Below are positions 1-64,000 of a DNA stretch of 64,000 bases, in pieces (the stretch's first letter is position 1; each line of letters opens with the position of its first letter). Position numbers and translations under genes: made by a program. Under the pieces are notes generated by a model. That model searched no databases, was not told where the DNA came from, and saw nothing but the letters and a program-made list of their open reading frames with translations. Source of the DNA: Paramagnetospirillum marisnigri (GTDB lineage Bacteria > Pseudomonadota > Alphaproteobacteria > Rhodospirillales > Magnetospirillaceae); NCBI RefSeq assembly GCF_001650715.1, contig NZ_LWQT01000037.1, positions 1-64,000 of the forward strand, written 5' to 3'.

Positions 1-1
1 T

Positions 2-163
2 CATATCCGCCCCCTGTTCCGTCATACGGATAGGGAATCACGAAACCCGAGCCGACGCCAGTTTCCGGAGGTGCCCACCTACTCAGAGAAATGCGTGGAA
101 CGCCTCGTGGCAGAGGTGAAGGATGACGCGAAGTGGCTGGCGATCAAAGCTTATCAGCTCTGA
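2..163 (+). CDS. 3' end of an unrecognised protein (5' truncated by window edge)
   Basis: An open frame runs from the window edge to a TGA at 161-163, giving about 53 residues ending in KWLAIKAYQL. The tail is charged and reads like real coding sequence, with codon use fitting the region. I do not recognise the family. It lies outside the 49-bp repeat that bounds the integrated element, so it belongs to the flanking chromosome or to a neighbouring insertion. Confidence 0.4.
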   Translation, partial: HIRPLFRHTDRESRNPSRRQFPEVPTYSEKCVERLVAEVKDDAKWLAIKAYQL

Positions 164-198
164 TTGGCCCGCTTCCATTGATGCCGATTTTCGGTTCT

Positions 199-306
199 GG
201 GTAACAAATTGGGTAACAGCCAGAAGGACGGGCAACGGGGGTACTTTCACACCATTTTCGGGGCCTGGGTAACAAGCCATGGCTTTTGTTACCCAATTTG
301 TTACCC
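199..306. repeat. Perfect 20-bp inverted repeat with extra GGGTAACA copies
   Basis: GGGTAACAAATTGGGTAACA at 199-218 is the exact reverse complement of 287-306. A further GGGTAACA starts at 267. The octamer therefore occurs three times forward and twice reversed within about 110 bp, next to the left attachment repeat. This could be a protein-binding array, for example recombinase arm sites of a neighbouring element. Its function is unknown. Confidence 0.7.
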
Positions 307-322
307 AAAACGCCCTAGAAAG

Positions 323-359
323 CCAAAGGGGCTAGCCCTTGTAAGAGCTAACCCCTTGG
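323..359 (-). terminator. Hairpin beyond the left tRNA remnant
   Basis: Arms 323-336 (CCAAAGGGGCTAGC) and 347-359 pair with one bulge and one G-U. On the minus strand the hairpin lies just past the tRNA 3'-end copy at 372-420. Before the element inserted it probably served as the tRNA terminator. The T-tract is poor. Confidence 0.5.
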
Positions 360-371
360 ATTTCCTTAGTC

Positions 372-420
372 TCGATGGTAGCGGGAGAGGGACTTGAACC
401 CCCGACCCCAGGATTATGAT
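372..420. repeat. Left attachment site, 49-bp direct repeat of the tRNA-Met 3' half
   Basis: The 49 bases are identical to 14626-14674 and cover the anticodon arm, T arm, acceptor 3' strand and CCA of the tRNA-Met gene. Identity stops at 421 versus 14675. The copy begins 10 bp beyond the integrase stop codon, as expected for tRNA-targeted tyrosine-recombinase integration. Confidence 0.9.
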
Positions 421-429
421 GCCTGTTGT

Positions 430-1677
430 TTATCTAGGCTTTATGCGGGTTACAGAGGATTTTTCTGTGATTTTTCTGGAATCCGCTTTTCGCTCCGATT
501 TGTTCTGGGATGTCCCCAGAAGGGCGGCTTCGGCGTCGGCCCCCGCGTTTCGCTTTTCCTCCCGCGCCTCGAACATGTGGGCGTATACATTGAGCGTGGT
601 TGATGGGGTCGAGTGGCCTAGCAGCTTCTGGACCTCGACCACCGTCTTACCCAGGGCGATTTGGACAGACGCATAAAGGTGCCGGAAATCGTGCCAGCTA
701 AAGGGCGCCTCCTCATCCGTCGCGGCCAACTCGGCCTTGACCTGTACCGGCTGGATGAATCGATCATGGATGTTCGACGCGAATTCGACGTTGCCCACCC
801 CGTTCGGGAAGACCAGCCCCCTCCCCCTTTCGGCAAGCGGCTGGGCCAGCTTCCAGGCGCGCAGGATGGTGACCAGGGAAGGACCCAAGGGGATGGTGCG
901 GGTTGACGTCTTGGACTTTGGCGAACCGATCTCGCCGAACTCATCGGCGCGTTGCAGCACCTTAAGGGCGGCGCCGTCTAGGTCCACATTGTCCCAGATC
1001 AGCCCACGAAGCTCTGACAAACGAAGCCCGGTAAAAATAGCCGTGGCAAGCATGGCGTGATACTTGCCGGGGTAATGTTCGGCAGCAGCTTTCAGGAGTT
1101 TGCCGACCTCCACTTGTGTAGGGATCACCACCTTGGAGGCGGGCGCGGCGTGGCGTTTTCCCTGGCTCCTCCGGCTCCGGCGGATCGCGGCGCATACGTT
1201 CGTCGCGACGAATCCCTTTTCCTGTGCCAGGGCGATGATGGATCGCAACGAGGTAAAGACCTTCGCCGACATTTTCGGCGAACCGGCGGCGACGTCGTCC
1301 CGGAAAGTGGACACATCGGCCATGGTCAGTTGCGACAGCTTTTTGTCGCCCAGACGTGGCTTGATATAGAGCCGCACATGCCGCTCGTATTGATCTTGGG
1401 TTGATCGCTCCAGCCCATTGGCAGCGGCATCTTTCAGCCAGTTTTCACAAGCCTTTTCGATTGTGATCGAATCCCGGTCGGCGACGTGGACCCCTTTCCG
1501 CTTTTCGACCGTCGCCTCGGCCAGATAGGACTCAGCCTCGCGCTTGGTGCGAAATGTTGACTTGGTCACGCGCTTGCCGTCGGTGGCCTTATACTCGACG
1601 CACCATATAGCTTTGCCGTCCTTACGCAGGACCGGCTTGCCGTCGCGGATCAACTGATACACGGACCCATTCGCCAT
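430..1677 (-). CDS. int: Tyrosine recombinase / phage integrase
   Basis: This is a site-specific recombinase that would integrate and excise the element at the tRNA-Met 3' end. The 415-residue protein has an Arm-type N-terminal region, a SAM-like core-binding segment and a C-terminal catalytic domain. The visible active-site set is R in TGLRLSE, HDFRH, then LLGHS and the nucleophile in NVYAHMF. I chose the ATG at 1677 (MANGSVY) because GGAGGG lies at normal spacing upstream; the frame stays open 22 codons further. Its stop is 10 bp from the left repeat. It is transcribed toward the attachment site, the usual layout for P4/PICI-like elements. Confidence 0.95.
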   Translation of the reverse strand: MANGSVYQLIRDGKPVLRKDGKAIWCVEYKATDGKRVTKSTFRTKREAESYLAEATVEKRKGVHVADRDSITIEKACENWLKDAAANGLERSTQDQYERHVRLYIKPRLGDKKLSQLTMADVSTFRDDVAAGSPKMSAKVFTSLRSIIALAQEKGFVATNVCAAIRRSRRSQGKRHAAPASKVVIPTQVEVGKLLKAAAEHYPGKYHAMLATAIFTGLRLSELRGLIWDNVDLDGAALKVLQRADEFGEIGSPKSKTSTRTIPLGPSLVTILRAWKLAQPLAERGRGLVFPNGVGNVEFASNIHDRFIQPVQVKAELAATDEEAPFSWHDFRHLYASVQIALGKTVVEVQKLLGHSTPSTTLNVYAHMFEAREEKRNAGADAEAALLGTSQNKSERKADSRKITEKSSVTRIKPR

Positions 1678-1697
1678 GGGGAAACCCTCCAGAAAAA

Positions 1698-1800
1698 ATC
1701 CTGTTATCAGTATTTCTGGAAAATATCCTGTTGTCAAACGCAACTAGGCTACGTCTGGCAACGCGTTACCAATGGGAGGCAAAATAGTAACGCGTTACCA
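1698..1800. promoter_or_regulatory. Paired direct repeats upstream of int
   Basis: ATCCTGTTATCA (1698-1709) and ATCCTGTTGTCA (1725-1736) are 27 bp apart. AACGCGTTACCA occurs at 1760-1771 and 1789-1800, the second inside the palindrome GTAACGCGTTAC. They lie just upstream of int, so they are candidates for integrase or excisionase binding or for int repression. Only the repeats are seen; the function is inferred. Confidence 0.5.
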
Positions 1801-1843
1801 CCGTGCTATGCCACCACCCCCAGGGGGCGCCAGCACAGCGCGG

Positions 1844-1879
1844 CGGCCCAATCGGCCCAATCGGCCCAATCGGCCCAAT
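1844..1879. repeat. Four tandem copies of CGGCCCAAT
   Basis: Four exact 9-bp units sit just downstream of the 84-aa secreted protein gene. Read on the plus strand they encode Gly-Pro-Ile triplets in a small frame that is not otherwise supported. Confidence 0.8.
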
Positions 1880-1902
1880 AGGCCAGACCGGCTACCCCGG
1901 CC

Positions 1903-2157
1903 CTATCGGCGCACCGGCCCCAGAACCACCGGAGGAACACCCGGCGATCCGGTCACCGTTCCCACAGTCATCCCCCTGGTATCGAGAACGTGCCAGTTGC
2001 CCGGCGACACCTCCCGAAGCTTGCAGACCGTCATGCCGTTCCGGTCAACGAAATAGGTCTGACTGCCGATGGTGCGGGTCCCCACGGCTGGCAGATCACC
2101 GGCCAGGGCGTGGCCGCAGGCCAGGATGAACAGGGCGGTGATGATCGGACGTAGCAT
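1903..2157 (-). CDS. Small secreted protein of unknown function
   Basis: The 84-residue protein starts with a clear Sec signal peptide (MLRPIITALFILACGHALA, cleavage after ALA). A short mature part follows with the repeated phrase GMTV and a single cysteine. GGAGG lies 6 nt before the ATG. It sits between the integrase and the HTH gene in the element, so it may be lysogenic cargo or an accessory periplasmic factor. I do not recognise a family. Confidence 0.65.
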   Translation of the reverse strand: MLRPIITALFILACGHALAGDLPAVGTRTIGSQTYFVDRNGMTVCKLREVSPGNWHVLDTRGMTVGTVTGSPGVPPVVLGPVRR

Positions 2158-2202
2158 GATCGGCCTCCATGGTGCCCAGGATGGCGCGGGATCATGGCGG
2201 CA

Positions 2203-2460
2203 TCAAGGTGGCGGGAGTGACGATGGCTTGCGCTTCTTCCAGGCGGCCTTCAAAATTTTTTGTCTAAGGCCAACAGGCAACATTAATAGAAGGCGAAGAA
2301 ACGCGCCAATACCAATTGGGACGCCTCTCGAGCCATTCTGCCATCGGCCAACCGCTTCGGGCGTAATCCTAGAATCTCCATAGCTTAATACCAACTCAAT
2401 AAATGATCTTTTACTTAATCCTAGATCGCGAATAGAGGATTCAAACTCATCTTTATCCAT
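2203..2460 (-). CDS. Small HTH (Cro/CI-like) regulator
   Basis: The 85-residue protein has a helix-turn-helix-like pattern: LSKRSFIELV, then ITPEAVGRWQNGSRGVP, then a hydrophobic helix LRLLLMLP. This matches compact XRE/Cro-type phage regulators in which the second helix carries a VGRWQNG-type phrase. It has a basic tail (AAWKKRKP). It would bind operators of the element. The Shine-Dalgarno is weak. The gene is read in the same direction as the structural genes and int. Confidence 0.6.
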   Translation of the reverse strand: MDKDEFESSIRDLGLSKRSFIELVLSYGDSRITPEAVGRWQNGSRGVPIGIGAFLRLLLMLPVGLRQKILKAAWKKRKPSSLPPP

Positions 2461-2527
2461 TCCGGCACCAAAGTATTGTTGAGATTATATTTGAATTAGG
2501 CGCCAGCGCCCCGTCCCAGAATTGGTG

Positions 2528-2565
2528 GCCGGTCAGGAGCGAGCTGCGTACTGCTCCCGACCGGC
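2528..2565 (-). repeat. 13-bp inverted repeat between the structural module and the HTH gene
   Basis: GCCGGTCAGGAGC (2528-2540) pairs with 2553-2565 with one mismatch and a 12-nt loop. It lies 75 bp after the stop of the 187-aa gene and could end transcription of the structural operon, although no T-tract follows. The rest of 2461-2639 shows no gene. Confidence 0.45.
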
Positions 2566-2639
2566 ATGGGGCGCTAATGATGGGAAAACGCACCCATACG
2601 AAAGACTTGGTCAAAATTGGATCGTGGTCAAGCGCTGGA

Positions 2640-3203
2640 CTACAGCCGACCCACCCTTCGGATCGTGATGCCCTCGCCCGACACCTCGGCGCGGCACAAG
2701 GTGCCCCCGATAGGAAGACCTTCGGCGACAACAGCATGGGCGATTGCATCATGGAGGGTGCCCAGGGCCTCGGGTGTTCCTGCGGCGGCAGCGTCGCCAG
2801 CATCCAGCACTGCAGGCGGCCAGGACGCTAGGGGCGGGTGGACGGACAACCCGCCGCGTTCCAGCGGCACCGGCTCCCAGTCCGATTGAGGGCCGATGAA
2901 CCAGCCGTATGGCGCCGCATCGAAGCCGACCACCACGGCCTGGAAGTCGTGGCCGGTGACGGCGCGCACCTGCCGCGCCGTGGTCCTAACCCAGTGGGGC
3001 ATATCGGAGATATCGGCGACGGAAAGGCAGGTGTGCCAGACCTCCATGGCCTCGGCTGTGCCAACCAGCGTGGTCACCAGATTCAGGTGCGGGACGGCCC
3101 GAAGCTTGCCGATCTCCGCGACGGCGCCGTCTGGCAGCTCGACACGGGTGTCGGTTGTGACCACGGCAGCGGACGGGGTCACGCTGATAGCGTAGAAGCT
3201 CAT
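2640..3203 (-). CDS. Phage protein, possible Ntn-hydrolase fold
   Basis: The 187-residue protein begins MSFYAISVTPSAAVVTTDTR, with an alternating strand pattern and a TDTR-DG phrase reminiscent of proteasome-like N-terminal-nucleophile folds found in some phage tail modules. That fold assignment is tentative. Its ATG overlaps the stop of the tail-tip-like gene (ATGA), so the two are translationally coupled. It is the last gene of the overlapping structural cluster. Confidence 0.6.
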   Translation of the reverse strand: MSFYAISVTPSAAVVTTDTRVELPDGAVAEIGKLRAVPHLNLVTTLVGTAEAMEVWHTCLSVADISDMPHWVRTTARQVRAVTGHDFQAVVVGFDAAPYGWFIGPQSDWEPVPLERGGLSVHPPLASWPPAVLDAGDAAAAGTPEALGTLHDAIAHAVVAEGLPIGGTLCRAEVSGEGITIRRVGRL

Positions 3204-3760
3204 GATCTCGGAATCCTCATGTTGATTGCAGCCGGGGCGATCATCGGCACCAGCCCTCCGGCCAGACCGGCCACCACGGTGCCAACCGATGTCAGCGTCG
3301 TGACGCCAAATGTCGCGGACGTCGCCAACTCGATCCCGCCCACGGCGAAGGCGCCGCCGGGGGCAGCGCCAGCCACGCCCATGATCGCGGACCCGATGCC
3401 AGCCGTGGCCACAGCCGCCACCGCCATCACCGCCAGCATGGCGATCATCTTGACGGGTGACTTCCCGCCACCGCCACCACCACCGCCACCCAGGGGCACG
3501 GCCTTGATGATCACGGCGGCGCCAGCCTTCGGGCGGACGAACCGCCAGCGGTCGTATGGGACCAAGGAGTCGCGCTCCCGCTTGTCGTCCCGGATATAGA
3601 CCCGCAGGCCTGGGATGATCAGCGGGTGAATGGCGTGGTCGGCGACCATCTGGCCCACGATCTCGTCAATTGACCAGCCGGGGGGAATGGTTCCGGTGAT
3701 CCGCTCGTCGCGGAACATGCGGGGGAGACAGACCACGGACACTGGAGACGGGGTACTCAT
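3200..3760 (-). CDS. Tail-tip-like protein (N-terminal part of a host-specificity J-type protein)
   Basis: The 186-residue protein has an N-terminal globular part (IPPGWSIDEIV, LVPYDRWRFVRPKAG), a nine-glycine run followed by KSP, then a long Ala/Gly/Val-rich hydrophobic segment. This layout is typical of the start of lambda-J-like tail tip proteins, but those run to about a thousand residues, so only an N-terminal-like unit is present. Start 3760 has GGAG 8 nt upstream and an ATGA overlap with the preceding 75-aa gene. The hydrophobic region could insert in a membrane or pack in a tail tip. Confidence 0.6.
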   Translation of the reverse strand: MSTPSPVSVVCLPRMFRDERITGTIPPGWSIDEIVGQMVADHAIHPLIIPGLRVYIRDDKRERDSLVPYDRWRFVRPKAGAAVIIKAVPLGGGGGGGGGKSPVKMIAMLAVMAVAAVATAGIGSAIMGVAGAAPGGAFAVGGIELATSATFGVTTLTSVGTVVAGLAGGLVPMIAPAAINMRIPRS

Positions 3761-3984
3761 CCGATTCGCTCCAGCACCCATGGGTCTGACAAGAAAAATC
3801 GCTTATCGCACGGGTACAGCCGGACACCGTGGGCTCGGAGGATACGGAGTTGCGCATGGTGTGCGCCCCGAGGGACCACCCCCTCCGGGTGGGTCGCTAG
3901 GGTGTGGAGCAAGCGCCCCGCCCGCTCGGGAAGCACAAGCGTTTCTCCGCGCGGCCCTTTGAAATGCCAGGATGGGGGGATCAT
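3757..3984 (-). CDS. 75-aa phage protein of unknown function
   Basis: Starting at MIPPSWHFKGPRGE, this protein has a segment with helix-turn-helix character (HTLATHPEGVVPRGAHHAQL then LRAHGVRLY). The frame is open further upstream, but the ATG at 3984 overlaps the stop of the 50-aa gene and follows a GAGG. It also overlaps the next gene by ATGA. I infer a minor head-tail or regulatory protein from position only. Confidence 0.6.
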   Translation of the reverse strand: MIPPSWHFKGPRGETLVLPERAGRLLHTLATHPEGVVPRGAHHAQLRILRAHGVRLYPCDKRFFLSDPWVLERIG

Positions 3985-4133
3985 GGTTTTCCATCCTCTT
4001 GCAGGGGGGCTGGCTCGCGCTCTGCCTTGATTCTGGCCAGAGTCCGCAACCGCTCGGACAGGGTGTCGATGACCAGTAGCTCGACCTCCAAACACTCAGC
4101 GCGGGTCGCCGGATCAGCGGTATCAATCAGCAT
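3981..4133 (-). CDS. 50-aa phage protein of unknown function
   Basis: A short frame, MLIDTADPATRAECLEVELL onward, ends LQEDGKP. It is predicted almost wholly helical and acidic, so it could be a small coiled-coil connector. Support is positional: GGAG before the ATG, an 11-nt overlap with the portal gene end, and an ATGA overlap with the next gene. It exactly fills an otherwise unexplained gap. Confidence 0.65.
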   Translation of the reverse strand: MLIDTADPATRAECLEVELLVIDTLSERLRTLARIKAEREPAPLQEDGKP

Positions 4134-5550
4134 GACCCTGCTCCTCGTCCTGCGAGGCCAGAAACGCCCGAATCTCCGCCTGACGGCGGGTGTCTTTTTC
4201 CCCCTGGACCCATCTCCCTTGGGCGTTGATGGCGTCTATCATTTTGCCGTTTAAGATCTTTTGGAGTTCGAAATGCTCCTTGATCTCGGAGAGGTCGTCT
4301 GTCAGCTCCTTAGCACCCGGCGGGGCGGGGGAGACGTTCGACGCCAGCGGCGCCAGGACGGCGTCGGCGTCGGAGTCTGCGAGGGGTGGCAGCCCCTCGA
4401 AAATCCGGCGGGCCTCGTTAATTGTCACGATGGAGGAGGATCGATACGTAGCAGCCGCCTCGGCACGCGATTGGACGTCGCCGCGAAGCAGATTCGCAAC
4501 GTCGAACTCGATGATGTGGGCACCGCTCGGGTCAGCCTGGAGAAGCGAAGCGGTCATGGCGGACTCAATTCGCTCCATCCAGGGCAGCAGCGCGTCATTA
4601 ATGAAAGCCTGCTGCTCGGCCTCAACGTTCGCTCGCGGCGCCGCGCCGTTGGCGGCCAGCTTGGACAAAGGAATCCGATAGAATCGGGCGACCTCTTCGA
4701 CAGCGAGACGGCGTTGCTCCATGGTCTGGGCGCTAACGGAATCCAGGGCGAAGGGCTGGAATGTCATACCCTCCTCGAAGATCGCGAGCCGCCCGTGGTT
4801 CGCGACCCCGGACAGAAAAGACTCGGCCTGGGCGCGGATGCGGGCGAGGGTGGAATCCGACATTTTCCCAGGGATTGAAAGCGCACCCGAGGGGCGGGCG
4901 CCTCTCGAAAAAAGCGACGCGCAGTGGCGCTCAAGCGCAGTCGCGAGTCCGATCGCTCCCCGCGCTTGATCCGTGGGAGAGGATGACCGGAGCCCGTGGA
5001 GAGCGATCGAAGGGACAGCCCCAATCCGCAGCACGTCGTGATCACTGATAACGTCAGTGTACCCAGCCCCCCGCAGGCGGGGGCCGACAACCTGATCACC
5101 CATGGCAGACGCCACCGACCAAACGACATCTCCATCCCCCGTGACCAGCATTGTCGGGGTCGGGATCGGGATCAGCTCTTTTGCGTTGTAGATACCGTCC
5201 CACACGACCACATAGAAAACATCACCAGCCCGCAACAGCCGGTGCATCATGTGCAACCGGAACGCGAATGGGTCCTGGAACCCATTCGGTCGGCGTGACA
5301 GGACTTTTGTCAGGGGATGGTCGTATATAGTCCGCTTGGTTCCGTCGGCGGCGACCCGGCGAACAACGATGTCACAGCTCGCGATTGCCTCTGCGATGAT
5401 TCCAATCGCGGCTCCCGCTACGGATTGCATGACAACGGCGTCGTCAACCCAAACCCCCGCCTCGGTTGACACCGATCCCCAAGGGATTCGGACAGCCTTC
5501 TCATTCGTGGCGGGCGGCGTCGGCTTCCTGAAAAGATTGAAGATACCCAT
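4123..5550 (-). CDS. Phage portal protein, HK97 family
   Basis: Portal proteins form the dodecameric ring at the capsid vertex through which DNA is packaged. The 475-residue length is typical. Family features are the N-terminal MGIFNLFRK, the middle block LMRAGDVFYVV-like (HRLLRAGDVFYVVVWDG), HDVLRIG, and the C-terminal VEEVARFYRIPLSKLA and NVEAEQQAFINDALLPW. It lies 2 bp after the prohead protease stop, the conserved protease-portal adjacency, although here the protease is upstream and no capsid gene follows. Confidence 0.93.
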   Translation of the reverse strand: MGIFNLFRKPTPPATNEKAVRIPWGSVSTEAGVWVDDAVVMQSVAGAAIGIIAEAIASCDIVVRRVAADGTKRTIYDHPLTKVLSRRPNGFQDPFAFRLHMMHRLLRAGDVFYVVVWDGIYNAKELIPIPTPTMLVTGDGDVVWSVASAMGDQVVGPRLRGAGYTDVISDHDVLRIGAVPSIALHGLRSSSPTDQARGAIGLATALERHCASLFSRGARPSGALSIPGKMSDSTLARIRAQAESFLSGVANHGRLAIFEEGMTFQPFALDSVSAQTMEQRRLAVEEVARFYRIPLSKLAANGAAPRANVEAEQQAFINDALLPWMERIESAMTASLLQADPSGAHIIEFDVANLLRGDVQSRAEAAATYRSSSIVTINEARRIFEGLPPLADSDADAVLAPLASNVSPAPPGAKELTDDLSEIKEHFELQKILNGKMIDAINAQGRWVQGEKDTRRQAEIRAFLASQDEEQGHAD

Positions 5551-5552
5551 TG

Positions 5553-6191
5553 TCAGCTCCCGGTGTAGGAGATGTGTTTCCGCTTGGAATCGCCGCGCAG
5601 GCGGGCGATGTCCTCGCGACGACTGTCGGACCCGCGCAGGCGGGCGATGTCGTCTCGACGGCTGTCGATGCCTGGGAGGGGAGCGCAGGAGCGGCGCATG
5701 TCTGCGATGACGGCACGGGCGTGGTCGCTGCTAGACCTCTCAAAAATGACCGCCTCCGGCTGCGCGGGGACGCTCACAACGGAGATTTCGAGCAGCTCGG
5801 CACGGGTGATCCGCATCCCACGTCCGCCGGGAATCGGCTCGGACGCGATGACGCGGAATCCTACAGATATGCTGTTAACTCCGCCCAACTTGATCAGCGC
5901 GAAAATTTCGTCGGCCTGTCGGACAGCACCCGACGGGGGGAACTCGATCTCAGCCTGGAGCTTGCCGTCCCGCACTCCAATCGAGCGGGTGACCGCAATG
6001 GGTTGTTTATGGTCATGAGCCCACAGGACGACAGGATTCTTAAGATATGTTGCGAGGTGCCAGCCATGCTGGACAATAATGTCTCCATCGCGGTCAAGAT
6101 GCTCTGTGGAGCAAATCACATTGATCCGACGAGTATTACTGTCAGCCGAAAGGTCTGCGGCCAGTTTCATCCTCTTTTTGACTTCAGTCAT
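5553..6191 (-). CDS. Prohead protease, HK97 (U35) family
   Basis: This is a serine protease that processes capsid or scaffold during head maturation. The 212-residue form starting MTEVKKRMKLAADL has GGAGG 9 nt upstream. The longer open frame is not needed. The expected catalytic His sits in LWAHDHKQPI and the Ser in SISVGFRV. ISVVSVPAQPEA is a strong family signature. The C-terminus carries a tandem DSRRxDIARLRG duplication (33-nt DNA repeat near 5590-5665). No major capsid substrate is encoded nearby, so it may act on a helper capsid or be a relic. Confidence 0.9.
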   Translation of the reverse strand: MTEVKKRMKLAADLSADSNTRRINVICSTEHLDRDGDIIVQHGWHLATYLKNPVVLWAHDHKQPIAVTRSIGVRDGKLQAEIEFPPSGAVRQADEIFALIKLGGVNSISVGFRVIASEPIPGGRGMRITRAELLEISVVSVPAQPEAVIFERSSSDHARAVIADMRRSCAPLPGIDSRRDDIARLRGSDSRREDIARLRGDSKRKHISYTGS

Positions 6192-6372
6192 TTTTGGGCT
6201 CCTCCACAAGGACGGCAGCGCCGGATTTGAGCAATTTCGACGCGATGGCCGGGGGGAACCCCGCGACGTCTCCAGGGCCGTAGGAGCCCGCCAGAGCGGC
6301 CCCGGTGGGCATGGAAATTGGGGTGAGGATGCGGACCACGACCCAGTCACGCATATGGGATGGGCGGGTCAT
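6184..6372 (-). CDS. 62-aa phage protein
   Basis: This short protein has the phrase GSYGPGDVAGFPPAIASKLLKSGAA (split here as GSYGPGDVAGF and ASKLLKSGAA). The pattern of a glycine-proline turn then an A-x-x-L-x-x-G helix recurs in small head-module proteins of tailed phages. It has GAGGAGG before its ATG, overlaps the protease start by 8 nt, and overlaps the 236-aa gene by ATGA. Its function is unknown. Confidence 0.65.
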   Translation of the reverse strand: MTRPSHMRDWVVVRILTPISMPTGAALAGSYGPGDVAGFPPAIASKLLKSGAAVLVEEPKND

Positions 6373-7079
6373 CGTTGGACCTCCTCGGCCACACCAGCCT
6401 TGATAAGAGCGGCGGCCAAGGCGTCCTCGACGCCCGCGACGTCGCCAGCCGCGAGGTTAAACCCCGGCCGGGCGGACCCGCCGAAAGCCCCACGGAACCG
6501 GGGGGCATGGATGAATCGGAGAACGGTATGGCCGGGCTTCGAGGGGGCGACCGTCTCCCTGGGGGAGACGAAGGCCTCAACCTGAGACAGCATCTCGGCC
6601 AGCCCATCGGGGCCGAACCGGCCGGTGATGGGCGGAGCGTTATCCACAGCTGGGGAAGAGTACGGCGAGGATGACAGCTCCGCGCGGATCGCGTTGGCGG
6701 CTGTCGTCGCTGTCGCGAGGTCGCGGGCGGCCTTGACCCATTTGCGGTACACTTCGCTCGCGGAGGTCCGGGCCGATGCCAGCACGTCGGCGGCGGCTTC
6801 GGCCAGGGCGGTTTCGTAATGGCCTCGCGCCATGCTCAGAGCGGCCAGGGCGACCCGATGGGTCGACTCGGCCTTGGTCAGGCTGGCCAGGGCCTCGTCC
6901 AACCCCTTGGCCGAGGGTGCGACCCCGGTCAGGGATGCCTTGGCGGCAGCGGCTTCAGTTTCAGCGACCTTTTGCCGGGCGGCGGCAAGTGCAGTTTCGG
7001 ACTCCGACGCCCGCTTTTCAGCGTCGGAAAGAACCGAGTTGGCGGAAACTACAGCCGGATACTCAGTAGGAGGGATCAT
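6369..7079 (-). CDS. 236-aa coiled-coil phage protein of unknown function
   Basis: Residues ~15-125 are Ala/Glu-rich and strongly helical (EKRASESETALAAARQKVAE), fitting a long coiled coil. Residues ~150-236 are more globular, with PITGRFGPDGLAEML and FIHAPRFRGAFGG. AGGA precedes the ATG. It stands where a scaffold or capsid gene would sit relative to protease and portal. The coiled coil could be scaffold-like, or could alter helper capsid assembly. I see no capsid-fold signature and do not assign a family. Confidence 0.65.
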   Translation of the reverse strand: MIPPTEYPAVVSANSVLSDAEKRASESETALAAARQKVAETEAAAAKASLTGVAPSAKGLDEALASLTKAESTHRVALAALSMARGHYETALAEAAADVLASARTSASEVYRKWVKAARDLATATTAANAIRAELSSSPYSSPAVDNAPPITGRFGPDGLAEMLSQVEAFVSPRETVAPSKPGHTVLRFIHAPRFRGAFGGSARPGFNLAAGDVAGVEDALAAALIKAGVAEEVQR

Positions 7080-7131
7080 GGTATGTCCTCACATCATTAG
7101 ATGATCGGACATTACTACAGCATGCGCATCA

Positions 7132-7476
7132 CTACATTGGATTTGTGTTTGTCCAATCTTGTAGGATTCTGTCAATCGACTTGTAGGTGGTCAGGATGCG
7201 ACCACCACAGCGGAACACAGCCCAGCACCATGCAAGGTCGGTCCCTGCGTAATCGGCTGGCATGGCCGAGGACAGGGCGTCGGACCGCCAGCGGTCGCGG
7301 TAATAGCCGGTCAGGGCGTCCGCGATCCTGCACGCGCGGGCGTACCGCGCCATGTGCCGAGGGAGGGTGCTGGCCCAACGGACAATTAGTGTGTTTCGGC
7401 GGGCCTCGACGTGAAGGGCTTCCATTCGAGCGTGCCAGGACGGGGGCGCTGTCCGGGCGATGTGGTCGGGGGTCAT
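7132..7476 (-). CDS. 114-aa phage protein of unknown function
   Basis: The start MTPDHIARTAPPSW overlaps the upstream stop (ATGA), which fixes the start against a longer open frame. It is mostly helical with many Arg/Tyr/Trp residues (RRNTLIVRWASTLPRHMARY). It is encoded in the same overlapping cluster as TerS and portal. No family is recognised. Confidence 0.55.
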   Translation of the reverse strand: MTPDHIARTAPPSWHARMEALHVEARRNTLIVRWASTLPRHMARYARACRIADALTGYYRDRWRSDALSSAMPADYAGTDLAWCWAVFRCGGRILTTYKSIDRILQDWTNTNPM

Positions 7477-7892
7477 GGCTCCAGCCTTTGGAGAATCGAC
7501 TCGCGGACCCAGGCGACGGAAAGGACAAATGTAAGGTAGCCCCCATCGGTCAGGCGGCCGATGGAGTCGCGGGTGGCGCGGGTTACAGACCAAGAATCAC
7601 CATGTCCGTAGACCGCCACTAGATCGGGATTGTCGGTATTGGCGGCTTCTGCGGCCTTCGCGGCTGCTCGTTGCGCGACCTCGACCGGCCACCCGGCCTT
7701 CCGCATGAAAGCCATGGTCGCCAGTCCAACAGCATCGACGAGCGTCGCCCGGCGGGTCGGGATGTGTAGCGGACCACCGCGCCAGGATCGGGCCTGCTGT
7801 CGGTAGGTCTTCGCGGCAGCGTAGACTTTGGAAATGGGGTATGTCTTCAACATTTTGGGCACCATGTGTAAAAGGCACATCACTTTTACCAT
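7473..7892 (-). CDS. About 139-aa phage protein of unknown function
   Basis: The frame offers several starts: GTG 7901 and ATG at 7892, 7865 and 7853. I take 7892 for its GGGTG spacing. The body has basic N-terminal helices (KTYRQQARSWRGG), an Ala-rich helix (VAQRAAAKAAEAANT) and a C-terminal strand-rich part. Its stop overlaps the next ATG. It follows a terminator, so it may have its own promoter. Confidence 0.5.
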   Translation of the reverse strand: MVKVMCLLHMVPKMLKTYPISKVYAAAKTYRQQARSWRGGPLHIPTRRATLVDAVGLATMAFMRKAGWPVEVAQRAAAKAAEAANTDNPDLVAVYGHGDSWSVTRATRDSIGRLTDGGYLTFVLSVAWVRESILQRLEP

Positions 7893-7912
7893 GGACTGCA
7901 CCCAAAAATAAA

Positions 7913-7936
7913 GGGAGTCGACTCGAATCGACTCCC
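7913..7936 (-). terminator. Rho-independent terminator after the 67-aa gene
   Basis: GGGAGTCGA (7913-7921) pairs perfectly with 7928-7936 across a 6-nt loop. On the minus strand it is followed by TTTATTTTT. It separates the terS-67aa unit from the downstream structural genes. Confidence 0.8.
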
Positions 7937-7943
7937 GTTTTAG

Positions 7944-7961
7944 TGTTGGATATTTCCAACA
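7944..7961. promoter_or_regulatory. Palindrome TGTTGGA-N4-TCCAACA
   Basis: A perfect 7-bp dyad lies between the 67-aa stop codon and the terminator. A related half (TGTTGGAAATATCC) occurs near 14390 upstream of alpA. It could be an operator of the element's regulator; this is inference. Confidence 0.45.
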
Positions 7962-8165
7962 TTAATTGAGCTGTTCTAGATATGCCATAACTTGACCAAG
8001 TGCAGCTTCCTGGGCGGGTGAAAGGTCGCTCGTCCACAAAACGGAACTCAGCACGGCCAGGGCATGGCGGGTGTCGTCGATCCCGTGGGCGGCGCCGTCT
8101 ACGATGGCCAGGGCGGCGGCGTCGAAATGGTCGGCCAATGTATAACGCTCGGTGGTCGTGATCAT
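7962..8165 (-). CDS. 67-aa protein of unknown function
   Basis: The start MITTTERYTLADHFD follows AGGGG at 10 nt; a GTG start at 8204 is also possible. The sequence is mainly helical and acidic (ALAVLSSVLWTSDLSPAQEA). It lies 89 bp after terS and before a strong terminator. It could be a small partner of TerS, but nothing in the sequence proves this. Confidence 0.5.
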   Translation of the reverse strand: MITTTERYTLADHFDAAALAIVDGAAHGIDDTRHALAVLSSVLWTSDLSPAQEAALGQVMAYLEQLN

Positions 8166-8254
8166 AACTGTAATCCCCTGTCGGTTATTGCCTGGATAAG
8201 ACACTAGCCGATCAATATCGCGCAGGACAAACGCTTAATTTTCCTACGGTTTCC

Positions 8255-8677
8255 CTACACGGAGAAGCCGGACCACTCATTGTCTACATGCTGAATCGTG
8301 GTCCCAGCACGGGCGCGGGACAGCGAATGCAATTGCAGCTCATTGGACAGTCCGCGCATGGTGGTGATCATGTCTTTCAACATCAAGGCCTGGGGCGACG
8401 ATTTGGCCCCACCAGCTTTTTGAGTGGTGGCGGCAGCGGTGCCATTGGCTTGCACATGGGCCAGGGCGTCGCGATACATGCTGTATGCGACGCAATAGGA
8501 CTCGAGCGTATAAATGTCAACATCCTCAAAGATGCCGATATCGTGGAGCCGTGGCGCGAGGTAGTCCCAGGTTTCACGGGCTTGGCCGACAAGGTGCGCC
8601 GGGCACTTTACGTGTGGCGGTACTTTATTACGGCCAGTATCGCGGAGGATCGTTGACGTTTTGACGCGTGTACGCAT
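8255..8677 (-). CDS. terS: Terminase small subunit, P27 family
   Basis: TerS recognises the packaging site and directs DNA to the large terminase. The 140-residue protein shows the P27 layout: VPPHVKCPAHLVGQARETW, then LAPRLHDIGIFEDVDIYTLE, AYSMYRDA, a Gly/Ala linker and a C-terminal helical arm (SPQALMLKDMITTMRGLSNE). No large terminase gene is found anywhere in the element. A lone TerS is the classic way PICI satellites redirect a helper packaging machine. The start could also be TTG 8704. Confidence 0.82.
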   Translation of the reverse strand: MRTRVKTSTILRDTGRNKVPPHVKCPAHLVGQARETWDYLAPRLHDIGIFEDVDIYTLESYCVAYSMYRDALAHVQANGTAAATTQKAGGAKSSPQALMLKDMITTMRGLSNELQLHSLSRARAGTTIQHVDNEWSGFSV

Positions 8678-8948
8678 GACAGTAACCCGGAAAATGGTGA
8701 TCAATTTGCAGGAATACTATCATACTCGGCCCGGGCGATAAAGGTTGGGGCGCAATTTACACATGTTTCACCCCGGCGTCGGTGCAAACGCCTAGCTGGC
8801 TATCTGATTTAGCCGCCCCCCGGTCTACGGATTGCTTAGAATTTATATCCATGCTTAGTTTTCGATCATTGCCAAATGATATCGACGCGCACTAAGCTAG
8901 ATGCTGCACGCGATTATAAGTAAATTTTAATTAAAATTGAGGCCAAAC

Positions 8949-9764
8949 ATGATTAAAAACATAAAGAATGCAATAATATTCGTAATATCACTATTTGCCG
9001 GATGTGCAAATCATGCGATTGCCGCTGAATTCTCATATACAAGCGCAAACGCCTTCGGTGAAGGCCGCATTGATGGAGAGAGCCTATTAATCTCGTCATC
9101 AATAAATTCTGGAGACACTGTCAGGCTAAAGAATTTTATTTTAAGTGACACAAAGAGATATCTCGAAACAAATCGGCGAATTATATTGTCATCAACCGGC
9201 GGAGATATTAGTGAAGCACTTAAAATTGCAGATTTTATACAAGGAACATACTCAACTGTATTTGTTGGGAAAGCAACCGGGCGCTGCTTAAGTGCGTGTT
9301 TTTTTATGTACTTATCGGCGCCAACTCGCATGGCTTCATTAGGATCAATCGGAATCCATCGCCCCTACCTTCGCAAAGACATTGTTTCAAAAATGTCCCC
9401 AGGAGAAGCTATGGCTGAGCAAAAAAAAGCCATAAGCTATACAAGAGATCGCCTCACTGAGCTTGGCGTCCCAGCACAATTGATAGATAAAATGATAAGT
9501 CACTCATCAGATGAATTGTACATTCTAACAGAAGCAGAGATTCTAATCGATATTGGACACTATTCAAACTGGTACGAGCAATACCTAATATCAAGATGTA
9601 ATTTAAGAAAGCATGATGTCAATTCATACTTTCAGCCAAAAAAAGATTCTCGTGCGTATGGAAATAGCATATTGGCAACTAAAATAGTTGACGCAGAGAA
9701 GTGCGGACACAAACTATCCGCAGCTGAATATATTACATACTTGCAAAGGTTTTTATCTGAATAA
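8949..9764 (+). CDS. Periplasmic ClpP-like (COG3904-type) protein, probable cargo
   Basis: The 271-residue protein begins with a basic n-region and hydrophobic signal (IIFVISLFAGCANHAIA) and is probably exported; the Cys may mark a lipoprotein. The body has the ClpP/crotonase pattern: IILSSTGGDISEALKIADFI, then GRCLSACFFMYLSAP with the likely nucleophile Ser, then LGSIGIHRP with the likely His. GAGG precedes the ATG. It is the only plus-strand gene of the element, is markedly AT-rich, and is flanked by AT-rich spacers (8705-8948 and 9765-9959) with no other gene. These are signs of separate acquisition. Target and role are unknown; defence or host-fitness cargo is possible. Confidence 0.75.
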   Translation: MIKNIKNAIIFVISLFAGCANHAIAAEFSYTSANAFGEGRIDGESLLISSSINSGDTVRLKNFILSDTKRYLETNRRIILSSTGGDISEALKIADFIQGTYSTVFVGKATGRCLSACFFMYLSAPTRMASLGSIGIHRPYLRKDIVSKMSPGEAMAEQKKAISYTRDRLTELGVPAQLIDKMISHSSDELYILTEAEILIDIGHYSNWYEQYLISRCNLRKHDVNSYFQPKKDSRAYGNSILATKIVDAEKCGHKLSAAEYITYLQRFLSE

Positions 9765-9959
9765 TTATGTTTTCAACCCCATTAATTCCGCCATAAGTTA
9801 ATTAAATATCATAAATATCACTATCAATCAAATTTTAATATGCATGAAAAGTTATTTAGTTTTTAGTTTCGCCTACTTTACCGCGCAACCAGCCCCTTTC
9901 TGCGTCACAATTATTGTGAGTCACATAACCTATACACCGACACCAGCACCTCGACCCGA

Positions 9960-12900
9960 TCAGATCAACGCCATGATCGCGGCATCTCTCGCGACCGGAT
10001 CGGCACCGGCCACCATAGCCAGCAACTCGACCGGCGACCCGGACAGCTCGACGGAACCACCGCACAGTTTGATGGTGATCGGCTCATAGGTTGCATTGTT
10101 GATAGACTCGGCCTCGACCGGCTCGAATAGTGACAGCTCGCCCAGGATCGACTCGACTGCGGCGCGTGGGTCAGGGTGACGCGATGAAACCCATACAGTC
10201 GGCGCCGGGCCGCGCTTACCTTTTTTGCGGTATCGATATGGCGTTGCAGTTTCGCCAAGGGCTTTAGCCAGTTTAATTACCCTCATCTCCCAAATAAGAC
10301 TCTCTTTTGGAGAATGAGGGTAATTAATCCGGTCCCGGATAATATAATTCTCCGCGCTTTTAGCATCCGGCCATATGACTGGATAGGCTGCGGATAGATC
10401 GGCCGTGCTTGTAGGCATGACTCCGTTAAGTCTCCAAGCCCGTTGCCACCGGTCACCACCGGCCACAAGCTGGGCATGAGACACCACGCGGTCATAAGTC
10501 AAATCCAGCGTCAGATTGTTGAGAGCAAAAATCCGCCGGTCATTGTAGATCGGGCGCACTCGGTCGATTGTCTGGCAAAGCTCGGCCTCCCGGATTTGCT
10601 CTAGGATGGCTTGGACTCGCGGATCGGGATGCACCAGCACCTCGACCGGCAACACCGTGCCGTCTCGCATCCGGCGGCCTCGGGTCTGTCGGACGTAATC
10701 GCACACCGACAGCAGCGGCTCGGGGTCTTCCGCCAGGAATGCGCGGGCTTGCCTCTCGACGGCCTGGGGGGCGGGCTGTTCGCGTCCGATCACCAAGGCG
10801 CTTTCGCAGGCCTCCCACGCATTGATCCCGCGTACTGCCCCGAAATGGCCAGTCATGACGCCAACCGGCAACACCTCGGCCAAAACCTTTTCAACTTTCA
10901 AAGTCGACCCGCAAAAAACACGCCCGTCGATCTTGCCCGCAATGCCCGCTATCTCGGATCGCAACTTGGCAGCATCCGCCACCTTGTCGCCCATCGGCTT
11001 ACCGCGCCGGTCTGTGCCAGTCAGGGATTGCTTGCTGTACTCCTTGCCGATGGTGCCAACCACCTCGGCGCGACGCTCAACGGGGATGTGGGCGAGTTCC
11101 ACCCGGTCACCCCACACCGCGCGGTTGAGCCCCAGTTCGCCGGTCCCATCGAGCAACAGCACAGGTTTCCCCCGGGCCGGTTTAAGCTCGCGGAGTCGGT
11201 GGACGATATAGGCGGGATATTCTGTTTCCCGCTTTCGGTGTCTGGGATTGTACCAAATCGCGTTGAAGCTCGACCGGGTGGGGGAATGGGGAAGCTCCAG
11301 CAACACAGCTTCCAGTAAGCCGCGCACTCGGGAAAGCTCCCGGCTCATGTAGTGGTCAACCGCATCTAGGATTTCGGTGTCGCTCATGTGGCCGGTGATC
11401 GCGATCAGCTCACTTTCGCGCTTGGCCTCGGCTTGCAATGCCCGCACTGCGGCCTTGATCTCCTCAACGCTGCAGCAACCGGCAATGCGAGCCAGCGCCC
11501 CGGCAGGATCGCACATCAACTCCTTGCCGATCCGCTCCAGTACTCCCAGACCAAGCCGCTCGGCCACGTCCTCGACGGCATGGCAGGATATGGCCAGTTC
11601 CTCGGCAGCCGCACCGATCACCGATTCGTCGGCAATGATCAAATCGGGCGACGGCGCCGGGCCAATTTGGAATAGGTATTCCATGCTCATCAGGTACAGC
11701 CCGCGCTTGCCATACAGATTGATTTCGGCGCTCTGGCGCTTGTAGCCACAGCTCCCACGATGTGGGCACACTGGGCACAGAACCTCACCAGGACTTTGCC
11801 CGGCAGCCGTCACCAGCCGAGCCGCAGCGTCTCGCAGGCACATCAACTCATCCGTTGCCGGGTCTTCTTGACCTCGCCCGCGCACCACCATCACAGGGGG
11901 TGAATCGTCGCGGCGGATCGCGGTATATTCGGCGGCTTGTTCGTCGGCCTTGGTGATCGTCGGGACTGTCCACCAGATCACCGACTCCCGGATCGGCCAT
12001 GCGGCGATTTCTTCGGCGGCGGCTCGGCTCTTGCCGGACCCTTGCGCCCCTGTGATCAGCAGGCGGCGACCATCAGGCAGCCGATCACCCGCATAACCGG
12101 CATCTTTGACAATGCCCGGTGTCACTTTTCGCGTATGGGCGGCCTTTTGGGCTGCGGTCGGGGTGTTGAAACCATCACCCTCCGCAAAGCCAGCTTTCAA
12201 CACCTCTAAGCGCCGGTTGGCTGTTTCCAGCCGGGCCGCATCGGTGAACCACTCGGCAATCACCCGCCGTTGCCGTGCCAGGGCCGAATCCCGGTCTTCG
12301 GTCGGCGCGGGGTAATAGGCTGGCAAGTTGGCCTTCGGCTTGGCCAGCTTGGCACGAGCCGACCGGATATCCGGGTCTAGATATTCGTCGCTCTTGTATC
12401 GGGTCAGCTCTTGGACGGATCGGCCAGCCGAAGGCGCCGCATCGATCCGCGCCCGGATATCTCGTTTCAACGGCCCGACCGGGGCATCGACTCCGTTGTG
12501 GGAGAAGTAGGACATCATCGCCGAAAAGATCGGATAGCGGTAATTCGGTACACCGATCCGGTCCAAGTGGGCGAGGTAGCCCCGCGCCTTGCTGGTGCCG
12601 GTGTCATCGGCGCGGGCATCCTCCGGCAGCGCCTCGCCCCCCTCGGCCTTTCGGCGGCTCGGTTTGGTCACCACCTCGGGCGGCAGCACCAGCGCCACCC
12701 GCTCGAACCCGCCCCGGTAGACACCCATACGGCGCCCGGCGATAGGATCGGCCAGCCCCTGGAAGATCGGCGCGGCGGTGTAATTCGGCTGGATGGCGCC
12801 GAACACGGACACGTCCACCAGCTTGAAGCCGACTTTGTCATTCCAGGTGTTCCCCCATCGGCGCAGATCGGCCTCGGACACCTCACGGTCCAGGAGGAAA

Positions 12901-13496
12901 AACAGGTGAAATTTCAGGACAGCCGGGCCGCCCCCGTACCGCTCCAGACCATAAGAGGACGAAGCTTGCCAGATATATGAGGCGCCCTTGAACTCGTCGG
13001 GCAGCATGGTGACCACATGGGCCGCAGCCGCGCCGGGGTCGGCGATATGGTCGAGCCCTTCGGGGCAGTCTACGGCCTCGTCAACATCAACCATGATCCA
13101 GGCACGGGCGGCCTTCTCGAACGTGGCCGGGCGGTCTGGCTTGGGATGCAACAGCCGGTATGTGTGACGGCGGTTAGCGGAAGGTAGCAACCGTCCCCTA
13201 ACCACGAAGGTTTTGCGCTCCCGCTGCAGCCGCTGCAGGCGCTGGGCTACCTCATCGATATTCGACGCTTCGAATCGGACGTACGAGTAAAAATAGGCAT
13301 CGCCGAATGCAACCGTCTCGACGCCACCGTCAGCAGTCAGCCGATGAATCTTAGTAGCCAATGGCGCTAAGGGGGCGCTTTGGTCTTCTGGCGTTAATGC
13401 ATTCGCCCGGCTATAGCGGGTCGTTGCTTCGGTCCATACAATCTTCGGCTTTTCGTGGTCGTTGATTTTTGCAGCCGGTAAGGCTACATTACCCAT
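9960..13496 (-). CDS. Large primase-helicase replication protein
   Basis: The 1178-residue protein is probably the replication initiator of the element. Residues ~90-260 show an archaeo-eukaryotic primase-like set: IMVDVDE, then a KFHLFFLLD histidine motif, then KLVDVSVFG. Near residue 485 is a Walker A loop (LLITGAQGSGKSRAA) and near 625 a Walker B-like DLIIADES, so a P-loop helicase domain follows. Between them lies a Cys cluster (CPVCPHRGSC) that could bind zinc or Fe-S. MGNVALP at 13496 has GGAG about 10 nt upstream. Domain names are inferred from motifs. Satellites of the P4/PICI type carry such fused primase-helicases. Confidence 0.75.
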   Translation of the reverse strand: MGNVALPAAKINDHEKPKIVWTEATTRYSRANALTPEDQSAPLAPLATKIHRLTADGGVETVAFGDAYFYSYVRFEASNIDEVAQRLQRLQRERKTFVVRGRLLPSANRRHTYRLLHPKPDRPATFEKAARAWIMVDVDEAVDCPEGLDHIADPGAAAAHVVTMLPDEFKGASYIWQASSSYGLERYGGGPAVLKFHLFFLLDREVSEADLRRWGNTWNDKVGFKLVDVSVFGAIQPNYTAAPIFQGLADPIAGRRMGVYRGGFERVALVLPPEVVTKPSRRKAEGGEALPEDARADDTGTSKARGYLAHLDRIGVPNYRYPIFSAMMSYFSHNGVDAPVGPLKRDIRARIDAAPSAGRSVQELTRYKSDEYLDPDIRSARAKLAKPKANLPAYYPAPTEDRDSALARQRRVIAEWFTDAARLETANRRLEVLKAGFAEGDGFNTPTAAQKAAHTRKVTPGIVKDAGYAGDRLPDGRRLLITGAQGSGKSRAAAEEIAAWPIRESVIWWTVPTITKADEQAAEYTAIRRDDSPPVMVVRGRGQEDPATDELMCLRDAAARLVTAAGQSPGEVLCPVCPHRGSCGYKRQSAEINLYGKRGLYLMSMEYLFQIGPAPSPDLIIADESVIGAAAEELAISCHAVEDVAERLGLGVLERIGKELMCDPAGALARIAGCCSVEEIKAAVRALQAEAKRESELIAITGHMSDTEILDAVDHYMSRELSRVRGLLEAVLLELPHSPTRSSFNAIWYNPRHRKRETEYPAYIVHRLRELKPARGKPVLLLDGTGELGLNRAVWGDRVELAHIPVERRAEVVGTIGKEYSKQSLTGTDRRGKPMGDKVADAAKLRSEIAGIAGKIDGRVFCGSTLKVEKVLAEVLPVGVMTGHFGAVRGINAWEACESALVIGREQPAPQAVERQARAFLAEDPEPLLSVCDYVRQTRGRRMRDGTVLPVEVLVHPDPRVQAILEQIREAELCQTIDRVRPIYNDRRIFALNNLTLDLTYDRVVSHAQLVAGGDRWQRAWRLNGVMPTSTADLSAAYPVIWPDAKSAENYIIRDRINYPHSPKESLIWEMRVIKLAKALGETATPYRYRKKGKRGPAPTVWVSSRHPDPRAAVESILGELSLFEPVEAESINNATYEPITIKLCGGSVELSGSPVELLAMVAGADPVARDAAIMALI
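10273..10327. repeat. Inverted repeat inside the primase-helicase gene
   Basis: TTAATTACCCTCAT (10273-10286) is the exact reverse complement of 10314-10327, with CTCC and GGAG extending the stem with one bulge. It is AT-rich against the surrounding coding sequence. It could be a replication or control element embedded in the gene, or a chance hairpin. Confidence 0.5.
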
Positions 13497-13552
13497 GGCA
13501 TAAGTACTCCTAAATCTTCGCGCCCGCTGGCCTTGTCCACCAGCGGGCGCAA

Positions 13553-14032
13553 TCATTTCACCGGGTGCTCAATCCCGGCATACCCGAACATGTTGGCGAT
13601 TTGCTGCGGCCCCCTTGTGGAGGCCTGGACGGAATCCGGCGATTGTTCCCAGGCCTCAGCCAGCATCGGGCCGAACAGGGCAGGCGCCAGCCGCTCCTCA
13701 TAAAGCCGACGGATCAACCAGCCGCGCATGGGCTGGGGCAGTGCTGCAATCAGGTTCTCCCCGGCCAGCCGGTCGCCCTTGATCCATCCATCCCACTGCT
13801 GGCGGGCATAGTCGGGAATCCGCTCCCGCAAGGCCCTGACGGCTTCTGGGATGCGTGGCCGGACCCTCAAGCGCGTGGTGGCATCCGCCAGCGACAGTTG
13901 CCCGGCCAGGACGGCTTCCACCAAGTCACGTCGGTGTAACAGCGTCTTTGCCTGGGCAATGCGACGGCGGTTGACACCCTCCGGGTAGGAGTCGACCAGA
14001 GCGGCTTCCATGGCGCGGAGGTCGGCGCTCAT
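13553..14032 (-). CDS. 159-aa protein of unknown function beside the replication gene
   Basis: Start MSADLRAMEAALVDSYPEG is fixed by a GGGG Shine-Dalgarno and the ATGA overlap with the preceding micro-ORF. The protein is basic and helical (GVNRRRIAQAKTLLHRRDLV, AVRALRERIPDYARQQW). The position between AlpA and the primase-helicase suggests a replication accessory or DNA-binding role, but no family is recognised. Confidence 0.6.
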   Translation of the reverse strand: MSADLRAMEAALVDSYPEGVNRRRIAQAKTLLHRRDLVEAVLAGQLSLADATTRLRVRPRIPEAVRALRERIPDYARQQWDGWIKGDRLAGENLIAALPQPMRGWLIRRLYEERLAPALFGPMLAEAWEQSPDSVQASTRGPQQIANMFGYAGIEHPVK

Positions 14033-14100
14033 GCCAGCCCCCACAGCACGGCGGCGCGGGCGAGGCCTTCCAGGGCGTCTGCTCGGTCGAGGGAGGTCAC
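14029..14100 (-). CDS. Possible 23-aa micro-ORF linking alpA to the 159-aa gene
   Basis: A GTG start overlaps the alpA stop (GTGA), and its TGA overlaps the next ATG (ATGA). The frame reads TSLDRADALEGLARAAVLW after the start. Exact overlap at both ends suggests translational coupling, but no product is proven. Confidence 0.35.
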   Translation of the reverse strand: MTSLDRADALEGLARAAVLWGLA

Positions 14101-14303
14101 TGCGCGGAGCCGCGCTGCACCACGCGGGCGTCCAGCCATGCGCGGACGTCGCCCAATCTGTAGAGACGCTTTCGGCCGACCGTGGTGTAAGGGATATCCA
14201 GCCGCTCAACGGTCTTCGTGTGGACACCGAGCGAGCGGGCAATTGCGGCCTTATCCACCAAGTCGGGGAAAAGCTCACTAGTCTGGGGCAATGTACGGGT
14301 CAT
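14097..14303 (-). CDS. alpA: AlpA/MerR-type HTH regulator, probable excisionase-activator
   Basis: The 68-residue winged-helix protein has the pattern LVDKAAIARSLGVHTKTVER, then IPYTTVGRKRLYRLGDVRAW. This is the AlpA/excisionase fold: a helix-turn-helix, a wing, then a GDVxAWL helix. AlpA proteins switch on integrase or module genes of P4-like elements and PICIs. It is the first gene of the leftward operon and has a well-formed promoter with a dyad operator upstream. Confidence 0.8.
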   Translation of the reverse strand: MTRTLPQTSELFPDLVDKAAIARSLGVHTKTVERLDIPYTTVGRKRLYRLGDVRAWLDARVVQRGSAQ

Positions 14304-14339
14304 AAGAGGTAGCTCCTGTGCAGTTCGGGACTACACGGA

Positions 14340-14381
14340 GCATAAACAGCTATCGATACGTGAGTCAATGCACACGTATCG
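14340..14381 (-). promoter_or_regulatory. Probable alpA promoter with overlapping dyad operator
   Basis: On the minus strand TTGACT (14368-14363) is followed after 16 nt by TTTATG (14346-14341), or after 17 nt by TTATGC. The -35 box lies inside a perfect 9-bp dyad, CGATACGTG (14354-14362) and CACGTATCG (14373-14381). A bound regulator would block polymerase. Confidence 0.6.
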
Positions 14382-14578
14382 CAATTTACTGTTGGAAATA
14401 TCCTACACTACGATTCGATTAAGTCAACGATATTTTTTCATCCCGCTTTTCTGGAAATCGTTCTGGAAATGACATTTCGGGACAATTCGGAGCGAATTGG
14501 AATTTTGAGGTAAGCCATTATGATTCCTTGCTGTTTTCACTCTTTCATTCTGGAGGGTCCCAGAACGATTTTAGGCAT
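14382..14578. other. Non-coding right end of the element with TTCTGGA motifs
   Basis: No gene is seen. TTTCTGGA (14448-14455), TTCTGGA (14461-14467) and TTCTGGA (14548-14554) occur here, and TTTCTGGA recurs at the other end at 473-480, 1713-1720 and, reversed, 1688-1695. The shared motif at both ends may be integrase arm-type sites. A TGTTGGA half-site lies near 14390. Confidence 0.4.
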
Positions 14579-14579
14579 G

Positions 14580-14616
14580 AAAAAACCCCGGCTTTCGTTA
14601 GAAAGCCGAGGTTTTT
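14580..14616 (-). terminator. Rho-independent terminator downstream of tRNA-Met
   Basis: Arms 14586-14596 and 14601-14611 pair with one mismatch around GTTA. A run of six T follows on the minus strand, and five T on the plus strand. It is inside the element, so the element supplies a terminator to the tRNA it restored. Confidence 0.85.
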
Positions 14617-14625
14617 CAATGCTTT

Positions 14626-14674
14626 TCGATGGTAGCGGGAGAGGGACTTGAACCCCCGACCCCAGGATTATGAT
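14626..14674. repeat. Right attachment site, 49-bp direct repeat within tRNA-Met
   Basis: The sequence is identical to 372-420. It spans the 3' half of the tRNA gene plus 4 bp beyond CCA, so the tRNA stays intact after integration. Confidence 0.9.
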
Positions 14675-14706
14675 TCCCGTGCTCTAACCAGCTGAGCTAC
14701 CCCGCC
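14630..14706 (-). tRNA. tRNA-Met (anticodon CAT)
   Basis: A 77-nt cloverleaf: acceptor GGCGGGG with TCCCGCT, D arm GCTCAGCTGGTTAGAGC, anticodon loop ATCATAA (CAT), T loop TTCAAGT, encoded CCA. The D and anticodon context resembles elongator tRNA-Met. A CAT anticodon also occurs in tRNA-Ile2, which cannot be fully excluded by eye. It is the integration target of the element. Confidence 0.93.
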
Positions 14707-14749
14707 ATCGCGTCGAGAGCGGCCGGTATAAATGGCCCAGTGGGGGCTG

Positions 14750-15859
14750 TCAAGAGCTTCGCTGCGGCAAAATCCAACCGCCGCCCAGCACCCTGTCGCC
14801 CTGGTAGAAAACGCAGGCCTGGCCGGGGGCGACGCCCTGTTCCGGATGGTCCAGCATCAGCTCCGCCTTGCCGCCCTCGAGGCGGCGCAGCAGGCCGGGA
14901 ACCGGCGGCCGGGTGGAGCGGACGCGGGCCTCGACCCGCAATTCCATCTCGGGGCCGCCCAGCCAATTGACGTCGCGCACCCGCACCACCGGACAGTCCA
15001 GCGCCGCCCTGGGGCCGACCACCACCCGGTTGGCGGCGGGATCAAGGGCCAAGACATAAAGCGGCGGGCCGCCGCCCAGGCCCAGGCCCTTCCTCTGGCC
15101 GATGGTGTAATGGATGATCCCCCGATGGCGCCCCAGCACCCGCCCCGCCCCATCGACGATATCGCCCGGCCGCGCCGCATCGGGACGTAGGCCGGTGACC
15201 AGGGCGGCGTAGTCGCCATCGGGCACGAAGCAGATGTCCTGGCTGTCGCGCTTGGCCGCCACCGGCAGGGCGTGCCGCGCCGCGATGGCGCGAGTCTCGT
15301 CCTTGCTCATCATTCCGCCTAAGGGAAAGCGCAGGAAGGCCAACTGCTCGGCGGTGGTGGCGAACAGGAAATAGCTCTGGTCGCGGGCGGGGTCGGCACC
15401 CTTCAGCAATTGCGGCCCATCCGGTCCCTCCGCTCGCCGGACGTAATGGCCGGTGGCCAGGGCATCGGCGCCCAGGTCGCGGGCGGTGGCCAGCAGATCG
15501 CGGAACTTGACGGTCTGGTTGCATAGCACGCAGGGAATCGGGGTCTCGCCCGCCGCGTAGGAGTCGACGAACCGGAGGATCACGTCGCGGCGGAAGCTGG
15601 CTTCGTAATCCAGCACATAGTGGGGAATACCAAGCGCGTCAGCCACGGCGCGGGCGTCATGGATATCCTTGGAGCCGCAGCAGGTCTTGGGGCGGCAGAC
15701 GGCGGCGCCGTGGTCGTAAAGCTGCAGGGTGACTCCCACCACGTCGAAGCCCTGTTCCTTGAGCAGCGCCGCCGTGGCCGAGGAATCCACCCCGCCCGAC
15801 ATGGCCACCACCACCCGCGTCGCCCCGGCGGGCTTATGGATTCCCAGGGCATTGGTCAT
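14750..15859 (-). CDS. mnmA: tRNA-specific 2-thiouridylase MnmA
   Basis: MnmA thiolates U34 of tRNA-Lys/Glu/Gln using sulfur relayed from a cysteine desulfurase. The 369-residue protein has the PP-loop [18 protein letters not shown], the first catalytic Cys in [12 protein letters not shown], the second Cys in [13 protein letters not shown], and [18 protein letters not shown] 15859 overlaps the stop of the upstream DUF599 gene. It is located beside the ISC operon, which fits a shared sulfur supply. Confidence 0.96.
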
Positions 15860-16554
15860 GGCGGCAGCGCTGCGTTGAGCGCCCTCAGGGTCTTGGAGCG
15901 GAATTCCCGCCGGTACAGCACCGCCACCACCGCCACGCTGGCGGCCACGAACACCCCGGGATGGATGAACCAGGTCATCATGGCCAGGGCGAAGTAATAG
16001 GCGCGCAGGCCCCGGTTGAAGCTGTTGGCGGCCAGGGCGTTGAGCTGGGCGGCGTTCTCGGCGAAGCGGTCCTTGACCGCCGCCTCGGCCTCGGGCATGG
16101 GGGCGGCACCCAGCAGGATGCAGCAGTAATTGAACTGGCGCAGCGACCAAGTGATCTGGAAGAAGGCATAGACGAACACGCCGGTCAGCAGCATCACCTT
16201 GGCCTCGAAGGCGCCCCGTCCCGAGGACTCGGTCAGCGGCAGGTCCTGAATCACCGCATAGGCCTTGTCCCCCGCCCCCAGCAGCGCCACCAACCCGCCC
16301 ATGATCAGCACGGACGCCGAGGCGAAGAACGACACGCTGCGCATCAGATTGCCCATCAGGGCGGTATCGGCGACGCGGACCTCGCGGTCGCACAGGCTGC
16401 GCATCCAGGTGCGCCGCGCCCGTGCCGTGGCGGCCAGCAGGGAATGCCCCTGCCCGGTCAGCCGGTCGGCCTGGATGGTATAGCCGGTCCACAGGGCGAC
16501 AAAAGCCGCCAGGGCCGCCACGTCCCAGATGGAAAGAAGGGTAAATATGGTCAT
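15856..16554 (-). CDS. DUF599 family membrane protein
   Basis: The 232-residue protein has about four membrane helices: near residues 8-25, 70-92, 118-138 and 190-215. The N-terminus carries [16 protein letters not shown] and a conserved RTWM phrase, with a central [13 protein letters not shown]; these are typical of DUF599. Its function is unknown. ATGA overlap with mnmA suggests a two-gene operon. Confidence 0.8.
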
Positions 16555-16590
16555 CGCCGGTTCCCCGACTATGGGAGCGGAACCACGTGG

Positions 16591-16617
16591 ACCACCGGGT
16601 CAAGCCCGGTGATGACG
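16591..16617. repeat. Intergenic palindrome ACCGGG-TCAAG-CCCGGT
   Basis: A short palindromic repeat with a TGATGACGG edge, of the same general type as those at 19750 and 56031. It lies between iscX and the DUF599 gene. Confidence 0.6.
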
Positions 16618-16633
16618 GAAGACGGAGTCTCCG

Positions 16634-16828
16634 TCAGTCCCGTTCGTCGATCCAGGCCATCTGGATGGCTTCCAGGATCTTTTCGTTGGACTTGGCGGGA
16701 TCGTCGTCGAACCCGTCAAGCTCCAGGACCCAGCGGTGCAGGTCGGTATAGCGCAGATTGACATTGTCGACGCCGGGATGCGCCTCTTCCAGGGCGATGG
16801 CGATGTCGAGGGTATCGGTCCACTTCAT
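16634..16828 (-). CDS. iscX: IscX, Fe-S assembly adaptor
   Basis: The 64-residue acidic protein matches IscX throughout: MKWTDTLDIAIALEEAHPGV, YTDLHRWVLELDGFDDDP, then EKILEAIQMAWIDERD. IscX binds IscS and iron and modulates cluster assembly, competing with frataxin. It is the last gene of the operon, 15 bp after fdx. Confidence 0.95.
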   Translation of the reverse strand: MKWTDTLDIAIALEEAHPGVDNVNLRYTDLHRWVLELDGFDDDPAKSNEKILEAIQMAWIDERD

Positions 16829-16843
16829 CGCCAGCCCCCGTCG

Positions 16844-17182
16844 CTACTTCTTGTCGACCATCATGTTGCGGGTGGCGGCGGGCAGCGTCACCACCAGACC
16901 GTCCAGATCCTTGCTCATGATGATCTGGCAGCCCAGCCGCGAGGTGGCGGTCAGGCCGAAAGCCAAGTCCAGCATGTCCTCCTCGTCCTCGGTGGCGGGG
17001 GACAGCTTGTCGTACCAGTCCTTGGCCACCACCACATGGCAGGTGGAACAGGCCAGCGAGCCCTCGCAGGCGCCTTCCAGTTCGATCTTGTTGCGGTGGG
17101 CGATCTCGAGGACCGACAGCCCCTCGGCGGCATCCACTTCCTTGGTGGAACCATCGGGGGCGATGAACGTCATCTTGGGCAT
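16844..17182 (-). CDS. fdx: [2Fe-2S] ferredoxin of the ISC system
   Basis: This adrenodoxin-type ferredoxin donates electrons for cluster assembly. The 112 residues contain the four cluster cysteines in [17 protein letters not shown] and RLGCQIIM, with the [11 protein letters not shown] helix of the vertebrate-type family. It sits 20 bp after hscA within the operon. Confidence 0.96.
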
Positions 17183-17202
17183 GGAGGGTGGCCTTCTCTA
17201 AT

Positions 17203-19092
17203 TCATTCGCCGAGGGCGTCGTCCAGCTTGTCCACCGCCATCCCCGCCAGCGCCGCCCGGATGCCCCGATCCATCCGCCGTTCGGCGAAGGTCTTGGTGG
17301 CGGCCTCCAGGCCTTCGGTGGCGGCGGTGACGGCGTCGCGGTCGTTGGAGGCGATCGCCTGATCGACCCGTTCGATGGCGCTATCGATATCCTGTCGCTC
17401 GGTTTCAGACAAGAGGTCTGAGTCCACATTCAGCGCCGCCTGCACCGCCAGCACCGAACGGCGGGCTTCCACCGCCGTTTCCGCGAACAGGCGATTGGCC
17501 ATGTCGTCCTTGGCGTGGACCAGGGAATCGCGCAGCATTGTGGCCATTTCGTCCTCGGTCAGGCCATAGGACGGCTTCACCGCCACCTGCTGCTCGACTC
17601 CGGTGGTGGCTTCCGAGGCCGACACGGTCAGCAGCCCGTCGGCATCCACTGTGAAAGTGACGCGGATGCGGGCCGCTCCGGCCGCCATGTTGGGAATGCC
17701 GCGCAGCACGAAGCGGGCCAGCGAGCGGCATTGGTCCACCATCTCGCGCTCGCCTTGCAGCACATGGATGGCCATGGCGGTCTGGCCATCCTGATAGGTG
17801 GTGAATTCCTGGGCCATGGCCACCGGAATGGGGGTGTTGCGCGGGATCACCTTCTCGACGATGCCGCCCATGGTCTCGATGCCGAGCGAGAGCGGCGTCA
17901 CGTCCAGCAGCAAGGTGTCGGAGCCCACGGTCAGGGCCTCGGCCTGCAGCGCGGCGCCCACCGCCACCACCTCGTCGGGATTGATGTCGGAGAGGGGATC
18001 GCGGCCGAAGATTTCCTTCACCTTGCGCCGCACCAGCGGCATGCGGGTGGACCCACCCACCAGCACCACGCCCTTGATGTCATCGGTGTCGATGCCGGAA
18101 TCCTCGATCACGGCGCGGCAGATGGAAATGGTGCGGTCCACCAGCGGCGTGGACAGGGCTTCCAGCTCGTCGCGGGTCAGGGCATGGCGCGACGGCTTGG
18201 CGTCGACCTCGATGACCCATTCGCCATCCTTACGCCCCGACAGGCATTCCTTGGCGACCCGGGCGGCGGCCAGGGCCTGCTTGGCCTCGCCCTCGGTGAT
18301 GGTTTCCTCGCCGTGTTCCTTGACCCGCTCGGCCAGGAAGCGCTCGGCGATGGCGTGGTCGATGTCGTCGCCGCCCAGGGCGGCATCGCCGCCGGTGGCC
18401 TTGACCTGGAACACGCCCTTTTCCATGCGCAGGATGGAGACATCGAAGGTGCCTCCCCCTAAGTCATAGACCACGTAGATGCCCTCGGCGGCGTTGTCCA
18501 AGCCATAGGCCAGGGCGGCCGCGGTGGGTTCGTTGACCAGCCGCAGCACGTCGAGCCCGGCCAGCCGGGCGGCGTCCTTGGTGGCGGTCCGCGCCCCATC
18601 GTCGAAATAGGCGGGAACCGTGACCACGGCGCGATCCACGGTCTTGCCCTGGGCGGCCTCGGCCCGGGCCTTGACGGCGCGCAGGATGTCGGCGGAGACC
18701 TCCACCGGCGTCAGGGTGCGGCCCGCCACGGACAGGCGCACCATGCCGCCATCGGCGGCCACGTCCAGCTTGAACGGCAGGGTTCCGGCCAGGGTCTTGA
18801 GGTCCTCGGTGCCGCGTCCCATCAGGCGCTTGACCGAGCTGACCACCCGGTCGGGATATTCCAGCAGCATGCGCCTTGCGTCCTGGCCGACCACGACCTC
18901 GCCGTCGTCGCCGTAATAGACCACCGAGGGGATCAGCCCCTTGCCATCGGCATCGCGCAGAACCTCGGTCTCGCCATCCCGGGCCACCGCCACCACGGAA
19001 TTGGTGGTTCCGAGATCGATACCCACGGCATGGCCGCGCTCGGACTCGTGCGGCGCCGGGCTTTCGCCGGGTTCATGCAACTGCAACAGCAT
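17203..19092 (-). CDS. hscA: HscA, Hsp70-type chaperone for Fe-S transfer
   Basis: HscA uses ATP to release clusters from IscU, with HscB as J-partner. The 629-residue protein has the Hsp70 ATPase signatures [28 protein letters not shown] and [17 protein letters not shown], and the substrate domain start [16 protein letters not shown]. It begins 1 bp after the hscB stop, with GAGGA inside hscB as ribosome site. The 5' end has a short acidic extension before GIDLGTT. Confidence 0.97.
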
Positions 19093-19093
19093 G

Positions 19094-19729
19094 CTAGATT
19101 TTCCTCGTCACGCGGGATTTCTTGGAGCGGGCCTCCTCGGCCAGCTTGACCAGGTATTTCAGCCGGATGGACAGATGGGCGGCCTCGTCCAGATTATCGG
19201 CGTTGAAGGCGGCCGAGATATGGCACTGGCAGGCGATGACCTCGGACTCGTTCTCCATGGCCAGCTTGGCCACCTGTTCCGGGGTCTCGGCCTCGGCCAG
19301 GGCTTCGCGCTTTTCCATCTGCTCCATCAGCAATTCACGGTCGTTGATGGTGCCACAGGCGGTGAGGTCCACCGGATGGCCCCGCAGCGCCAGCAGATAG
19401 GCGGCGCGCTTCAGCGGGTCCTTCAGGGTCTCGTGGGCCTCGTTCAGCGCGGTGGCCTGGCTTTGCGACAGGGCCCGTTCCTTGGGCGACTTGGAGGCGA
19501 AACGGTCGGGATGCAGGCGGCGCTGGAAGCCGAAATACTGCTTCTGCAATTCCTCCAGGTCGATGTCGAAGCTGGGCGCCATGCCGAGGCGGGTATAATG
19601 GTCGATGGTGCCCGGCCCCTGGACGGCGCCGCAGACGGAACAGAACAGGGCGCGGGCCGCCACCGGTCCCTTGCAGGACCAGCACGGCACCACGGCGGCG
19701 GCGGAAGCGGATATGGCGGAGGCGTTCAT
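19094..19729 (-). CDS. hscB: HscB, J-domain cochaperone with N-terminal zinc-ribbon-like motif
   Basis: HscB delivers IscU to HscA. The J domain has the expected HPD in [10 protein letters not shown] and the C-terminal IscU-binding helices follow. The N-terminus carries CWSC and CSVC, a tetracysteine motif like that of eukaryotic HSC20 and absent from E. coli HscB. I chose MNASAIS at 19729. The open frame extends upstream only because a palindromic repeat is read through (IPAFAGMT phrase). Confidence 0.93.
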
Positions 19730-19749
19730 AGCACTATCTCTGAAAACGG

Positions 19750-19856
19750 TCGTCATTCCCGCGAAAGCGGGAATCCATGCGACTGTTCGCACATTTCCGG
19801 GTCTCCGGCATCAGGCGCGCCCCCAGCATGGACCCCCGCCTGCGCGGGGGTGACGA
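19750..19856. repeat. Two intergenic palindromic repeats
   Basis: ATTCCCGC-GAAA-GCGGGAAT (19755-19774) is followed by CCCCCGC-CTGC-GCGGGGG (19833-19850), each with GTCAT or GTGACG edges. They separate iscA from hscB and could form mRNA hairpins within the operon. Confidence 0.75.
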
Positions 19857-19866
19857 AGCCAAACAA

Positions 19867-20202
19867 CTAGACGTGGAACGACTCGCCGCAGCCGCAGCGG
19901 CCCTTTTCGTTGGGATTGCGGAACACGAAGCCGGACTGCATCTTCTCGTCGACATAGTCCATTTCGGTTCCCAGGATGAACATGGTCGCCTTGGGGTCGA
20001 TCAGGACGGTGATGCCCTTATCCTCGACGACTTCGTCGAACTGGGTCTTCTCGTCGGCGTATTCCAGGGTGTAGGACATGCCGGAGCAGCCCTTGGAACG
20101 GACGCCGATACGGATACCGACGGACGGCTTGCCCCGCTTGGCAAGCATGGCCTTGACCCGCTCGGCGGCGGCTTCGGTGATGGTCATGGGTGCGGGAGCC
20201 AT
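19867..20202 (-). CDS. iscA: IscA, A-type Fe-S carrier
   Basis: The 111-residue protein has the three cysteine ligands in RSKGCSGMSY and KGRCGCGESF. A-type carriers pass clusters to apo-enzymes. MAPAPMTITEAA starts after AGAGGGG. It lies between iscU and hscB in the operon. The C-terminal GESFHV is typical. Confidence 0.96.
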   Translation of the reverse strand: MAPAPMTITEAAAERVKAMLAKRGKPSVGIRIGVRSKGCSGMSYTLEYADEKTQFDEVVEDKGITVLIDPKATMFILGTEMDYVDEKMQSGFVFRNPNEKGRCGCGESFHV

Positions 20203-20246
20203 GGCTTTCCCCTCTTGTTGGTCTTGATCCGAAAGGTAGCGGCGGA

Positions 20247-20645
20247 TTACTCCGCCGCTTCGTCCTTGCCCGACTTCTTCTTGTAGTCGGCGATGGCGGC
20301 CTTGATAGCATCCTCGGCGAGAACCGAACAATGGATCTTGACCGGCGGCAGCGCCAGTTCCTGGGCGATGTCGGTGTTCTTGATGGCGGCCGCCTCGTCC
20401 AGGGTCTTGCCCTTGACCCATTCGGTCACCAGCGAGCTGGACGCAATGGCCGAGCCACAGCCGAAAGTCTTGAACTTGGCATCCTCGATGATGCCCTCGG
20501 CGCTGACCTTGATCTGCAGCTTCATCACGTCGCCACAGGCGGGCGCGCCCACCAGACCGGTGCCGACCGCGCCGTCGTCCTTGTCCAGGGCGCCCACATT
20601 GCGCGGGTGCTCGTAGTGGTCGATGACCTTGTCGCTGTACGCCAT
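20247..20645 (-). CDS. iscU: IscU, Fe-S scaffold
   Basis: Clusters are built on IscU. All three ligand cysteines are visible, in GAPACGDVMKLQI, FKTFGCGSAIASSS and KIHCSVLAED, with the conserved Asp after the first Cys. The LPPVK motif recognised by HscA is intact. Length 132 is normal. The C-terminus is Lys/Glu-rich. Confidence 0.97.
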   Translation of the reverse strand: MAYSDKVIDHYEHPRNVGALDKDDGAVGTGLVGAPACGDVMKLQIKVSAEGIIEDAKFKTFGCGSAIASSSLVTEWVKGKTLDEAAAIKNTDIAQELALPPVKIHCSVLAEDAIKAAIADYKKKSGKDEAAE

Positions 20646-20728
20646 AACCTGCCTCCAACGTCAGTCCGGGCGTCTAACCCGGAATAATTCTAAAGAGTAT
20701 AGCACGCCCATTGGTGGGCAGTGCAACA

Positions 20729-21985
20729 TTAGTGCTCGGCCCATTGGATCGACTTGATGTCGACCCCTTCAAGATGCATGTCCCACAAGGGGCTCATGGA
20801 GCGCAGATGCTCCACCGCCTCGACGATGTGGTCGATGGCGAAGGTGATGTCTTCCTCGGTTGTGAAGCGCCCCAGGCCGAAGCGCAAGGATGTGTGCGCC
20901 ATCTCGGCGTCGAGACCGAGGGCGCGCAGCACATAGGAGGGCTCCAGCGAGGCCGAGGTACAGGCCGAACCCGAGGATACCGCCAGTTCCTTGACGCCCA
21001 TCATCAGCCCCTCGCCCTCGACGAAGGCGAAGGAGATGTTGAGATTGCCGGGCACCCGGTGGTCCAGGTCGCCATTGACGTAAATTTCGGGCAGCCGCTG
21101 CTTCAACCCGCCCAGCAGGCGGTCGCGCAAGGATTTCAGGCGCTCGGCCTCGCTCGCCATCTCGGCCTGGGCCAGGGCGCAGGCCTCGCCGATGCCGACA
21201 CAGAGCGGGGTCGACAGCGTGCCCGAGCGCATGCCGCGCTCCTGGCCGCCGCCGGTGATCAGCGGCACCAGCCGCACCCGGGGACGGCGGCGGACATACA
21301 GGGCGCCGACACCCTTCGGGCCATAAATCTTGTGACCCGAGATGCTCATGAGGTCGATGTTCATGGCATTGACGTCGAGCGGAATCTTGCCCACCGCCTG
21401 GGCACAGTCGGTATGAAAGAAGGCACCCTTCTTGCGGCACAGCGCCCCGATCTCGGCGATGGGCTGAATGACGCCGATCTCGTTGTTCACCGCCATGACC
21501 GAGACGATCACCGTCTGGTCGGTGATGGCGGCCTCCAACTCGGCCAGATCCACCAGACCGTCGCTTTTCACCGGCAGATAGGTGACGGTGAAACCTTCCT
21601 GCTCAAGATGGCGGCAGGTGTCGAGCACGCATTTGTGCTCGGTGACCACGGTAACGATGTGGTTGCGCTTGTCCTTGTAGAAATGGGCCACGCCCTTCAG
21701 CGCCAGATTGTTGGATTCGGTGGCGCCCGAGGTGAAGATCACTTCCTTGGCATCGGCGCCGATGATGGCGGCCACCTGTTCACGGGCCTTTTCCACCGCT
21801 TCCTCGGCTTCCCAGCCATAAGCATGGTTGCGGGAATGGGGATTGCCGAACTTCTCGGTGAACCAGGGCAGCATGGCCTCCACCACCCGGGGATCACAAG
21901 GCGTGGTCGCCTGGTAATCCAGGTAGACGGGGGTTCCGGGCCTGCGGGCCAGGGTCGGACAGGGTTTGGCGCCGATCGCGGTCAT
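20729..21985 (-). CDS. iscS: Cysteine desulfurase IscS
   Basis: This PLP enzyme converts cysteine to alanine and a persulfide for IscU and MnmA. The 418-residue protein has [27 protein letters not shown] with the PLP lysine, and the mobile loop Cys in [18 protein letters not shown]. The C-terminus ([17 protein letters not shown]) is IscS-like. It is followed at an 83-bp distance by iscU. Confidence 0.97.
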
Positions 21986-22026
21986 CTGGTTATCCCTTCT
22001 TCATCTTCTTGTCGCACAAGCAGCCG

Positions 22027-23157
22027 TCAGGCCGCCTCCGAAATCCCAAATCCCTTGCGCCGGGCCAGATCGACCCAGGCATCCAGGAAACTCTCGATAT
22101 CCTCGGGCCGGGTATCCCAGCCCAGGCTGACCCGGATGGCCGAACCCCGCAGATCGGGCTCCAGCCCCATGGCCGCCAGCACCCGGCTTTCCGCCACCTT
22201 GCCCGACGAGCAGGCGGCCCCGGCGCTGACCATCACTCCGGCCAGATCCAGCGCCATCACCTGGGTTTGCGCCGCCACGCCGGGCAGCGCCAGGCAAACG
22301 GTGTTGGGCAGACGCTCCGCCTCGGCCGCGATGAGCACCGCCCGGGGCACCCGGGCCAGCGCCCGGCCTTCCAGCCGGTCGCGCAGCCCCCGAAGTGCAG
22401 ATATGGTGTTTGTGTCCGACAAATCACCTCCGGCCGATTGAGCCACCGTTCCGAATCCGACAATTCCGATCAAGTTCTCGGTCCCGGCCCGTCGACGTCG
22501 TTCCTGCCCACCTCCCAGCAAGATTGGTGCCAACACGAAATCGGCATCGGCCAGGACCAGGGCGCCCACGCCAGCGGGGCCTCCCAATTTATGAGCGGAC
22601 AGCGTCAGAAAATCAGCATTTAAATGCCGAATTGAGACGGGAATCCGTCCGCCCGCCTGCGCCGCATCGCAATGAAGCAGGGCGCCATGGGCGCGACAGA
22701 CCCGTGAAACCTCGGAAATCGGCTGGATCACGCCGGTCTCGTTATTGGCCAGCATGACTGAAACCAGGGTAGCCCCCGCCTGACCCGCCAGCATGGTGTC
22801 CAGGGCCACCAGATCGACGCGCCCCAGGCGGTCCACCGGCAGCGTCGCCGCTGCCCCGGCGTCAAGGATCGAGGGATGTTCCACCGCCGAAACCAGCCGA
22901 TGCACACGGCCACAACCGGCCAGGGCCAAGGCGTTGGCTTCGGTGCCTCCCGAGGTGAAGACCACCCCGGCGGGGTCGGCATCCACCAGGGCCGCCACCT
23001 GGGCGCGGGCCTGTTCCAGCTTTTGCCGGGCCGCCCGCCCCCAGGCATGGACCGAGGACGGATTGCCCGCCATCCGCAGGACTTCCGCCATGGCCGCCGC
23101 CACCTCCGGACGAACCGGGGCTCCGGCGTTGTAATCCAGGTAGACGGCCCGGCTCAC
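22027..23157 (-). CDS. Second cysteine desulfurase (IscS/NifS-like paralogue)
   Basis: This is a shorter class V aminotransferase of 376 residues placed between iscR and iscS. It keeps VYLDYNAGAPVRPEV, LSAHKLGGPAGVGA with the PLP lysine, and the catalytic Cys in VSAGAACSSGKVAESRV. It diverges from IscS at the C-terminus and lacks the IscU-docking tail. The start is GTG at 23157 after AAAGGA; a longer upstream frame exists but enters the iscR end. It may supply sulfur to another acceptor. Tandem desulfurases of this kind occur in alphaproteobacterial isc operons. Confidence 0.92.
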   Translation of the reverse strand: MSRAVYLDYNAGAPVRPEVAAAMAEVLRMAGNPSSVHAWGRAARQKLEQARAQVAALVDADPAGVVFTSGGTEANALALAGCGRVHRLVSAVEHPSILDAGAAATLPVDRLGRVDLVALDTMLAGQAGATLVSVMLANNETGVIQPISEVSRVCRAHGALLHCDAAQAGGRIPVSIRHLNADFLTLSAHKLGGPAGVGALVLADADFVLAPILLGGGQERRRRAGTENLIGIVGFGTVAQSAGGDLSDTNTISALRGLRDRLEGRALARVPRAVLIAAEAERLPNTVCLALPGVAAQTQVMALDLAGVMVSAGAACSSGKVAESRVLAAMGLEPDLRGSAIRVSLGWDTRPEDIESFLDAWVDLARRKGFGISEAA

Positions 23158-23180
23158 CGCTTGTCCTTTCCGTTTCCGCC

Positions 23181-23654
23181 CTATTGCGCCGCCACGCCCG
23201 TCGAGGGCGCGGTACCGCCGTGGAACATGCCTGAGCTGCCCAACAGGCGGCGCTCGCACACATCGGCCAGCGAGACCGAGCTGAGATAGAGGTAAATCTG
23301 GTTGCCCAACTCCTCCCACAGGTCATGGGTCAGGCATCGGCCCTTGTTGTTGTGACAGCCGGCCGGCGAGCCCGGCGAGCAGCGGGTGGTCTGGATTGGT
23401 TCATCCACCGCCAGGATGATGTCGGAAATGCGCGTCTGTTGTGGGATTCGCGACAACAGATAGCCGCCCCCCGGACCGCGCACGCTTTTCACCAGCCCGC
23501 CCTTGCGCAGCTTGCCGAACAACTGCTCGAGATAGGACAGCGAAATCTCCTGGCGCTCGGCGATATCGGCCAGCGCGACGGGGCTTCCCTGGGAGTGGCT
23601 GGCCAGGTCGACCATGGCCATGACGGCGTAGCGTCCCTTGGTGCTGAGTTTCAC
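23181..23654 (-). CDS. iscR: IscR, Rrf2-type Fe-S regulator
   Basis: IscR senses Fe-S status and represses the isc operon. The 157-residue protein has the HTH (VALADIAERQEISLSYLEQL) and the wing (VRGPGGGYLLSR). Cysteines lie in TTRCSPGSPAGC and KGRCLTHDLWEEL, with the ligand His in LTHDLW. The Cys spacing (7 and 6) is wider than in E. coli IscR. The start is GTG with GGGAG upstream. It is located second in the operon after cysE. Confidence 0.93.
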   Translation of the reverse strand: MKLSTKGRYAVMAMVDLASHSQGSPVALADIAERQEISLSYLEQLFGKLRKGGLVKSVRGPGGGYLLSRIPQQTRISDIILAVDEPIQTTRCSPGSPAGCHNNKGRCLTHDLWEELGNQIYLYLSSVSLADVCERRLLGSSGMFHGGTAPSTGVAAQ

Positions 23655-23700
23655 GATGGCATCTCCCTGTTCCGGGTCGGTGCGGCACGGCCGCCCGCCC

Positions 23701-24510
23701 CTATGACTGCTTTGCGTCTTCGGTATCTTTGTCTTGATTTTCCAGGGCATTGCGCCCCTTGGCCGACCCGGCGGCATGATCCGCCTCCGGCATCTCGCCC
23801 CGGGCCGCCTCGCCGGGAATCATGCGGGGAATGCGGCCGCAGGCCTCGGTGGGATGGCCGTGCAGCTCGGTTTCCAGTTCCTGCACCCGTTCCAGCAGGG
23901 CGCTGACCTGCCCACGGACAGAATCAATGGCGCGCGCCACCGGATCGGGCAGATCGTCCTGGGACAGGCCATAGGCGCAGAACTCGCCTTCCTGACGGCG
24001 CATCACCATGCGCGCCGGAATGCCCACCATGGTCACCCCCGGTGGCACATCGGTCAGCACCACGGCATTGGCGCCGATGCGCGCGCCCTTGCCAACGGTG
24101 ATGGGGCCCAGCACCTGGGCGCCCGAACCGACGATCACGCCGTCCTCGAGGGTGGGATGGCGCTTGCCCTTGTGCAGCGAGGTGCCGCCCAGGGTAACGC
24201 CGTGGTAAAGCGTCACATCGGCGCCGATCACCGCGGTCTCGCCGATGACCACGCCGGTGCCGTGGTCAATGAAGAAGCGCGGGCCGATGGTGGCGGCGGG
24301 ATGAATCTCGATGCCGGTAAAGATCTTGGCCACATGCGAGATGAAGCGTCCCAGCACCCGAAAGCCCCGATGCCAGCACCATCGCGACAGCCTGTGCAAG
24401 ACGATGGCATGCAGGCCGGGATAGCACAGCACCACCTCCAACCAGGAGTGGGCGGCGGGGTCGCGTTGCCGAATGGACGCGATGTCCTCTTGAAGACTCT
24501 TGAAAAGCAT
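23701..24510 (-). CDS. cysE: Serine O-acetyltransferase CysE
   Basis: CysE makes O-acetylserine, the precursor of cysteine, the substrate of IscS. The 269-residue protein has a helical N-domain and a left-handed beta-helix with [29 protein letters not shown] and [18 protein letters not shown]. The C-terminal extension beyond residue ~190 is charged and not conserved. It opens the isc operon, coupling cysteine supply to cluster synthesis. [10 protein letters not shown] at 24510 fits the family start. Confidence 0.95.
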
Positions 24511-24723
24511 AGCTCTCAATATGTTAATGTACCGCCAGGACGCCGGCGCGGTCGTCAGGGGGGAGCCCATCGGGTGGCGCCGGGATATCGAAAGTGAATA
24601 TAGGATGCCCGACAAAGCCGGTCAAGTTTAGCCGGTGGAATTCCTCGAAAATATGTGGTTTTTCCCCGATCCCGCGACTCAGGTATAGGAGCGGAACCGG
24701 GCCTTGGAGTGTTACGCTGAGCC

Positions 24724-25413
24724 ATGCCTGAAGTGATTTTCAACGGACCCGACGGACGCCTTGAAGGGCGCTATCATCACGGCAAGTCGGCCAACGCGCC
24801 GCTGGCATTGCTGCTGCATCCCCATCCCCAGCATGGCGGCACCATGAACAACAAGGTGGTCTACGCCTTGTATCACGCCTTCGTGCGCCGTGGTTTCTCG
24901 ACGCTCCGCTTCAATTTCCGTGGTGTCGGCCGCAGCCAGGGCAAGTTCGACAATGGCCAGGGCGAACTGTCGGACGCCGCCTCGGCGCTGGATTGGATGC
25001 AGTCCTTCAATCCCAACGCGGCGGCCTGCTGGGTCGGCGGCTTTTCGTTCGGCGCCTGGATCGGCATGCAGCTCCTGATGCGCCGTCCGGAAATCGACGG
25101 CTTCATCTCGGTGGCGCCTCCGGCCAACGTGTTCGATTTCTCGTTCCTGGCGCCCTGCCCGTCCTCGGGCCTGATCGTCCACGGCGCCGCCGATGACCTT
25201 GTCCCGGAGCCCACCGTCGCCAAGCTGGCCACCAAGCTGGCCAGCCAGCGCAATATCCGGGTCAAGTACCAGACCATCGAGGGGGCCAACCACTTTTTCG
25301 GCACCCATCTGGAAACCCTGAGCGAGATGGTGGATTCCTATCTGGGACAGGCCATCACCGACACCACCGCCCCGGTGGTGCGCGAGCCGGAACTGGCCGT
25401 CGCCCTGCCCTGA
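24724..25413 (+). CDS. Alpha/beta hydrolase (COG2945-like)
   Basis: The 229-residue protein has the hydrolase fold: LLLHPHPQHGGTMNNKVV oxyanion region, FNFRGVGRSQG, nucleophile elbow GGFSFGAW with Ser, Asp in HGAADDLVPEP, and His in GANHFFGTH. The HPHPxxGG and NFRG phrases are typical of the COG2945 group. The natural substrate is unknown. It is divergent from cysE across about 210 bp. Confidence 0.88.
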   Translation: MPEVIFNGPDGRLEGRYHHGKSANAPLALLLHPHPQHGGTMNNKVVYALYHAFVRRGFSTLRFNFRGVGRSQGKFDNGQGELSDAASALDWMQSFNPNAAACWVGGFSFGAWIGMQLLMRRPEIDGFISVAPPANVFDFSFLAPCPSSGLIVHGAADDLVPEPTVAKLATKLASQRNIRVKYQTIEGANHFFGTHLETLSEMVDSYLGQAITDTTAPVVREPELAVALP

Positions 25414-25424
25414 CCCTCGCGGCT

Positions 25425-25459
25425 CCGTCAAGCCCCCGCCGCGTCGAGGGGCTTGACGG
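25425..25459. terminator. Perfect 12-bp dyad between convergent genes
   Basis: CCGTCAAGCCCC (25425-25436) and its exact complement at 25448-25459 lie between the hydrolase stop and the stop of the opposing secreted-protein gene. It probably ends transcription in both directions. No T-tract is present. Confidence 0.65.
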
Positions 25460-25460
25460 A

Positions 25461-25784
25461 TCAGCCGCCGCAGGCCGCCTGGGCCAGTTGCTTCCATTCC
25501 GACGACTTCTTGCCCCGCCCCACCGAGGTGACATCGACGATGCGCGAGATGAACACCCGCGCCTTGTGGGGCCGCACCACGTCGCACATGAAGGCGGCGT
25601 ATTGCGGCCAGGAGATGTTGGCGTTCTTCACCACCACCCACAGATTGCCCTTGTCGTCGATGGAGGCGTCCAGCACTCCAGGGCGGCTGCGAATATCGGC
25701 CATGGCCGTGGCCTGATCGGCCCGGGCCGGAGCCGCCAGGACCAGCGCCAGGGCCAGCCCGGCCAACAGGGTTGCGTAACGCAT
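25461..25784 (-). CDS. Small periplasmic protein of unknown function
   Basis: [20 protein letters not shown] is a signal peptide cleaved after ARA. The mature part has NLWVVVKNANISWPQYAAFM and two cysteines (FMCDVV, QAACGG) that could form a disulfide. An AGGAG supports start 25784. An in-frame ATG at 25802 overlaps the anmK stop. The gene is probably cotranscribed with anmK. No family is named. Confidence 0.7.
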   Translation of the reverse strand: MRYATLLAGLALALVLAAPARADQATAMADIRSRPGVLDASIDDKGNLWVVVKNANISWPQYAAFMCDVVRPHKARVFISRIVDVTSVGRGKKSSEWKQLAQAACGG

Positions 25785-25798
25785 CACTCGTACACTCC

Positions 25799-26866
25799 TC
25801 ATGCTCGAAACACCCGCCCGCCACCCAGCGGCCGGGGCGCGCCGGTGGTTTGCGGAAAAGTCAGGGGCAACCCGGCCTTGACCCGCGCCGCCAGGAAGGC
25901 GAAGGCCTGGGCTTCCAGGGCATCGCCATCCCAGCCGACGATGTCCACCGGCTCGACCGCAACCGCCAGGGACTCAGTCAACGCCCGCATGATGGCAGGA
26001 TTACGGCGACCGCCGCCGCAGACCAGCCAGCGGGCCACGGGCTCCGGAAACCAGCGTGATGCCGCCGCGACCGAGGCCACGGTGAAGGCGGCCAGGGTGG
26101 CGGCGCCATCGGCGGCGGAAAGTCCCGTCACCAGGGCGGCGGCATGGGCCTGGAAATCGTCGCGGTCGAGGGATTTGGGCGGCACCCGGTCGAAATAGGG
26201 ATGGGCCAGGAAGGCGGCCACCGCCGCTTGATCCACCCGCCCCGAATCCGCCAGGCGGCCATCCAGGTCCACCGGCTGGCCGGTATGGGCCAGGGCCCAG
26301 TCGTCGAGCAGGGCGTTGCCGGGACCGGTATCGAAGGCCAGCAGCCCCCCATCCCGCCCGATCCAGGTGACATTGCCGACGCCGCCCAGATTGAGCACCG
26401 CCAGCGGCGCGTCCAGACCGGCGGCCAGGGCTCGGTGGTAGACCGGCACCAGCGGCGCCCCCTGGCCACCTTCGGCCACGTCATTGGCGCGGAAATCGCA
26501 GACCACGTCGATGCCGGTGGTGGCGGCCAGCAGAGCGCCATCGCCGATCTGCCAGGTCCGGCGTTCCTCGGGCCGATGCAAGATGGTATGGCCGTGAAAG
26601 CCGATCAGCCCCACCGCCGACGGCGCCAGCCCGGCCTGGACCAACAGGCATCGGACCACCTCGGCATGGATCAGGGTCAGGTCGCGCTCGACCTCCGCCA
26701 CCGGACCGACACCGCCCAGCACCGCCCGCAGGCGCTGGCGGAACCCGGGCTCATAGGGAACGGTCAGGCTGGGACCGAGGCCGAGCACCCGCTCGCCATC
26801 GGTTTCCACCAGGGCGGCGTCGACGCCGTCCAGCGATGTTCCGCTCATCAGGCCCAGAGCCAGCAC
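25799..26866 (-). CDS. anmK: Anhydro-N-acetylmuramic acid kinase AnmK
   Basis: AnmK phosphorylates and opens anhydroMurNAc in cell-wall recycling. The 355-residue protein starts GTG with GGAGGGG close upstream and carries [58 protein letters not shown] and [12 protein letters not shown]. All are family blocks. It is divergent from tyrS, separated by 77 bp. Confidence 0.94.
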
Positions 26867-26943
26867 GGCACCCCTCCGATTGTAGCGATCCTCAAGGTGT
26901 GATAAACGAGCGGCCTCGCAGCAGCAAGCCATACGGGCCTCCC

Positions 26944-28194
26944 ATGACCAGTCTCAAGTCCGATTTCCTGCGCACCGTCACCGAGCGCGGCTACATGCAC
27001 CAGTGCACCGACCTGGAAGCCCTGGACAAGCGTCTGACCGAGGGCTGCCAGGCCGCCTATATCGGCTTCGACTGCACCGCCACCTCGCTGCATGTGGGCG
27101 GGCTGATGCAGATCATGCTGCTGCGCTGGTGGCAGAAGACCGGCCACAAGCCCATCGTCCTGATGGGCGGCGGCACCACCCGCATCGGCGACCCCACCGG
27201 CAAGGACGAATCGCGCAAGATGCTGTCGGACGCCGACATCCAGCGCAACATGGATGGCATCAAGACCGTGTTCGGCAAATACCTGTCGTTCGGCGCGGGC
27301 GCCACCGACGCGGTGATGGTCAACAACGCCGACTGGCTGGACAAGCTGAACTATATCGACTTCCTGCGCGACTACGGCCACCACTTTACCATCAACCGCA
27401 TGCTGACCTTTGATTCGGTCAAGCTGCGGCTGGAACGCGAGCAGCCGCTCACCTTCCTGGAATTCAACTACATGCTGTTGCAGGGCTATGACTTCGTCGA
27501 GCTGTTCCGCCGCAACCGCTGCATCCTGCAAATGGGCGGCTCGGACCAGTGGGGCAATATCATCAACGGCGTCGAGCTGGGCCGCCGCGCCGATCAGGCC
27601 GAGCTGTTCGGCCTGACCAGCCCGCTGCTGACCACCGCCTCGGGCGCCAAGATGGGCAAGACTGTCAATGGCGCCGTCTGGCTGAACGCCGACATGCTCA
27701 GCCCCTGGGAGTTCTGGCAGTACTGGCGCAACACCGAGGACGCCGATGTGGGCCGCTTCCTCAAGCTCTACACCGAACTGCCCCTGGACGAGATCGCCAA
27801 GCTGGAAACCCTGCAGGGCGCCGAGATCAACGAGGCCAAGAAGGTGCTGGCGGGCGAGATCACCCGGCTGTGCCATGGCGAGGCCGCCGCCCGTGAAGCC
27901 GCCGAGACGGCGCGCCGCACCTTCGAGGAAGGCGCCGCCGATGCCAATCTTCCCACCGTCGAAATCACGGCCGCCGAGCTGGCGGCGGGCATTCCCGCCT
28001 TCGCCCTGTTCGTCAAGGCCGGGCTGGCCGCCTCGAACGGCGACGCCAAGCGGCTGATCAAGGGTGGCGGCGGCAAGGTCAACGACGCCGGACTGGACAG
28101 CGAGACCCGCGCCATCGGCGAGGCCGACCTCAAGGACGGCGTCATCAAGCTGACGGCAGGCAAGAAGCGTCACATCCTGGTCAAGCCGGTCTAG
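26944..28194 (+). CDS. tyrS: Tyrosyl-tRNA synthetase
   Basis: This is a class I synthetase of 416 residues. It has [15 protein letters not shown] (HIGH-equivalent), [34 protein letters not shown], and [14 protein letters not shown] (KMSKS-equivalent). A C-terminal S4 RNA-binding domain ([18 protein letters not shown]) follows. The upstream Shine-Dalgarno is weak. Confidence 0.97.
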
Positions 28195-28210
28195 GCTGGA
28201 AACCCTGCCC

Positions 28211-28316
28211 TGTCATCCCGAGCGACGGCGAGGGATCTCCGCCTGGACTGCCGGTGCCACGACTGACATGCCGGATCAGGACGAGATCCCTCCGCCCGAT
28301 GGGCGTCGGGATGACA
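28211..28316. repeat. Intergenic ~106-bp imperfect inverted repeat, family shared with 50654-50759
   Basis: TGTCATCCCG (28211-28220) and CGGGATGACA (28307-28316) form the outer arms. Inner GGATCT and AGATCC pair as well. A relative with the same order of blocks lies at 50654-50759. It sits between convergent tyrS and cyaY and may also end transcription. Confidence 0.75.
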
Positions 28317-28324
28317 TCGACGGA

Positions 28325-28630
28325 TTACAGCGCGATCCCCAACTCCCGGGTCAGCAGCGCCACCAGCGACACCGAGGCATCGCGGGTCGAGACCCAGTCG
28401 CCATCGCGCTGCGCGAAATGAAAGGCGCCGCTTTTCGGCGAGGACAGCCAGATTTCCCGGTTGGGGGCGTGCTTGTTGATCACGTATTGCCCAATGCCGG
28501 GCAAGGTGATGGTCAGGATGCCCGACTGGATATCGGCGTCGGCATCGTCGTGGGTATCCTCGACCGCGTCCGCCACGCGTTCCAGAAACCGATCGGCCAT
28601 TGTGGCGAAAGCGTTCTCGTCCAGACTCAT
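28325..28630 (-). CDS. cyaY: Frataxin CyaY
   Basis: CyaY binds iron and IscS and tunes cluster assembly. The 101-residue protein has the acidic first helix (ADAVEDTHDDADADIQSG), then LTITLPGIGQYVINKHAPN, REIWLSSPKSGAFHF, which is the frataxin sheet with its Trp. GGAG precedes the ATG. It is encoded 8 kb from the isc operon. Confidence 0.93.
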   Translation of the reverse strand: MSLDENAFATMADRFLERVADAVEDTHDDADADIQSGILTITLPGIGQYVINKHAPNREIWLSSPKSGAFHFAQRDGDWVSTRDASVSLVALLTRELGIAL

Positions 28631-28753
28631 TCCATGCTCTCCAAGGAGGGGGGCGGGAAGCTTAACGCGAATTCGACGTCCGGGTGAAGGATGGCTTGCG
28701 CCGATGACGCGTTTTCGTTATAGAGGCGCCTTCGATTTGCGGAGCACCAGGCC

Positions 28754-28987
28754 ATGAAGGAAAACATTCACCCCGACTACCACGAAATCAACGTGGTGAT
28801 GACGGACGGCACCGAGTTCACGACCCGCTCGACCATGGGCAAGGCCGGCGACACCCTGCGCCTGGACATCGACCCCAAGTCGCACCCGGCCTGGACCGGC
28901 GTGCACCGTCTGGTCGACAGCGGCGGCCAGCTCGCCAAGTTCAAGAAGCGCTTCGAAGGCTTTGGCATCAAGTCGACCAATACCTGA
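28754..28987 (+). CDS. rpmE: 50S ribosomal protein L31 (zinc-free form)
   Basis: The 77-residue protein starts [20 protein letters not shown] and ends [15 protein letters not shown]. It lacks the CxxC zinc pair of the C+ type and has SHPAWTG in its place, so it is the zinc-independent form. GGAG precedes the ATG. Confidence 0.95.
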
Positions 28988-29002
28988 TATCAAGACCGGA
29001 CC

Positions 29003-29026
29003 GGCGGCGGCTTGCGGGCCGCCGCC
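29003..29026 (+). terminator. GC-rich hairpin after rpmE
   Basis: GGCGGCGGC (29003-29011) pairs with GCCGCCGCC (29018-29026), starting 16 bp after the rpmE stop. The T-tail is poor. Confidence 0.5.
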
Positions 29027-29151
29027 CGTTCTCCCATATCCCAGCCAGCATCCGTGACATCGAAGCCGACCAATTGTCGGCCATTGGCGTTTGCGGTGGA
29101 CATCACTTGCCGAAGGGATTAGAGCAAGTTTAGGGATTACTGGGCGCAACC

Positions 29152-30939
29152 ATGATCATCGTCCATTTTGAAGTCTATGTCCTCGAAGGCCGAGGCTGGA
29201 TGCTCCATGCGCGCTTCCCGCGCCTGGAACGGGACGAGGCCGTGCGCGAAGCCAAGGAAATCGAAAACACCATGGGCATCCGCACCAAGGTGGTGCGCGA
29301 GACCTATAACACCGACACCAATGCCTTCGACGAAGCCGATGTCTATGTCAGCGGCAATGTCGTCGCGCCTAAGAAGGGCGGGTTGGCGAGGGGTGGTGGA
29401 GGTGGCGGCGGTGGCGGCGGCCGCGGTGCTTCCGCCGATAGCGGCCACAAGGGCGGCGGCAAGAAGGGCGGCGGCGCGGCGGCGGTGGCGGCGGCGCGCA
29501 GAGGCGGCACCCCTCATCACGAAACCGCCGGGGCCTTCACCGTCGTCTTCCGCATGCTGATTGTCCTGCTGGTGGCGGCGGGACTGGCGCTGGGCGCCCT
29601 GCGCCTGGTCCCCATCATTGTCACCTTCCTCTATGATTATGGATTCAAGGTCACTCCCGACGAATACGGCCAGTTGCTGTTCGCCGTGTTCGTCCTGGTG
29701 ATGCTGATGACCGGCGTGCCGCTGGGCCTGCGCATGATGCCGCACCGGGCCCATTTCCGGCTGAGCACCCCATCCGTCAACTGGAACCGGAATAAGCCTG
29801 CGTCCGCCGCCACGACCGATCCCAAGCTGAAAAAGTCCCTGAACAAGCTGGCCGCCGACGCCGCCTTGGAGCAGATTCCCGACAAATGGGCCGATGACGA
29901 ACCCGAGGAGCCCCCCTTTCCCGCCTCCGAGGACGAGAACCTGCCCGAGATTCTTCCCGGCCCCGAGGAGGACGAGCCGCCGCCGCTGTCGGAAGACAGC
30001 ACGGTATCCGCCGCCCTGGCCGAGGCCGCCCCCAAGACCCCGGCACTGGAAGCCTGCCAGGCGGTTTCCGGCCGTTTTGTCGACAAGGCGATCGAGGTGG
30101 TGCGCCAAAGCGGTGCCCAGCAGGACAAGTACACCCTGTTCGGTCTCAACCTGTTCATGGCCGGTGCCATCCAGGCCCTGGCCAGCTCCAAGAAGCTGGA
30201 TTCCGAAGGCCAGCGCCATCTGCTGAAATCCATCATCGAGAAGCTGGGAACCCCGGCCAGCCAGTCCGGCCAGTTCTATGAGAAGGTCATGGACTACGCC
30301 CGCGAGCCCCGTTACGGCAAGATGGTGATGGCGGGCAAGGAAGCCATGGATTCCTGGGCTTCCGGCGACGAACTGACGCCTCAGATCAAGCTGCAGACCT
30401 CGCTCAAGGACTGGAACAAGCCATCTTCGGAAAAGAAGCCGTCCATCATGACAGTGATGTTCACCGACATGGTCGGCTCCACCGACCTGACCCAGGCCCG
30501 CGGCGACGTCGCCGCCCAGGAGATCGTGCGCAAGCACAACGCCATCGTACGCACCGCCCTGACCCAGTTCGCCGGGCACGAGGTCAAGCATACCGGCGAC
30601 GGCATCATGGCGTCCTTCCCCTCGGCCTCCAACGCGGTGGATGCGACCATCCAGATCCAGCGCCAGGTGGCGACCCACAACGAGAAGAACCCCAATCTGC
30701 CGCTGCATCTGCGCATCGGGCTGAATTCCGGCGAACCCATCCAGGAAGAGGACGACCTGTTCGGTTCGACGGTGCAGCTGGCCGCCCGCGTCTGCGCCGC
30801 CACCCAGTCGGACCAGACGCTTTGCACCCAGGTGGTCAAGGACCTGGCCGGGTCGAAGCCCATTCCCTGGGGCAATGCGGGCATGCATGCGCTCAAAGGC
30901 TTCCGCGACAAGTTCCAGCTGTGGGAAATCCCCTGGTAG
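29152..30939 (+). CDS. Membrane class III adenylate/guanylate cyclase
   Basis: The 595-residue protein has an N-terminal domain (1-75), a Gly-rich linker with a run of ten glycines, two membrane helices (about 128-150 and 172-195) and a Pro/Glu-rich acidic linker. A helical domain (about 290-410) and a C-terminal cyclase domain from about 425 follow. The metal-binding pattern is visible in MFTDMVGSTDLTQARGD and KHTGDGIMASFPSA, so it is likely active. LRIGLNSGEPIQEEDDLFG is typical of the class. The signal that controls it is unknown. The Shine-Dalgarno is weak. Confidence 0.88.
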   Translation: MIIVHFEVYVLEGRGWMLHARFPRLERDEAVREAKEIENTMGIRTKVVRETYNTDTNAFDEADVYVSGNVVAPKKGGLARGGGGGGGGGGRGASADSGHKGGGKKGGGAAAVAAARRGGTPHHETAGAFTVVFRMLIVLLVAAGLALGALRLVPIIVTFLYDYGFKVTPDEYGQLLFAVFVLVMLMTGVPLGLRMMPHRAHFRLSTPSVNWNRNKPASAATTDPKLKKSLNKLAADAALEQIPDKWADDEPEEPPFPASEDENLPEILPGPEEDEPPPLSEDSTVSAALAEAAPKTPALEACQAVSGRFVDKAIEVVRQSGAQQDKYTLFGLNLFMAGAIQALASSKKLDSEGQRHLLKSIIEKLGTPASQSGQFYEKVMDYAREPRYGKMVMAGKEAMDSWASGDELTPQIKLQTSLKDWNKPSSEKKPSIMTVMFTDMVGSTDLTQARGDVAAQEIVRKHNAIVRTALTQFAGHEVKHTGDGIMASFPSASNAVDATIQIQRQVATHNEKNPNLPLHLRIGLNSGEPIQEEDDLFGSTVQLAARVCAATQSDQTLCTQVVKDLAGSKPIPWGNAGMHALKGFRDKFQLWEIPW

Positions 30940-30940
30940 C

Positions 30941-31342
30941 TCAGTGCAGCACGCGCCGCACCATCATCTCCTCCAGCCGCGCCACCCGCACGTAAAGGCG
31001 ATAGCTGCGGTCCATCAAGCTGCGAAGGCCGCTGGGCAGGCTGGCGTCATGGGTAAAACTCTCGTCCAGACAGACCCCCGCCCCCGACAGGCGAGAGGAC
31101 TCGGCCAGGGCCTCCTCGGGGCTGAGCTCGCCCACATGCACCGCCCGCTGTGTCAGCAGCCACGCCATCACCTGGGTCAGCCGCGACGTCACCCGCATGG
31201 CCTCGCAGCTCATGCGCAATCCAACCGTCGCCCCGGCCTCAATCCGCTCGCGGCGCTCGATGAACCGCATGTAGTTACGCGCCTCGACCATCAGGTCCAT
31301 GGCTTCGTCATAGGTGCGATGGAAGAACGCGGGTCGCTCCAT
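30941..31342 (-). CDS. DUF1465 family protein
   Basis: The 133-residue helical protein has FHRTYDEAMDLMVEARNYM, CEAMRVTSRLTQVMAWLL, and SYRLYVRVARLEEMM, the pattern of the alphaproteobacterial DUF1465 family of unknown role. GGAGGAG precedes the ATG at 31342. It converges on the cyclase gene with a 1-bp gap. Confidence 0.85.
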   Translation of the reverse strand: MERPAFFHRTYDEAMDLMVEARNYMRFIERRERIEAGATVGLRMSCEAMRVTSRLTQVMAWLLTQRAVHVGELSPEEALAESSRLSGAGVCLDESFTHDASLPSGLRSLMDRSYRLYVRVARLEEMMVRRVLH

Positions 31343-31691
31343 GCATTCTCCTCCAACCCCCCTCGTCAGGGCGCCTAGACCGGTTGCCCCAAGGAAGGAA
31401 AGCCACGGGCACTTGGCCTCCTCTTCTCCAAGGTGACACCTGGACCTAGCCCCTTCAACGGGTGAAGACCTGACCCGTCCCCCAACACGGGCTATCCATA
31501 TGATTTCATGGATGTATTTTTTTACAGCCTCCGCCGACGCGGGCACCGACAGAGCAAGACAGCGATGACAACGGCGAGAATTGAAGTAAAAATTTACATA
31601 AAATTGCTATGTTAAGGCATTCACTGAATAAATTATCGCCAGCGCTCACAATAACATCATGAGAGCAACAATTTGACCTGGCTGGTGTATC
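31343..31691. other. 349-bp intergenic region
   Basis: No coding frame is supported. The part from 31550 on is AT-rich and should hold the promoter of the 64-aa gene; no convincing -35/-10 pair could be fixed. ATCCAT / ATGGAT around 31493-31512, followed by seven T, is a weak terminator-like hairpin on the plus strand. Confidence 0.4.
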
Positions 31692-31886
31692 ATGCGTTTC
31701 GTCATCTCAGAGAGCTTCGACAAAAGCGAAGTCAACCGCTACTTCGAGTCCGACATGTTCCCGAAAGTCGGACAGTCGTTCAAAACCCGCAGCGGCAAGT
31801 GGTATCGCATCAAGGATGTGGGCTGGACCATGGATGCCTTCGACCACCACCCCAACATCCAGGTGCTGTTGACCCGCATCCAGTAG
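31692..31886 (+). CDS. 64-aa protein of unknown function
   Basis: The start is MRFVISESFDKSEVNRYFES. The sequence has many aromatic residues (KWYRIKDVGWTMDAFDHHPN) and ends VLLTRIQ, which looks like a compact folded domain. No clear Shine-Dalgarno is seen. It is followed by a strong hairpin. No family is recognised; the AT-rich upstream spacer suggests it is a single-gene unit. Confidence 0.6.
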   Translation: MRFVISESFDKSEVNRYFESDMFPKVGQSFKTRSGKWYRIKDVGWTMDAFDHHPNIQVLLTRIQ

Positions 31887-31902
31887 GCCGGGCCGCCGAG
31901 CC

Positions 31903-31931
31903 GGGCATTCCCGTCAGCCAGGGGAATGCCC
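31903..31931. terminator. Hairpin between the 64-aa gene and tupA
   Basis: GGGCATTCCC (31903-31912) pairs exactly with 31922-31931. It lies between two convergent stop codons and probably serves both genes. Confidence 0.7.
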
Positions 31932-31942
31932 GCGCCACCGGC

Positions 31943-32755
31943 CTATTTTGCGCTGGGGAAGAACAACTGCTCATCCCCGATCTTGAAACCGGCAATGGCG
32001 GCCTGCCCCTTGGGTCCGGTCAGCCATTGATGCCAGGCCTTGGCATCGGCGGATTTGATGCCGGAATGACGGGCCGGGTCCACCAGGATCGAGCCATAGG
32101 GATTGAACAGGGCCTTGTCACCTTCCAGGACGATGGCCAGGGACTGGCGGTTCTTGAAGCTGGCCCAGGTGCCGCGATCGGCCAGGACATAGGCGTTCAT
32201 CCCGGCGGCGGTATTCAGGGTCGGCCCCATGCCCGAGCCCAGCTCCCTGTACCAGCCGCTTCCCGCCGCCTTGACGTCGACACCGGCCGCCTTCCAGATG
32301 CGCAGCTCGCTGCGATGGGTGCCGGAATCGTCGCCGCGCGAGGCGAAAGCCGCCTTGGCGGCACCGATACGCTTGAAGGCCTCGGCCACGTCCTTGACGC
32401 CCTTGACCTTGGCCGGGTCGTCCTTGGGACCGATCAGCACGTAGTCGTTGTACATGACGTCGCGGCGGTCGATGCCGAACCCCTCGGCCACGAATTTGTC
32501 CTCGCCCAACCGGTCATGCACCAGCAGGACATCGGCGTCGCCGCGCTCGCCCAGTTTCAGCGCCTGGCCGGTGCCCACCGCCACCACCCGCACCCAGATG
32601 CCGGTCTCGGCCCGGAACATGGGCAGCAGATGGCCGAACAGCCCAGACTGCTCGGTGGAGGTGGTGGAAGCCAGGGTGATGAAACGCTCCTGCGCCATCC
32701 CCTGCCCCGCCAGCGAACACAGCAGCACGGCCGCCATGAATATCCGTCTCAGCAT
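31943..32755 (-). CDS. tupA: Tungstate-type ABC transporter, substrate-binding protein
   Basis: The 270-residue protein has a signal peptide (MLRRIFMAAVLLCSLAGQGM, cleaved after AQA-like AMA). The TupA family pattern follows: ITLASTTSTEQSGLFGHLLP, VGTGQALKLGERGDADVLLV, FASRGDDSGTHRSELRIW. It captures tungstate or a similar oxyanion in the periplasm. The gene order is tupB-tupC-tupA, with a 7-nt overlap to tupC. Which metal is bound cannot be read from the sequence. Confidence 0.9.
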   Translation of the reverse strand: MLRRIFMAAVLLCSLAGQGMAQERFITLASTTSTEQSGLFGHLLPMFRAETGIWVRVVAVGTGQALKLGERGDADVLLVHDRLGEDKFVAEGFGIDRRDVMYNDYVLIGPKDDPAKVKGVKDVAEAFKRIGAAKAAFASRGDDSGTHRSELRIWKAAGVDVKAAGSGWYRELGSGMGPTLNTAAGMNAYVLADRGTWASFKNRQSLAIVLEGDKALFNPYGSILVDPARHSGIKSADAKAWHQWLTGPKGQAAIAGFKIGDEQLFFPSAK

Positions 32756-33483
32756 ACCAGTTCTCCCGCTAGGAATGCCCGGGCCCGCGCGCTGGCGGGC
32801 CCTTTGAAGAAAATCGAGGCGGGCGTGCGCTCTTCCAATGCGCCGCCTGCCAGGAACACCACCTCGTCGGCCAGCCGCCGGGCCTGGCCGAGGTCGTGGG
32901 TGGTCATGACGATCTTGGCCCCCGATCCATGGAAATCCTGGATCGCCGTTTCCACCGCCTGGGTCGCGGCCGGGTCCAGCGCCGAGGTGGGCTCGTCCAG
33001 AAACAGGATTTCGGGCTCCATCACCCAGGCCCGCGCCAGGGCGAGGCGCTGCTGCTCGCCGCCCGACAGCACCCGGGCGGGACGCAAGGCAAGATCGGCC
33101 AGATCGAACCGCGCCAGCGCCGCCATGGCCGCCGCCTGCCTGCGGTGGCGGGGCATTCCCATCAGGCCAAGGACGTAGCGGATATTGGCCAGGGCCGAGC
33201 GCCGCAACAGCACCGGCCGCTGGAACACCATGGCCTGACGGCGGCGCAGCCCTTCCGCCGCCATGGCGCCGTCGCCCCAGCGGATACTGCCGCCGGTGGG
33301 CGTGAGCAGGCCATGACACAACCGCAACAGCAGGCTCTTGCCCGCGCCATTGGGGCCGAGCACCAAGGTGCGCGACCCCGCCTCGAGGCGCAGGCTGATA
33401 TCGCGTATAAGGGGACGTCCCCCGGCCGAGAAGCCGACCCGGGACAATTCCAGCGGCAGGATGGAGCCATCGCGTCCGACCAT
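32749..33483 (-). CDS. tupC: Tungstate-type ABC transporter, ATPase
   Basis: The 244-residue ATPase has Walker A LVLGPNGAGKSLLLRL, Q-loop VFQRPVLLRRS, signature VLSGGEQQRLALARA, Walker B ILFLDEPTSALDP and switch His in VMTTHDLGQARRLA. It powers the TupB permease. Coding overlaps join it to both neighbours. Confidence 0.92.
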   Translation of the reverse strand: MVGRDGSILPLELSRVGFSAGGRPLIRDISLRLEAGSRTLVLGPNGAGKSLLLRLCHGLLTPTGGSIRWGDGAMAAEGLRRRQAMVFQRPVLLRRSALANIRYVLGLMGMPRHRRQAAAMAALARFDLADLALRPARVLSGGEQQRLALARAWVMEPEILFLDEPTSALDPAATQAVETAIQDFHGSGAKIVMTTHDLGQARRLADEVVFLAGGALEERTPASIFFKGPASARARAFLAGELVC

Positions 33484-34187
33484 CAGCCCATTCCCCGCTT
33501 GGCAGCCTGCCCCACCATGAATACCGCCGCGTTCACCACCGTCACCAGCCCGATCAGGATCAACCCCAATGCCAGGGCCAGGGGCAGATCGCCCTTGCTG
33601 GTTTCCAGGGCGATGGCTGTGGTCATGGTCCGGGTCACTCCGTTGATGTTGCCGCCAACGATCATCACCGCCCCCACTTCGGCCGAGGCGCGGCCAAAGC
33701 CCGCCAGCACGGCGGTCAGCAGGCTGAAGCGCCCATCCCATAGCAAGGTCAGCACCACCGACCCCCGGGGCGCCCCCAGCGAGCGAAGCTGTTCGCCGTA
33801 TTCCTCCCACAGATCGGCCACCACCTGACGCGACAGGGCGGCGATGATGGGCAGCACCAGCACGGTCTGGGCCATCATCATGGCAGTGGGCGTGAACAAC
33901 AGCCCCAGTTCGCCCAATGGCCCGGCCCGCGACAGCAGCAGATAGATGGCCAGCCCCACCACCACCGGCGGCAGGCCCATGCAGGCGTTCAGGACCACCA
34001 CCACCGCGCCCCGGCCGGGAAAGGTGAACAGCGCCAGCGCGGCGCCCAGCGGCAGGCCGATCAGCGCCGCCAGCACCACCGCGCCGCCGGAAACCTGCAC
34101 CGACAGGGAAACAACGGCCAGCACCCTGGGATCAAGGCTGGAGACCAGGCTGGCGGCGGTGGACAGGGCGGCGGCAAGATCGTGCAT
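33483..34187 (-). CDS. tupB: Tungstate-type ABC transporter, permease
   Basis: The 234-residue permease has about five membrane helices and the EAA-type loop (EEYGEQLRSLGAPRGSVVLT). GFGRASAEVGAVMIVGGNIN is typical of TupB/ModB-like permeases. The start 34187 has AGGA upstream. It is the first gene of the three-gene operon. Confidence 0.9.
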   Translation of the reverse strand: MHDLAAALSTAASLVSSLDPRVLAVVSLSVQVSGGAVVLAALIGLPLGAALALFTFPGRGAVVVVLNACMGLPPVVVGLAIYLLLSRAGPLGELGLLFTPTAMMMAQTVLVLPIIAALSRQVVADLWEEYGEQLRSLGAPRGSVVLTLLWDGRFSLLTAVLAGFGRASAEVGAVMIVGGNINGVTRTMTTAIALETSKGDLPLALALGLILIGLVTVVNAAVFMVGQAAKRGMG

Positions 34188-34363
34188 GGAACGTCCTTTT
34201 CCTACGCCATTGTGCATTCGTTCCGGATCATTGTTAAGAAACGAATGACCTCGCAGGGAATGCGGACATTCTGATGCCTGAAAAGCTTGAATTCCGGCGC
34301 CCGAGTCCGCTAAGTCACGCGCTTGTTCCCCTATGCCCCGTTCCCTCATGCTTAGGACCCGTC

Positions 34364-35728
34364 ATGCCCAGCCCCCGCCCCCAGGTTGCCCCCAAGGTCG
34401 GAATCGTCAGCCTCGGCTGCGCCAAGGCGCTGGTGGATTCCGAACGCATCCTGACCCGCCTGCGGGCCGAGGGCTATGACATCTCGGGCTCCTATGACGG
34501 CGCCGACGTGGTGATCGTCAATACCTGCGGCTTCCTGGATTCCGCCCGCGCCGAGTCGCTGGAGGCCATCGGCGAGGCCATCGCCGAGAACGGCAAGGTC
34601 ATCGTCACCGGCTGCATGGGCGGCGACGAGAAGACCATCCGCGCCATGCACCCCTCGGTGCTGGCGGTCAGCGGCCCCCACCAATACCAGGCGGTGGTCG
34701 AGGCGGTGCACGCCGCCGTGCCGCCGCTCCACGACCCCATGCAGTCGCTGGTGCCGCCGGAAGGCCTGCACCTGACGCCCTCGCACTATGCCTATCTGAA
34801 GATTTCCGAGGGCTGCCACAACAGCTGCTCGTTCTGCATCATTCCCGATATCCGGGGGCCGCTGGCCTCGCGCCCGGTCACCGACATCCTGGGCGAGGCG
34901 GAACGCCTGGCCGAGGCGGGCGTGCGCGAACTGCTGGTGATCAGCCAGGACACCAGCGCCTATGGCCTCGACCTGCGCCACGCCGAAAGCCAGTGGCGCG
35001 GCCGCCCGGTGCGCGCCCATCTCACCGACCTGGCCTCGGCCCTGGGCGATCTGGGCATCTGGGTGCGGCTGCACTACGTCTACCCCTATCCCCATGTGGA
35101 CGAGGTCATCCCGCTGATGGCCGAGGGCAGGATTCTCCCCTATCTCGACATCCCTTTCCAGCATGCCGCCCCCAATGTGCTGAAGGCCATGCGCCGCCCC
35201 GCCAACCAGGAAAAGGTGCTGGGCCGCATCCGCTCGTGGCGGGAGACCTGTCCCGATCTCGCCATCCGCTCCACCTTCATCGTCGGCTTCCCCGGCGAGA
35301 CCGAGGATGATTTCGAGGCGCTGCTGGACTGGCTGGACGAGGCCCAACTCGACCGGGTCGGCTGCTTCAAGTACGAGAACGTCAAGGGAGCGGGAGCCAA
35401 CGCCTTCGCCGACCACGTGGACGAGGACGTCAAGGAGGAACGCCACCAGCGATTCATGGAGGCCGCCCGCCAGATCGCCGACGCCAAGGCGCAGGCGCGG
35501 GTGGGCACCGTGGTCGAGGTGATCATCGACGAGGTGGACGACGAAGGCGCCATCGGCCGCAGCAAGGCCGACAGTCCCGAAGTGGATGGCGAGGTCTATA
35601 TGAATGGCGAGACCGATCTCGCCCCTGGGGATCTGGTCAGGGTCGCGGTGGAAGCCGCCGAGGATTATGACCTGTGGGGAGAGGTGGTCGAGCGCATCAC
35701 GCCGCCCCGCCCCCGCTTCACCCGCTGA
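34364..35728 (+). CDS. rimO: Ribosomal protein S12 methylthiotransferase RimO
   Basis: This radical-SAM enzyme adds a methylthio group to an Asp of S12. The 454-residue protein has the UPF0004 cysteines in [23 protein letters not shown] and [10 protein letters not shown], the radical-SAM triad GCHNSCSFC and a C-terminal TRAM domain ([20 protein letters not shown]). It needs two [4Fe-4S] clusters. AGGA lies before ATG 34364. Confidence 0.96.
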
Positions 35729-35744
35729 TCCGGACGGCGCGCGC

Positions 35745-36131
35745 TCAGGCGGCCTGGCGCCGCAGCCGCTTGATGAAGACCCAGAAGGTGCCCAGGATGG
35801 GGCTGACCTTCAGATGCACCCGCACCTTGTAGGTCTGGCCGGGAACGGCGCAATCGAACACCACGTTCAGATCGCCGCTCTCGACACCCTTGCGGAATTC
35901 ATCGGCCACCATGGACGATCCCGCCCAGGGGGCGACATCCTTGAAGAAGTGGCGACCGTTCACCGACTGGCGGAGACCGGCGGCCCCCGATGGCTCGGTG
36001 TCGTTGTACCCGACCACCATGCCTTCGCTCGACAGCTCAACCGCCCCGAATGGCAATTCGGCCAGCCCCTGCTCCGTTAAACGGCCGAGTGGATTGTCCG
36101 CATCCTCCATTTCGAAGGTATAGACTGTCAT
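35745..36131 (-). CDS. PYP-like PAS protein lacking the chromophore cysteine
   Basis: The 128-residue protein aligns without gaps through residue 69 of Halorhodospira photoactive yellow protein, as I recall that sequence. LPFGAVELSSEG, GYNDTE (Tyr42 and Glu46 equivalents), HFFKDVAPW and the C-terminal TFWVFIKRL match. Position 69, the Cys that binds p-coumaric acid, is Trp, and positions 50 and 52 are Ala and Gly instead of Thr and Arg. It therefore should not form the classic photocycle. MTVYTFEMED at 36131 gives the exact PYP numbering; upstream ATGs exist. It is divergent from the chemotaxis operon and may sense or dock there. Confidence 0.88.
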   Translation of the reverse strand: MTVYTFEMEDADNPLGRLTEQGLAELPFGAVELSSEGMVVGYNDTEPSGAAGLRQSVNGRHFFKDVAPWAGSSMVADEFRKGVESGDLNVVFDCAVPGQTYKVRVHLKVSPILGTFWVFIKRLRRQAA

Positions 36132-36257
36132 GTTCCACGGACCGGCCTGGGCTACTTTTCTCGCCATCTGGAATTGATCTATCCTAAGGGCCTTACCTAG
36201 GTTTGGAATTTGCCGTATTATGCCCCCTTGGTCCACACAGAACTTCGCGAGCCCAGC

Positions 36258-36560
36258 ATGGAATTGAAAGAAGGGAGCGGTCGGCTTGAGATCGAGCTTC
36301 CCGTTGCCATCGACCTACCCATGTCGGGCGAGTTGCGCGACATCCTGCTTGATGCCTTGGCCCGGGACAGTTCCGCCGATGTCGTGGTCAAGGCCGGAGC
36401 GGTGGAACGTCTGTCCACCGCCTGCGTCCAGGTGATCCTTGTAGCTGCGGACGGATTCAAGGCCGCGGCACGGCGCCTGGAAGTGGAAAACCCCAGTTCC
36501 GCCTTCAGCGATGCATTCGAAAGGCTTGGCCTGGCGCCCGACCTTCAGAAACTGATTTGA
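36258..36560 (+). CDS. STAS-domain protein opening the chemotaxis operon
   Basis: The 100-residue single STAS domain has the anti-sigma-antagonist pattern (IDLPMSGELRDILLDALAR, VVVKAGAVERLSTACVQVIL) with a candidate phosphorylatable Ser/Thr in LSTAC. It is 18 bp upstream of cheY. STAS proteins in such operons may bind chemotaxis phosphoproteins. The partner is unknown. Confidence 0.82.
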   Translation: MELKEGSGRLEIELPVAIDLPMSGELRDILLDALARDSSADVVVKAGAVERLSTACVQVILVAADGFKAAARRLEVENPSSAFSDAFERLGLAPDLQKLI

Positions 36561-36578
36561 CATAAGGGATCGTAGAGA

Positions 36579-36944
36579 ATGGGAAAGTGCGTTCTGGCCG
36601 TCGACGACTCCAAGACCATGCGTGACATGGTCTCCTTCACCCTGCGCGGAGCCGGATACACGGTGGTCGAGGCCGATAACGGCGTCAGCGCATTGAAGGC
36701 CCTGCAAGGCGCCAAGGTCGATGTCATCATCACCGACGTGAACATGCCGGAGATGGATGGCATCACCCTGGTCCGCAAGATCCGGGCCCAGCCCCAGCAC
36801 GCGGGCACGCCGGTGCTGATCCTGACCACGGAAAGCGACCAGTCCAAGAAGGACGAGGGCCGTTCCGCCGGTGCCACCGGCTGGATCGTCAAGCCGTTCA
36901 GCCCGGACAAGCTGCTGCAGATCGTCGCCAAGGTCTGCCCGTAA
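36579..36944 (+). CDS. cheY: CheY response regulator
   Basis: The 121-residue receiver domain has D9/D10 acid pocket, D53 phospho-acceptor in IITDVNMPEMDG, T83 and K105 in WIVKPFSPDKL. As a stand-alone receiver it would carry the signal to the flagellar motor. It is followed after 27 bp by cheA. Confidence 0.96.
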   Translation: MGKCVLAVDDSKTMRDMVSFTLRGAGYTVVEADNGVSALKALQGAKVDVIITDVNMPEMDGITLVRKIRAQPQHAGTPVLILTTESDQSKKDEGRSAGATGWIVKPFSPDKLLQIVAKVCP

Positions 36945-36971
36945 CCCGTTGGCGAACAAGGGGACCATCGC

Positions 36972-39101
36972 ATGGCCGAAGACCAGTCCTACGACCTGTC
37001 CCGCTTCAAGGCGACCTATTTCGAGGAATGCGCCGAACTGCTTGCCTCGGCCGAGGAGACGCTGTCGCGTCTTCAGGACGGCGAAGGCAGCGTCGAGGAT
37101 CTGAATGCGGTCTTCCGCTGCGTCCACTCCATCAAGGGCGGCGGCGGCGCCTTCGCCTTCGAGGATCTGGTTCATTTCGCCCATGTGTTCGAGACGTCCA
37201 TGGACGCCCTGCGCTCGGGCCGCGTCCAGCTGACCCCCCATGTGGCGGAAATCCTGGTGCGCGGCAATGACGTGCTGGGCGATTTCGTCCGCGCCGCCCA
37301 GGAAGGCGAGACCCTGCCCCCCGATCACGGCGCCGAGGTCAAGACCCAACTGGCCGCCATCCTGACCGGTGATGCCGACACCCCCGCTCCGGCGGCACGA
37401 CCGGCTCCGGTCGCCGCCCCCGCTGCCGTTCCGTCCGGGTTCGCCACCTGGACCATCCGCCTGACCCCGGCGCCGGGACTGCTGCGCACCGGCAACGACC
37501 CCTTGCTGATGATCCGCGAGCTTTCGGGCCTGGGCGAGATGAAGGTGGCGGTGGACCGTTCGCGCCTGCCGTTGCTGGCCGATATGGACGCTCAAACCGC
37601 CTATCTGGCCTGGACCTTCACCCTGGTCACCGACAAGGGCCGCGCCGCCATCGAGGAGGTCTTCGAATTCGTCGCCGGCGATTCCGCCGATGTGGTGATC
37701 GAACAGACCGGCCAGCCGGTGGAAGCCGAGGAAGGCGACGGCTGGGGCCTGTTCGCCCCGATCCCCCCCACGCCCGATGCCCCGCCCGCCGCGGCGGCTC
37801 CGACACATCAGGGCACGGTTGGACACCCCGCCGCTCCGGCCACATCGGCCAAGGGCCAGGAAGCGGGTGCCGGTGGCATCCACACCTCCTCCATCCGCGT
37901 CGACCTGGACCGGGTCGACCGGCTGGTCAACATGGTCGGCGAACTGGTGATCACCCAGGCCATGCTGGGGCAGCAGGCCAGCGGCTTCTCCATCGAATCC
38001 CATCCCGAACTGGTCCAGGGGCTGCAGGAACTGTCCCACCACACCCGTGAATTACAGGAAAGCGTGATGGCCATCCGGGCCCAGCCGGTCAAGGCGCTGT
38101 TCTCCCGCGCCCCCAGGCTGGTCCGCGACCTGTCCACCAAGCTGGGCAAGCAGGCCCGCCTAGTCATGAGCGGTGAAGGCACTGAGGTGGACAAGACCGT
38201 CATCGAGCAGTTGTCCGACCCGCTCACCCATTTGATCCGCAATTCCCTGGACCACGGCATCGAGACTCCGGAAGAGCGCATCGCCCAGGGCAAGCCCGCC
38301 GAGGGCACCATCCATCTGGCCGCCGAGCATCGTTCGGGCCGGGTGGTCATCCAGGTTTCCGACGACGGCAAGGGCATCGACCGCAAGCGGGTCCTGGAAA
38401 AGGCCATCGAGAAAGGGCTGGTGGACCGGGGCGCCCAGATGACCGATGAGCAGATCGACCAGTTGATCTTCGCGCCGGGCTTCTCCACCGCCGCCGTGGT
38501 CTCCGACGTGTCCGGGCGCGGCGTCGGCATGGATGTGGTGCGCAAGAACATCCAGGACGTGGGCGGCCGCGTGGTGGTGCAATCCACGCCCGGACAGGGA
38601 TCACGCTTCATCCTGTCGCTGCCCCTGACCCTGGCGGTGATGGACGGCATGCTGGTGGCGGTCGGCAACGAGCGTTACGTGCTGCCGCTGACCAATATCG
38701 TCGAATCGCTCCGCCCCACCGCCCAGCAGGCCCGTACCCTGGTCAATGTGGGCGATGTCCTGACCTTGCGCGGCGACTATATCCGCCTGATCCGCCTCTA
38801 CGAGCTGTTTGGCATCAAGAATGCCATCACCGACACCACCCGGGGCCTAGTGGTGGTGGTGGAAACCGAAGGCGGCGACCGCATCGGCCTGTTGGTGGAC
38901 GAATTGCTGGGCCAGCAGCAGGTGGTGATCAAGAGCCTGGATTCCAACTATCGCCCGGTGGAAGGCATCTCGGCCGCCACCATCCTGGGCGATGGCCGCG
39001 TCGCCCTGATCCTGGACGTGGGCGCACTGCGCATCATGGGGGAAAGACTGATGAGCGGCGCCCAGTTGGTGGCCGCCGCCAGCCCCCAGGCGGCAGAGTA
39101 G
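36972..39101 (+). CDS. cheA: Chemotaxis histidine kinase CheA
   Basis: The 709-residue kinase has the HPt domain with H52 in CVHSIKGGGGAF, a P2-like domain at ~155-240 and a Pro/Ala linker. The dimer helix (RVDRLVNMVGELVITQAML) and kinase boxes HLIRNSLDHGIETPEER, QVSDDGKGIDRKRV and SGRGVGMDVVRKN follow, then a C-terminal CheW-like domain. It takes receptor signals to CheY and CheB. Confidence 0.97.
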   Translation: MAEDQSYDLSRFKATYFEECAELLASAEETLSRLQDGEGSVEDLNAVFRCVHSIKGGGGAFAFEDLVHFAHVFETSMDALRSGRVQLTPHVAEILVRGNDVLGDFVRAAQEGETLPPDHGAEVKTQLAAILTGDADTPAPAARPAPVAAPAAVPSGFATWTIRLTPAPGLLRTGNDPLLMIRELSGLGEMKVAVDRSRLPLLADMDAQTAYLAWTFTLVTDKGRAAIEEVFEFVAGDSADVVIEQTGQPVEAEEGDGWGLFAPIPPTPDAPPAAAAPTHQGTVGHPAAPATSAKGQEAGAGGIHTSSIRVDLDRVDRLVNMVGELVITQAMLGQQASGFSIESHPELVQGLQELSHHTRELQESVMAIRAQPVKALFSRAPRLVRDLSTKLGKQARLVMSGEGTEVDKTVIEQLSDPLTHLIRNSLDHGIETPEERIAQGKPAEGTIHLAAEHRSGRVVIQVSDDGKGIDRKRVLEKAIEKGLVDRGAQMTDEQIDQLIFAPGFSTAAVVSDVSGRGVGMDVVRKNIQDVGGRVVVQSTPGQGSRFILSLPLTLAVMDGMLVAVGNERYVLPLTNIVESLRPTAQQARTLVNVGDVLTLRGDYIRLIRLYELFGIKNAITDTTRGLVVVVETEGGDRIGLLVDELLGQQQVVIKSLDSNYRPVEGISAATILGDGRVALILDVGALRIMGERLMSGAQLVAAASPQAAE

Positions 39102-39120
39102 GGTCAACAAGGAGAGCAGC

Positions 39121-39591
39121 GTGTCCGACAACACCATCCGTCAGTTCATCTCCTTCACCATCGGCGACGAGGAATACGGCGTCGACATCATGGCCATCCG
39201 CGAGATCAAGGGCTGGACCGCCAGCACGGCGCTGCCCAACGCCCCCGCCTATATGCGGGGCGTGATCAATCTGCGCGGCGCCATCGTGCCCATCCTGGAT
39301 TTGCGCGCCCGCTTCGGCCGTGGCGTCACCGACGCTTCCGCCCGCCATGTCATCATGGTGGTGGCGGTGGGCAATCGGGTGGCCGGCCTGCTGGTGGACG
39401 CGGTGGCGGACATCCTGGCGGTGCCCGGCGACGACATTCAGCCGGTGCCGCAGCTTGAACATGCCGCCGCCGGTTTCCTGACCGGACTGGTCACCGTCGA
39501 GGGGCGGATGGTCGCCCTGCTCGACCTCGACCACGTCTTTGCCTTCGACGAAATGGATCTTTCCGAGATCAATACCGACGCCGCCGCCTGA
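39121..39591 (+). CDS. cheW: CheW coupling protein
   Basis: The 156-residue SH3-like coupling protein links CheA to receptors. ISFTIGDEEYGVDIMAIREI and the receptor-binding INLRGAIVPILDLRARFG are standard. The start is GTG after AAGGAG. It is 19 bp from cheA. Confidence 0.96.
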   Translation: MSDNTIRQFISFTIGDEEYGVDIMAIREIKGWTASTALPNAPAYMRGVINLRGAIVPILDLRARFGRGVTDASARHVIMVVAVGNRVAGLLVDAVADILAVPGDDIQPVPQLEHAAAGFLTGLVTVEGRMVALLDLDHVFAFDEMDLSEINTDAAA

Positions 39592-39652
39592 TAGCGCCCG
39601 AACGGGACTGAACGACACGCGTCCGCCCGCGCTGCGGACCAAGGGGGTTTGA

Positions 39653-42109
39653 ATGATTCATTGGATGGCCAATTACAAGGTGGGAAGTCGCATATTCGCC
39701 GGCTTCATCATGATCCTGGTCCTGCTGGTGGCGGTGGCCTTCACCGGCTGGCGCGCCCTCGATAATGCCCACGAAAATGGCAACAATATTGAGCGCCGCA
39801 ACAGCCAATTGGAAAGCGTCCTGCGGATCCAGGCCAATGTCGCCGATATTCGCCGCACGGTTCGCATCTACGGCTTTACCGGCGATGAGAAGGCCTTTAC
39901 CCAGACCATGACCACCGGCGGCAAGATCGTCACCGATCTGAAGGCGCTGCAGCAGACCTTCCATTCGGAAGCCCGCCGCGACGCCACCGGCAAATTGGCC
40001 CAGTTGACCGAGAGTTATTTGGGCGAATTCGACAAGTTGCGGGCCTTGCGCAAGAGCCGCGACGAAACCGAGGCCGGGCTGCGCGCCACCGGCGCCAGCG
40101 TGCTGGACAAGCTGGAGAAGGCCCAGGACATCTTCACCGCGGCCAACGATTTCCAGAGTGCCTTCCAGATCAGCGAGATCCAGGTGGAAGCCGCCACCGC
40201 CCGTCTGGCGGCGCTGTACTATATCTATACCCCAACCCCGCAGGCCACGGACGCAGCCCTCAAACGGCTGGCCACCCTGCGGACCGAAACCGAGGCCGCC
40301 CTGAACAAGGCCAAGCAGCCTCAGGCCCAGGCCATCCTCAAGGACACCCTGGCCGCCGTCATCGCCTATGAATCCGCTTTCCAGACCCTGGCCAAGGCGG
40401 TCGACACCGCAACCGTCCAGGTCAATACCACCCTGCCCGGCATTGCCGCCCAGTTCGCCAGCGCCGCCGATGCCTTGTCCACGGAGTTGAAGGACGTCAA
40501 CACCCGCGCCCAGGTCGAGGATGACGCTGCCGCCACCGCCGCCAGTCGGCTGTTGATCAGCGTCTCCCTCATCGCCCTGGCGCTCGGCGTGGTGGCTGCT
40601 TGGCTGATCGCGCGCGGCATCACCACCCCGGTCAACGACATGACCGGCGCCATGACCCGTCTGGCGGGCGGCGACAACTCGGTCGAGATTCCCGCCCTGG
40701 GCTTCAAGGACGAGATCGGCCTGATGGCCAAGGCCGTCCAGGTGTTCAAGCAGAACGCCATCGACAAGCTGCGCATGGAAGCGGAACAGCGTGCCGCCGA
40801 GGAAGCCCAGCGTCAGGCCGAGGAGGACCAGCGCAAGCGCGAGGCCGCCATCGTCGCCGAGGTGGCCGAGGTGGCCAAGGCCGCCAGCACCGGCGACCTG
40901 GACCGTCGCATCGATCTGGAAGGCAAGTCGGGCTTCCTGCTCAATCTTTGCGAGGGCGTCAACAATCTGGTCAATCTGACCGGCATCGCCCTCAAGGACG
41001 TGGCCGATGTCCTGGGCGCCGTCGCCCAGGGTGATCTGACCCGGCGCATTACCGGCGACTACGCCGGGGTGTTCGGCCAGTTGAAGGGCGATGTCAACCT
41101 GACCGCCGACAAGCTGTTCGAGGTGGTCAGCAATATCAATGAAGCCGCCAACCAGATCACTGGCGCCGCCTCGGAAGTGGCGGCGGGCAGCCAGGATCTG
41201 TCGGAGCGCTCGGAACAGCAGGCCAGCGCCCTGGAAGAGACCGCCGCCTCCATGGAAGAACTGGCCGCCACGGTGCGCCAGAACTCGGCCAACGCCCAGC
41301 AGGCCAACCAGTTGGCGGCCGGAGCCCGCGAGGTCGCCGCTGGCGGCGGCCAGGTGGTCAACGACGCCATCAGCGCCATGGGCCGCATCGAGGGCAGTTC
41401 GCAGAAAATCGAGGACATCGTCGGCATGATCGACGAAATTGCCTTCCAGACCAATCTGCTGGCGCTGAACGCGGCGGTGGAAGCCGCCCGGGCCGGTGAC
41501 GCCGGCAAGGGCTTCGCCGTGGTGGCCCAGGAAGTGCGCAATCTGGCCCAGCGTTCGGCCCAGGCCTCCAAGGAGATCAAGGGCCTGATCGCCGAAAGCT
41601 CCAGCCAGGTCCGTTCCGGCGCCGAACTGGTCAAGGGCGCGGGCAAGACCCTGGAAGACATCCTGGGCAGCGTCAAGCGGGTGGCCGACATCGTCGCCGA
41701 GATCGCCGCCGCCTCGGCGGAGCAGGCCTCGGGCATCGATCAGGTCAACCAGGCCATCACCCAGATGGACGAGATGACCCAACAGAATGCCGCCCTGGTG
41801 GAAGAAAGCACCGCCGCCGCCCATTCGCTGGAAGATCAGGCCCGCCATCTGAGCGAGGTCATGGCCTTCTTCCATACCGGCGACGAGGCCAAGCAGCAGG
41901 CCGCCACCCCATCCCGACCCACCGCCAAGGCCTCACCGGCCAAGGCCAAGGCCTCTCCGGCCAAGGTCGCGGCGGCACGCCCCGCCGCCAAGAAGGCTCC
42001 GGCGCAGAGCCATCTGGCCAAGCTGCACCAGAAGGCCGAGGCTGCGGAAGCCCCCGCCCCAGCCGCGGCCAAGGCCGTCGGCGGTGACGAGGACTGGGCG
42101 GAATTCTAG
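39653..42109 (+). CDS. Methyl-accepting chemotaxis receptor with CheR-tethering pentapeptide
   Basis: The 818-residue receptor has membrane helix 1 (about 13-33), a helical periplasmic domain of about 265 residues, membrane helix 2 (about 302-323) and HAMP units. The signalling hairpin ([19 protein letters not shown]) comes next. A Lys/Ala/Pro linker leads to DWAEF at the extreme C-terminus, a WxxF pentapeptide that tethers CheR/CheB in enterics. The ligand is unknown. A terminator follows. Confidence 0.95.
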
Positions 42110-42118
42110 GTTGCCAAG

Positions 42119-42163
42119 CCCGCATGCCTCTTCTCCGCCCCGGCGGGGGAGGCATGCGGGTTT
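42119..42163 (+). terminator. Terminator after the receptor gene
   Basis: CCCGCATGCCTC (42119-42130) pairs exactly with 42149-42160, then TTT. It suggests partial termination between mcp and cheR, so cheR-cheD-cheB may also use another promoter. Confidence 0.7.
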
Positions 42164-42239
42164 CGCGGTTGCGTGAATTTTCCTATCAGGTAAGACTCTA
42201 TACCGGTAGGAGGCTTCCTCCTTGCCGGATTTGGGGGCT

Positions 42240-43094
42240 ATGAACGCGCGACACGATCACTCACACCAGCGGGAATTCAATCTTGAAGACCGGGAATTCC
42301 GCTTCCTGGTATCCTTCCTGTCCCGGGAAACCGGCATTGTGCTCTCCGAGCATAAGCGCCAGATGGTCTGCGGTCGGCTGGTCAAACGGCTGAGGTCGCT
42401 GGGGATGCGCGACTTCGCCGCCTATTGCGCCCTGCTGGACAGCCCGGCGGCCGGGGCTGAGGTGGAGCATCTGGTCAATGCCATCACCACCAACATCACC
42501 AATTTCTTCCGCGAACCCCACCATTTCGACCATTTGCGGCATCAGGTGCTGGAACCCCGGCTGAGCCAGTCGCCGAAGAAGCCGCGTATCCGCATCTGGT
42601 CGGCCGGATGCTCGTCGGGCCAAGAGCCCTATTCCATCGCCATGGTCATGGCCGAAGTCCTGAAGCCGTCAGAAGCCTGGGATGCCCTGATCCTGGCCAC
42701 CGATATCGATACCAACATGCTGAAGCGGGGCGCCGATGGCATCTATTCCGCCGAGGATGCCGCCCATATTCCCGAGAACTATCGCAAGCGATTCGTGCGT
42801 CGCCTGCACAATGACTCGGACCATGTCCAGATGGCCGATGAACTCAGGCGACTGATCCGGTTCAAGCGGCTGAACCTGCACGAAAAATGGCCCATGAAGG
42901 GCAAGTTCGACGCCATATTTTGTCGCAATGTCGCCATATATTTCGACAAGCCGACACAAAGAGCCTTGTTCAACCGGTACGCGGATATGTTGCATGTCGG
43001 CGGAATGCTATACCTTGGACATGCCGAATCCCTGATCGGCATGAATGATCGCTTCGAGGCTTCGGACAAGACCGTGTACAGGCGCATCCGATGA
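42240..43094 (+). CDS. cheR: Receptor methyltransferase CheR
   Basis: CheR methylates receptor glutamates with SAM. The 284-residue protein has the helical N-domain with LVNAITTNITNFFREPHHF, SAM motif IRIWSAGCSSGQEPYSIAM, LATDIDTNMLKRG and FDAIFCRNVAIYFDK. I prefer ATG 42240 with GGGGG upstream; a TTG at 42222 is in frame. cheD starts inside its end. Confidence 0.95.
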   Translation: MNARHDHSHQREFNLEDREFRFLVSFLSRETGIVLSEHKRQMVCGRLVKRLRSLGMRDFAAYCALLDSPAAGAEVEHLVNAITTNITNFFREPHHFDHLRHQVLEPRLSQSPKKPRIRIWSAGCSSGQEPYSIAMVMAEVLKPSEAWDALILATDIDTNMLKRGADGIYSAEDAAHIPENYRKRFVRRLHNDSDHVQMADELRRLIRFKRLNLHEKWPMKGKFDAIFCRNVAIYFDKPTQRALFNRYADMLHVGGMLYLGHAESLIGMNDRFEASDKTVYRRIR

Positions 43095-43726
43095 GCGTGG
43101 ACCAGGTCTGGGGTTCGCAGGCAGATGAAGCCGAGCGGCGGCGTTGGTTCGATCCCACTTTCAAGATCATGGCCGTCAAGGTTCTGCCGGGCGAGCATTA
43201 CGTCTCCACCGCGGGGCAGGAAATGATCGTCACCGTGCTGGGGTCCTGCGTGTCCGCCTGCATCTGGGAGCCGCGCATGAAGATCGGCGGCATGAATCAT
43301 TTCATGCTGCCCGAATCCAATTCGGACGGCGCGCCGGTCGACAAGTCCATGCGCTATGGCAATCACGCCATGGAAGAACTGATCAACGACCTTTTGCGCC
43401 GGGGCGCACGGCGTGAATCGCTGGAAATCAAGGTGTTCGGCGGCGGCAATGTCATCGCGGGCATGAGCGGCGGCGGCACCGGCCCCATCGGCGACCGCAA
43501 CGCCGAATTCGTGCGGCGCTACCTCTCCGAGGAAGGCTTGCGCATCGCCGCCGAGGATCTGGGTGGACCACATCCGCGACGCATCCATTTCTTTCCGCGC
43601 ATCGGCAAGGTCATCCGTCTGTTCCTGAAGAAGGACGTGGAACGGGCCGTGCTTACCCGCGAACTGTCCTACCGCAGCAAACTCAAGGACGTCCCGGTCG
43701 AAGGCGACGTCGAATTGTTTACCTGA
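43091..43726 (+). CDS. cheD: Receptor glutamine deamidase CheD
   Basis: CheD deamidates receptor glutamines. The 211-residue protein has the catalytic Cys in VTVLGSCVSACIWEP, His in IGGMNHFMLPES, and a Thr-type segment near GNVIAGMSGGGTGPIG. It is 32 residues longer at the C-terminus than short forms. ATGA overlap with cheR and an 8-bp gap to cheB. Confidence 0.95.
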   Translation: MSVDQVWGSQADEAERRRWFDPTFKIMAVKVLPGEHYVSTAGQEMIVTVLGSCVSACIWEPRMKIGGMNHFMLPESNSDGAPVDKSMRYGNHAMEELINDLLRRGARRESLEIKVFGGGNVIAGMSGGGTGPIGDRNAEFVRRYLSEEGLRIAAEDLGGPHPRRIHFFPRIGKVIRLFLKKDVERAVLTRELSYRSKLKDVPVEGDVELFT

Positions 43727-43734
43727 GGCGCGCC

Positions 43735-44790
43735 ATGGCGAGAATCCGTGTCCTGGTCGTCGACGACTCCGCCCTGATGCGGCAAATCCTGTCGTCCATC
43801 CTATCCTCCGACCCCGGCATCGAGGTGGTGGGCACCGCCCCCGATCCCCTGGTGGCCCGCGAGAAGATCAAGGCGCTGAATCCCGACGTCATGACCCTGG
43901 ACGTGGAAATGCCGGGCATGGATGGCATCGCCTTCCTGGAAAAGGTCATGACACTGCGGCCCATGCCGGTGGTGATGGTGTCGTCCCTGACCGAACGCGG
44001 CGCCGAGGTCACCATGCGCGCCATGGAACTGGGCGCCGTCGACGTGTTCTGCAAGCCCGGCGACGCGGCCGCCGGGGGCTTCGCCGCCCACGCCCAGGAA
44101 CTGATCGACAAGGTCAAGGCCGCCTCGGTGTCGCGGGTCAAGGCCCTGGTGGGCAAGGGGGGAATCAAGCCGCAGGCCAAGCTGGCGGTGACCCAGATCT
44201 ACAAGTCCTCGGACCGGCTGGTCGCGATCGGATCGAGCACCGGCGGCGTCGAGGCCCTGCGCGACATCATCCTGGCCCTGCCCCCGGATGCCCCGCCCAT
44301 CGTCATCACCCAGCATATCCCGCCGCGCTTTTCCGCCAGCTTCGCCGAGCGCCTCGACGGCCTTGCCGCCGTCCGGGTCAAGGAAGCAGCCGACAATGAA
44401 CGGATTTTGGCGGGTCACGTCTATATCGCGCCGGGCGACCGCCACCTGACGGTGAAGCGCTCGGGCGCCCAGTTGATGACCCACACCTTCGACGGCCCCC
44501 TGACCTCTGGCCACAAGCCCAGCGTCGACGTGCTGTTCCATTCGGTGGCCGAGGTCTGCGGCTCGGCCTCCGTGGGCGTCATCCTGACCGGCATGGGCCG
44601 CGACGGTGCCGAGGGGCTGCTGGCCATGCACAAGGCCGGAGCCGACACATTGGGCGAGGACGAATCGTCCTGCGTGGTCTACGGCATGCCAAAGGCCGCC
44701 TTCGAACTGGGCGCGGTGGACCGCGAACTGCCGCTGTCGCGTATCGCCGATGAAATTCTAAAACTCTGTCGCAGTGATGGCAGGCATTGA
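43735..44790 (+). CDS. cheB: Receptor methylesterase CheB
   Basis: The 351-residue two-domain protein has a receiver with D56 in DVMTLDVEMPGMDG and an esterase with Ser in AIGSSTGGVEAL, His in ITQHIPPRFSASFA and Asp in LTGMGRDGAEGLL. It removes methyl groups under CheA control for adaptation. Confidence 0.97.
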   Translation: MARIRVLVVDDSALMRQILSSILSSDPGIEVVGTAPDPLVAREKIKALNPDVMTLDVEMPGMDGIAFLEKVMTLRPMPVVMVSSLTERGAEVTMRAMELGAVDVFCKPGDAAAGGFAAHAQELIDKVKAASVSRVKALVGKGGIKPQAKLAVTQIYKSSDRLVAIGSSTGGVEALRDIILALPPDAPPIVITQHIPPRFSASFAERLDGLAAVRVKEAADNERILAGHVYIAPGDRHLTVKRSGAQLMTHTFDGPLTSGHKPSVDVLFHSVAEVCGSASVGVILTGMGRDGAEGLLAMHKAGADTLGEDESSCVVYGMPKAAFELGAVDRELPLSRIADEILKLCRSDGRH

Positions 44791-44845
44791 TGCAGACGCG
44801 CTTATACGCGACACTGAGCCATGGGGTGTGACGGGGTATGGTTTC

Positions 44846-45355
44846 ATGAGTGATGGTACTGTTTCCAAGGCCGATCTGCTGGACCTGCTGGCCCGCTGGC
44901 AGGCCTTTTCCGAATTGCAGCAACACGCTTTCGCCTTCCTGGCTTCCGAAGCCATCGCCACCGGCGAGGAGTTCGAGAATTCCACCAATGGCGCCGCCCA
45001 GGTCCTGAGCCGCATGGGGGATGCCTCGGTGATTCTGGACCCCGCCCAGATCCAGGCCGAAACCTTCGCCGTGGTCCACAAGCTGCAAGCCGCCGACCGC
45101 TCGCGCCAGGGACTGGAGCAGGTGGCTTCGGTGCTGGAGACCCTGCGCCGTCTCGAGGCCGAACTGGTGGAAGCCGGCGGGGAGTTGCCCCCGCGCCCGG
45201 ATGTGCGGGATACCTCCGCCCGCTGGATCGCCGAATTGGGCGGCTGTGTCTCCCTGGCCGACTGGCGCAAGCGCTTCAACGAAGCCCTGCACGGCCGTGA
45301 TCCCGGCCCGCGCAATCCCGCCGAATCCGCCGATATCGACGACGAACTGTTCTAA
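44846..45355 (+). CDS. CheZ-like chemotaxis protein (tentative)
   Basis: The 169-residue protein is almost wholly helical. It contains KLQAADRSRQGLEQV, with a D-x-x-x-Q spacing like the catalytic Asp/Gln of CheZ, and ends IDDELF, like the acidic-hydrophobic CheY-binding peptide of CheZ. A CheY-P phosphatase is therefore plausible. Start 44846 has GGGG upstream; an earlier ATG at 44774 lies in cheB. Overlap TAATG joins it to parA. The homology is by motif only. Confidence 0.55.
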   Translation: MSDGTVSKADLLDLLARWQAFSELQQHAFAFLASEAIATGEEFENSTNGAAQVLSRMGDASVILDPAQIQAETFAVVHKLQAADRSRQGLEQVASVLETLRRLEAELVEAGGELPPRPDVRDTSARWIAELGGCVSLADWRKRFNEALHGRDPGPRNPAESADIDDELF

Positions 45356-46497
45356 TGGCCAAGGCCGCCGCCCCTGATGCTCGCCCCCCGGTCATGGTGG
45401 CGGTGTTCAATCAGAAGGGCGGCGTCGCCAAGACCACCACGGCTTGCAATCTGGCGGTGTGCCTGACCGCCTTCGGTTATACCGTGCTGCTGGTGGACCT
45501 GGACACCCAGGGCAATGCCACCGGCAGCTTCGGCGTATCTCCCCTGCCCACCTCGGGCGCCTTCGAGGTCATCACCGGCGCGGCCAGGGTCGAGGACGTC
45601 GCCCTGGATACCGTCTATCCCGGTTTGTGGCTGCTGCCCGCGACCATATCGTTGCGCGACAATGCCCGGGTGCTGGGCCATGCCGGGCGGCGGCGCGGCC
45701 TGCTGGAGACCCGCCTGGCGGCAACCGGCGTCGATATCGTTCTGGTGGATTGCCCCCCTGCCCTGGGCCCCGCCACCGCCACCGCCCTGGCCTCGGCCTC
45801 GGCGGTGCTGATGCCGGTACGCCCAGACCCCTTCGCCCATGAAGGGCTGGTCAATACCTGGTACGAGATCAAGCGCATCCGCGAGACCGTCAATCCCCAT
45901 CTCGGTGTCGCCGGCATCATCATGACCATGGCGGCCTCGGAACCGGCCGGCGCCGATGTCGCCCGGGTGATCCGCGCCGAATTCGGCGATCAGGTCTATG
46001 ACGCGGAAATCCAGACCGACCCAAAGGTGGCGGAAGCGGCACAGATGGGATTGCCGGTGACCGTGCTGGATCCCGATGGCTTGGCCGGGCGCTCCTATGT
46101 GGATGCCTGTGAGGAACTGCTGACCCGACTGGGACGGCAAAGACGCCCCGAGACCCAGCTCCATCTGTCCCTGGGCATGGATTTTGCCCTGAACCGCCTG
46201 CGGGAATGGCGATCCACCACCCATGCCGCCCTGCTGCGCATGCCCGGCCGCGCCGTCAGTTGGACCCACGAGTCCGGCGAGGAGGATGGCGAGGGAGAAA
46301 CCGGAACTGGCCACAAGGAGCCGATCGCCGAACCCTACGCGCCGCCTCCCCCCGCCCACCGCGATGCGACCCCGTCGCTGATTGTCGAACGCCCTCGGGC
46401 CCGTTTCGGATTATGGGCGCTGCTGTTCCTCGCCGGACTGGCGGCGGGCATGACGGCAGAGGCCTTGACGGGGGCCTTGGCAAAGCTGCTACGGTGA
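45355..46497 (+). CDS. ParA/MinD-type ATPase with C-terminal membrane helix
   Basis: The 380-residue ATPase has the deviant Walker A FNQKGGVAKTTTACNLA, LVDLDTQGNATG, and VDCPPALGPAT. Placement at the end of the che operon fits the ParC/PpfA group that positions chemotaxis arrays. The tail after ~290 is acidic and Pro-rich and ends in a helix (GLWALLFLAGLAAGMTAEAL), an unusual anchor for a ParA that cycles on DNA. Confidence 0.85.
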   Translation: MAKAAAPDARPPVMVAVFNQKGGVAKTTTACNLAVCLTAFGYTVLLVDLDTQGNATGSFGVSPLPTSGAFEVITGAARVEDVALDTVYPGLWLLPATISLRDNARVLGHAGRRRGLLETRLAATGVDIVLVDCPPALGPATATALASASAVLMPVRPDPFAHEGLVNTWYEIKRIRETVNPHLGVAGIIMTMAASEPAGADVARVIRAEFGDQVYDAEIQTDPKVAEAAQMGLPVTVLDPDGLAGRSYVDACEELLTRLGRQRRPETQLHLSLGMDFALNRLREWRSTTHAALLRMPGRAVSWTHESGEEDGEGETGTGHKEPIAEPYAPPPPAHRDATPSLIVERPRARFGLWALLFLAGLAAGMTAEALTGALAKLLR

Positions 46498-46505
46498 AAT
46501 GAGCC

Positions 46506-47096
46506 ATGACCGATCCTCTCGCCTTTACTCTGGCGGTGCTGGCCTTGCTGGCCACGCCCGGCCCCACCAACACCCTGCTGGCCGCCTCGGGCGCCACCGC
46601 CGGGCCGCGGCGGTCGCTGGCGCTGATCCCGGCCGAACTGAGTGCCTATCTGCTGTCCATTTCCACCCTGGCGCTGGTGGTGGCGCCGCTGCTGGCCGCC
46701 CATGCCCTGCTGGGGGCCGGACTGAAGTTGGCCGCCGCCGCCTGGCTGGTCTGCTGCGCCGGGCGCCTGTGGCGTGAAGGCGGTGGACCGGACTTTGGAG
46801 ACGAAGCCGTCATCACCCCCCTCAGGATCTTCACCACCACCTTGCTCAATCCCAAGGGCCTGATCTTCGCCATCGCCATCTTCCCCCCCGCATCTCCCCT
46901 GGACCTGATCCCCTGGTTGGTCGGCTTCTCCGGGCTGGCCGTGGTCGTGGCGGCGGGCTGGATTACCTTGGGGGCGACCCTGGCACGCTCTGCCGGATCA
47001 CGGGCCACCCCCACCAGGATCTGCCGTCTGGCGGCGGTGGTCCTTGTGGTCTTTGCCGTCACCATGGCCGGGACCGCCGTGGCAGCTTTTGGCTGA
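46506..47096 (+). CDS. LysE/RhtB-type exporter
   Basis: The 196-residue protein has about six membrane helices. ATPGPTNTLLAASGATAGPR is the family start block and TTLLNPKGLIFAIAIFP the middle block. Amino-acid or related export is inferred from family; the substrate is unknown. It is 8 bp after parA and may be read with the operon by chance. Confidence 0.82.
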   Translation: MTDPLAFTLAVLALLATPGPTNTLLAASGATAGPRRSLALIPAELSAYLLSISTLALVVAPLLAAHALLGAGLKLAAAAWLVCCAGRLWREGGGPDFGDEAVITPLRIFTTTLLNPKGLIFAIAIFPPASPLDLIPWLVGFSGLAVVVAAGWITLGATLARSAGSRATPTRICRLAAVVLVVFAVTMAGTAVAAFG

Positions 47097-47168
47097 GCAT
47101 CACTTTTCCTCGGGCGACGAAGCGGGTATGGTGAGTAGAAATCCATACCGCCAAACGGATGCGGCGCC

Positions 47169-47597
47169 ATGTACATGCAATACCTAAACGAAGAGCAGAG
47201 GAAGAGCCTGCTGGTCATGGCCTTTCGCATGGTCATGGCCGACAAGTTGGTTCATCCCGAGGAAAAGAGCATCATGGATGCCCTGAAGGCCGAGTTGGGC
47301 ATCACCTCGGTCTCACGGGCGGATTTCGAGGCCGGGGCCCAGTTGGATGCCTTCGCCAGCCGCCGCAGCCAGATCGCCGCGATGTTGAAGCTGTCTTCCA
47401 TCGCCTATTGCGACGCGGTGTTTCGCTCAGAGGAGGTCAAGGTTCTGGTGGAATACGGCCGCGCCTTCGAGCTGTCCATCGATGACATGAAGGCCATCGA
47501 CGCCTGGGGCAAGATGCACCATGCCCTGATCACCCAGGCGGCCGCCCTGTTGGATCTGGCCGGGCAGCAGGATGCCGCCGCCCAGCCGACCCAGTAG
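47169..47597 (+). CDS. TerB-like domain protein
   Basis: The 142-residue helical protein has the TerB phrase LLVMAFRMVMADKLVHPEEK and a later acidic AYCDAVFRSEEVKVLVEYGR. TerB-like domains bind metal and occur in stress proteins. No other ter gene is nearby, so the role is open. The start could be 47175. Confidence 0.7.
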   Translation: MYMQYLNEEQRKSLLVMAFRMVMADKLVHPEEKSIMDALKAELGITSVSRADFEAGAQLDAFASRRSQIAAMLKLSSIAYCDAVFRSEEVKVLVEYGRAFELSIDDMKAIDAWGKMHHALITQAAALLDLAGQQDAAAQPTQ

Positions 47598-47602
47598 CCG
47601 GT

Positions 47603-48505
47603 CTATTCCACCTCGGGAAACACCGCCCATTTCGGCTTCATGGCGTCCATGGTGGCGCCCTCGCAGGTCAGCCCCATGCCGCCCGAGGCCTTGAACTGTT
47701 CAAGGCGGATCAGGGCCAGGCCCTGTTTGCCACAGCTCGAGCGCATCTCGCCCGCCTCGGCATCGCCCAGGCGGATGACCGCGCCCGGCGCCGGAACCGG
47801 GCCGTTGATTTCCACCGGCATCAGCCGCTTCTTGATCAGGCCGCGATACTTGGTCCGCGCCGTCAACTCCTGGCCCATATAGCAGCCTTTCTGGAAATCG
47901 ACGCCGTTCAACTCGTCAAAGCCGTTCTCCAGCAGGATACCCTTGTCCACCTCGATGTCGCGCGAGCCGTCGGGCAGTCCCAGGCCGATGCGGGCCACGT
48001 CCCAGGCCTCGAACGCTGCCGGGACGAAGCCGTTGGCTTCCAGCACCCGGGGACCGCCATCCAGGGACAGCAGGGCGCGCAGACCAATCTCGGCCGAGCG
48101 AGGATCGACGAAGACGACGCCGCCCGCGAATTCCTCGGCATTGCCGGGCTCGAGTCCGACCCCGATTTCGGCGGCGGCACCGTCACCCATCACGGCGAAA
48201 ACGCCGGTATTGGCGGCGATGGCAAGGGTGACCTTGGCCCGCAGCTTGTACATGGACAGCTTCTTGCGCAGCTCCTCGGCGCGGGCGGCCTCGACCTCCA
48301 ACAGGAAGACATCGCCCAGTTCCACCACGAACAGGTCGAACAGGAACTTGCCCTGGGGGGTCAGCAGGGCGCTATAGACGGCACGATCGGGTGCCACCTT
48401 CATCATATCGTTGGAAACCAGCCCCTGAAGGAAGGCGCGGCGGTCCTCGCCGCCCACTTCGATGACCGCGCGATGGTCGAGACGCACATACACCTTGTCT
48501 GCCAT
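47603..48505 (-). CDS. ygfZ: Folate-dependent Fe-S/tRNA protein YgfZ
   Basis: The 300-residue GcvT-like protein has the signature DFQKGCYMGQELTART with the essential Cys. YgfZ acts in Fe-S maintenance, for example for MiaB-type enzymes. GGAG 9 nt upstream supports ATG 48505; another ATG lies 3 codons earlier. It is convergent with the TerB-like gene. Confidence 0.93.
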   Translation of the reverse strand: MADKVYVRLDHRAVIEVGGEDRRAFLQGLVSNDMMKVAPDRAVYSALLTPQGKFLFDLFVVELGDVFLLEVEAARAEELRKKLSMYKLRAKVTLAIAANTGVFAVMGDGAAAEIGVGLEPGNAEEFAGGVVFVDPRSAEIGLRALLSLDGGPRVLEANGFVPAAFEAWDVARIGLGLPDGSRDIEVDKGILLENGFDELNGVDFQKGCYMGQELTARTKYRGLIKKRLMPVEINGPVPAPGAVIRLGDAEAGEMRSSCGKQGLALIRLEQFKASGGMGLTCEGATMDAMKPKWAVFPEVE

Positions 48506-48595
48506 TTCCAACATCTCCTGAACCCAGCCTGCTCAAAAGTGCGGCAAAGCACCTGGGATGACAAGGCATCAATGCCGTCTTATAAACATCGGATC

Positions 48596-49618
48596 ATGAA
48601 TATCACCCTTGTGGACGATTCCATTCCCTTCGACGGCTACAGCGCCTCCAGCCGCCCCCTGGGCGGGGCGGAGAAAGCCTTCGCCTCGCTGCCCGGCGCC
48701 CTGGCGCGTCGTGGCCACACCGTGCACGCCTTCAACCGCTGCCGCTGGGGCATGTATGTGGAGGGCGCCCAGTGGGAAACCCTGGACGGCAAGAAGCCGC
48801 TGCGCACCGATGTGCTGATCGCCTTCCGCAAGCCCGCTCTGCTGGAATTCGTCCGTCAGGCCGACCGCAGGGTGCTGTGGCACACCGGGCCGGGCCGCCT
48901 GTTGGAACGCCCCTCCACGCGGGAGCTGCTGTCCAGCCATAAACCCCTGATCCTGCTGACCGCCGAGGCCCAGGCCCGCGATTTCCAGGGCCGGGGACTG
49001 CGGGTCGGCCTGATGCCCGCCGCCGTGCGCCAGGATTTCCTGGGCGGCGAGCCCCGGCCGCAGGACCCGCCCCGCGCCCTGGTCACCACCCACCCCGCCC
49101 ATGGGCTGGACTGGCTGCTGGATCTGTGGATCAGCCGCATCCGCCCGCTGGCGCCCACGGCGGAACTGCACATCCATTCCACCACCCTGGCCAGTGCCGC
49201 CGATGGCGGCGCCGTGGACGAAGCGCTGCGGCCGCTGGCCAAAAAGGCTCTGGCCGCCCGTGAGCACGGCGTGGTCATCACCCGGCCGCAGGGCGATTTC
49301 CTGATGGCGGTGGCCTATCAGGAAGCCAGCGTCCATCTGTTCCCCGGCCATGCCGACGATATGGGCTGCTTCACCTTGATGGAATCCCAGGCCAGCGGTT
49401 GTCCGGCGGTGGTGCGCCCGCTGGGGGCGGCGGCCGAGCGGGTCAAGGACGGCGCCAGCGCCTATGTCGCCCCCGACGACGACGCCTTCGCCAATCTGGC
49501 AGCCCTGCTGCTCAACGATGCCCAGGTGCGCCGGACCATGGGCGAGGAGGCCCGCGCGCTCTACCGGGGCCGCACCTGGGACAATGCCGCCGCCGTGCTG
49601 GAAGGCTGGCTGAAATGA
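48596..49618 (+). CDS. Glycosyltransferase, GT-B fold
   Basis: The 340-residue protein begins MNITLVDDSIPFDGYSASSR, and has PLGGAEKAFASLPGAL as its N-domain loop. C-terminal MESQASGCPAVVRPLGAAAE and AYVAPDDDAFANL match GT4 nucleotide-sugar binding. The sugar and acceptor are unknown. It overlaps the next glycosyltransferase by ATGA. Confidence 0.82.
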   Translation: MNITLVDDSIPFDGYSASSRPLGGAEKAFASLPGALARRGHTVHAFNRCRWGMYVEGAQWETLDGKKPLRTDVLIAFRKPALLEFVRQADRRVLWHTGPGRLLERPSTRELLSSHKPLILLTAEAQARDFQGRGLRVGLMPAAVRQDFLGGEPRPQDPPRALVTTHPAHGLDWLLDLWISRIRPLAPTAELHIHSTTLASAADGGAVDEALRPLAKKALAAREHGVVITRPQGDFLMAVAYQEASVHLFPGHADDMGCFTLMESQASGCPAVVRPLGAAAERVKDGASAYVAPDDDAFANLAALLLNDAQVRRTMGEEARALYRGRTWDNAAAVLEGWLK

Positions 49619-50643
49619 CCCGGCTGCTCCAGGCCATGGCGGGCGCCCCCCATGGCGGCGCCGAGGCCTTCTTCGAGCGGCTGGCCCCCGCCCTGGCCAA
49701 GGCCGGGGTCGAGCAGCGGGTGCTGATCCGCGATAATCCCAAGCGCGCCGAGCTGCTGCGGTCCAAGGGCGTTGACCTGACCGAGCTTCCCTTCGGTGGC
49801 GCCCTCGATCTGGTCACCCGCTGGAAGCTGGCCCAGGAGATCAAGCGCTTCAGGCCCGAGGTGGTGTTGAGCTGGATGAACCGGGCCAGCAAATTCGTGC
49901 CCAAGGGCGACTATGTCCGCGTCGGCCGCCTGGGCGGCTATTACGACCTGAAATATTACCGGGGCTGCGACCACCTGATCGGCAATACCCAAGACATCCG
50001 CGACTGGATCGTCGGCCAGGGCTGGCCCGCCGAGCGCGCCCATTACGTCCCCAATTTCGTGGCCGAGCCGGGACTGGCCCAGCCATTGGCCCGCGCCTCT
50101 CAGGACACGCCCGAGGGCGCGCCGCTGATCGTCGCCATGGGCCGCCTGCACCCCAACAAGGGGTTCGACGTCCTGCTGCATGCCCTGGAAAAGCTCCACG
50201 ACGCCTATCTGTGGATCGCGGGCGAAGGGCCGCTGCGCACCGAGTTGAGCGAGCTGGCCGCCCATCTGTCGGTTCGCCCCCGGATGCGCTTCCTGGGCTG
50301 GCGCGACGACGTCGCCGCCCTTTACGCGGCGGCCGACATCTTCGTCTGCCCGTCGCGGCACGAACCCCTAGGCAATGTAGTGATCGAGGCCTGGGCCGCC
50401 GCCAAGCCGGTGGTGGCCTGCGCCTCGCAGGGACCGCGCCAGTTGATCAGGGACGGCGTCGACGGGCTGCTGGTGCCGGTGGATGATGCCGACGCCCTGG
50501 CCGCCGCCATCCGCCGACTGATGGCCGAGCCCGACACCGCCCGCGCCCTGGCCGCCGCCGGGCGCCAGGCCTATGAGGAGAGATTCACCCAGGCCGCCGT
50601 GGTGGCGCGCTATCTGGAGTTCTTCGACACGGTGAAGCGATGA
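49615..50643 (+). CDS. Glycosyltransferase family 4
   Basis: The 342-residue GT-B enzyme has MAGAPHGGAEAFFERLAPAL, VAMGRLHPNKGFDVLLHAL, the GT4 EX7E-like HEPLGNVVIEAWAAAKPVVA and VDGLLVPVDDADAL. It is coupled to the preceding transferase and followed by an asparagine synthase, a set seen in surface polysaccharide clusters. The product is unknown. Confidence 0.9.
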   Translation: MTRLLQAMAGAPHGGAEAFFERLAPALAKAGVEQRVLIRDNPKRAELLRSKGVDLTELPFGGALDLVTRWKLAQEIKRFRPEVVLSWMNRASKFVPKGDYVRVGRLGGYYDLKYYRGCDHLIGNTQDIRDWIVGQGWPAERAHYVPNFVAEPGLAQPLARASQDTPEGAPLIVAMGRLHPNKGFDVLLHALEKLHDAYLWIAGEGPLRTELSELAAHLSVRPRMRFLGWRDDVAALYAAADIFVCPSRHEPLGNVVIEAWAAAKPVVACASQGPRQLIRDGVDGLLVPVDDADALAAAIRRLMAEPDTARALAAAGRQAYEERFTQAAVVARYLEFFDTVKR

Positions 50644-50653
50644 CCCCCCCGCC

Positions 50654-50759
50654 TGTCATCCTGACGACCATCGGGAGGAAGGATCTCCGCCTGCTCCCCT
50701 GGCTCAGGATCGGCACCATCGACCCAGGACGAGATCCCTCGCCCCGGCTCGGGATGACC
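50654..50759. repeat. Intergenic ~106-bp inverted repeat, second member of family at 28211
   Basis: TGTCATCCTGA and CGGGATGACC form the ends. Inner GGATCTCCGCCTG and AGGACGAGATCCCTC blocks match 28211-28316 in order and spacing. It separates the glycosyltransferase from asnB by 133 bp. Confidence 0.75.
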
Positions 50760-50776
50760 ATGATGGGTGAGCGCTG

Positions 50777-52528
50777 ATGTGCGGCATCGCCGGGATCATG
50801 ACGGCGGGCGGGGTGCCCGATGAGGCCAGCTTGGACCGGCTGGCCGAAGCCCTGGCCCATCGCGGCCCCGATGGGCGGGGACGCTGGGTGCAAGGCGATG
50901 TGGGCATGGTGCAGAACCGGTTGTCCATCATCGATCTGGAGGGCGGCAAACAACCTATCCTCGACGCCCAGGGCCGGGCCATCGTCGCCAATGGAGAGGT
51001 TTACAACTATCTGGAACTGAAGTCGGACATGCCGGGCCAGGCCTTCGCCACCGGCTCCGACTGCGAGCCGCCGCTGCACCTGTATGCCCACCAGGGCACC
51101 GGCTTCGCCCGCAGCCTGCGCGGCATGTACGCCATCGCCATCCACGATCCCGCCCGCCAACGTCTGGTGCTGGCGCGCGATCCCTTCGGCATCAAGCCGC
51201 TCTATCTGGCGGAAAGCCATCCCGGCCTCGCCTTCGCCTCCGAGCCCCAGGCCCTGATCGCCGCCGGGCTGGCCAAGCCCGAGATCGACCCCAGGGCCCG
51301 GGCGGAACTGTTGCAAATGCAGTTCACCTGCGGCACCGACTCCATCTTCAAGGGCATCCGCCGCCTCGCCCCCGGCGAAACCGTGGTGGCCGAGGGGGGA
51401 TGTGTTCAAGACAGCCGCATCCTGCCCGCGCTGCCCGCCGGAGCGCCGCAATCGGGCGATCTCGACCGCCTTCTGGACGAGTTGGACGAGGTGCTGACCG
51501 AATCGGTGGACCTGCACCAGCGCTCCGACGTGCCTTACGGCATGTTCCTGTCGGGCGGTATCGATTCGTCGGTGGTGCTGGCACTGATGGCCCGGCTCAA
51601 TCCCAAGGGCGTGCTGGCCTTTACCGCCGGGTTCCCCGGCACCCGCGCCCATGACGAGCGCGAGCACGCCCGCGCCCTGGCCCGCGTCACCGGCGCCGAC
51701 CATGTGGAAGTGGAATTCACCGAGGCGGATTTCTGGTCGCTGCTGCCCCGGGTGGCGGCGGCCATGGACGATCCGGCGGCTGATTATGCCTGCCTGCCCA
51801 CTTTCAAGCTGGCGGCCGAGGCTTCCAGGCAGGTCAAGGTCATCCTGTCGGGCGAGGGTGGCGACGAGTTGTTCGCGGGCTATGGCCGCTATCGTCACGT
51901 CATGCGTCCTTGGCCCTTCGCCAAGCCCATGCGGCGCAAGGGAACCTTCGACGGAATCGACGTGCTGCGCCCCGGCGTCACCCAGGGCTGGCGCGACCGG
52001 CTGGCGGCGGTGGAGCGGGAGCAGGCGCGCAGCGGCCGCTCCAGGCTTCAGCGCGCTCAGGCGGTGGACTGCGCCGACTGGCTGCCCAACGACCTGCTGA
52101 CCAAGGCCGACCGCTGCCTGATGGCCAACGGCATCGAGGGACGGGTGCCCTTCCTCGACCCGGTGGTGGCGGGCTTCGCCTTCCGTCTTCCCGACCACCT
52201 GAAGGTCAGGAAGGGGCTGGGCAAGTGGCTGCTGCGCAAGTGGCTGGAAACCGCCCTGCCCGCCGCGAAGCCTTTCGACAAGAAACGCGGCTTTACCGTT
52301 CCGGTCGCCGAATGGATCTCCAATGCACCCCATTTGGGGAAACTTGTCGCCAATCAGCCTGCAATTCAGGAAATTTGCTCACCCGGAACGGTGCAAAGCC
52401 TGTTTGGCGCCTGCGGCAAGGATACGGGATTCGCCTGCTGGACCCTGCTATTCTACGCTTTGTGGTATCGTCGGCATGTCCAGGGAATTCTCCCTCAAGG
52501 GGATGTCTTTTCCGAACTAGATAATTAG
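50777..52528 (+). CDS. asnB: Asparagine synthase (glutamine-hydrolysing)
   Basis: The 583-residue enzyme has the N-terminal Cys nucleophile MCGIAGIM, AHRGPDG and LSIIDLEGGKQP of the glutaminase domain. The synthetase has the PP-loop MFLSGGIDSSVVLALM, LSGEGGDELFAGYGRYRH and FLDPVVAGFAFRLP. Next to glycosyltransferases it may amidate a surface sugar acid instead of serving amino-acid supply. Confidence 0.92.
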   Translation: MCGIAGIMTAGGVPDEASLDRLAEALAHRGPDGRGRWVQGDVGMVQNRLSIIDLEGGKQPILDAQGRAIVANGEVYNYLELKSDMPGQAFATGSDCEPPLHLYAHQGTGFARSLRGMYAIAIHDPARQRLVLARDPFGIKPLYLAESHPGLAFASEPQALIAAGLAKPEIDPRARAELLQMQFTCGTDSIFKGIRRLAPGETVVAEGGCVQDSRILPALPAGAPQSGDLDRLLDELDEVLTESVDLHQRSDVPYGMFLSGGIDSSVVLALMARLNPKGVLAFTAGFPGTRAHDEREHARALARVTGADHVEVEFTEADFWSLLPRVAAAMDDPAADYACLPTFKLAAEASRQVKVILSGEGGDELFAGYGRYRHVMRPWPFAKPMRRKGTFDGIDVLRPGVTQGWRDRLAAVEREQARSGRSRLQRAQAVDCADWLPNDLLTKADRCLMANGIEGRVPFLDPVVAGFAFRLPDHLKVRKGLGKWLLRKWLETALPAAKPFDKKRGFTVPVAEWISNAPHLGKLVANQPAIQEICSPGTVQSLFGACGKDTGFACWTLLFYALWYRRHVQGILPQGDVFSELDN

Positions 52529-52559
52529 TTATAATAGACACGGCTTTCGGGAGTTTCCC

Positions 52560-53891
52560 ATGTCCCAGACCTATGACCTGATTCTGCGCAATGGCATTGT
52601 CGTCACGCCCAATGGCACCGAGCGGACCGACATCGCCGTGGCCGATGGCCGGATCAGGGCCATCGGCGGATTGGAGCGGGCCTCGGCGGCCGAGGAACAG
52701 GACCTGCGCGGCCTGACCGTTTTGCCCGGCGTCATCGACACCCAGGTCCATTTCCGCGAACCCGGACTGGAGCACAAGGAAGACCTGGCCTCGGGCACCG
52801 CCGGAGCCGCCAAGGGCGGCGTGGTGGCCATCTTCGAGATGCCCAACACCAAGCCGTCGACCACCACCGCCGACGCCATCAATGACAAACTGGCCCGGGC
52901 CAAGGGCCGCGCCTGGGTCGACCATGCCTTCTTCATCGGCGCAGCCGCCGACAATGTCGCCCATCTGGCCGAGTGGGAACGGATGCCGGGCTGCGCCGGG
53001 ATCAAGGTGTTCATGGGCTCTTCCACCGGCTCGCTGCTGGTGGCCGACGACGAAACCCTGGCCGCCGTGCTGGCCCAGGGCTGGCGCCGCGTCGCCGTCC
53101 ATTGCGAGGATGAAGGCCGCCTGGCCGAACGCAAGCATCTGGCGGTGGAAGCGGCCCATCCCCGTGCCCATCACCAATGGCGCGATGCCGAGACCGCCCT
53201 GCTGGCCACCCAGCGGCTGGTGAGGCTGGCCGAGGCGGCACGACGCCGGGTGCATGTGCTGCATGTCACCACGGCGGAGGAGATGGAATTCCTGGCGGGG
53301 CACAAGGATCTGGCCACGGTGGAGACCACGCCGCAGCACCTGACCCTGGCGGCACCCGACTGTTACGAACGCCTGGGCACCCTGGCCCAGATGAACCCGC
53401 CCATCCGCGAGGCCCGCCACCGCGAGGCCCTGTGGGCCGCCATCGCCAGCGGCGTGGTGGATGTGCTGGGCTCGGACCATGCCCCCCATACCCTCGAGGA
53501 AAAAGGCCAGCCCTACCCGCAAAGTCCGTCGGGCATGACCGGGGTCCAGACCCTGGTGCCCCTGATGCTTGACCACGTCAACCACGGCCGCCTCAGCCTG
53601 GAGCGGCTGGTGGACCTGACCAGCGCCGGACCGGCGCGCATTTACAACATCGCCGGCAAGGGCCGCATCGCGCTGGGCTATGACGCCGACTTCACCGTGG
53701 TGGATATGCGCGCCGAACGCACCATCACCAATGACTGGATCGAAAGCCGCTGCGGCTGGACGCCGTTCGACGGCAAGACGGTCACCGGCTGGCCGGTGGC
53801 GACCATCGTGCGCGGCCGCACCGTCATGCGCGAGGGCCAACTGCTGGGCGCCCCGGTGGGCGAACCCGTGCGGTTCCAGGAAAGTCGCTGA
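52560..53891 (+). CDS. pyrC: Dihydroorotase
   Basis: This is a type I amidohydrolase for pyrimidine synthesis, 443 residues. It has GVIDTQVHFREPGLEHKED with the metal HxH-like pair, KVFMGSSTG, VHCEDEG, VHVLHVTTAEE and DVLGSDHAPHTLEEK. The lysine expected to be carbamylated is in GIKVFMG. The symbol is provisional, as more than one dihydroorotase may exist. It is close to the kinase gene with 4 bp between. Confidence 0.88.
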   Translation: MSQTYDLILRNGIVVTPNGTERTDIAVADGRIRAIGGLERASAAEEQDLRGLTVLPGVIDTQVHFREPGLEHKEDLASGTAGAAKGGVVAIFEMPNTKPSTTTADAINDKLARAKGRAWVDHAFFIGAAADNVAHLAEWERMPGCAGIKVFMGSSTGSLLVADDETLAAVLAQGWRRVAVHCEDEGRLAERKHLAVEAAHPRAHHQWRDAETALLATQRLVRLAEAARRRVHVLHVTTAEEMEFLAGHKDLATVETTPQHLTLAAPDCYERLGTLAQMNPPIREARHREALWAAIASGVVDVLGSDHAPHTLEEKGQPYPQSPSGMTGVQTLVPLMLDHVNHGRLSLERLVDLTSAGPARIYNIAGKGRIALGYDADFTVVDMRAERTITNDWIESRCGWTPFDGKTVTGWPVATIVRGRTVMREGQLLGAPVGEPVRFQESR

Positions 53892-53895
53892 GCCC

Positions 53896-55959
53896 ATGAC
53901 CCGTCCCAGCAACCGCCGTCTGGTCGTCGGGCTGCTGGGGACCCTGCTGCTGGTCCTGTGGGGCTTCATCGGCTACTGGTCATGGTCGCAATACCATCGG
54001 CTGCTGGCATCGAGCACCGTCTTGCTGGAGCAGTTGACCAGCGCGGTGGAGGAACAGACGCTGCGGCTGTTCAAGCAGGCGGAAACCTCGCTGATCGTGT
54101 CCCGGCACTGGATGGCGGGCCACCCAACCGAGGACCCGGGCACCGCCCCCACCTTTACCGCGCTGGTGGACAGCCTCCGCGGCGCCTCGGAAGGCATGCT
54201 GGACATCCGCATGGTCGGCCGGAATGGCGGCCTGTTCTATATCCCCAAGCGCAGTCCCAAGCCTCTGGCCGATGTCTCGGACCGCGACTACTACAAGGCG
54301 CAGTTGACCCCCGCCACCCGGGGTTTCTTCATCGGCAACCCCCTGGTCAGCCGGGTAACCGGCAAATGGGGCATCCCGGTTTCCATACCGGTGGATGTGG
54401 CAGGTGGCGATGTGGGCATCGTGTTCGTCGCCATGGAACTGGATCGTATCGCCAAGACCTTCGAGGCCGAGCGGCCCAAGCCCGATGGCGCCATTTCCAT
54501 CATGCGGGCCGATGGCACCTTCCTGTTCCGGGTCCCGGCCGGCAACAACATCATCGGCCAATCCATCGCCGGAACCCCGTCCTGGGACCAGAATATCTCC
54601 CAATCGAGCCGTGGGACGTATTACTCGGATGGCACCGCCGTGGGTACGCCCCCCAAATTGGTGTCGTTCATCCGGCTCAAGGAATATCCTCTTTACGTCA
54701 CCGTGGCCGCCGAGGTGGACGACCTGTTGATTCCCTGGCGGCGCGAGACCTTCACCCTGGTATCCATCGCCGTGGTGATGACGCTGCTGTCGGTGGTCGC
54801 AGCCTCGATCCTGCTGCGCGCCATGAAGGGGGGCGAAATCGCCCAGCGCGAAACCGAGCGGGCGCATCGCGACGCCAAGCTGATCTTGGACGCGGCCGGT
54901 GATGGCATTTGCGGTGTCGATGCCAGCGGTGCCGTTACCTTCATCAACCCCGCGGCACGGCGCATGCTGGGTCTGATGGCAGCCGACCCAGTCGGCCGGA
55001 ACTTTCACCTGCTCTGCCATCACTCCCATCCCGACGGCAGCCCTTATGCCGGTGCCGACTGCCCGGTCACCCAGACCCTGACGGACGGGCAAACCAGGGA
55101 AGTCCATCAGGAGACGTTCTGGCACAGCACGGGACGCCCGGTGCCGGTGGATCTGGTGGCCTCGGCCGTCACTGACGAAGACAGCGTTGTCGGTGCCGTG
55201 GTGGTGTTCCACGACATCGCCGAGCGGATCAAGGCCGAGCAACGCCTGGCCCGCCAGGCGGCGGAACTGGCCCGCTCCAACGCCGATCTGGAGCAGTTCG
55301 CCTATATCGCCAGCCATGACTTGCGGGAACCATTGCGTCAGGTGTCCAGCTATGTCTCGCTGCTGGAGCGGCGCTATGGCGAACAACTGGAGCAGGATGC
55401 CAAGGATTTCATTGCCTTCGCCCGCGACGGCGCGGCGCGCATGAACCAACTGGTGATCGACCTGCTGGACTTCTCGCGGGTGGGGCATTCGGCCCAACCG
55501 TTGGAGCAGGTCGCCTTAGGACGGGCCGTGGACGATGCCTGCGCCAATCTGGCGGCCCGCATCACCGAAACCGGGGCCCGGGTCGTTCGCGATGACGAGT
55601 TGCCGGTGGTCGCGGGCAATACGGGTGAACTGGTCCGCCTGTTCCAGAATCTGATCGGCAATGCGCTGAAATACCGCGATCCCGACCGCGATCCGGAAGT
55701 CTCCGTCTCCGCCCGGCGCGATGGCACCAATTGGGTGGTGACGGTGGCGGATAACGGCATCGGCATCGATTCCGCCTATTTCGACAAGATCTTCGGCATC
55801 TTCCAACGCCTGCACACCCGCGACAAGTTCGATGGCACCGGCATCGGCCTGGCCATCTGCAAGAAGATCATCGAGCAGATGGGCGGCAACATCTGGGTGG
55901 AGTCCGACCCTGGCCGCGGGTCCAGTTTCCACTTTACCCTGCCCATCGCCCCGGCTTGA
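53896..55959 (+). CDS. Membrane sensor histidine kinase
   Basis: The 687-residue kinase has membrane helix 1 (about 10-32), a Cache-like periplasmic domain (ISIPVDVAGGDVGIVFVAME) and membrane helix 2 (about 293-315). A PAS domain with AGDGICGVDASGAVTFINPA comes next, then the phospho-His in YIASHDLREPLRQVSS and the ATPase boxes NLIGNALKYRD, VADNGIGID and GTGIGLAICKKI. No response regulator is adjacent. Its ligand is unknown. Confidence 0.93.
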   Translation: MTRPSNRRLVVGLLGTLLLVLWGFIGYWSWSQYHRLLASSTVLLEQLTSAVEEQTLRLFKQAETSLIVSRHWMAGHPTEDPGTAPTFTALVDSLRGASEGMLDIRMVGRNGGLFYIPKRSPKPLADVSDRDYYKAQLTPATRGFFIGNPLVSRVTGKWGIPVSIPVDVAGGDVGIVFVAMELDRIAKTFEAERPKPDGAISIMRADGTFLFRVPAGNNIIGQSIAGTPSWDQNISQSSRGTYYSDGTAVGTPPKLVSFIRLKEYPLYVTVAAEVDDLLIPWRRETFTLVSIAVVMTLLSVVAASILLRAMKGGEIAQRETERAHRDAKLILDAAGDGICGVDASGAVTFINPAARRMLGLMAADPVGRNFHLLCHHSHPDGSPYAGADCPVTQTLTDGQTREVHQETFWHSTGRPVPVDLVASAVTDEDSVVGAVVVFHDIAERIKAEQRLARQAAELARSNADLEQFAYIASHDLREPLRQVSSYVSLLERRYGEQLEQDAKDFIAFARDGAARMNQLVIDLLDFSRVGHSAQPLEQVALGRAVDDACANLAARITETGARVVRDDELPVVAGNTGELVRLFQNLIGNALKYRDPDRDPEVSVSARRDGTNWVVTVADNGIGIDSAYFDKIFGIFQRLHTRDKFDGTGIGLAICKKIIEQMGGNIWVESDPGRGSSFHFTLPIAPA

Positions 55960-56030
55960 CCTCCATCATGCCCATTGGCGCGGGCCGGGCCTAGTGTCTG
56001 CCAGGTCCAGGCTGAAACACTTCATCCACC

Positions 56031-56090
56031 CGTCATGGCCGGGCTTGACCCGGCCATCCATGGACCCCCGGGTCGAGCCCGGGGGTGACG
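56031..56090. repeat. Pair of intergenic palindromes
   Basis: GGCCGGG-CTTGA-CCCGGCC-like and CCCCCGGG-TCGAG-CCCGGGGG palindromes are bordered by CGTCAT and GTGACG. They resemble the repeats at 19750-19856 and 16591-16617. Confidence 0.75.
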
Positions 56091-56160
56091 AAAGGGATAA
56101 TTAATTCCACCAAACTCAAGCAGACACTCGCCTGGACACGGTTAACGCGAGGGAATGCCC

Positions 56161-56460
56161 ATGATCTCCGAAGCTCAAATCCAAGAGGCCCTGCGCGGTG
56201 TCATCGATCCCGATGTCGGCGTCAACATCGTCGATCTCGGTCTGGTGGAACGCGTCGACGCCGCGCCCGAGGGCGTTTATGTCGACCTGATCATGACCAC
56301 CCCCGCCTGCCCGCAAAGCGCCTATATCCGCGACGAGGCCGAACGCCGGATCAAGGCGGCCGGAGCCGCCGCCGTCAGTGTCGAGGTTCTGGACTCGCCG
56401 TTCTGGGAGCCTTCGCGCATGTCGGCTTCCGCCAAGAAGATCATGGGCTGGCCGGGATGA
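56161..56460 (+). CDS. DUF59/MIP18 family protein
   Basis: The 99-residue protein has IQEALRGVIDPDVGVNIVDL, and TTPACPQSAYIRDEA with the conserved Cys. DUF59 proteins (PaaD, SufT) act in Fe-S maturation. AGGGA favours ATG 56161 over 56155. It overlaps the following membrane gene by ATGA. Confidence 0.88.
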   Translation: MISEAQIQEALRGVIDPDVGVNIVDLGLVERVDAAPEGVYVDLIMTTPACPQSAYIRDEAERRIKAAGAAAVSVEVLDSPFWEPSRMSASAKKIMGWPG

Positions 56461-57518
56461 GCCTGCTGGCCCGCCGCCTGCCCCTGCTGATGGGGGGAGC
56501 CGTATCGCTGATGGTGGGCATGGCGGCCGGACTGGGACGCCTGGGTTGGCCCGGCCCCGGCACCGATGCCATGGCGGTGCATGGCGCCTTGATGATTTCG
56601 GGATTCTTCGGGACGGTGATCGGTCTGGAACGCGCCGTGGCGCTGGGGCGTCCCTGGGGCTATGTCTCGCCCCTCGCCGCCGCGCTCGGCGGCATCGGCC
56701 TGATCCTGGGGCAAGGACAGATCGGCGGCCTGCTGCTCTGCCTGGGCAGCCTGGTCTTCGTCGCCATGAGCATCGCGGTGCTGATCCGCCAGCGCGAGGT
56801 CTTCACCCTGGTCCTCGGCCTGGGCGGTGTCGCCTGGCTGGGGGGCAATCTGGCTTGGCTGGCCCGGGGCGAACCCGCTTCGGCGGTGGTCCCCTGGGCC
56901 GCCTTCCTGGTCCTGACCATCGCGGGGGAACGGCTGGAACTGTCGCGCTTCCTGCCGCCCTGGCGCTGGCGCACCCCCACCCTGCTGCCGGTGCTGGGCC
57001 TGCTGATGGCGGGGGCGGTGTCGGCCGGCCTGGGCTGGGAACTGGCCTGGACACCGTTCGGCCTCGGCCTGATCGGACTGGGATTGTGGAGCATGCGCAA
57101 CGACGTGGCCCGACGCACCATCCGCCAGAGCGGCCTGCCCCGCTATGTGGCGGTCTGCCTGCTGTCGGGCTATGGCTGGGTCATGGTCGCGGGCCTGCTG
57201 ATGCTGGGCCTCCGGCTGGGAGAAGGCGGCGCCTGGGCCGACGCCGCCCTGCACGCCCTGTTCGTCGGCTTCGTCTTTTCCATGGTGTTCGGTCACGCCC
57301 CCGTGATCCTGCCCGCCGTGCTGCGGGTGGGCGTCCCATTCCGGCCGGTGTTCTATCTCCCCCTGGGCCTGCTGCATGCCTCGCTGCTGCTGCGCCTGGT
57401 GGGCGACCTCGCCGAGAGTCACGCGGTGCGGCAATGGGGCGGACTGGCCAATGCCGCCGCCGTCCTGGTCTTCATCGCCACCACCCTGACCGTGGTGCTG
57501 CGGGCACGGAAAGCCTAA
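56457..57518 (+). CDS. NnrS-like multi-spanning membrane protein
   Basis: The 353-residue protein has about ten to twelve membrane helices. MAVHGALMISGFFGTVIGLE and HALFVGFVFSMVFGHAPVIL carry the His/Gly patterns of NnrS, a heme-copper-linked protein of nitric-oxide stress. It is coupled to the DUF59 gene. The homology is moderate. The stop overlaps that of the opposite O-glycosyltransferase gene. Confidence 0.72.
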   Translation: MSLLARRLPLLMGGAVSLMVGMAAGLGRLGWPGPGTDAMAVHGALMISGFFGTVIGLERAVALGRPWGYVSPLAAALGGIGLILGQGQIGGLLLCLGSLVFVAMSIAVLIRQREVFTLVLGLGGVAWLGGNLAWLARGEPASAVVPWAAFLVLTIAGERLELSRFLPPWRWRTPTLLPVLGLLMAGAVSAGLGWELAWTPFGLGLIGLGLWSMRNDVARRTIRQSGLPRYVAVCLLSGYGWVMVAGLLMLGLRLGEGGAWADAALHALFVGFVFSMVFGHAPVILPAVLRVGVPFRPVFYLPLGLLHASLLLRLVGDLAESHAVRQWGGLANAAAVLVFIATTLTVVLRARKA

Positions 57519-59521
57519 CCGTCCCGCCACAGCCGCCGGTCGGGCGGCAGCGGGCGGAAGCGATGACGCGCCGCCAGCCGTTCCGTCCACCAGCCGGGAT
57601 AATCGGTGATGCCGGTGCCGTCCATCTGGTCGTAGTCGGCGAAGATGCCGACCTCGAGATAGGCATCCAGATTGGCGAGATCGGGCTGGGGCAGCCTGCC
57701 CGCCTGATGGTCCCGCCACATGGCCTGGAACAGTTCCTCCAGCTTGCGCGCCAGCAACGTGGTATCGAACAGGACACAGTTGCCCCGGTTCATCTCCAGG
57801 CGCTGGCGCAAGGCGGCCAGGGCGGCGGGGTCGCGGCCGAGAGCCACGGCGCGGGATACGTAGTCGCCGGGCGTCTCGCACACCAGGTCGTCCAGCCCGG
57901 CCGAGCGCACCAGGCTGCCGCAGACCCGGGCGGCGAAGGAGCGCCCCGACAGGGTCAGCACCGGCACCCCCATCCACAGCGCATCCGAGGCGGTGGTATG
58001 GGCGCCATAGGGGAAGGTATCCAGGAACAGGTCGGCCAGGGGATAGCGGGCGAGATGGTAGGGATTGGCCAGCTTGTCAGCGAAGACCAGCCGGGCGGGA
58101 TCAAGGCCCCGGGCGGCGGCCTGCTCGCGCAGATGGGCCTGGGCGCCCTCGGCGCCGCTCAGCAGCCACAGCACGCTGCCCGGCACCTGCGCCAGGATGT
58201 CCAGCCAGCGCTCCACCGTGAAGCGGGTCAGCTTGTGCAACCCGTTGAAGCAGCAATAGACCACCGCGTCCTCGGGCAGACCGGCATCGGCGCGGGCGGG
58301 CCGGTTGGGGGCGATCACCCGCTTGCGGTCATTGGGCTGGTAGCAGGGCAGCCGCAGCACCTTTTCCGAATAATAGCCTTCCGACTCCTCGGGAATGATC
58401 CAGTCGTCGGCGATGATGTAGTGGTGATAGGGGCTGCCCATGGTGCCGGGAAAGCCCAGCCAGTTGACGATCACCGGCGCCGGGCGCAGCGCGATCAGCT
58501 TGGTGCGGCCGTCCCTGGTATAGCCGTTCAAGTCCACCAGGATCTGGATGCCGTCCGCCGCCATGCGGGCCGCCGCCTCGGCATCACCCATGGCGGAAAT
58601 ATCGATCCAATGGTCGAAGCGCGCCTTGATCCGCCGGTTCAACGGGTCGTCGGAGGGAATGCCGCAATAATAGGCGAACAGCTCCACCTTGGCCTTGTCG
58701 TGTTCCTCGAACAGCTCCACCGTCAGATGCCCCACCGCATGCTCGCGCAGGTCCGACGACAGATAGCCGATACGCAACCGCTCGCCCCGCGCGGCACGGG
58801 CCTGGTCCAGCATGGGCGGCTCGGCGACGGGCAGGCCGACATCAAGCCGGTTGTAGTTCCATGCCGCCGCCAGATGCAGCAGCGGATCGTCGGCATAGGC
58901 GGCCATGGACAAGGGCGACATGCCCTCCATCAGCACGGAACGGCTGACCCGATCCCAGGGCTGCACCACCGGCCATTCACACTGGCGCTGGCGGAGCGCC
59001 AGGAAATGCTGGATCACCTCGCGCTGCACCGGCTCCAGGTCCAGGCTCTGGCGCAGCATGGATTCGGCGGCCTCGTCCTGATTGCCCGCCTCCAGCACCC
59101 GGCCCATCTGGTTGAGCGCGGTGGTCTTGTGGCTGATGGCCGAGCCGGTCACCCCGGCCAGCCGGTCGACCATGGCCGACCACTGGGTCACCGCCGCCGC
59201 CGCCGAGCCCAAACGTTCATGCACCCGGCCCAGATTGACATAGGCGGGGTAGAAATCGGGGTTGAGCGCGATGGCGCGTTCCAGGCTGTCGCGGGCCGGC
59301 CCCAACTCGCCCGCATCCATCTGCACCACGCCGAAATTGAACAAGACGGCATAAAGCAGCGGATTGTCGGGGTTATGGCGGACCCAGGCCTCGTACAAGG
59401 TCGCGACGAAAGAGGCGCCATCGCTGAGCCGGATGGCCTCGGCGGCCTGGATCAGGTCGAGAACGCTGAGATTCCGCCCCACGGCGCGGTCGATCGCCGT
59501 CGAAAACAACTCGCTTGCCAT
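57515..59521 (-). CDS. TPR-containing O-glycosyltransferase, GT41 (SPINDLY/OGT-like)
   Basis: GT41 enzymes put a sugar, often GlcNAc or fucose, on Ser/Thr. The 668-residue protein has TPR units in residues ~40-200 (LERAIALNPDFYPAYVNLGR) and a C-terminal catalytic region. YLSSDLREHAVGHLT carries the catalytic-His region, then VDLNGYTRDGRTKL, LRPAPVIVNWLGFPGTMG, NGLHKLTRFT with the sugar-binding Lys, and LDTFPYGAHTTASDALWMG. Key OGT residues are kept. It starts 21 bp after the Thr/Ser-repeat gene, its likely substrate. An AGGGG lies upstream at long spacing. Confidence 0.92.
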   Translation of the reverse strand: MASELFSTAIDRAVGRNLSVLDLIQAAEAIRLSDGASFVATLYEAWVRHNPDNPLLYAVLFNFGVVQMDAGELGPARDSLERAIALNPDFYPAYVNLGRVHERLGSAAAAVTQWSAMVDRLAGVTGSAISHKTTALNQMGRVLEAGNQDEAAESMLRQSLDLEPVQREVIQHFLALRQRQCEWPVVQPWDRVSRSVLMEGMSPLSMAAYADDPLLHLAAAWNYNRLDVGLPVAEPPMLDQARAARGERLRIGYLSSDLREHAVGHLTVELFEEHDKAKVELFAYYCGIPSDDPLNRRIKARFDHWIDISAMGDAEAAARMAADGIQILVDLNGYTRDGRTKLIALRPAPVIVNWLGFPGTMGSPYHHYIIADDWIIPEESEGYYSEKVLRLPCYQPNDRKRVIAPNRPARADAGLPEDAVVYCCFNGLHKLTRFTVERWLDILAQVPGSVLWLLSGAEGAQAHLREQAAARGLDPARLVFADKLANPYHLARYPLADLFLDTFPYGAHTTASDALWMGVPVLTLSGRSFAARVCGSLVRSAGLDDLVCETPGDYVSRAVALGRDPAALAALRQRLEMNRGNCVLFDTTLLARKLEELFQAMWRDHQAGRLPQPDLANLDAYLEVGIFADYDQMDGTGITDYPGWWTERLAARHRFRPLPPDRRLWRDG

Positions 59522-59542
59522 CGAAATTCTATGCCCCTGTCA

Positions 59543-62500
59543 TCAGTCCAAAGCGGTCAACATGGCGTCGACCTGAAGATCGGTCATGGCCTCCACCTGG
59601 GCCTGGGTGAAGGCCTCGGCCTGGGCCGAACTGAGCGCCGCGATCAAGGTGGTGGTCAGGCCGCCGATCTGGGTGGTGGTCAGGCTGGCCACCGCCGTGG
59701 CGGTCAGGCCGCCGCCCTGGGTGGTGGTCAACGCCCCCAGTTGGGTGATGGTCAGGCCGGGGGCCTGGGCCGCCGTCAGGGCCGACACCTGGGTCGAGCT
59801 CATCACCCCCAACTGGGTGGTGGTCAGGCCGCCGATGGCGGTCGAGGTGATGCCGCGCAACTGGGTCGCGGTCAGCGCCGCCGCCTGGGTGGTGGACATT
59901 CCCGCGATCTGGGTCACGCTCAACCCGGCGAAGCCGGTGGTGCTGAGACCGGCGGTCTGGGTGGCGGTCAGCGCCGCCAGTTGGGTGGTGGACAGTCCGC
60001 CCAGGCCAGTGCTGGTCAGCACCCCCATCTGGGTGCTGGTCAGGCCGCCCAACTGCGTGGTGTCAAGGGCGCCGAGCACGGTGGAGGTCAGGGTCTGGGC
60101 CTGGCTGGTGGACAGCGCCCCCACCTGGGTGCTGGTCACCCCGGACAACTGGGTGGTGGTCAGGGCGGCGAACTGGGTCGAGGTCAGCCCCTTGACCTGA
60201 TTGGTACCCAGGGCGCCAAGCCCGGTGCTGGTCAGACCGGTCAGCTGGGTGGTGGTCAGGGCGCCCACCTGCAGCGAGGTCAGGCTGCCGATCTGGGTGG
60301 TGGCCAGCCCGCCGATCTGGGTGCTGGTGAAGCCCTTGACCTGGGTGGTGGTCAGCGCCAGCAGCTGCGTCGCGGTGATGCCGCCCAATTGCGTGGTGTC
60401 CAGGGCCGCCAGCAAGGTGGTGCTCACCCCCGGCAAGCCCACCGCCGACAGCTTGCCCACCTGGGTCGAGCTGAGGCTGGCCAGTTGAGTGGTGGTCAGG
60501 CCCAGCAGGCCTGCCGAACCCAGCCCGCCCATCTGGGTGGTGGTCAGCGCGCCGAGCATGGTGGTGGACAGCCCCGCCATCTGGGTCGAGGTCAGTTGGG
60601 CCAGCGACGCCGCCGCCAGCGCCGAGGCCTGGGTGGTGGTCAGGGCGTTGAGGACGGTGGTGTCCAGGCTGCCGAGCTGGGTGGCCGTCAAGGCTCCCAT
60701 CTGGGTGGTGGTCAGGGCCCCCAGCTGAGTCGTGGTCAAGGCCGCCATGCCCGAGGAACTGAGCCCCTTGACCTGGGTGGTGGTCAGCCCCGACAGCACC
60801 GTGGCGGTCAGGCCGCCCATCTGGGTGGTGGTCAGGGCGCCGAGCTGGGTGGTGGTCAGTCCCCCGGCCTGGGTCGTGGTGAATTCGGGCAGCTGCGTCA
60901 CCGTCAGGGCCTTGACCTGAGTGGTGGTCAGCGATCCCAGCAAGGTGGCGTTCAACCCGTTCAACTGGCTGGTGACCAAGGCGGCCACATTGGTGGTGGA
61001 CAGCGCCCGGACCTGGGTAGTGGTCATGGCATCCACCTGGGTCGAGGCCAGCCCCGCCAGCACGGTGGTGGTGATGGCGGTCATTCCGGCGGCGGTCAGG
61101 CCCTTGATCTGGGTGGTGGTCAGGCCCTGCAGCCCGGTGGTGGTCAGGCCGCCCAACTGGGTGCTGGTCAGGGCGCCAACCTGGGTGCTGGTCAATCCGC
61201 CCAGTTGGGTGGTGGTCAGCGCCGCCATCTCGGTGGTGGTCAGCCCGGCGCCTTGCGCCGTGGTCAGCCCGCCCAGCTGGGTACTGCTCAAAGCGCCCAA
61301 CTGGGTGGTGGTCAGGGCGGCGATGCCGGTGGCGGGCAGTCCCTTGATCTGGGTGGTGGTCAGCGCCGACAGCTGGGTGGTGGTCACGGCGCCGATGCCC
61401 GTGGTGTTCAGCACCCCTAACTGGGTCGAGGTCATGCCCGCCAACTGGGTGGTGGTGATGGCCGCCAACTGGCCCACATTGAGCCCCAGCAGGGCGGTGG
61501 TGGACAAGCGCCCCAGTTGGGTGCTGGTCATGCCGGGAACCTGGGCCACGTCGATGGCGGCGAAGCCGGTCGAGGTGATGCCACCGATGGCCGCCGGAGC
61601 CACGGCCCCCAACTGGGTGGAACTCAGCGCCAGCCACTGGGTCCCGGTCAGCGCCCCACCCTGGGCCGCCGTCAGCCCGCCCAGTTGCGTGGTGCTGAGG
61701 CTTGCCATCTGGGTGGCGGCCAGACCGGCGATGCCGGTGGTGGACAATACCGCCATCTGGGTGGCGGTCAGTCCCGCCAGTTGGGTGGTGGTCAGCGCCG
61801 CCAGGTCGGTGGAACTCAACCCCGCCGCCCCCAGGGTGGACAGTCCGCCCAATTGGGTCGAGGACAAGGAACCCAGTTGGGTGGTGGTGAGCACGGCCAC
61901 GCCGGACGAGGTCAGACCGCCCAGTTGGGTGGTGGTCAGCGCCGCGACGGTGGTGGTGGTCAGGGCGACGAGGGTGGTGGTGGTCAGCACCCCGATCTGG
62001 GTGCTGGTCAATCCGCCCAGTTGGGTGGTGCTTATACCCGCCAAGCCGGTACTGGTCCACATGCGGGACTGGGTGGTGGTCATGGCCCCGATCTGGGTGC
62101 TGGTCAGGCCCAATATCTGGGTGGCGGTCAAGTCGTCCAGTTGAGTGGTGGTCAGCGCCCTGATCTGGGCGGTGCTCATGGCTCCCAACTGGGTCGGGGT
62201 CAGGCCGTCGAAGGCGGTGGTGCTGAAGGCGGCGATCTGGGTGGTGGTGAAGCCGCCGACCTGGGTGGTGCTGAACTCTCCCATCTGGGTCGAGGTGAAG
62301 CCCAGCAATTGGGCGCTGGTCAGGGTCGCCAGCTGGGTTGCGGTCAATCCGTCCAACTGGGTGGTGGTCAGCGCCGCCAGTTCGGTGGTGGTGAAGGCCT
62401 TGATCTGGGTCGCGCCCAGCACCCCCATCTGGGTACTGGTCAAGCCCGCCAGCTGGGTGGTGGTCATGGCCGCCAACTGACCGGCATTCAGGCCGGTGAC

Positions 62501-63877
62501 CTGGGTGGTGGTCAGGGCGGCGATCTGGGTCTCGCTCACCGTCGCCAATTGGGTGGCGCTCATGACCGACAGCGCGGTCGTGGTCAATCCGGCGGCCTGG
62601 GTGGTGGTCAGCGCCGCCAGCTGGGTGCTGGTGAGCGCCTTGGCCTGGGTGGTGGTGATGGCGCCAAGCCCGGTGCTGGTCAGACCCGCCAACTGGGTGG
62701 TGGTCAAGGCCGCCAGCCCGACCACGCTCAGCCCCTTCACCTGGGTGGTGGTCAGCGCCGACAGTTCGGTGGTGGTGATCCCGGCCAGGGCGGTGGTGGT
62801 CAGCGCCCCCAACTGGGTCGAACTCAGCCCCGCCAGTTGGGTGGTAGTCAGCGCGCCGAGCACGGTGGAGGTCATGGCGGCCACGGCGGTAGCCCGCAGA
62901 TTGGCCAGTTGGGAACTGGTCAGGCCCGCCAGTTGGGTGGTGGTCAGCGCCGCCACTTCCTCGGTGCCCAGGCCCATGGCCTGGCTGGTGGTCAGTCCGC
63001 CCAGGTCGGTTTCGGTCAGGGCCGCCAGTTGGGTGGTATTCAAGGCGGTCAGCTGCGACGAGGTCAGGCCCGCCAACTGCCCCGCGCTCAGGGCATCCAC
63101 CTGGGTGCTGGTCAAGCCGCCGATGGCGGTGGTGCTCAGGCCGCCGAGCTGGGTCGCGCTCAGGCCGCCCAGTTGGGTGGTGGTCAGCGCCGCCATCTGA
63201 CCCGAGGTCAGGCCCGCCATGCCCGCCGCCGACAGTCCCGACAGCTGGGTCGAGCTCAGCGCCGCCAGTTGGGTGGTGGTCATCACCGCCAGGCAACTGG
63301 CGGTCAGACCCCCGGCCTGGGTACTGGTCAGACCCGCCAGGGTGGTGGTTGTCAGGGTCGAGGCCAAGGTGGTGGACAGGCCCGCCATCTGGGTGATCGC
63401 CAAGCCACCGAGCTGGGTGGTGGTCAGGGCATCCAGGGTGGTGGTGGTCACGCCCCGGATCTGGGTGGTGGTCAAGGCCCCGAGCTGGGCCGGGCTCAAA
63501 CTCGCCAATTGGGTGGTGGTCAACGCCGCCAGTTCGGTGCTGGTCAGCCCCTTCATCTGCTGGGTGCTCAGAACCGCCAGCTCGGCCACCTCGATGGCCT
63601 GGACCTGGGCGGCGGTCAGCACCGCCAGTTGGGACGAGCTGAAGCCCATCTGACCCGGACTAAGCGCCGTGATCTGGGTGGTGGTCAGCCCCGCCATCTG
63701 GCTGGTGGACAACCGCGACAGCTGGGTGCTGCTCATGGCGCCGATGGCGGTAGTGGTGAAGGCGCCGATCTGGGTGGTGGTGAGCGCGCGGAAATCCGTG
63801 GCCGACATCCCCGAGACCGCCGTGGTGGTCAGGTTGGATATCTGGGTGGCGGTGAGATAGGAAACCGGCGAGACCAC
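59543..63877 (-). CDS. Giant Thr/Ser-rich octapeptide-repeat protein
   Basis: The 1444-residue protein is built almost entirely of an 8-residue unit, L-(T/S)-(T/S)-T-Q-(L/I/M/V)-small-small, about 175 times. About three of eight positions are Thr or Ser. Hydrophobic residues at positions 1 and 6 would suit a beta-solenoid or stacked fold. Only one cysteine was noticed (LTASCLAV). The N-terminus MVSPVSYLTATQISNLTTTA has no signal peptide, and the C-terminus (VEAMTDLQVDAMLTALD) is acidic. The GTG start is two codons after an in-frame TGA. It is paired with the GT41 gene, so many Thr/Ser could be glycosylated. Function and location are unknown. Confidence 0.85.
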   Translation of the reverse strand: MVSPVSYLTATQISNLTTTAVSGMSATDFRALTTTQIGAFTTTAIGAMSSTQLSRLSTSQMAGLTTTQITALSPGQMGFSSSQLAVLTAAQVQAIEVAELAVLSTQQMKGLTSTELAALTTTQLASLSPAQLGALTTTQIRGVTTTTLDALTTTQLGGLAITQMAGLSTTLASTLTTTTLAGLTSTQAGGLTASCLAVMTTTQLAALSSTQLSGLSAAGMAGLTSGQMAALTTTQLGGLSATQLGGLSTTAIGGLTSTQVDALSAGQLAGLTSSQLTALNTTQLAALTETDLGGLTTSQAMGLGTEEVAALTTTQLAGLTSSQLANLRATAVAAMTSTVLGALTTTQLAGLSSTQLGALTTTALAGITTTELSALTTTQVKGLSVVGLAALTTTQLAGLTSTGLGAITTTQAKALTSTQLAALTTTQAAGLTTTALSVMSATQLATVSETQIAALTTTQVTGLNAGQLAAMTTTQLAGLTSTQMGVLGATQIKAFTTTELAALTTTQLDGLTATQLATLTSAQLLGFTSTQMGEFSTTQVGGFTTTQIAAFSTTAFDGLTPTQLGAMSTAQIRALTTTQLDDLTATQILGLTSTQIGAMTTTQSRMWTSTGLAGISTTQLGGLTSTQIGVLTTTTLVALTTTTVAALTTTQLGGLTSSGVAVLTTTQLGSLSSTQLGGLSTLGAAGLSSTDLAALTTTQLAGLTATQMAVLSTTGIAGLAATQMASLSTTQLGGLTAAQGGALTGTQWLALSSTQLGAVAPAAIGGITSTGFAAIDVAQVPGMTSTQLGRLSTTALLGLNVGQLAAITTTQLAGMTSTQLGVLNTTGIGAVTTTQLSALTTTQIKGLPATGIAALTTTQLGALSSTQLGGLTTAQGAGLTTTEMAALTTTQLGGLTSTQVGALTSTQLGGLTTTGLQGLTTTQIKGLTAAGMTAITTTVLAGLASTQVDAMTTTQVRALSTTNVAALVTSQLNGLNATLLGSLTTTQVKALTVTQLPEFTTTQAGGLTTTQLGALTTTQMGGLTATVLSGLTTTQVKGLSSSGMAALTTTQLGALTTTQMGALTATQLGSLDTTVLNALTTTQASALAAASLAQLTSTQMAGLSTTMLGALTTTQMGGLGSAGLLGLTTTQLASLSSTQVGKLSAVGLPGVSTTLLAALDTTQLGGITATQLLALTTTQVKGFTSTQIGGLATTQIGSLTSLQVGALTTTQLTGLTSTGLGALGTNQVKGLTSTQFAALTTTQLSGVTSTQVGALSTSQAQTLTSTVLGALDTTQLGGLTSTQMGVLTSTGLGGLSTTQLAALTATQTAGLSTTGFAGLSVTQIAGMSTTQAAALTATQLRGITSTAIGGLTTTQLGVMSSTQVSALTAAQAPGLTITQLGALTTTQGGGLTATAVASLTTTQIGGLTTTLIAALSSAQAEAFTQAQVEAMTDLQVDAMLTALD
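59630..63860. repeat. Degenerate 24-bp tandem repeats coding for the octapeptides
   Basis: The DNA has a 24-bp period with frequent GTGGTGGTCAG and CCAGTTGGGT-like blocks, degenerate at many positions. It produces long open frames on several strands. The tract is prone to slippage and to misassembly, so its unit number should be treated with care. Confidence 0.85.
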
Positions 63878-63959
63878 GGATCAAGACCCCAGCGGACGGA
63901 AGGGCACTTTCCCGTTTAGCAGACACAGCCTTAAAGCGTGGTTAACCGGAATAGTTTCG

Positions 63960-64000
63960 TCAGATGATCTTACCCTCGCCGCTCTCGAACACCCCCGAGA
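63960..64000 (-). CDS. C-terminal end of a gene cut by the window edge
   Basis: A minus-strand frame reads SGVFESGEGKII to a TGA at 63962-63960. It could be the end of a gene upstream of the repeat protein. Too short to identify. Confidence 0.35.
   Translation of the reverse strand, partial: SGVFESGEGKII

Follow-up and report, generated by a model that had tools for sequence, protein, structure and literature searches.

Serine-rich repeat adhesins combine Ser/Thr-rich repeats with an adjoining cytoplasmic O-glycosyltransferase, GtfA/GtfB, and a dedicated exporter. Their glycosyltransferases belong to a family other than GT41, export runs through the accessory Sec pathway, the proteins are anchored in the Gram-positive cell wall, and the repeats are thought to be disordered. 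In Haemophilus, the GT41-family enzyme HMW1C glycosylates a large secreted protein in the cytoplasm and is described as a third partner of the secretion system (PMC3983070). HMW1C belongs to an N-linking subtype in which an AAD fold takes the position of tetratricopeptide repeats (TPRs), and HMW1A is exported by two-partner secretion with a signal sequence (PMC3983070). In Caulobacter, FlmG is a soluble cytoplasmic protein composed of TPRs and a glycosyltransferase, which binds flagellin through the TPRs before export (PMC7591256).

Here, we analyze a two-gene locus of Paramagnetospirillum marisnigri in which a gene for a protein built of eight-residue repeats (octads) is followed by a gene for a TPR-containing GT41 glycosyltransferase. 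The window is the whole stretch of DNA that was analyzed, 64,000 nucleotides of contig NZ_LWQT01000037.1. The pair resembles the serine-rich repeat adhesins in its Ser/Thr-rich repeats and its neighboring glycosyltransferase, but the N-terminal signal sequence of those adhesins has no counterpart in 46 octad proteins when judged by hydropathy only. It resembles HMW1A/HMW1B/HMW1C in associating a GT41 enzyme with a large protein, whereas the window enzyme contains TPRs and is OGT-like, and octads are not mentioned for HMW1 in the portion of that account drawn on here (PMC3983070). The window enzyme is also similar to FlmG in its TPR plus glycosyltransferase build, as far as a comparison by description can tell, but FlmG differs in its substrate, flagellin, and its sugar, pseudaminic acid (PMC7591256). 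By analogy, our best reading is that the octad/GT41 pair would work like HMW1/HMW1C and flagellin/FlmG and would belong to neither.

The Octad-Repeat Gene

The octad-repeat gene (59543..63877, minus strand) begins with a GTG start codon and encodes 1444 residues that match the ALTTAQ repeat of Pfam, PF20080, with an E value of 7.2e-173 (560.4 bits in 61 stretches, curated cut-off 26.4 bits). An earlier note, made from the DNA letters, described a 1444-residue protein with about 175 octads of the form LTTTQLxx; the length stands, and a register parse corrects the number to 180. According to this parse, the consensus is L-T-T-T-Q-L-(A/G)-(G/A), the leading letters of the columns being L (0.77), T (0.63), T (0.50), T (0.77), Q (0.69), and L (0.48), followed by A/G and G/A. 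Thr and Ser constitute 33% of the residues, and charged residues amount to 31 Asp+Glu and 20 Lys+Arg. The only register break lies at residue 78 (63644..63646, minus strand). Among 25 parsed octad proteins, 19 have at most two breaks, and G030 and G774 have 43 and 14, respectively.

The octad observation is confirmed, and the open reading frame is a real gene, because the orthologue in genome G014 also has 1444 residues, aligns without a gap over 1444 columns at 58% identity, and diverges most at third codon positions (identity 0.66/0.77/0.58 at the three positions; dN 0.35, dS 0.71). The accompanying GT41 genes of the two genomes are 76% identical (dN 0.18, dS 0.68). Long plus-strand frames over the octad DNA seem to be antisense by-products, as one stop in the window frame becomes eight in the orthologue. 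Matches to CAAP1 (34 bits, above the cut-off of 25), to LRR_EndoS (below its cut-off), to polyphosphate kinase, and to leucine-rich-repeat chains were dismissed as compositional. No flagellin model is present among the three Pfam matches of the window protein.

The GT41 Enzyme

The octad gene is separated from the GT41 gene by 21 bp (59522..59542, minus strand), with AGGGG before the ATG of the latter, and the two genes are probably carried on one transcript. A TPR-GT41 gene at this distance had been proposed in the earlier note, and domain models bear it out. The 668-residue product (57515..59521, minus strand), a member of the octad-linked subfamily, scores 273.8 bits against Glyco_transf_41 (PF13844, cut-off 25), and the models TPR_12, TPR_8, TPR_2, TPR_17, and TPR_14 exceed their cut-offs, the TPR region covering residues 59-162 (59036..59347, minus strand). 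A profile of 18 octad-linked enzymes matches the OGT structures of human, fly, and Xanthomonas with E values below 1e-126 and SPINDLY at about 1e-98, but for the N-glucosyltransferases 8j30 and 3q3e the E value is only about 2e-8. The HMW1C-like N-glucosyltransferase model NF049992 gives 27.6 bits on the window enzyme against a cut-off of 1000 bits, and an N-glycosyltransferase reading was rejected for this reason.

Two residues invariant in the 18 rows are His261 (codon 58739..58741, minus strand), which aligns with the His of the SSDF..H segment of human and fly OGT, and Lys430 (codon 58232..58234, minus strand), which aligns with a Lys of the human OGT and XcOGT chains; the fly OGT chain 5a01 has Met in the latter column. 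We take them to be equivalent to H498 and K842 of human OGT, the presumed active-site His and Lys. In the segment H508-T509-T510, T510 is invariant and H508 and T509 are conserved in at least 90% of the 18 linked enzymes. These alignments point to an OGT-type, putative Ser/Thr O-glycosyltransferase.

In a midpoint-rooted FastTree phylogeny of the GT41 rows that passed a length filter, a branch with SH-like support of 96 sets apart 109 of 141 rows; 94 of these carry an octad label from their locus. L200, a piece of an octad-linked G008 gene, is among the 15 rows of the group without such a label, and 13 octad-labelled rows lie outside it. GT41 paralogues from five magnetospirilla (G002, G005, G007, G008, and G014) also fall outside the group; those of the window genome were removed by the filter. 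The 3-3.7-kb loci examined for the GT41 paralogues showed no octad ORF.

Several larger architectures also occur. In Magnetococcales (L252, L271, and G529:C92 near 27047-35542), single frames of about 2500-3800 residues contain several GT41 units, and the G529 frame adjoins a giant octad protein. Long GT41 proteins close to an octad gene are found at L167:9355-13134 (1259 residues) and L173:2231-5914 (1227 residues), the former fused to a GT2 domain according to Pfam and adjoining ABC and HlyD genes. Octad open frames of 5675-6436 residues exist in the Magnetococcales-type genomes G540:C1, G529:C1, and G494:C40.

Predicted Structure of the Octads

A 200-residue stretch (60644..61243, minus strand) modelled by AlphaFold2 shows one short helix for nearly every octad with a pLDDT of 96.9 and a pTM of 0.88, values that may be flattered by an alignment of 72 fragments picked in register. 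A single-sequence model of the N-terminal 330 residues (62888..63877, minus strand) has the same pattern with a few longer, fused helices (pLDDT 80.6, pTM 0.59). The motif L-[T/S]-x-x-Q-[LIV] is presumably the capping-box and hydrophobic-staple pattern of helix starts, and on that assumption position 2 of the octad is given a structural role, and positions 3 and 4 are taken to be free. Each octad, L-[T/S]-x-x-Q-[LIV]-x-x, would thus fold as one short helix with residue 2 as the cap and residues 1 and 6 in the core; residues 3 and 4 would lie in the first helical turn and would presumably be exposed.

The same repeat is found in PDB entry 9ZEM, HeliScrew4, a 120-residue protein that is artificial to judge by its name and matches the octads in register over 108 residues by sequence (E 4.5e-26). 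It carries Pro-Glu, Pro-Asp, or Val-Asp at positions 3/4. Term searches of the open-licence literature found no paper on HeliScrew4 (9ZEM) or on the ALTTAQ repeat, and neither for PF20080 nor for 9ZEM do the names and scores compared here mention a GT41 partner. A Foldseek search gave no match at E <= 0.001, the best being mesothelin (E 2.6e-3, TM 0.40). The Thr triplets had also been considered as part of a beta-helix or ice-binding fold, but both AlphaFold runs gave short helices and zero strands. A disordered mucin-like chain was ruled out by the predicted short helices together with the rarity of register breaks in the parsed proteins. The models predict a folded helical solenoid; the whole protein would be very long and rod-like.

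Conservation of the Gene Pair

PF20080 occurs in 20 of the 60 genomes nearest to the window, counting its own. Among the 16 other genomes of its genus, 12 have the repeat. A GT41 gene of one cluster comes next on the same strand after 17 of 20 repeat ORFs scored in the window genome and its relatives, with the window pair counted. Scored ORFs have a 3' end uncut by a contig end, and one region was taken per genome, or two for the window genome; this leaves out the unscorable G012, the octad fragments that G009 and G013 carry on additional contigs, and a 1412-residue frame in G004. The three ORFs without a GT41 neighbor are the C45 copy of the window genome and those of G019 and G054, in both of which the linked-type GT41 sits on another contig (967 and 976 bits). 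Since the other neighbors differ between most genomes, the pair itself is the unit. G008 has two GT41 genes in tandem after its octad gene and, before it, genes for a radical SAM protein, a glycosyltransferase, and an epimerase; by cluster assignment, these upstream genes are shared by G016 and G010. The C45 octad protein has 2743 residues (57506-65737 of its contig, minus strand) and a lower position-3 hydroxyl fraction, 0.40, and may be served in trans by the window GT41.

The repeat is sparse at greater distance: the class sample has it in 5 of 384 other genomes, the phylum sample in 20 of 397. In the distant genomes G260, G756, and G774, GT41 is immediately downstream of the octad gene, the G774 enzyme being outside the main enzyme group, and in G232 and G328 it lies about 6 kb upstream. 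For many other octad genes of these samples, no GT41 was seen within the stretch fetched.

Scanning named genomes with the GT41 alignment gave 79 nearest loci among the matches listed, 69 of which have an octad ORF within 10 kb (68 in a slightly different earlier count). This ORF is immediately upstream on the same strand in 58 and elsewhere in 10; one is classed as downstream (L226, which has an upstream ORF too). Ten loci have none, some with little upstream DNA, such as L211 (Verrucomicrobia UBA1319). Because the query alignment was made from octad-linked enzymes, the nearness of these loci to them is by design, and the point of the scan is that the nearest enzymes keep an octad partner. 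The taxa listed include Magnetospirillum, Azospirillum, Caulobacteraceae, Asticcacaulis, Roseomonas, Methylobacterium, Rhizobium, and Sinorhizobium, as well as Magnetococcales, Desulfovibrio, Solidesulfovibrio, Verrucomicrobia, Opitutaceae, Polyangiaceae, and Marinimicrobia. At the level of sequence, the pairing recurs in bacteria of several phyla, with the qualification that many named loci are from metagenome-assembled genomes, in which misbinning is possible, and several are the same genomes as those given G handles. The co-occurrence elsewhere that the earlier note proposed to look for is thus found in both surveys. Its statement that no system of this layout was known needs dividing: term searches of the open-licence literature (without bioRxiv) showed no description of the pairing among the matches listed, but the repeat is already catalogued as a Pfam family, so that the novelty lies in the pairing.

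Hydroxyl Residues and the Enzyme

For octad ORFs of at least 40 octads, the larger of the Thr/Ser fractions at positions 3 and 4 was compared between linked ORFs, which have a subfamily-type GT41 (>600 bits) within 10 kb, and unlinked ORFs, which have none in the stretch fetched; both sets include some duplicate loci and close kin. None of 109 linked ORFs lies below 0.5 (minimum 0.55), against 8 of 52 unlinked ORFs (0.27-0.44), in which Ala, Pro, Glu, Asp, and Lys are common at these positions. Thr/Ser at position 2 is 0.66-0.80 in the eight hydroxyl-poor ORFs and has a median of 0.78 in the linked ones, so that the capping role is untouched. Overall Thr/Ser content shows no difference with respect to the enzyme and was dropped as a marker.

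In family f197, the repeat is present in 21 of 151 genomes, of which 20 were compared after G833 was dropped for want of a clean octad ORF. All 12 genomes with the enzyme have at least 0.61 at positions 3/4, and six of the eight without it are below 0.5, the others being G858 (0.52) and G898 (0.65). The difference (Fisher 7e-4; by genus, 0/9 versus 4/6, p 0.011) comes from a comparison made after seeing the data, with related genera counted and 4 of 20 values taken from 3-kb fragments. A prediction set beforehand had unlinked ORFs as hydroxyl-poor. In a fresh set, 4 of 25 unlinked ORFs conformed to it, and 16 of 16 linked ORFs were high; as the prediction failed for most unlinked ORFs, the genome-level comparison is post hoc.

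Eight of the 21 failing ORFs are in genomes with the enzyme elsewhere. Ten belong to G1000, G1001, G1002, and G1006, which have only other-branch GT41s (534-546 bits); in G1006, one of these is situated within about 1 kb of an octad ORF, and the coordinates indicate the same for G1002. Two are those of G898 and G858, genomes without a GT41 match at E 1e-30, and one is in G988, a genome outside the search, with a 588-bit GT41 433 bp away. Conversely, four of the eight hydroxyl-poor ORFs (G232b, G1012, G1015, and G494) come from genomes with the enzyme. Thr/Ser at positions 3/4 tracks the enzyme as a statistical link, with exceptions and partly post hoc. Octad proteins of about 1400-1700 residues with frequent Ala, Pro, or Asp at positions 3/4 and no GT41 nearby were seen at L160, L101, and L106 (G794, G099, and G232b).

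Export

Within the first 45 residues of the 46 octad proteins with a called start, no hydrophobic N-terminal segment is present; the highest 12-residue hydropathy is 1.89, in a check that used hydropathy only and a cut-off of 2 chosen by the analyst. Type I exporter genes are found in 12 of the 79 nearest named loci listed, nine with both ABC and HlyD and three (L263, L270, and L277) with one of the two at a contig edge. According to Pfam, ABC and HlyD genes also adjoin the octad genes of G232, G466, G471, and G504. No type I exporter gene was recognised among the listed neighbors of the window pair, and the best match to the linked ABC exporter is 31% identical in the window genome and about 30% in G008. 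Exporter presence in relatives is weakly associated (11/20 versus 9/40, p 0.02, with a cut-off picked on seeing the list). Because exporter genes lie beside the pair at several related loci, the probable destination of the rod is the cell surface or matrix.

Interpretation and Alternatives

We consider the locus a two-gene O-glycoprotein module, with a probability of roughly two in three, in which the octad rod is glycosylated in the cytoplasm by its own GT41 and then probably exported. The upstream gene would make a long, in-register solenoid of short octad helices, and the GT41 would glycosylate many of these octads in the cytoplasm at the Thr/Ser of positions 3/4, so that the rod becomes coated with sugar. 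Where an exporter exists, this rod would leave the cell, probably for the cell surface or matrix, and act as an adhesin, coat, or scaffold. The earlier note's idea of a dedicated O-glycosylated surface, filament, or scaffold system is in this way partly supported. Known OGTs prefer extended peptides, so that a folded octad may be a poor acceptor. With little more than even confidence, we further incline to regard such proteins as an undescribed, widespread class of folded O-glycoproteins: helical-screw rods of hundreds of octads whose exposed Thr would be sugar-coated by an OGT-type enzyme kept across several phyla.

A glycosylated octad protein could instead remain intracellular and serve as a soluble scaffold or ruler rod, with sugar keeping a very long, nearly uncharged solenoid in solution. 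The missing hydrophobic signal in all 46 proteins, the distant exporter matches of the window genome and G008, and the small number of charged residues among the 1444 of the octad protein are in keeping with this. The ABC and/or HlyD genes at 12 of the 79 listed loci and beside the octad genes of four further-named genomes speak for export, and we think an intracellular rod improbable, if still worth weighing. There could also be no sugar at all, Thr at positions 3/4 only suiting an unmodified helical solenoid. Helix capping explains the Thr/Ser of position 2, the fold is predicted without sugar, and G898 and G858 have 0.65 and 0.52 at positions 3/4 without any GT41 match. Yet octad proteins rich in Ala, Pro, Glu, Asp, or Lys at these positions exist, and HeliScrew4 has Pro-Glu, Pro-Asp, or Val-Asp there, from which it follows that Thr is not needed for the fold; Thr at positions 3/4 goes with the enzyme instead, which makes a purely structural role quite unlikely. 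It is more doubtful again that the substrate of the GT41 is a glycan or some other protein and that the two genes merely travel together. GT41 genes are held by 54 of the 60 related genomes, often in several copies, and some Thr-rich octad proteins have no GT41 nearby, but order and strand are constant in differing surroundings, the partners belong to one enzyme group, and it is positions 3/4, not position 2, that follow the enzyme.

Biological Significance

If the module reading is true, it provides the large set of bacterial OGT-like enzymes in this GT41 subfamily with a natural substrate. Regularly glycosylated octad solenoids would be a folded alternative to disordered mucin-like glycoproteins, and the gene pair would constitute a two-gene kit for regular sugar-coated rods. 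As the pair is common to magnetospirilla, magnetococci, rhizobia, and members of the Caulobacteraceae, it may then shape how such cells meet surfaces.
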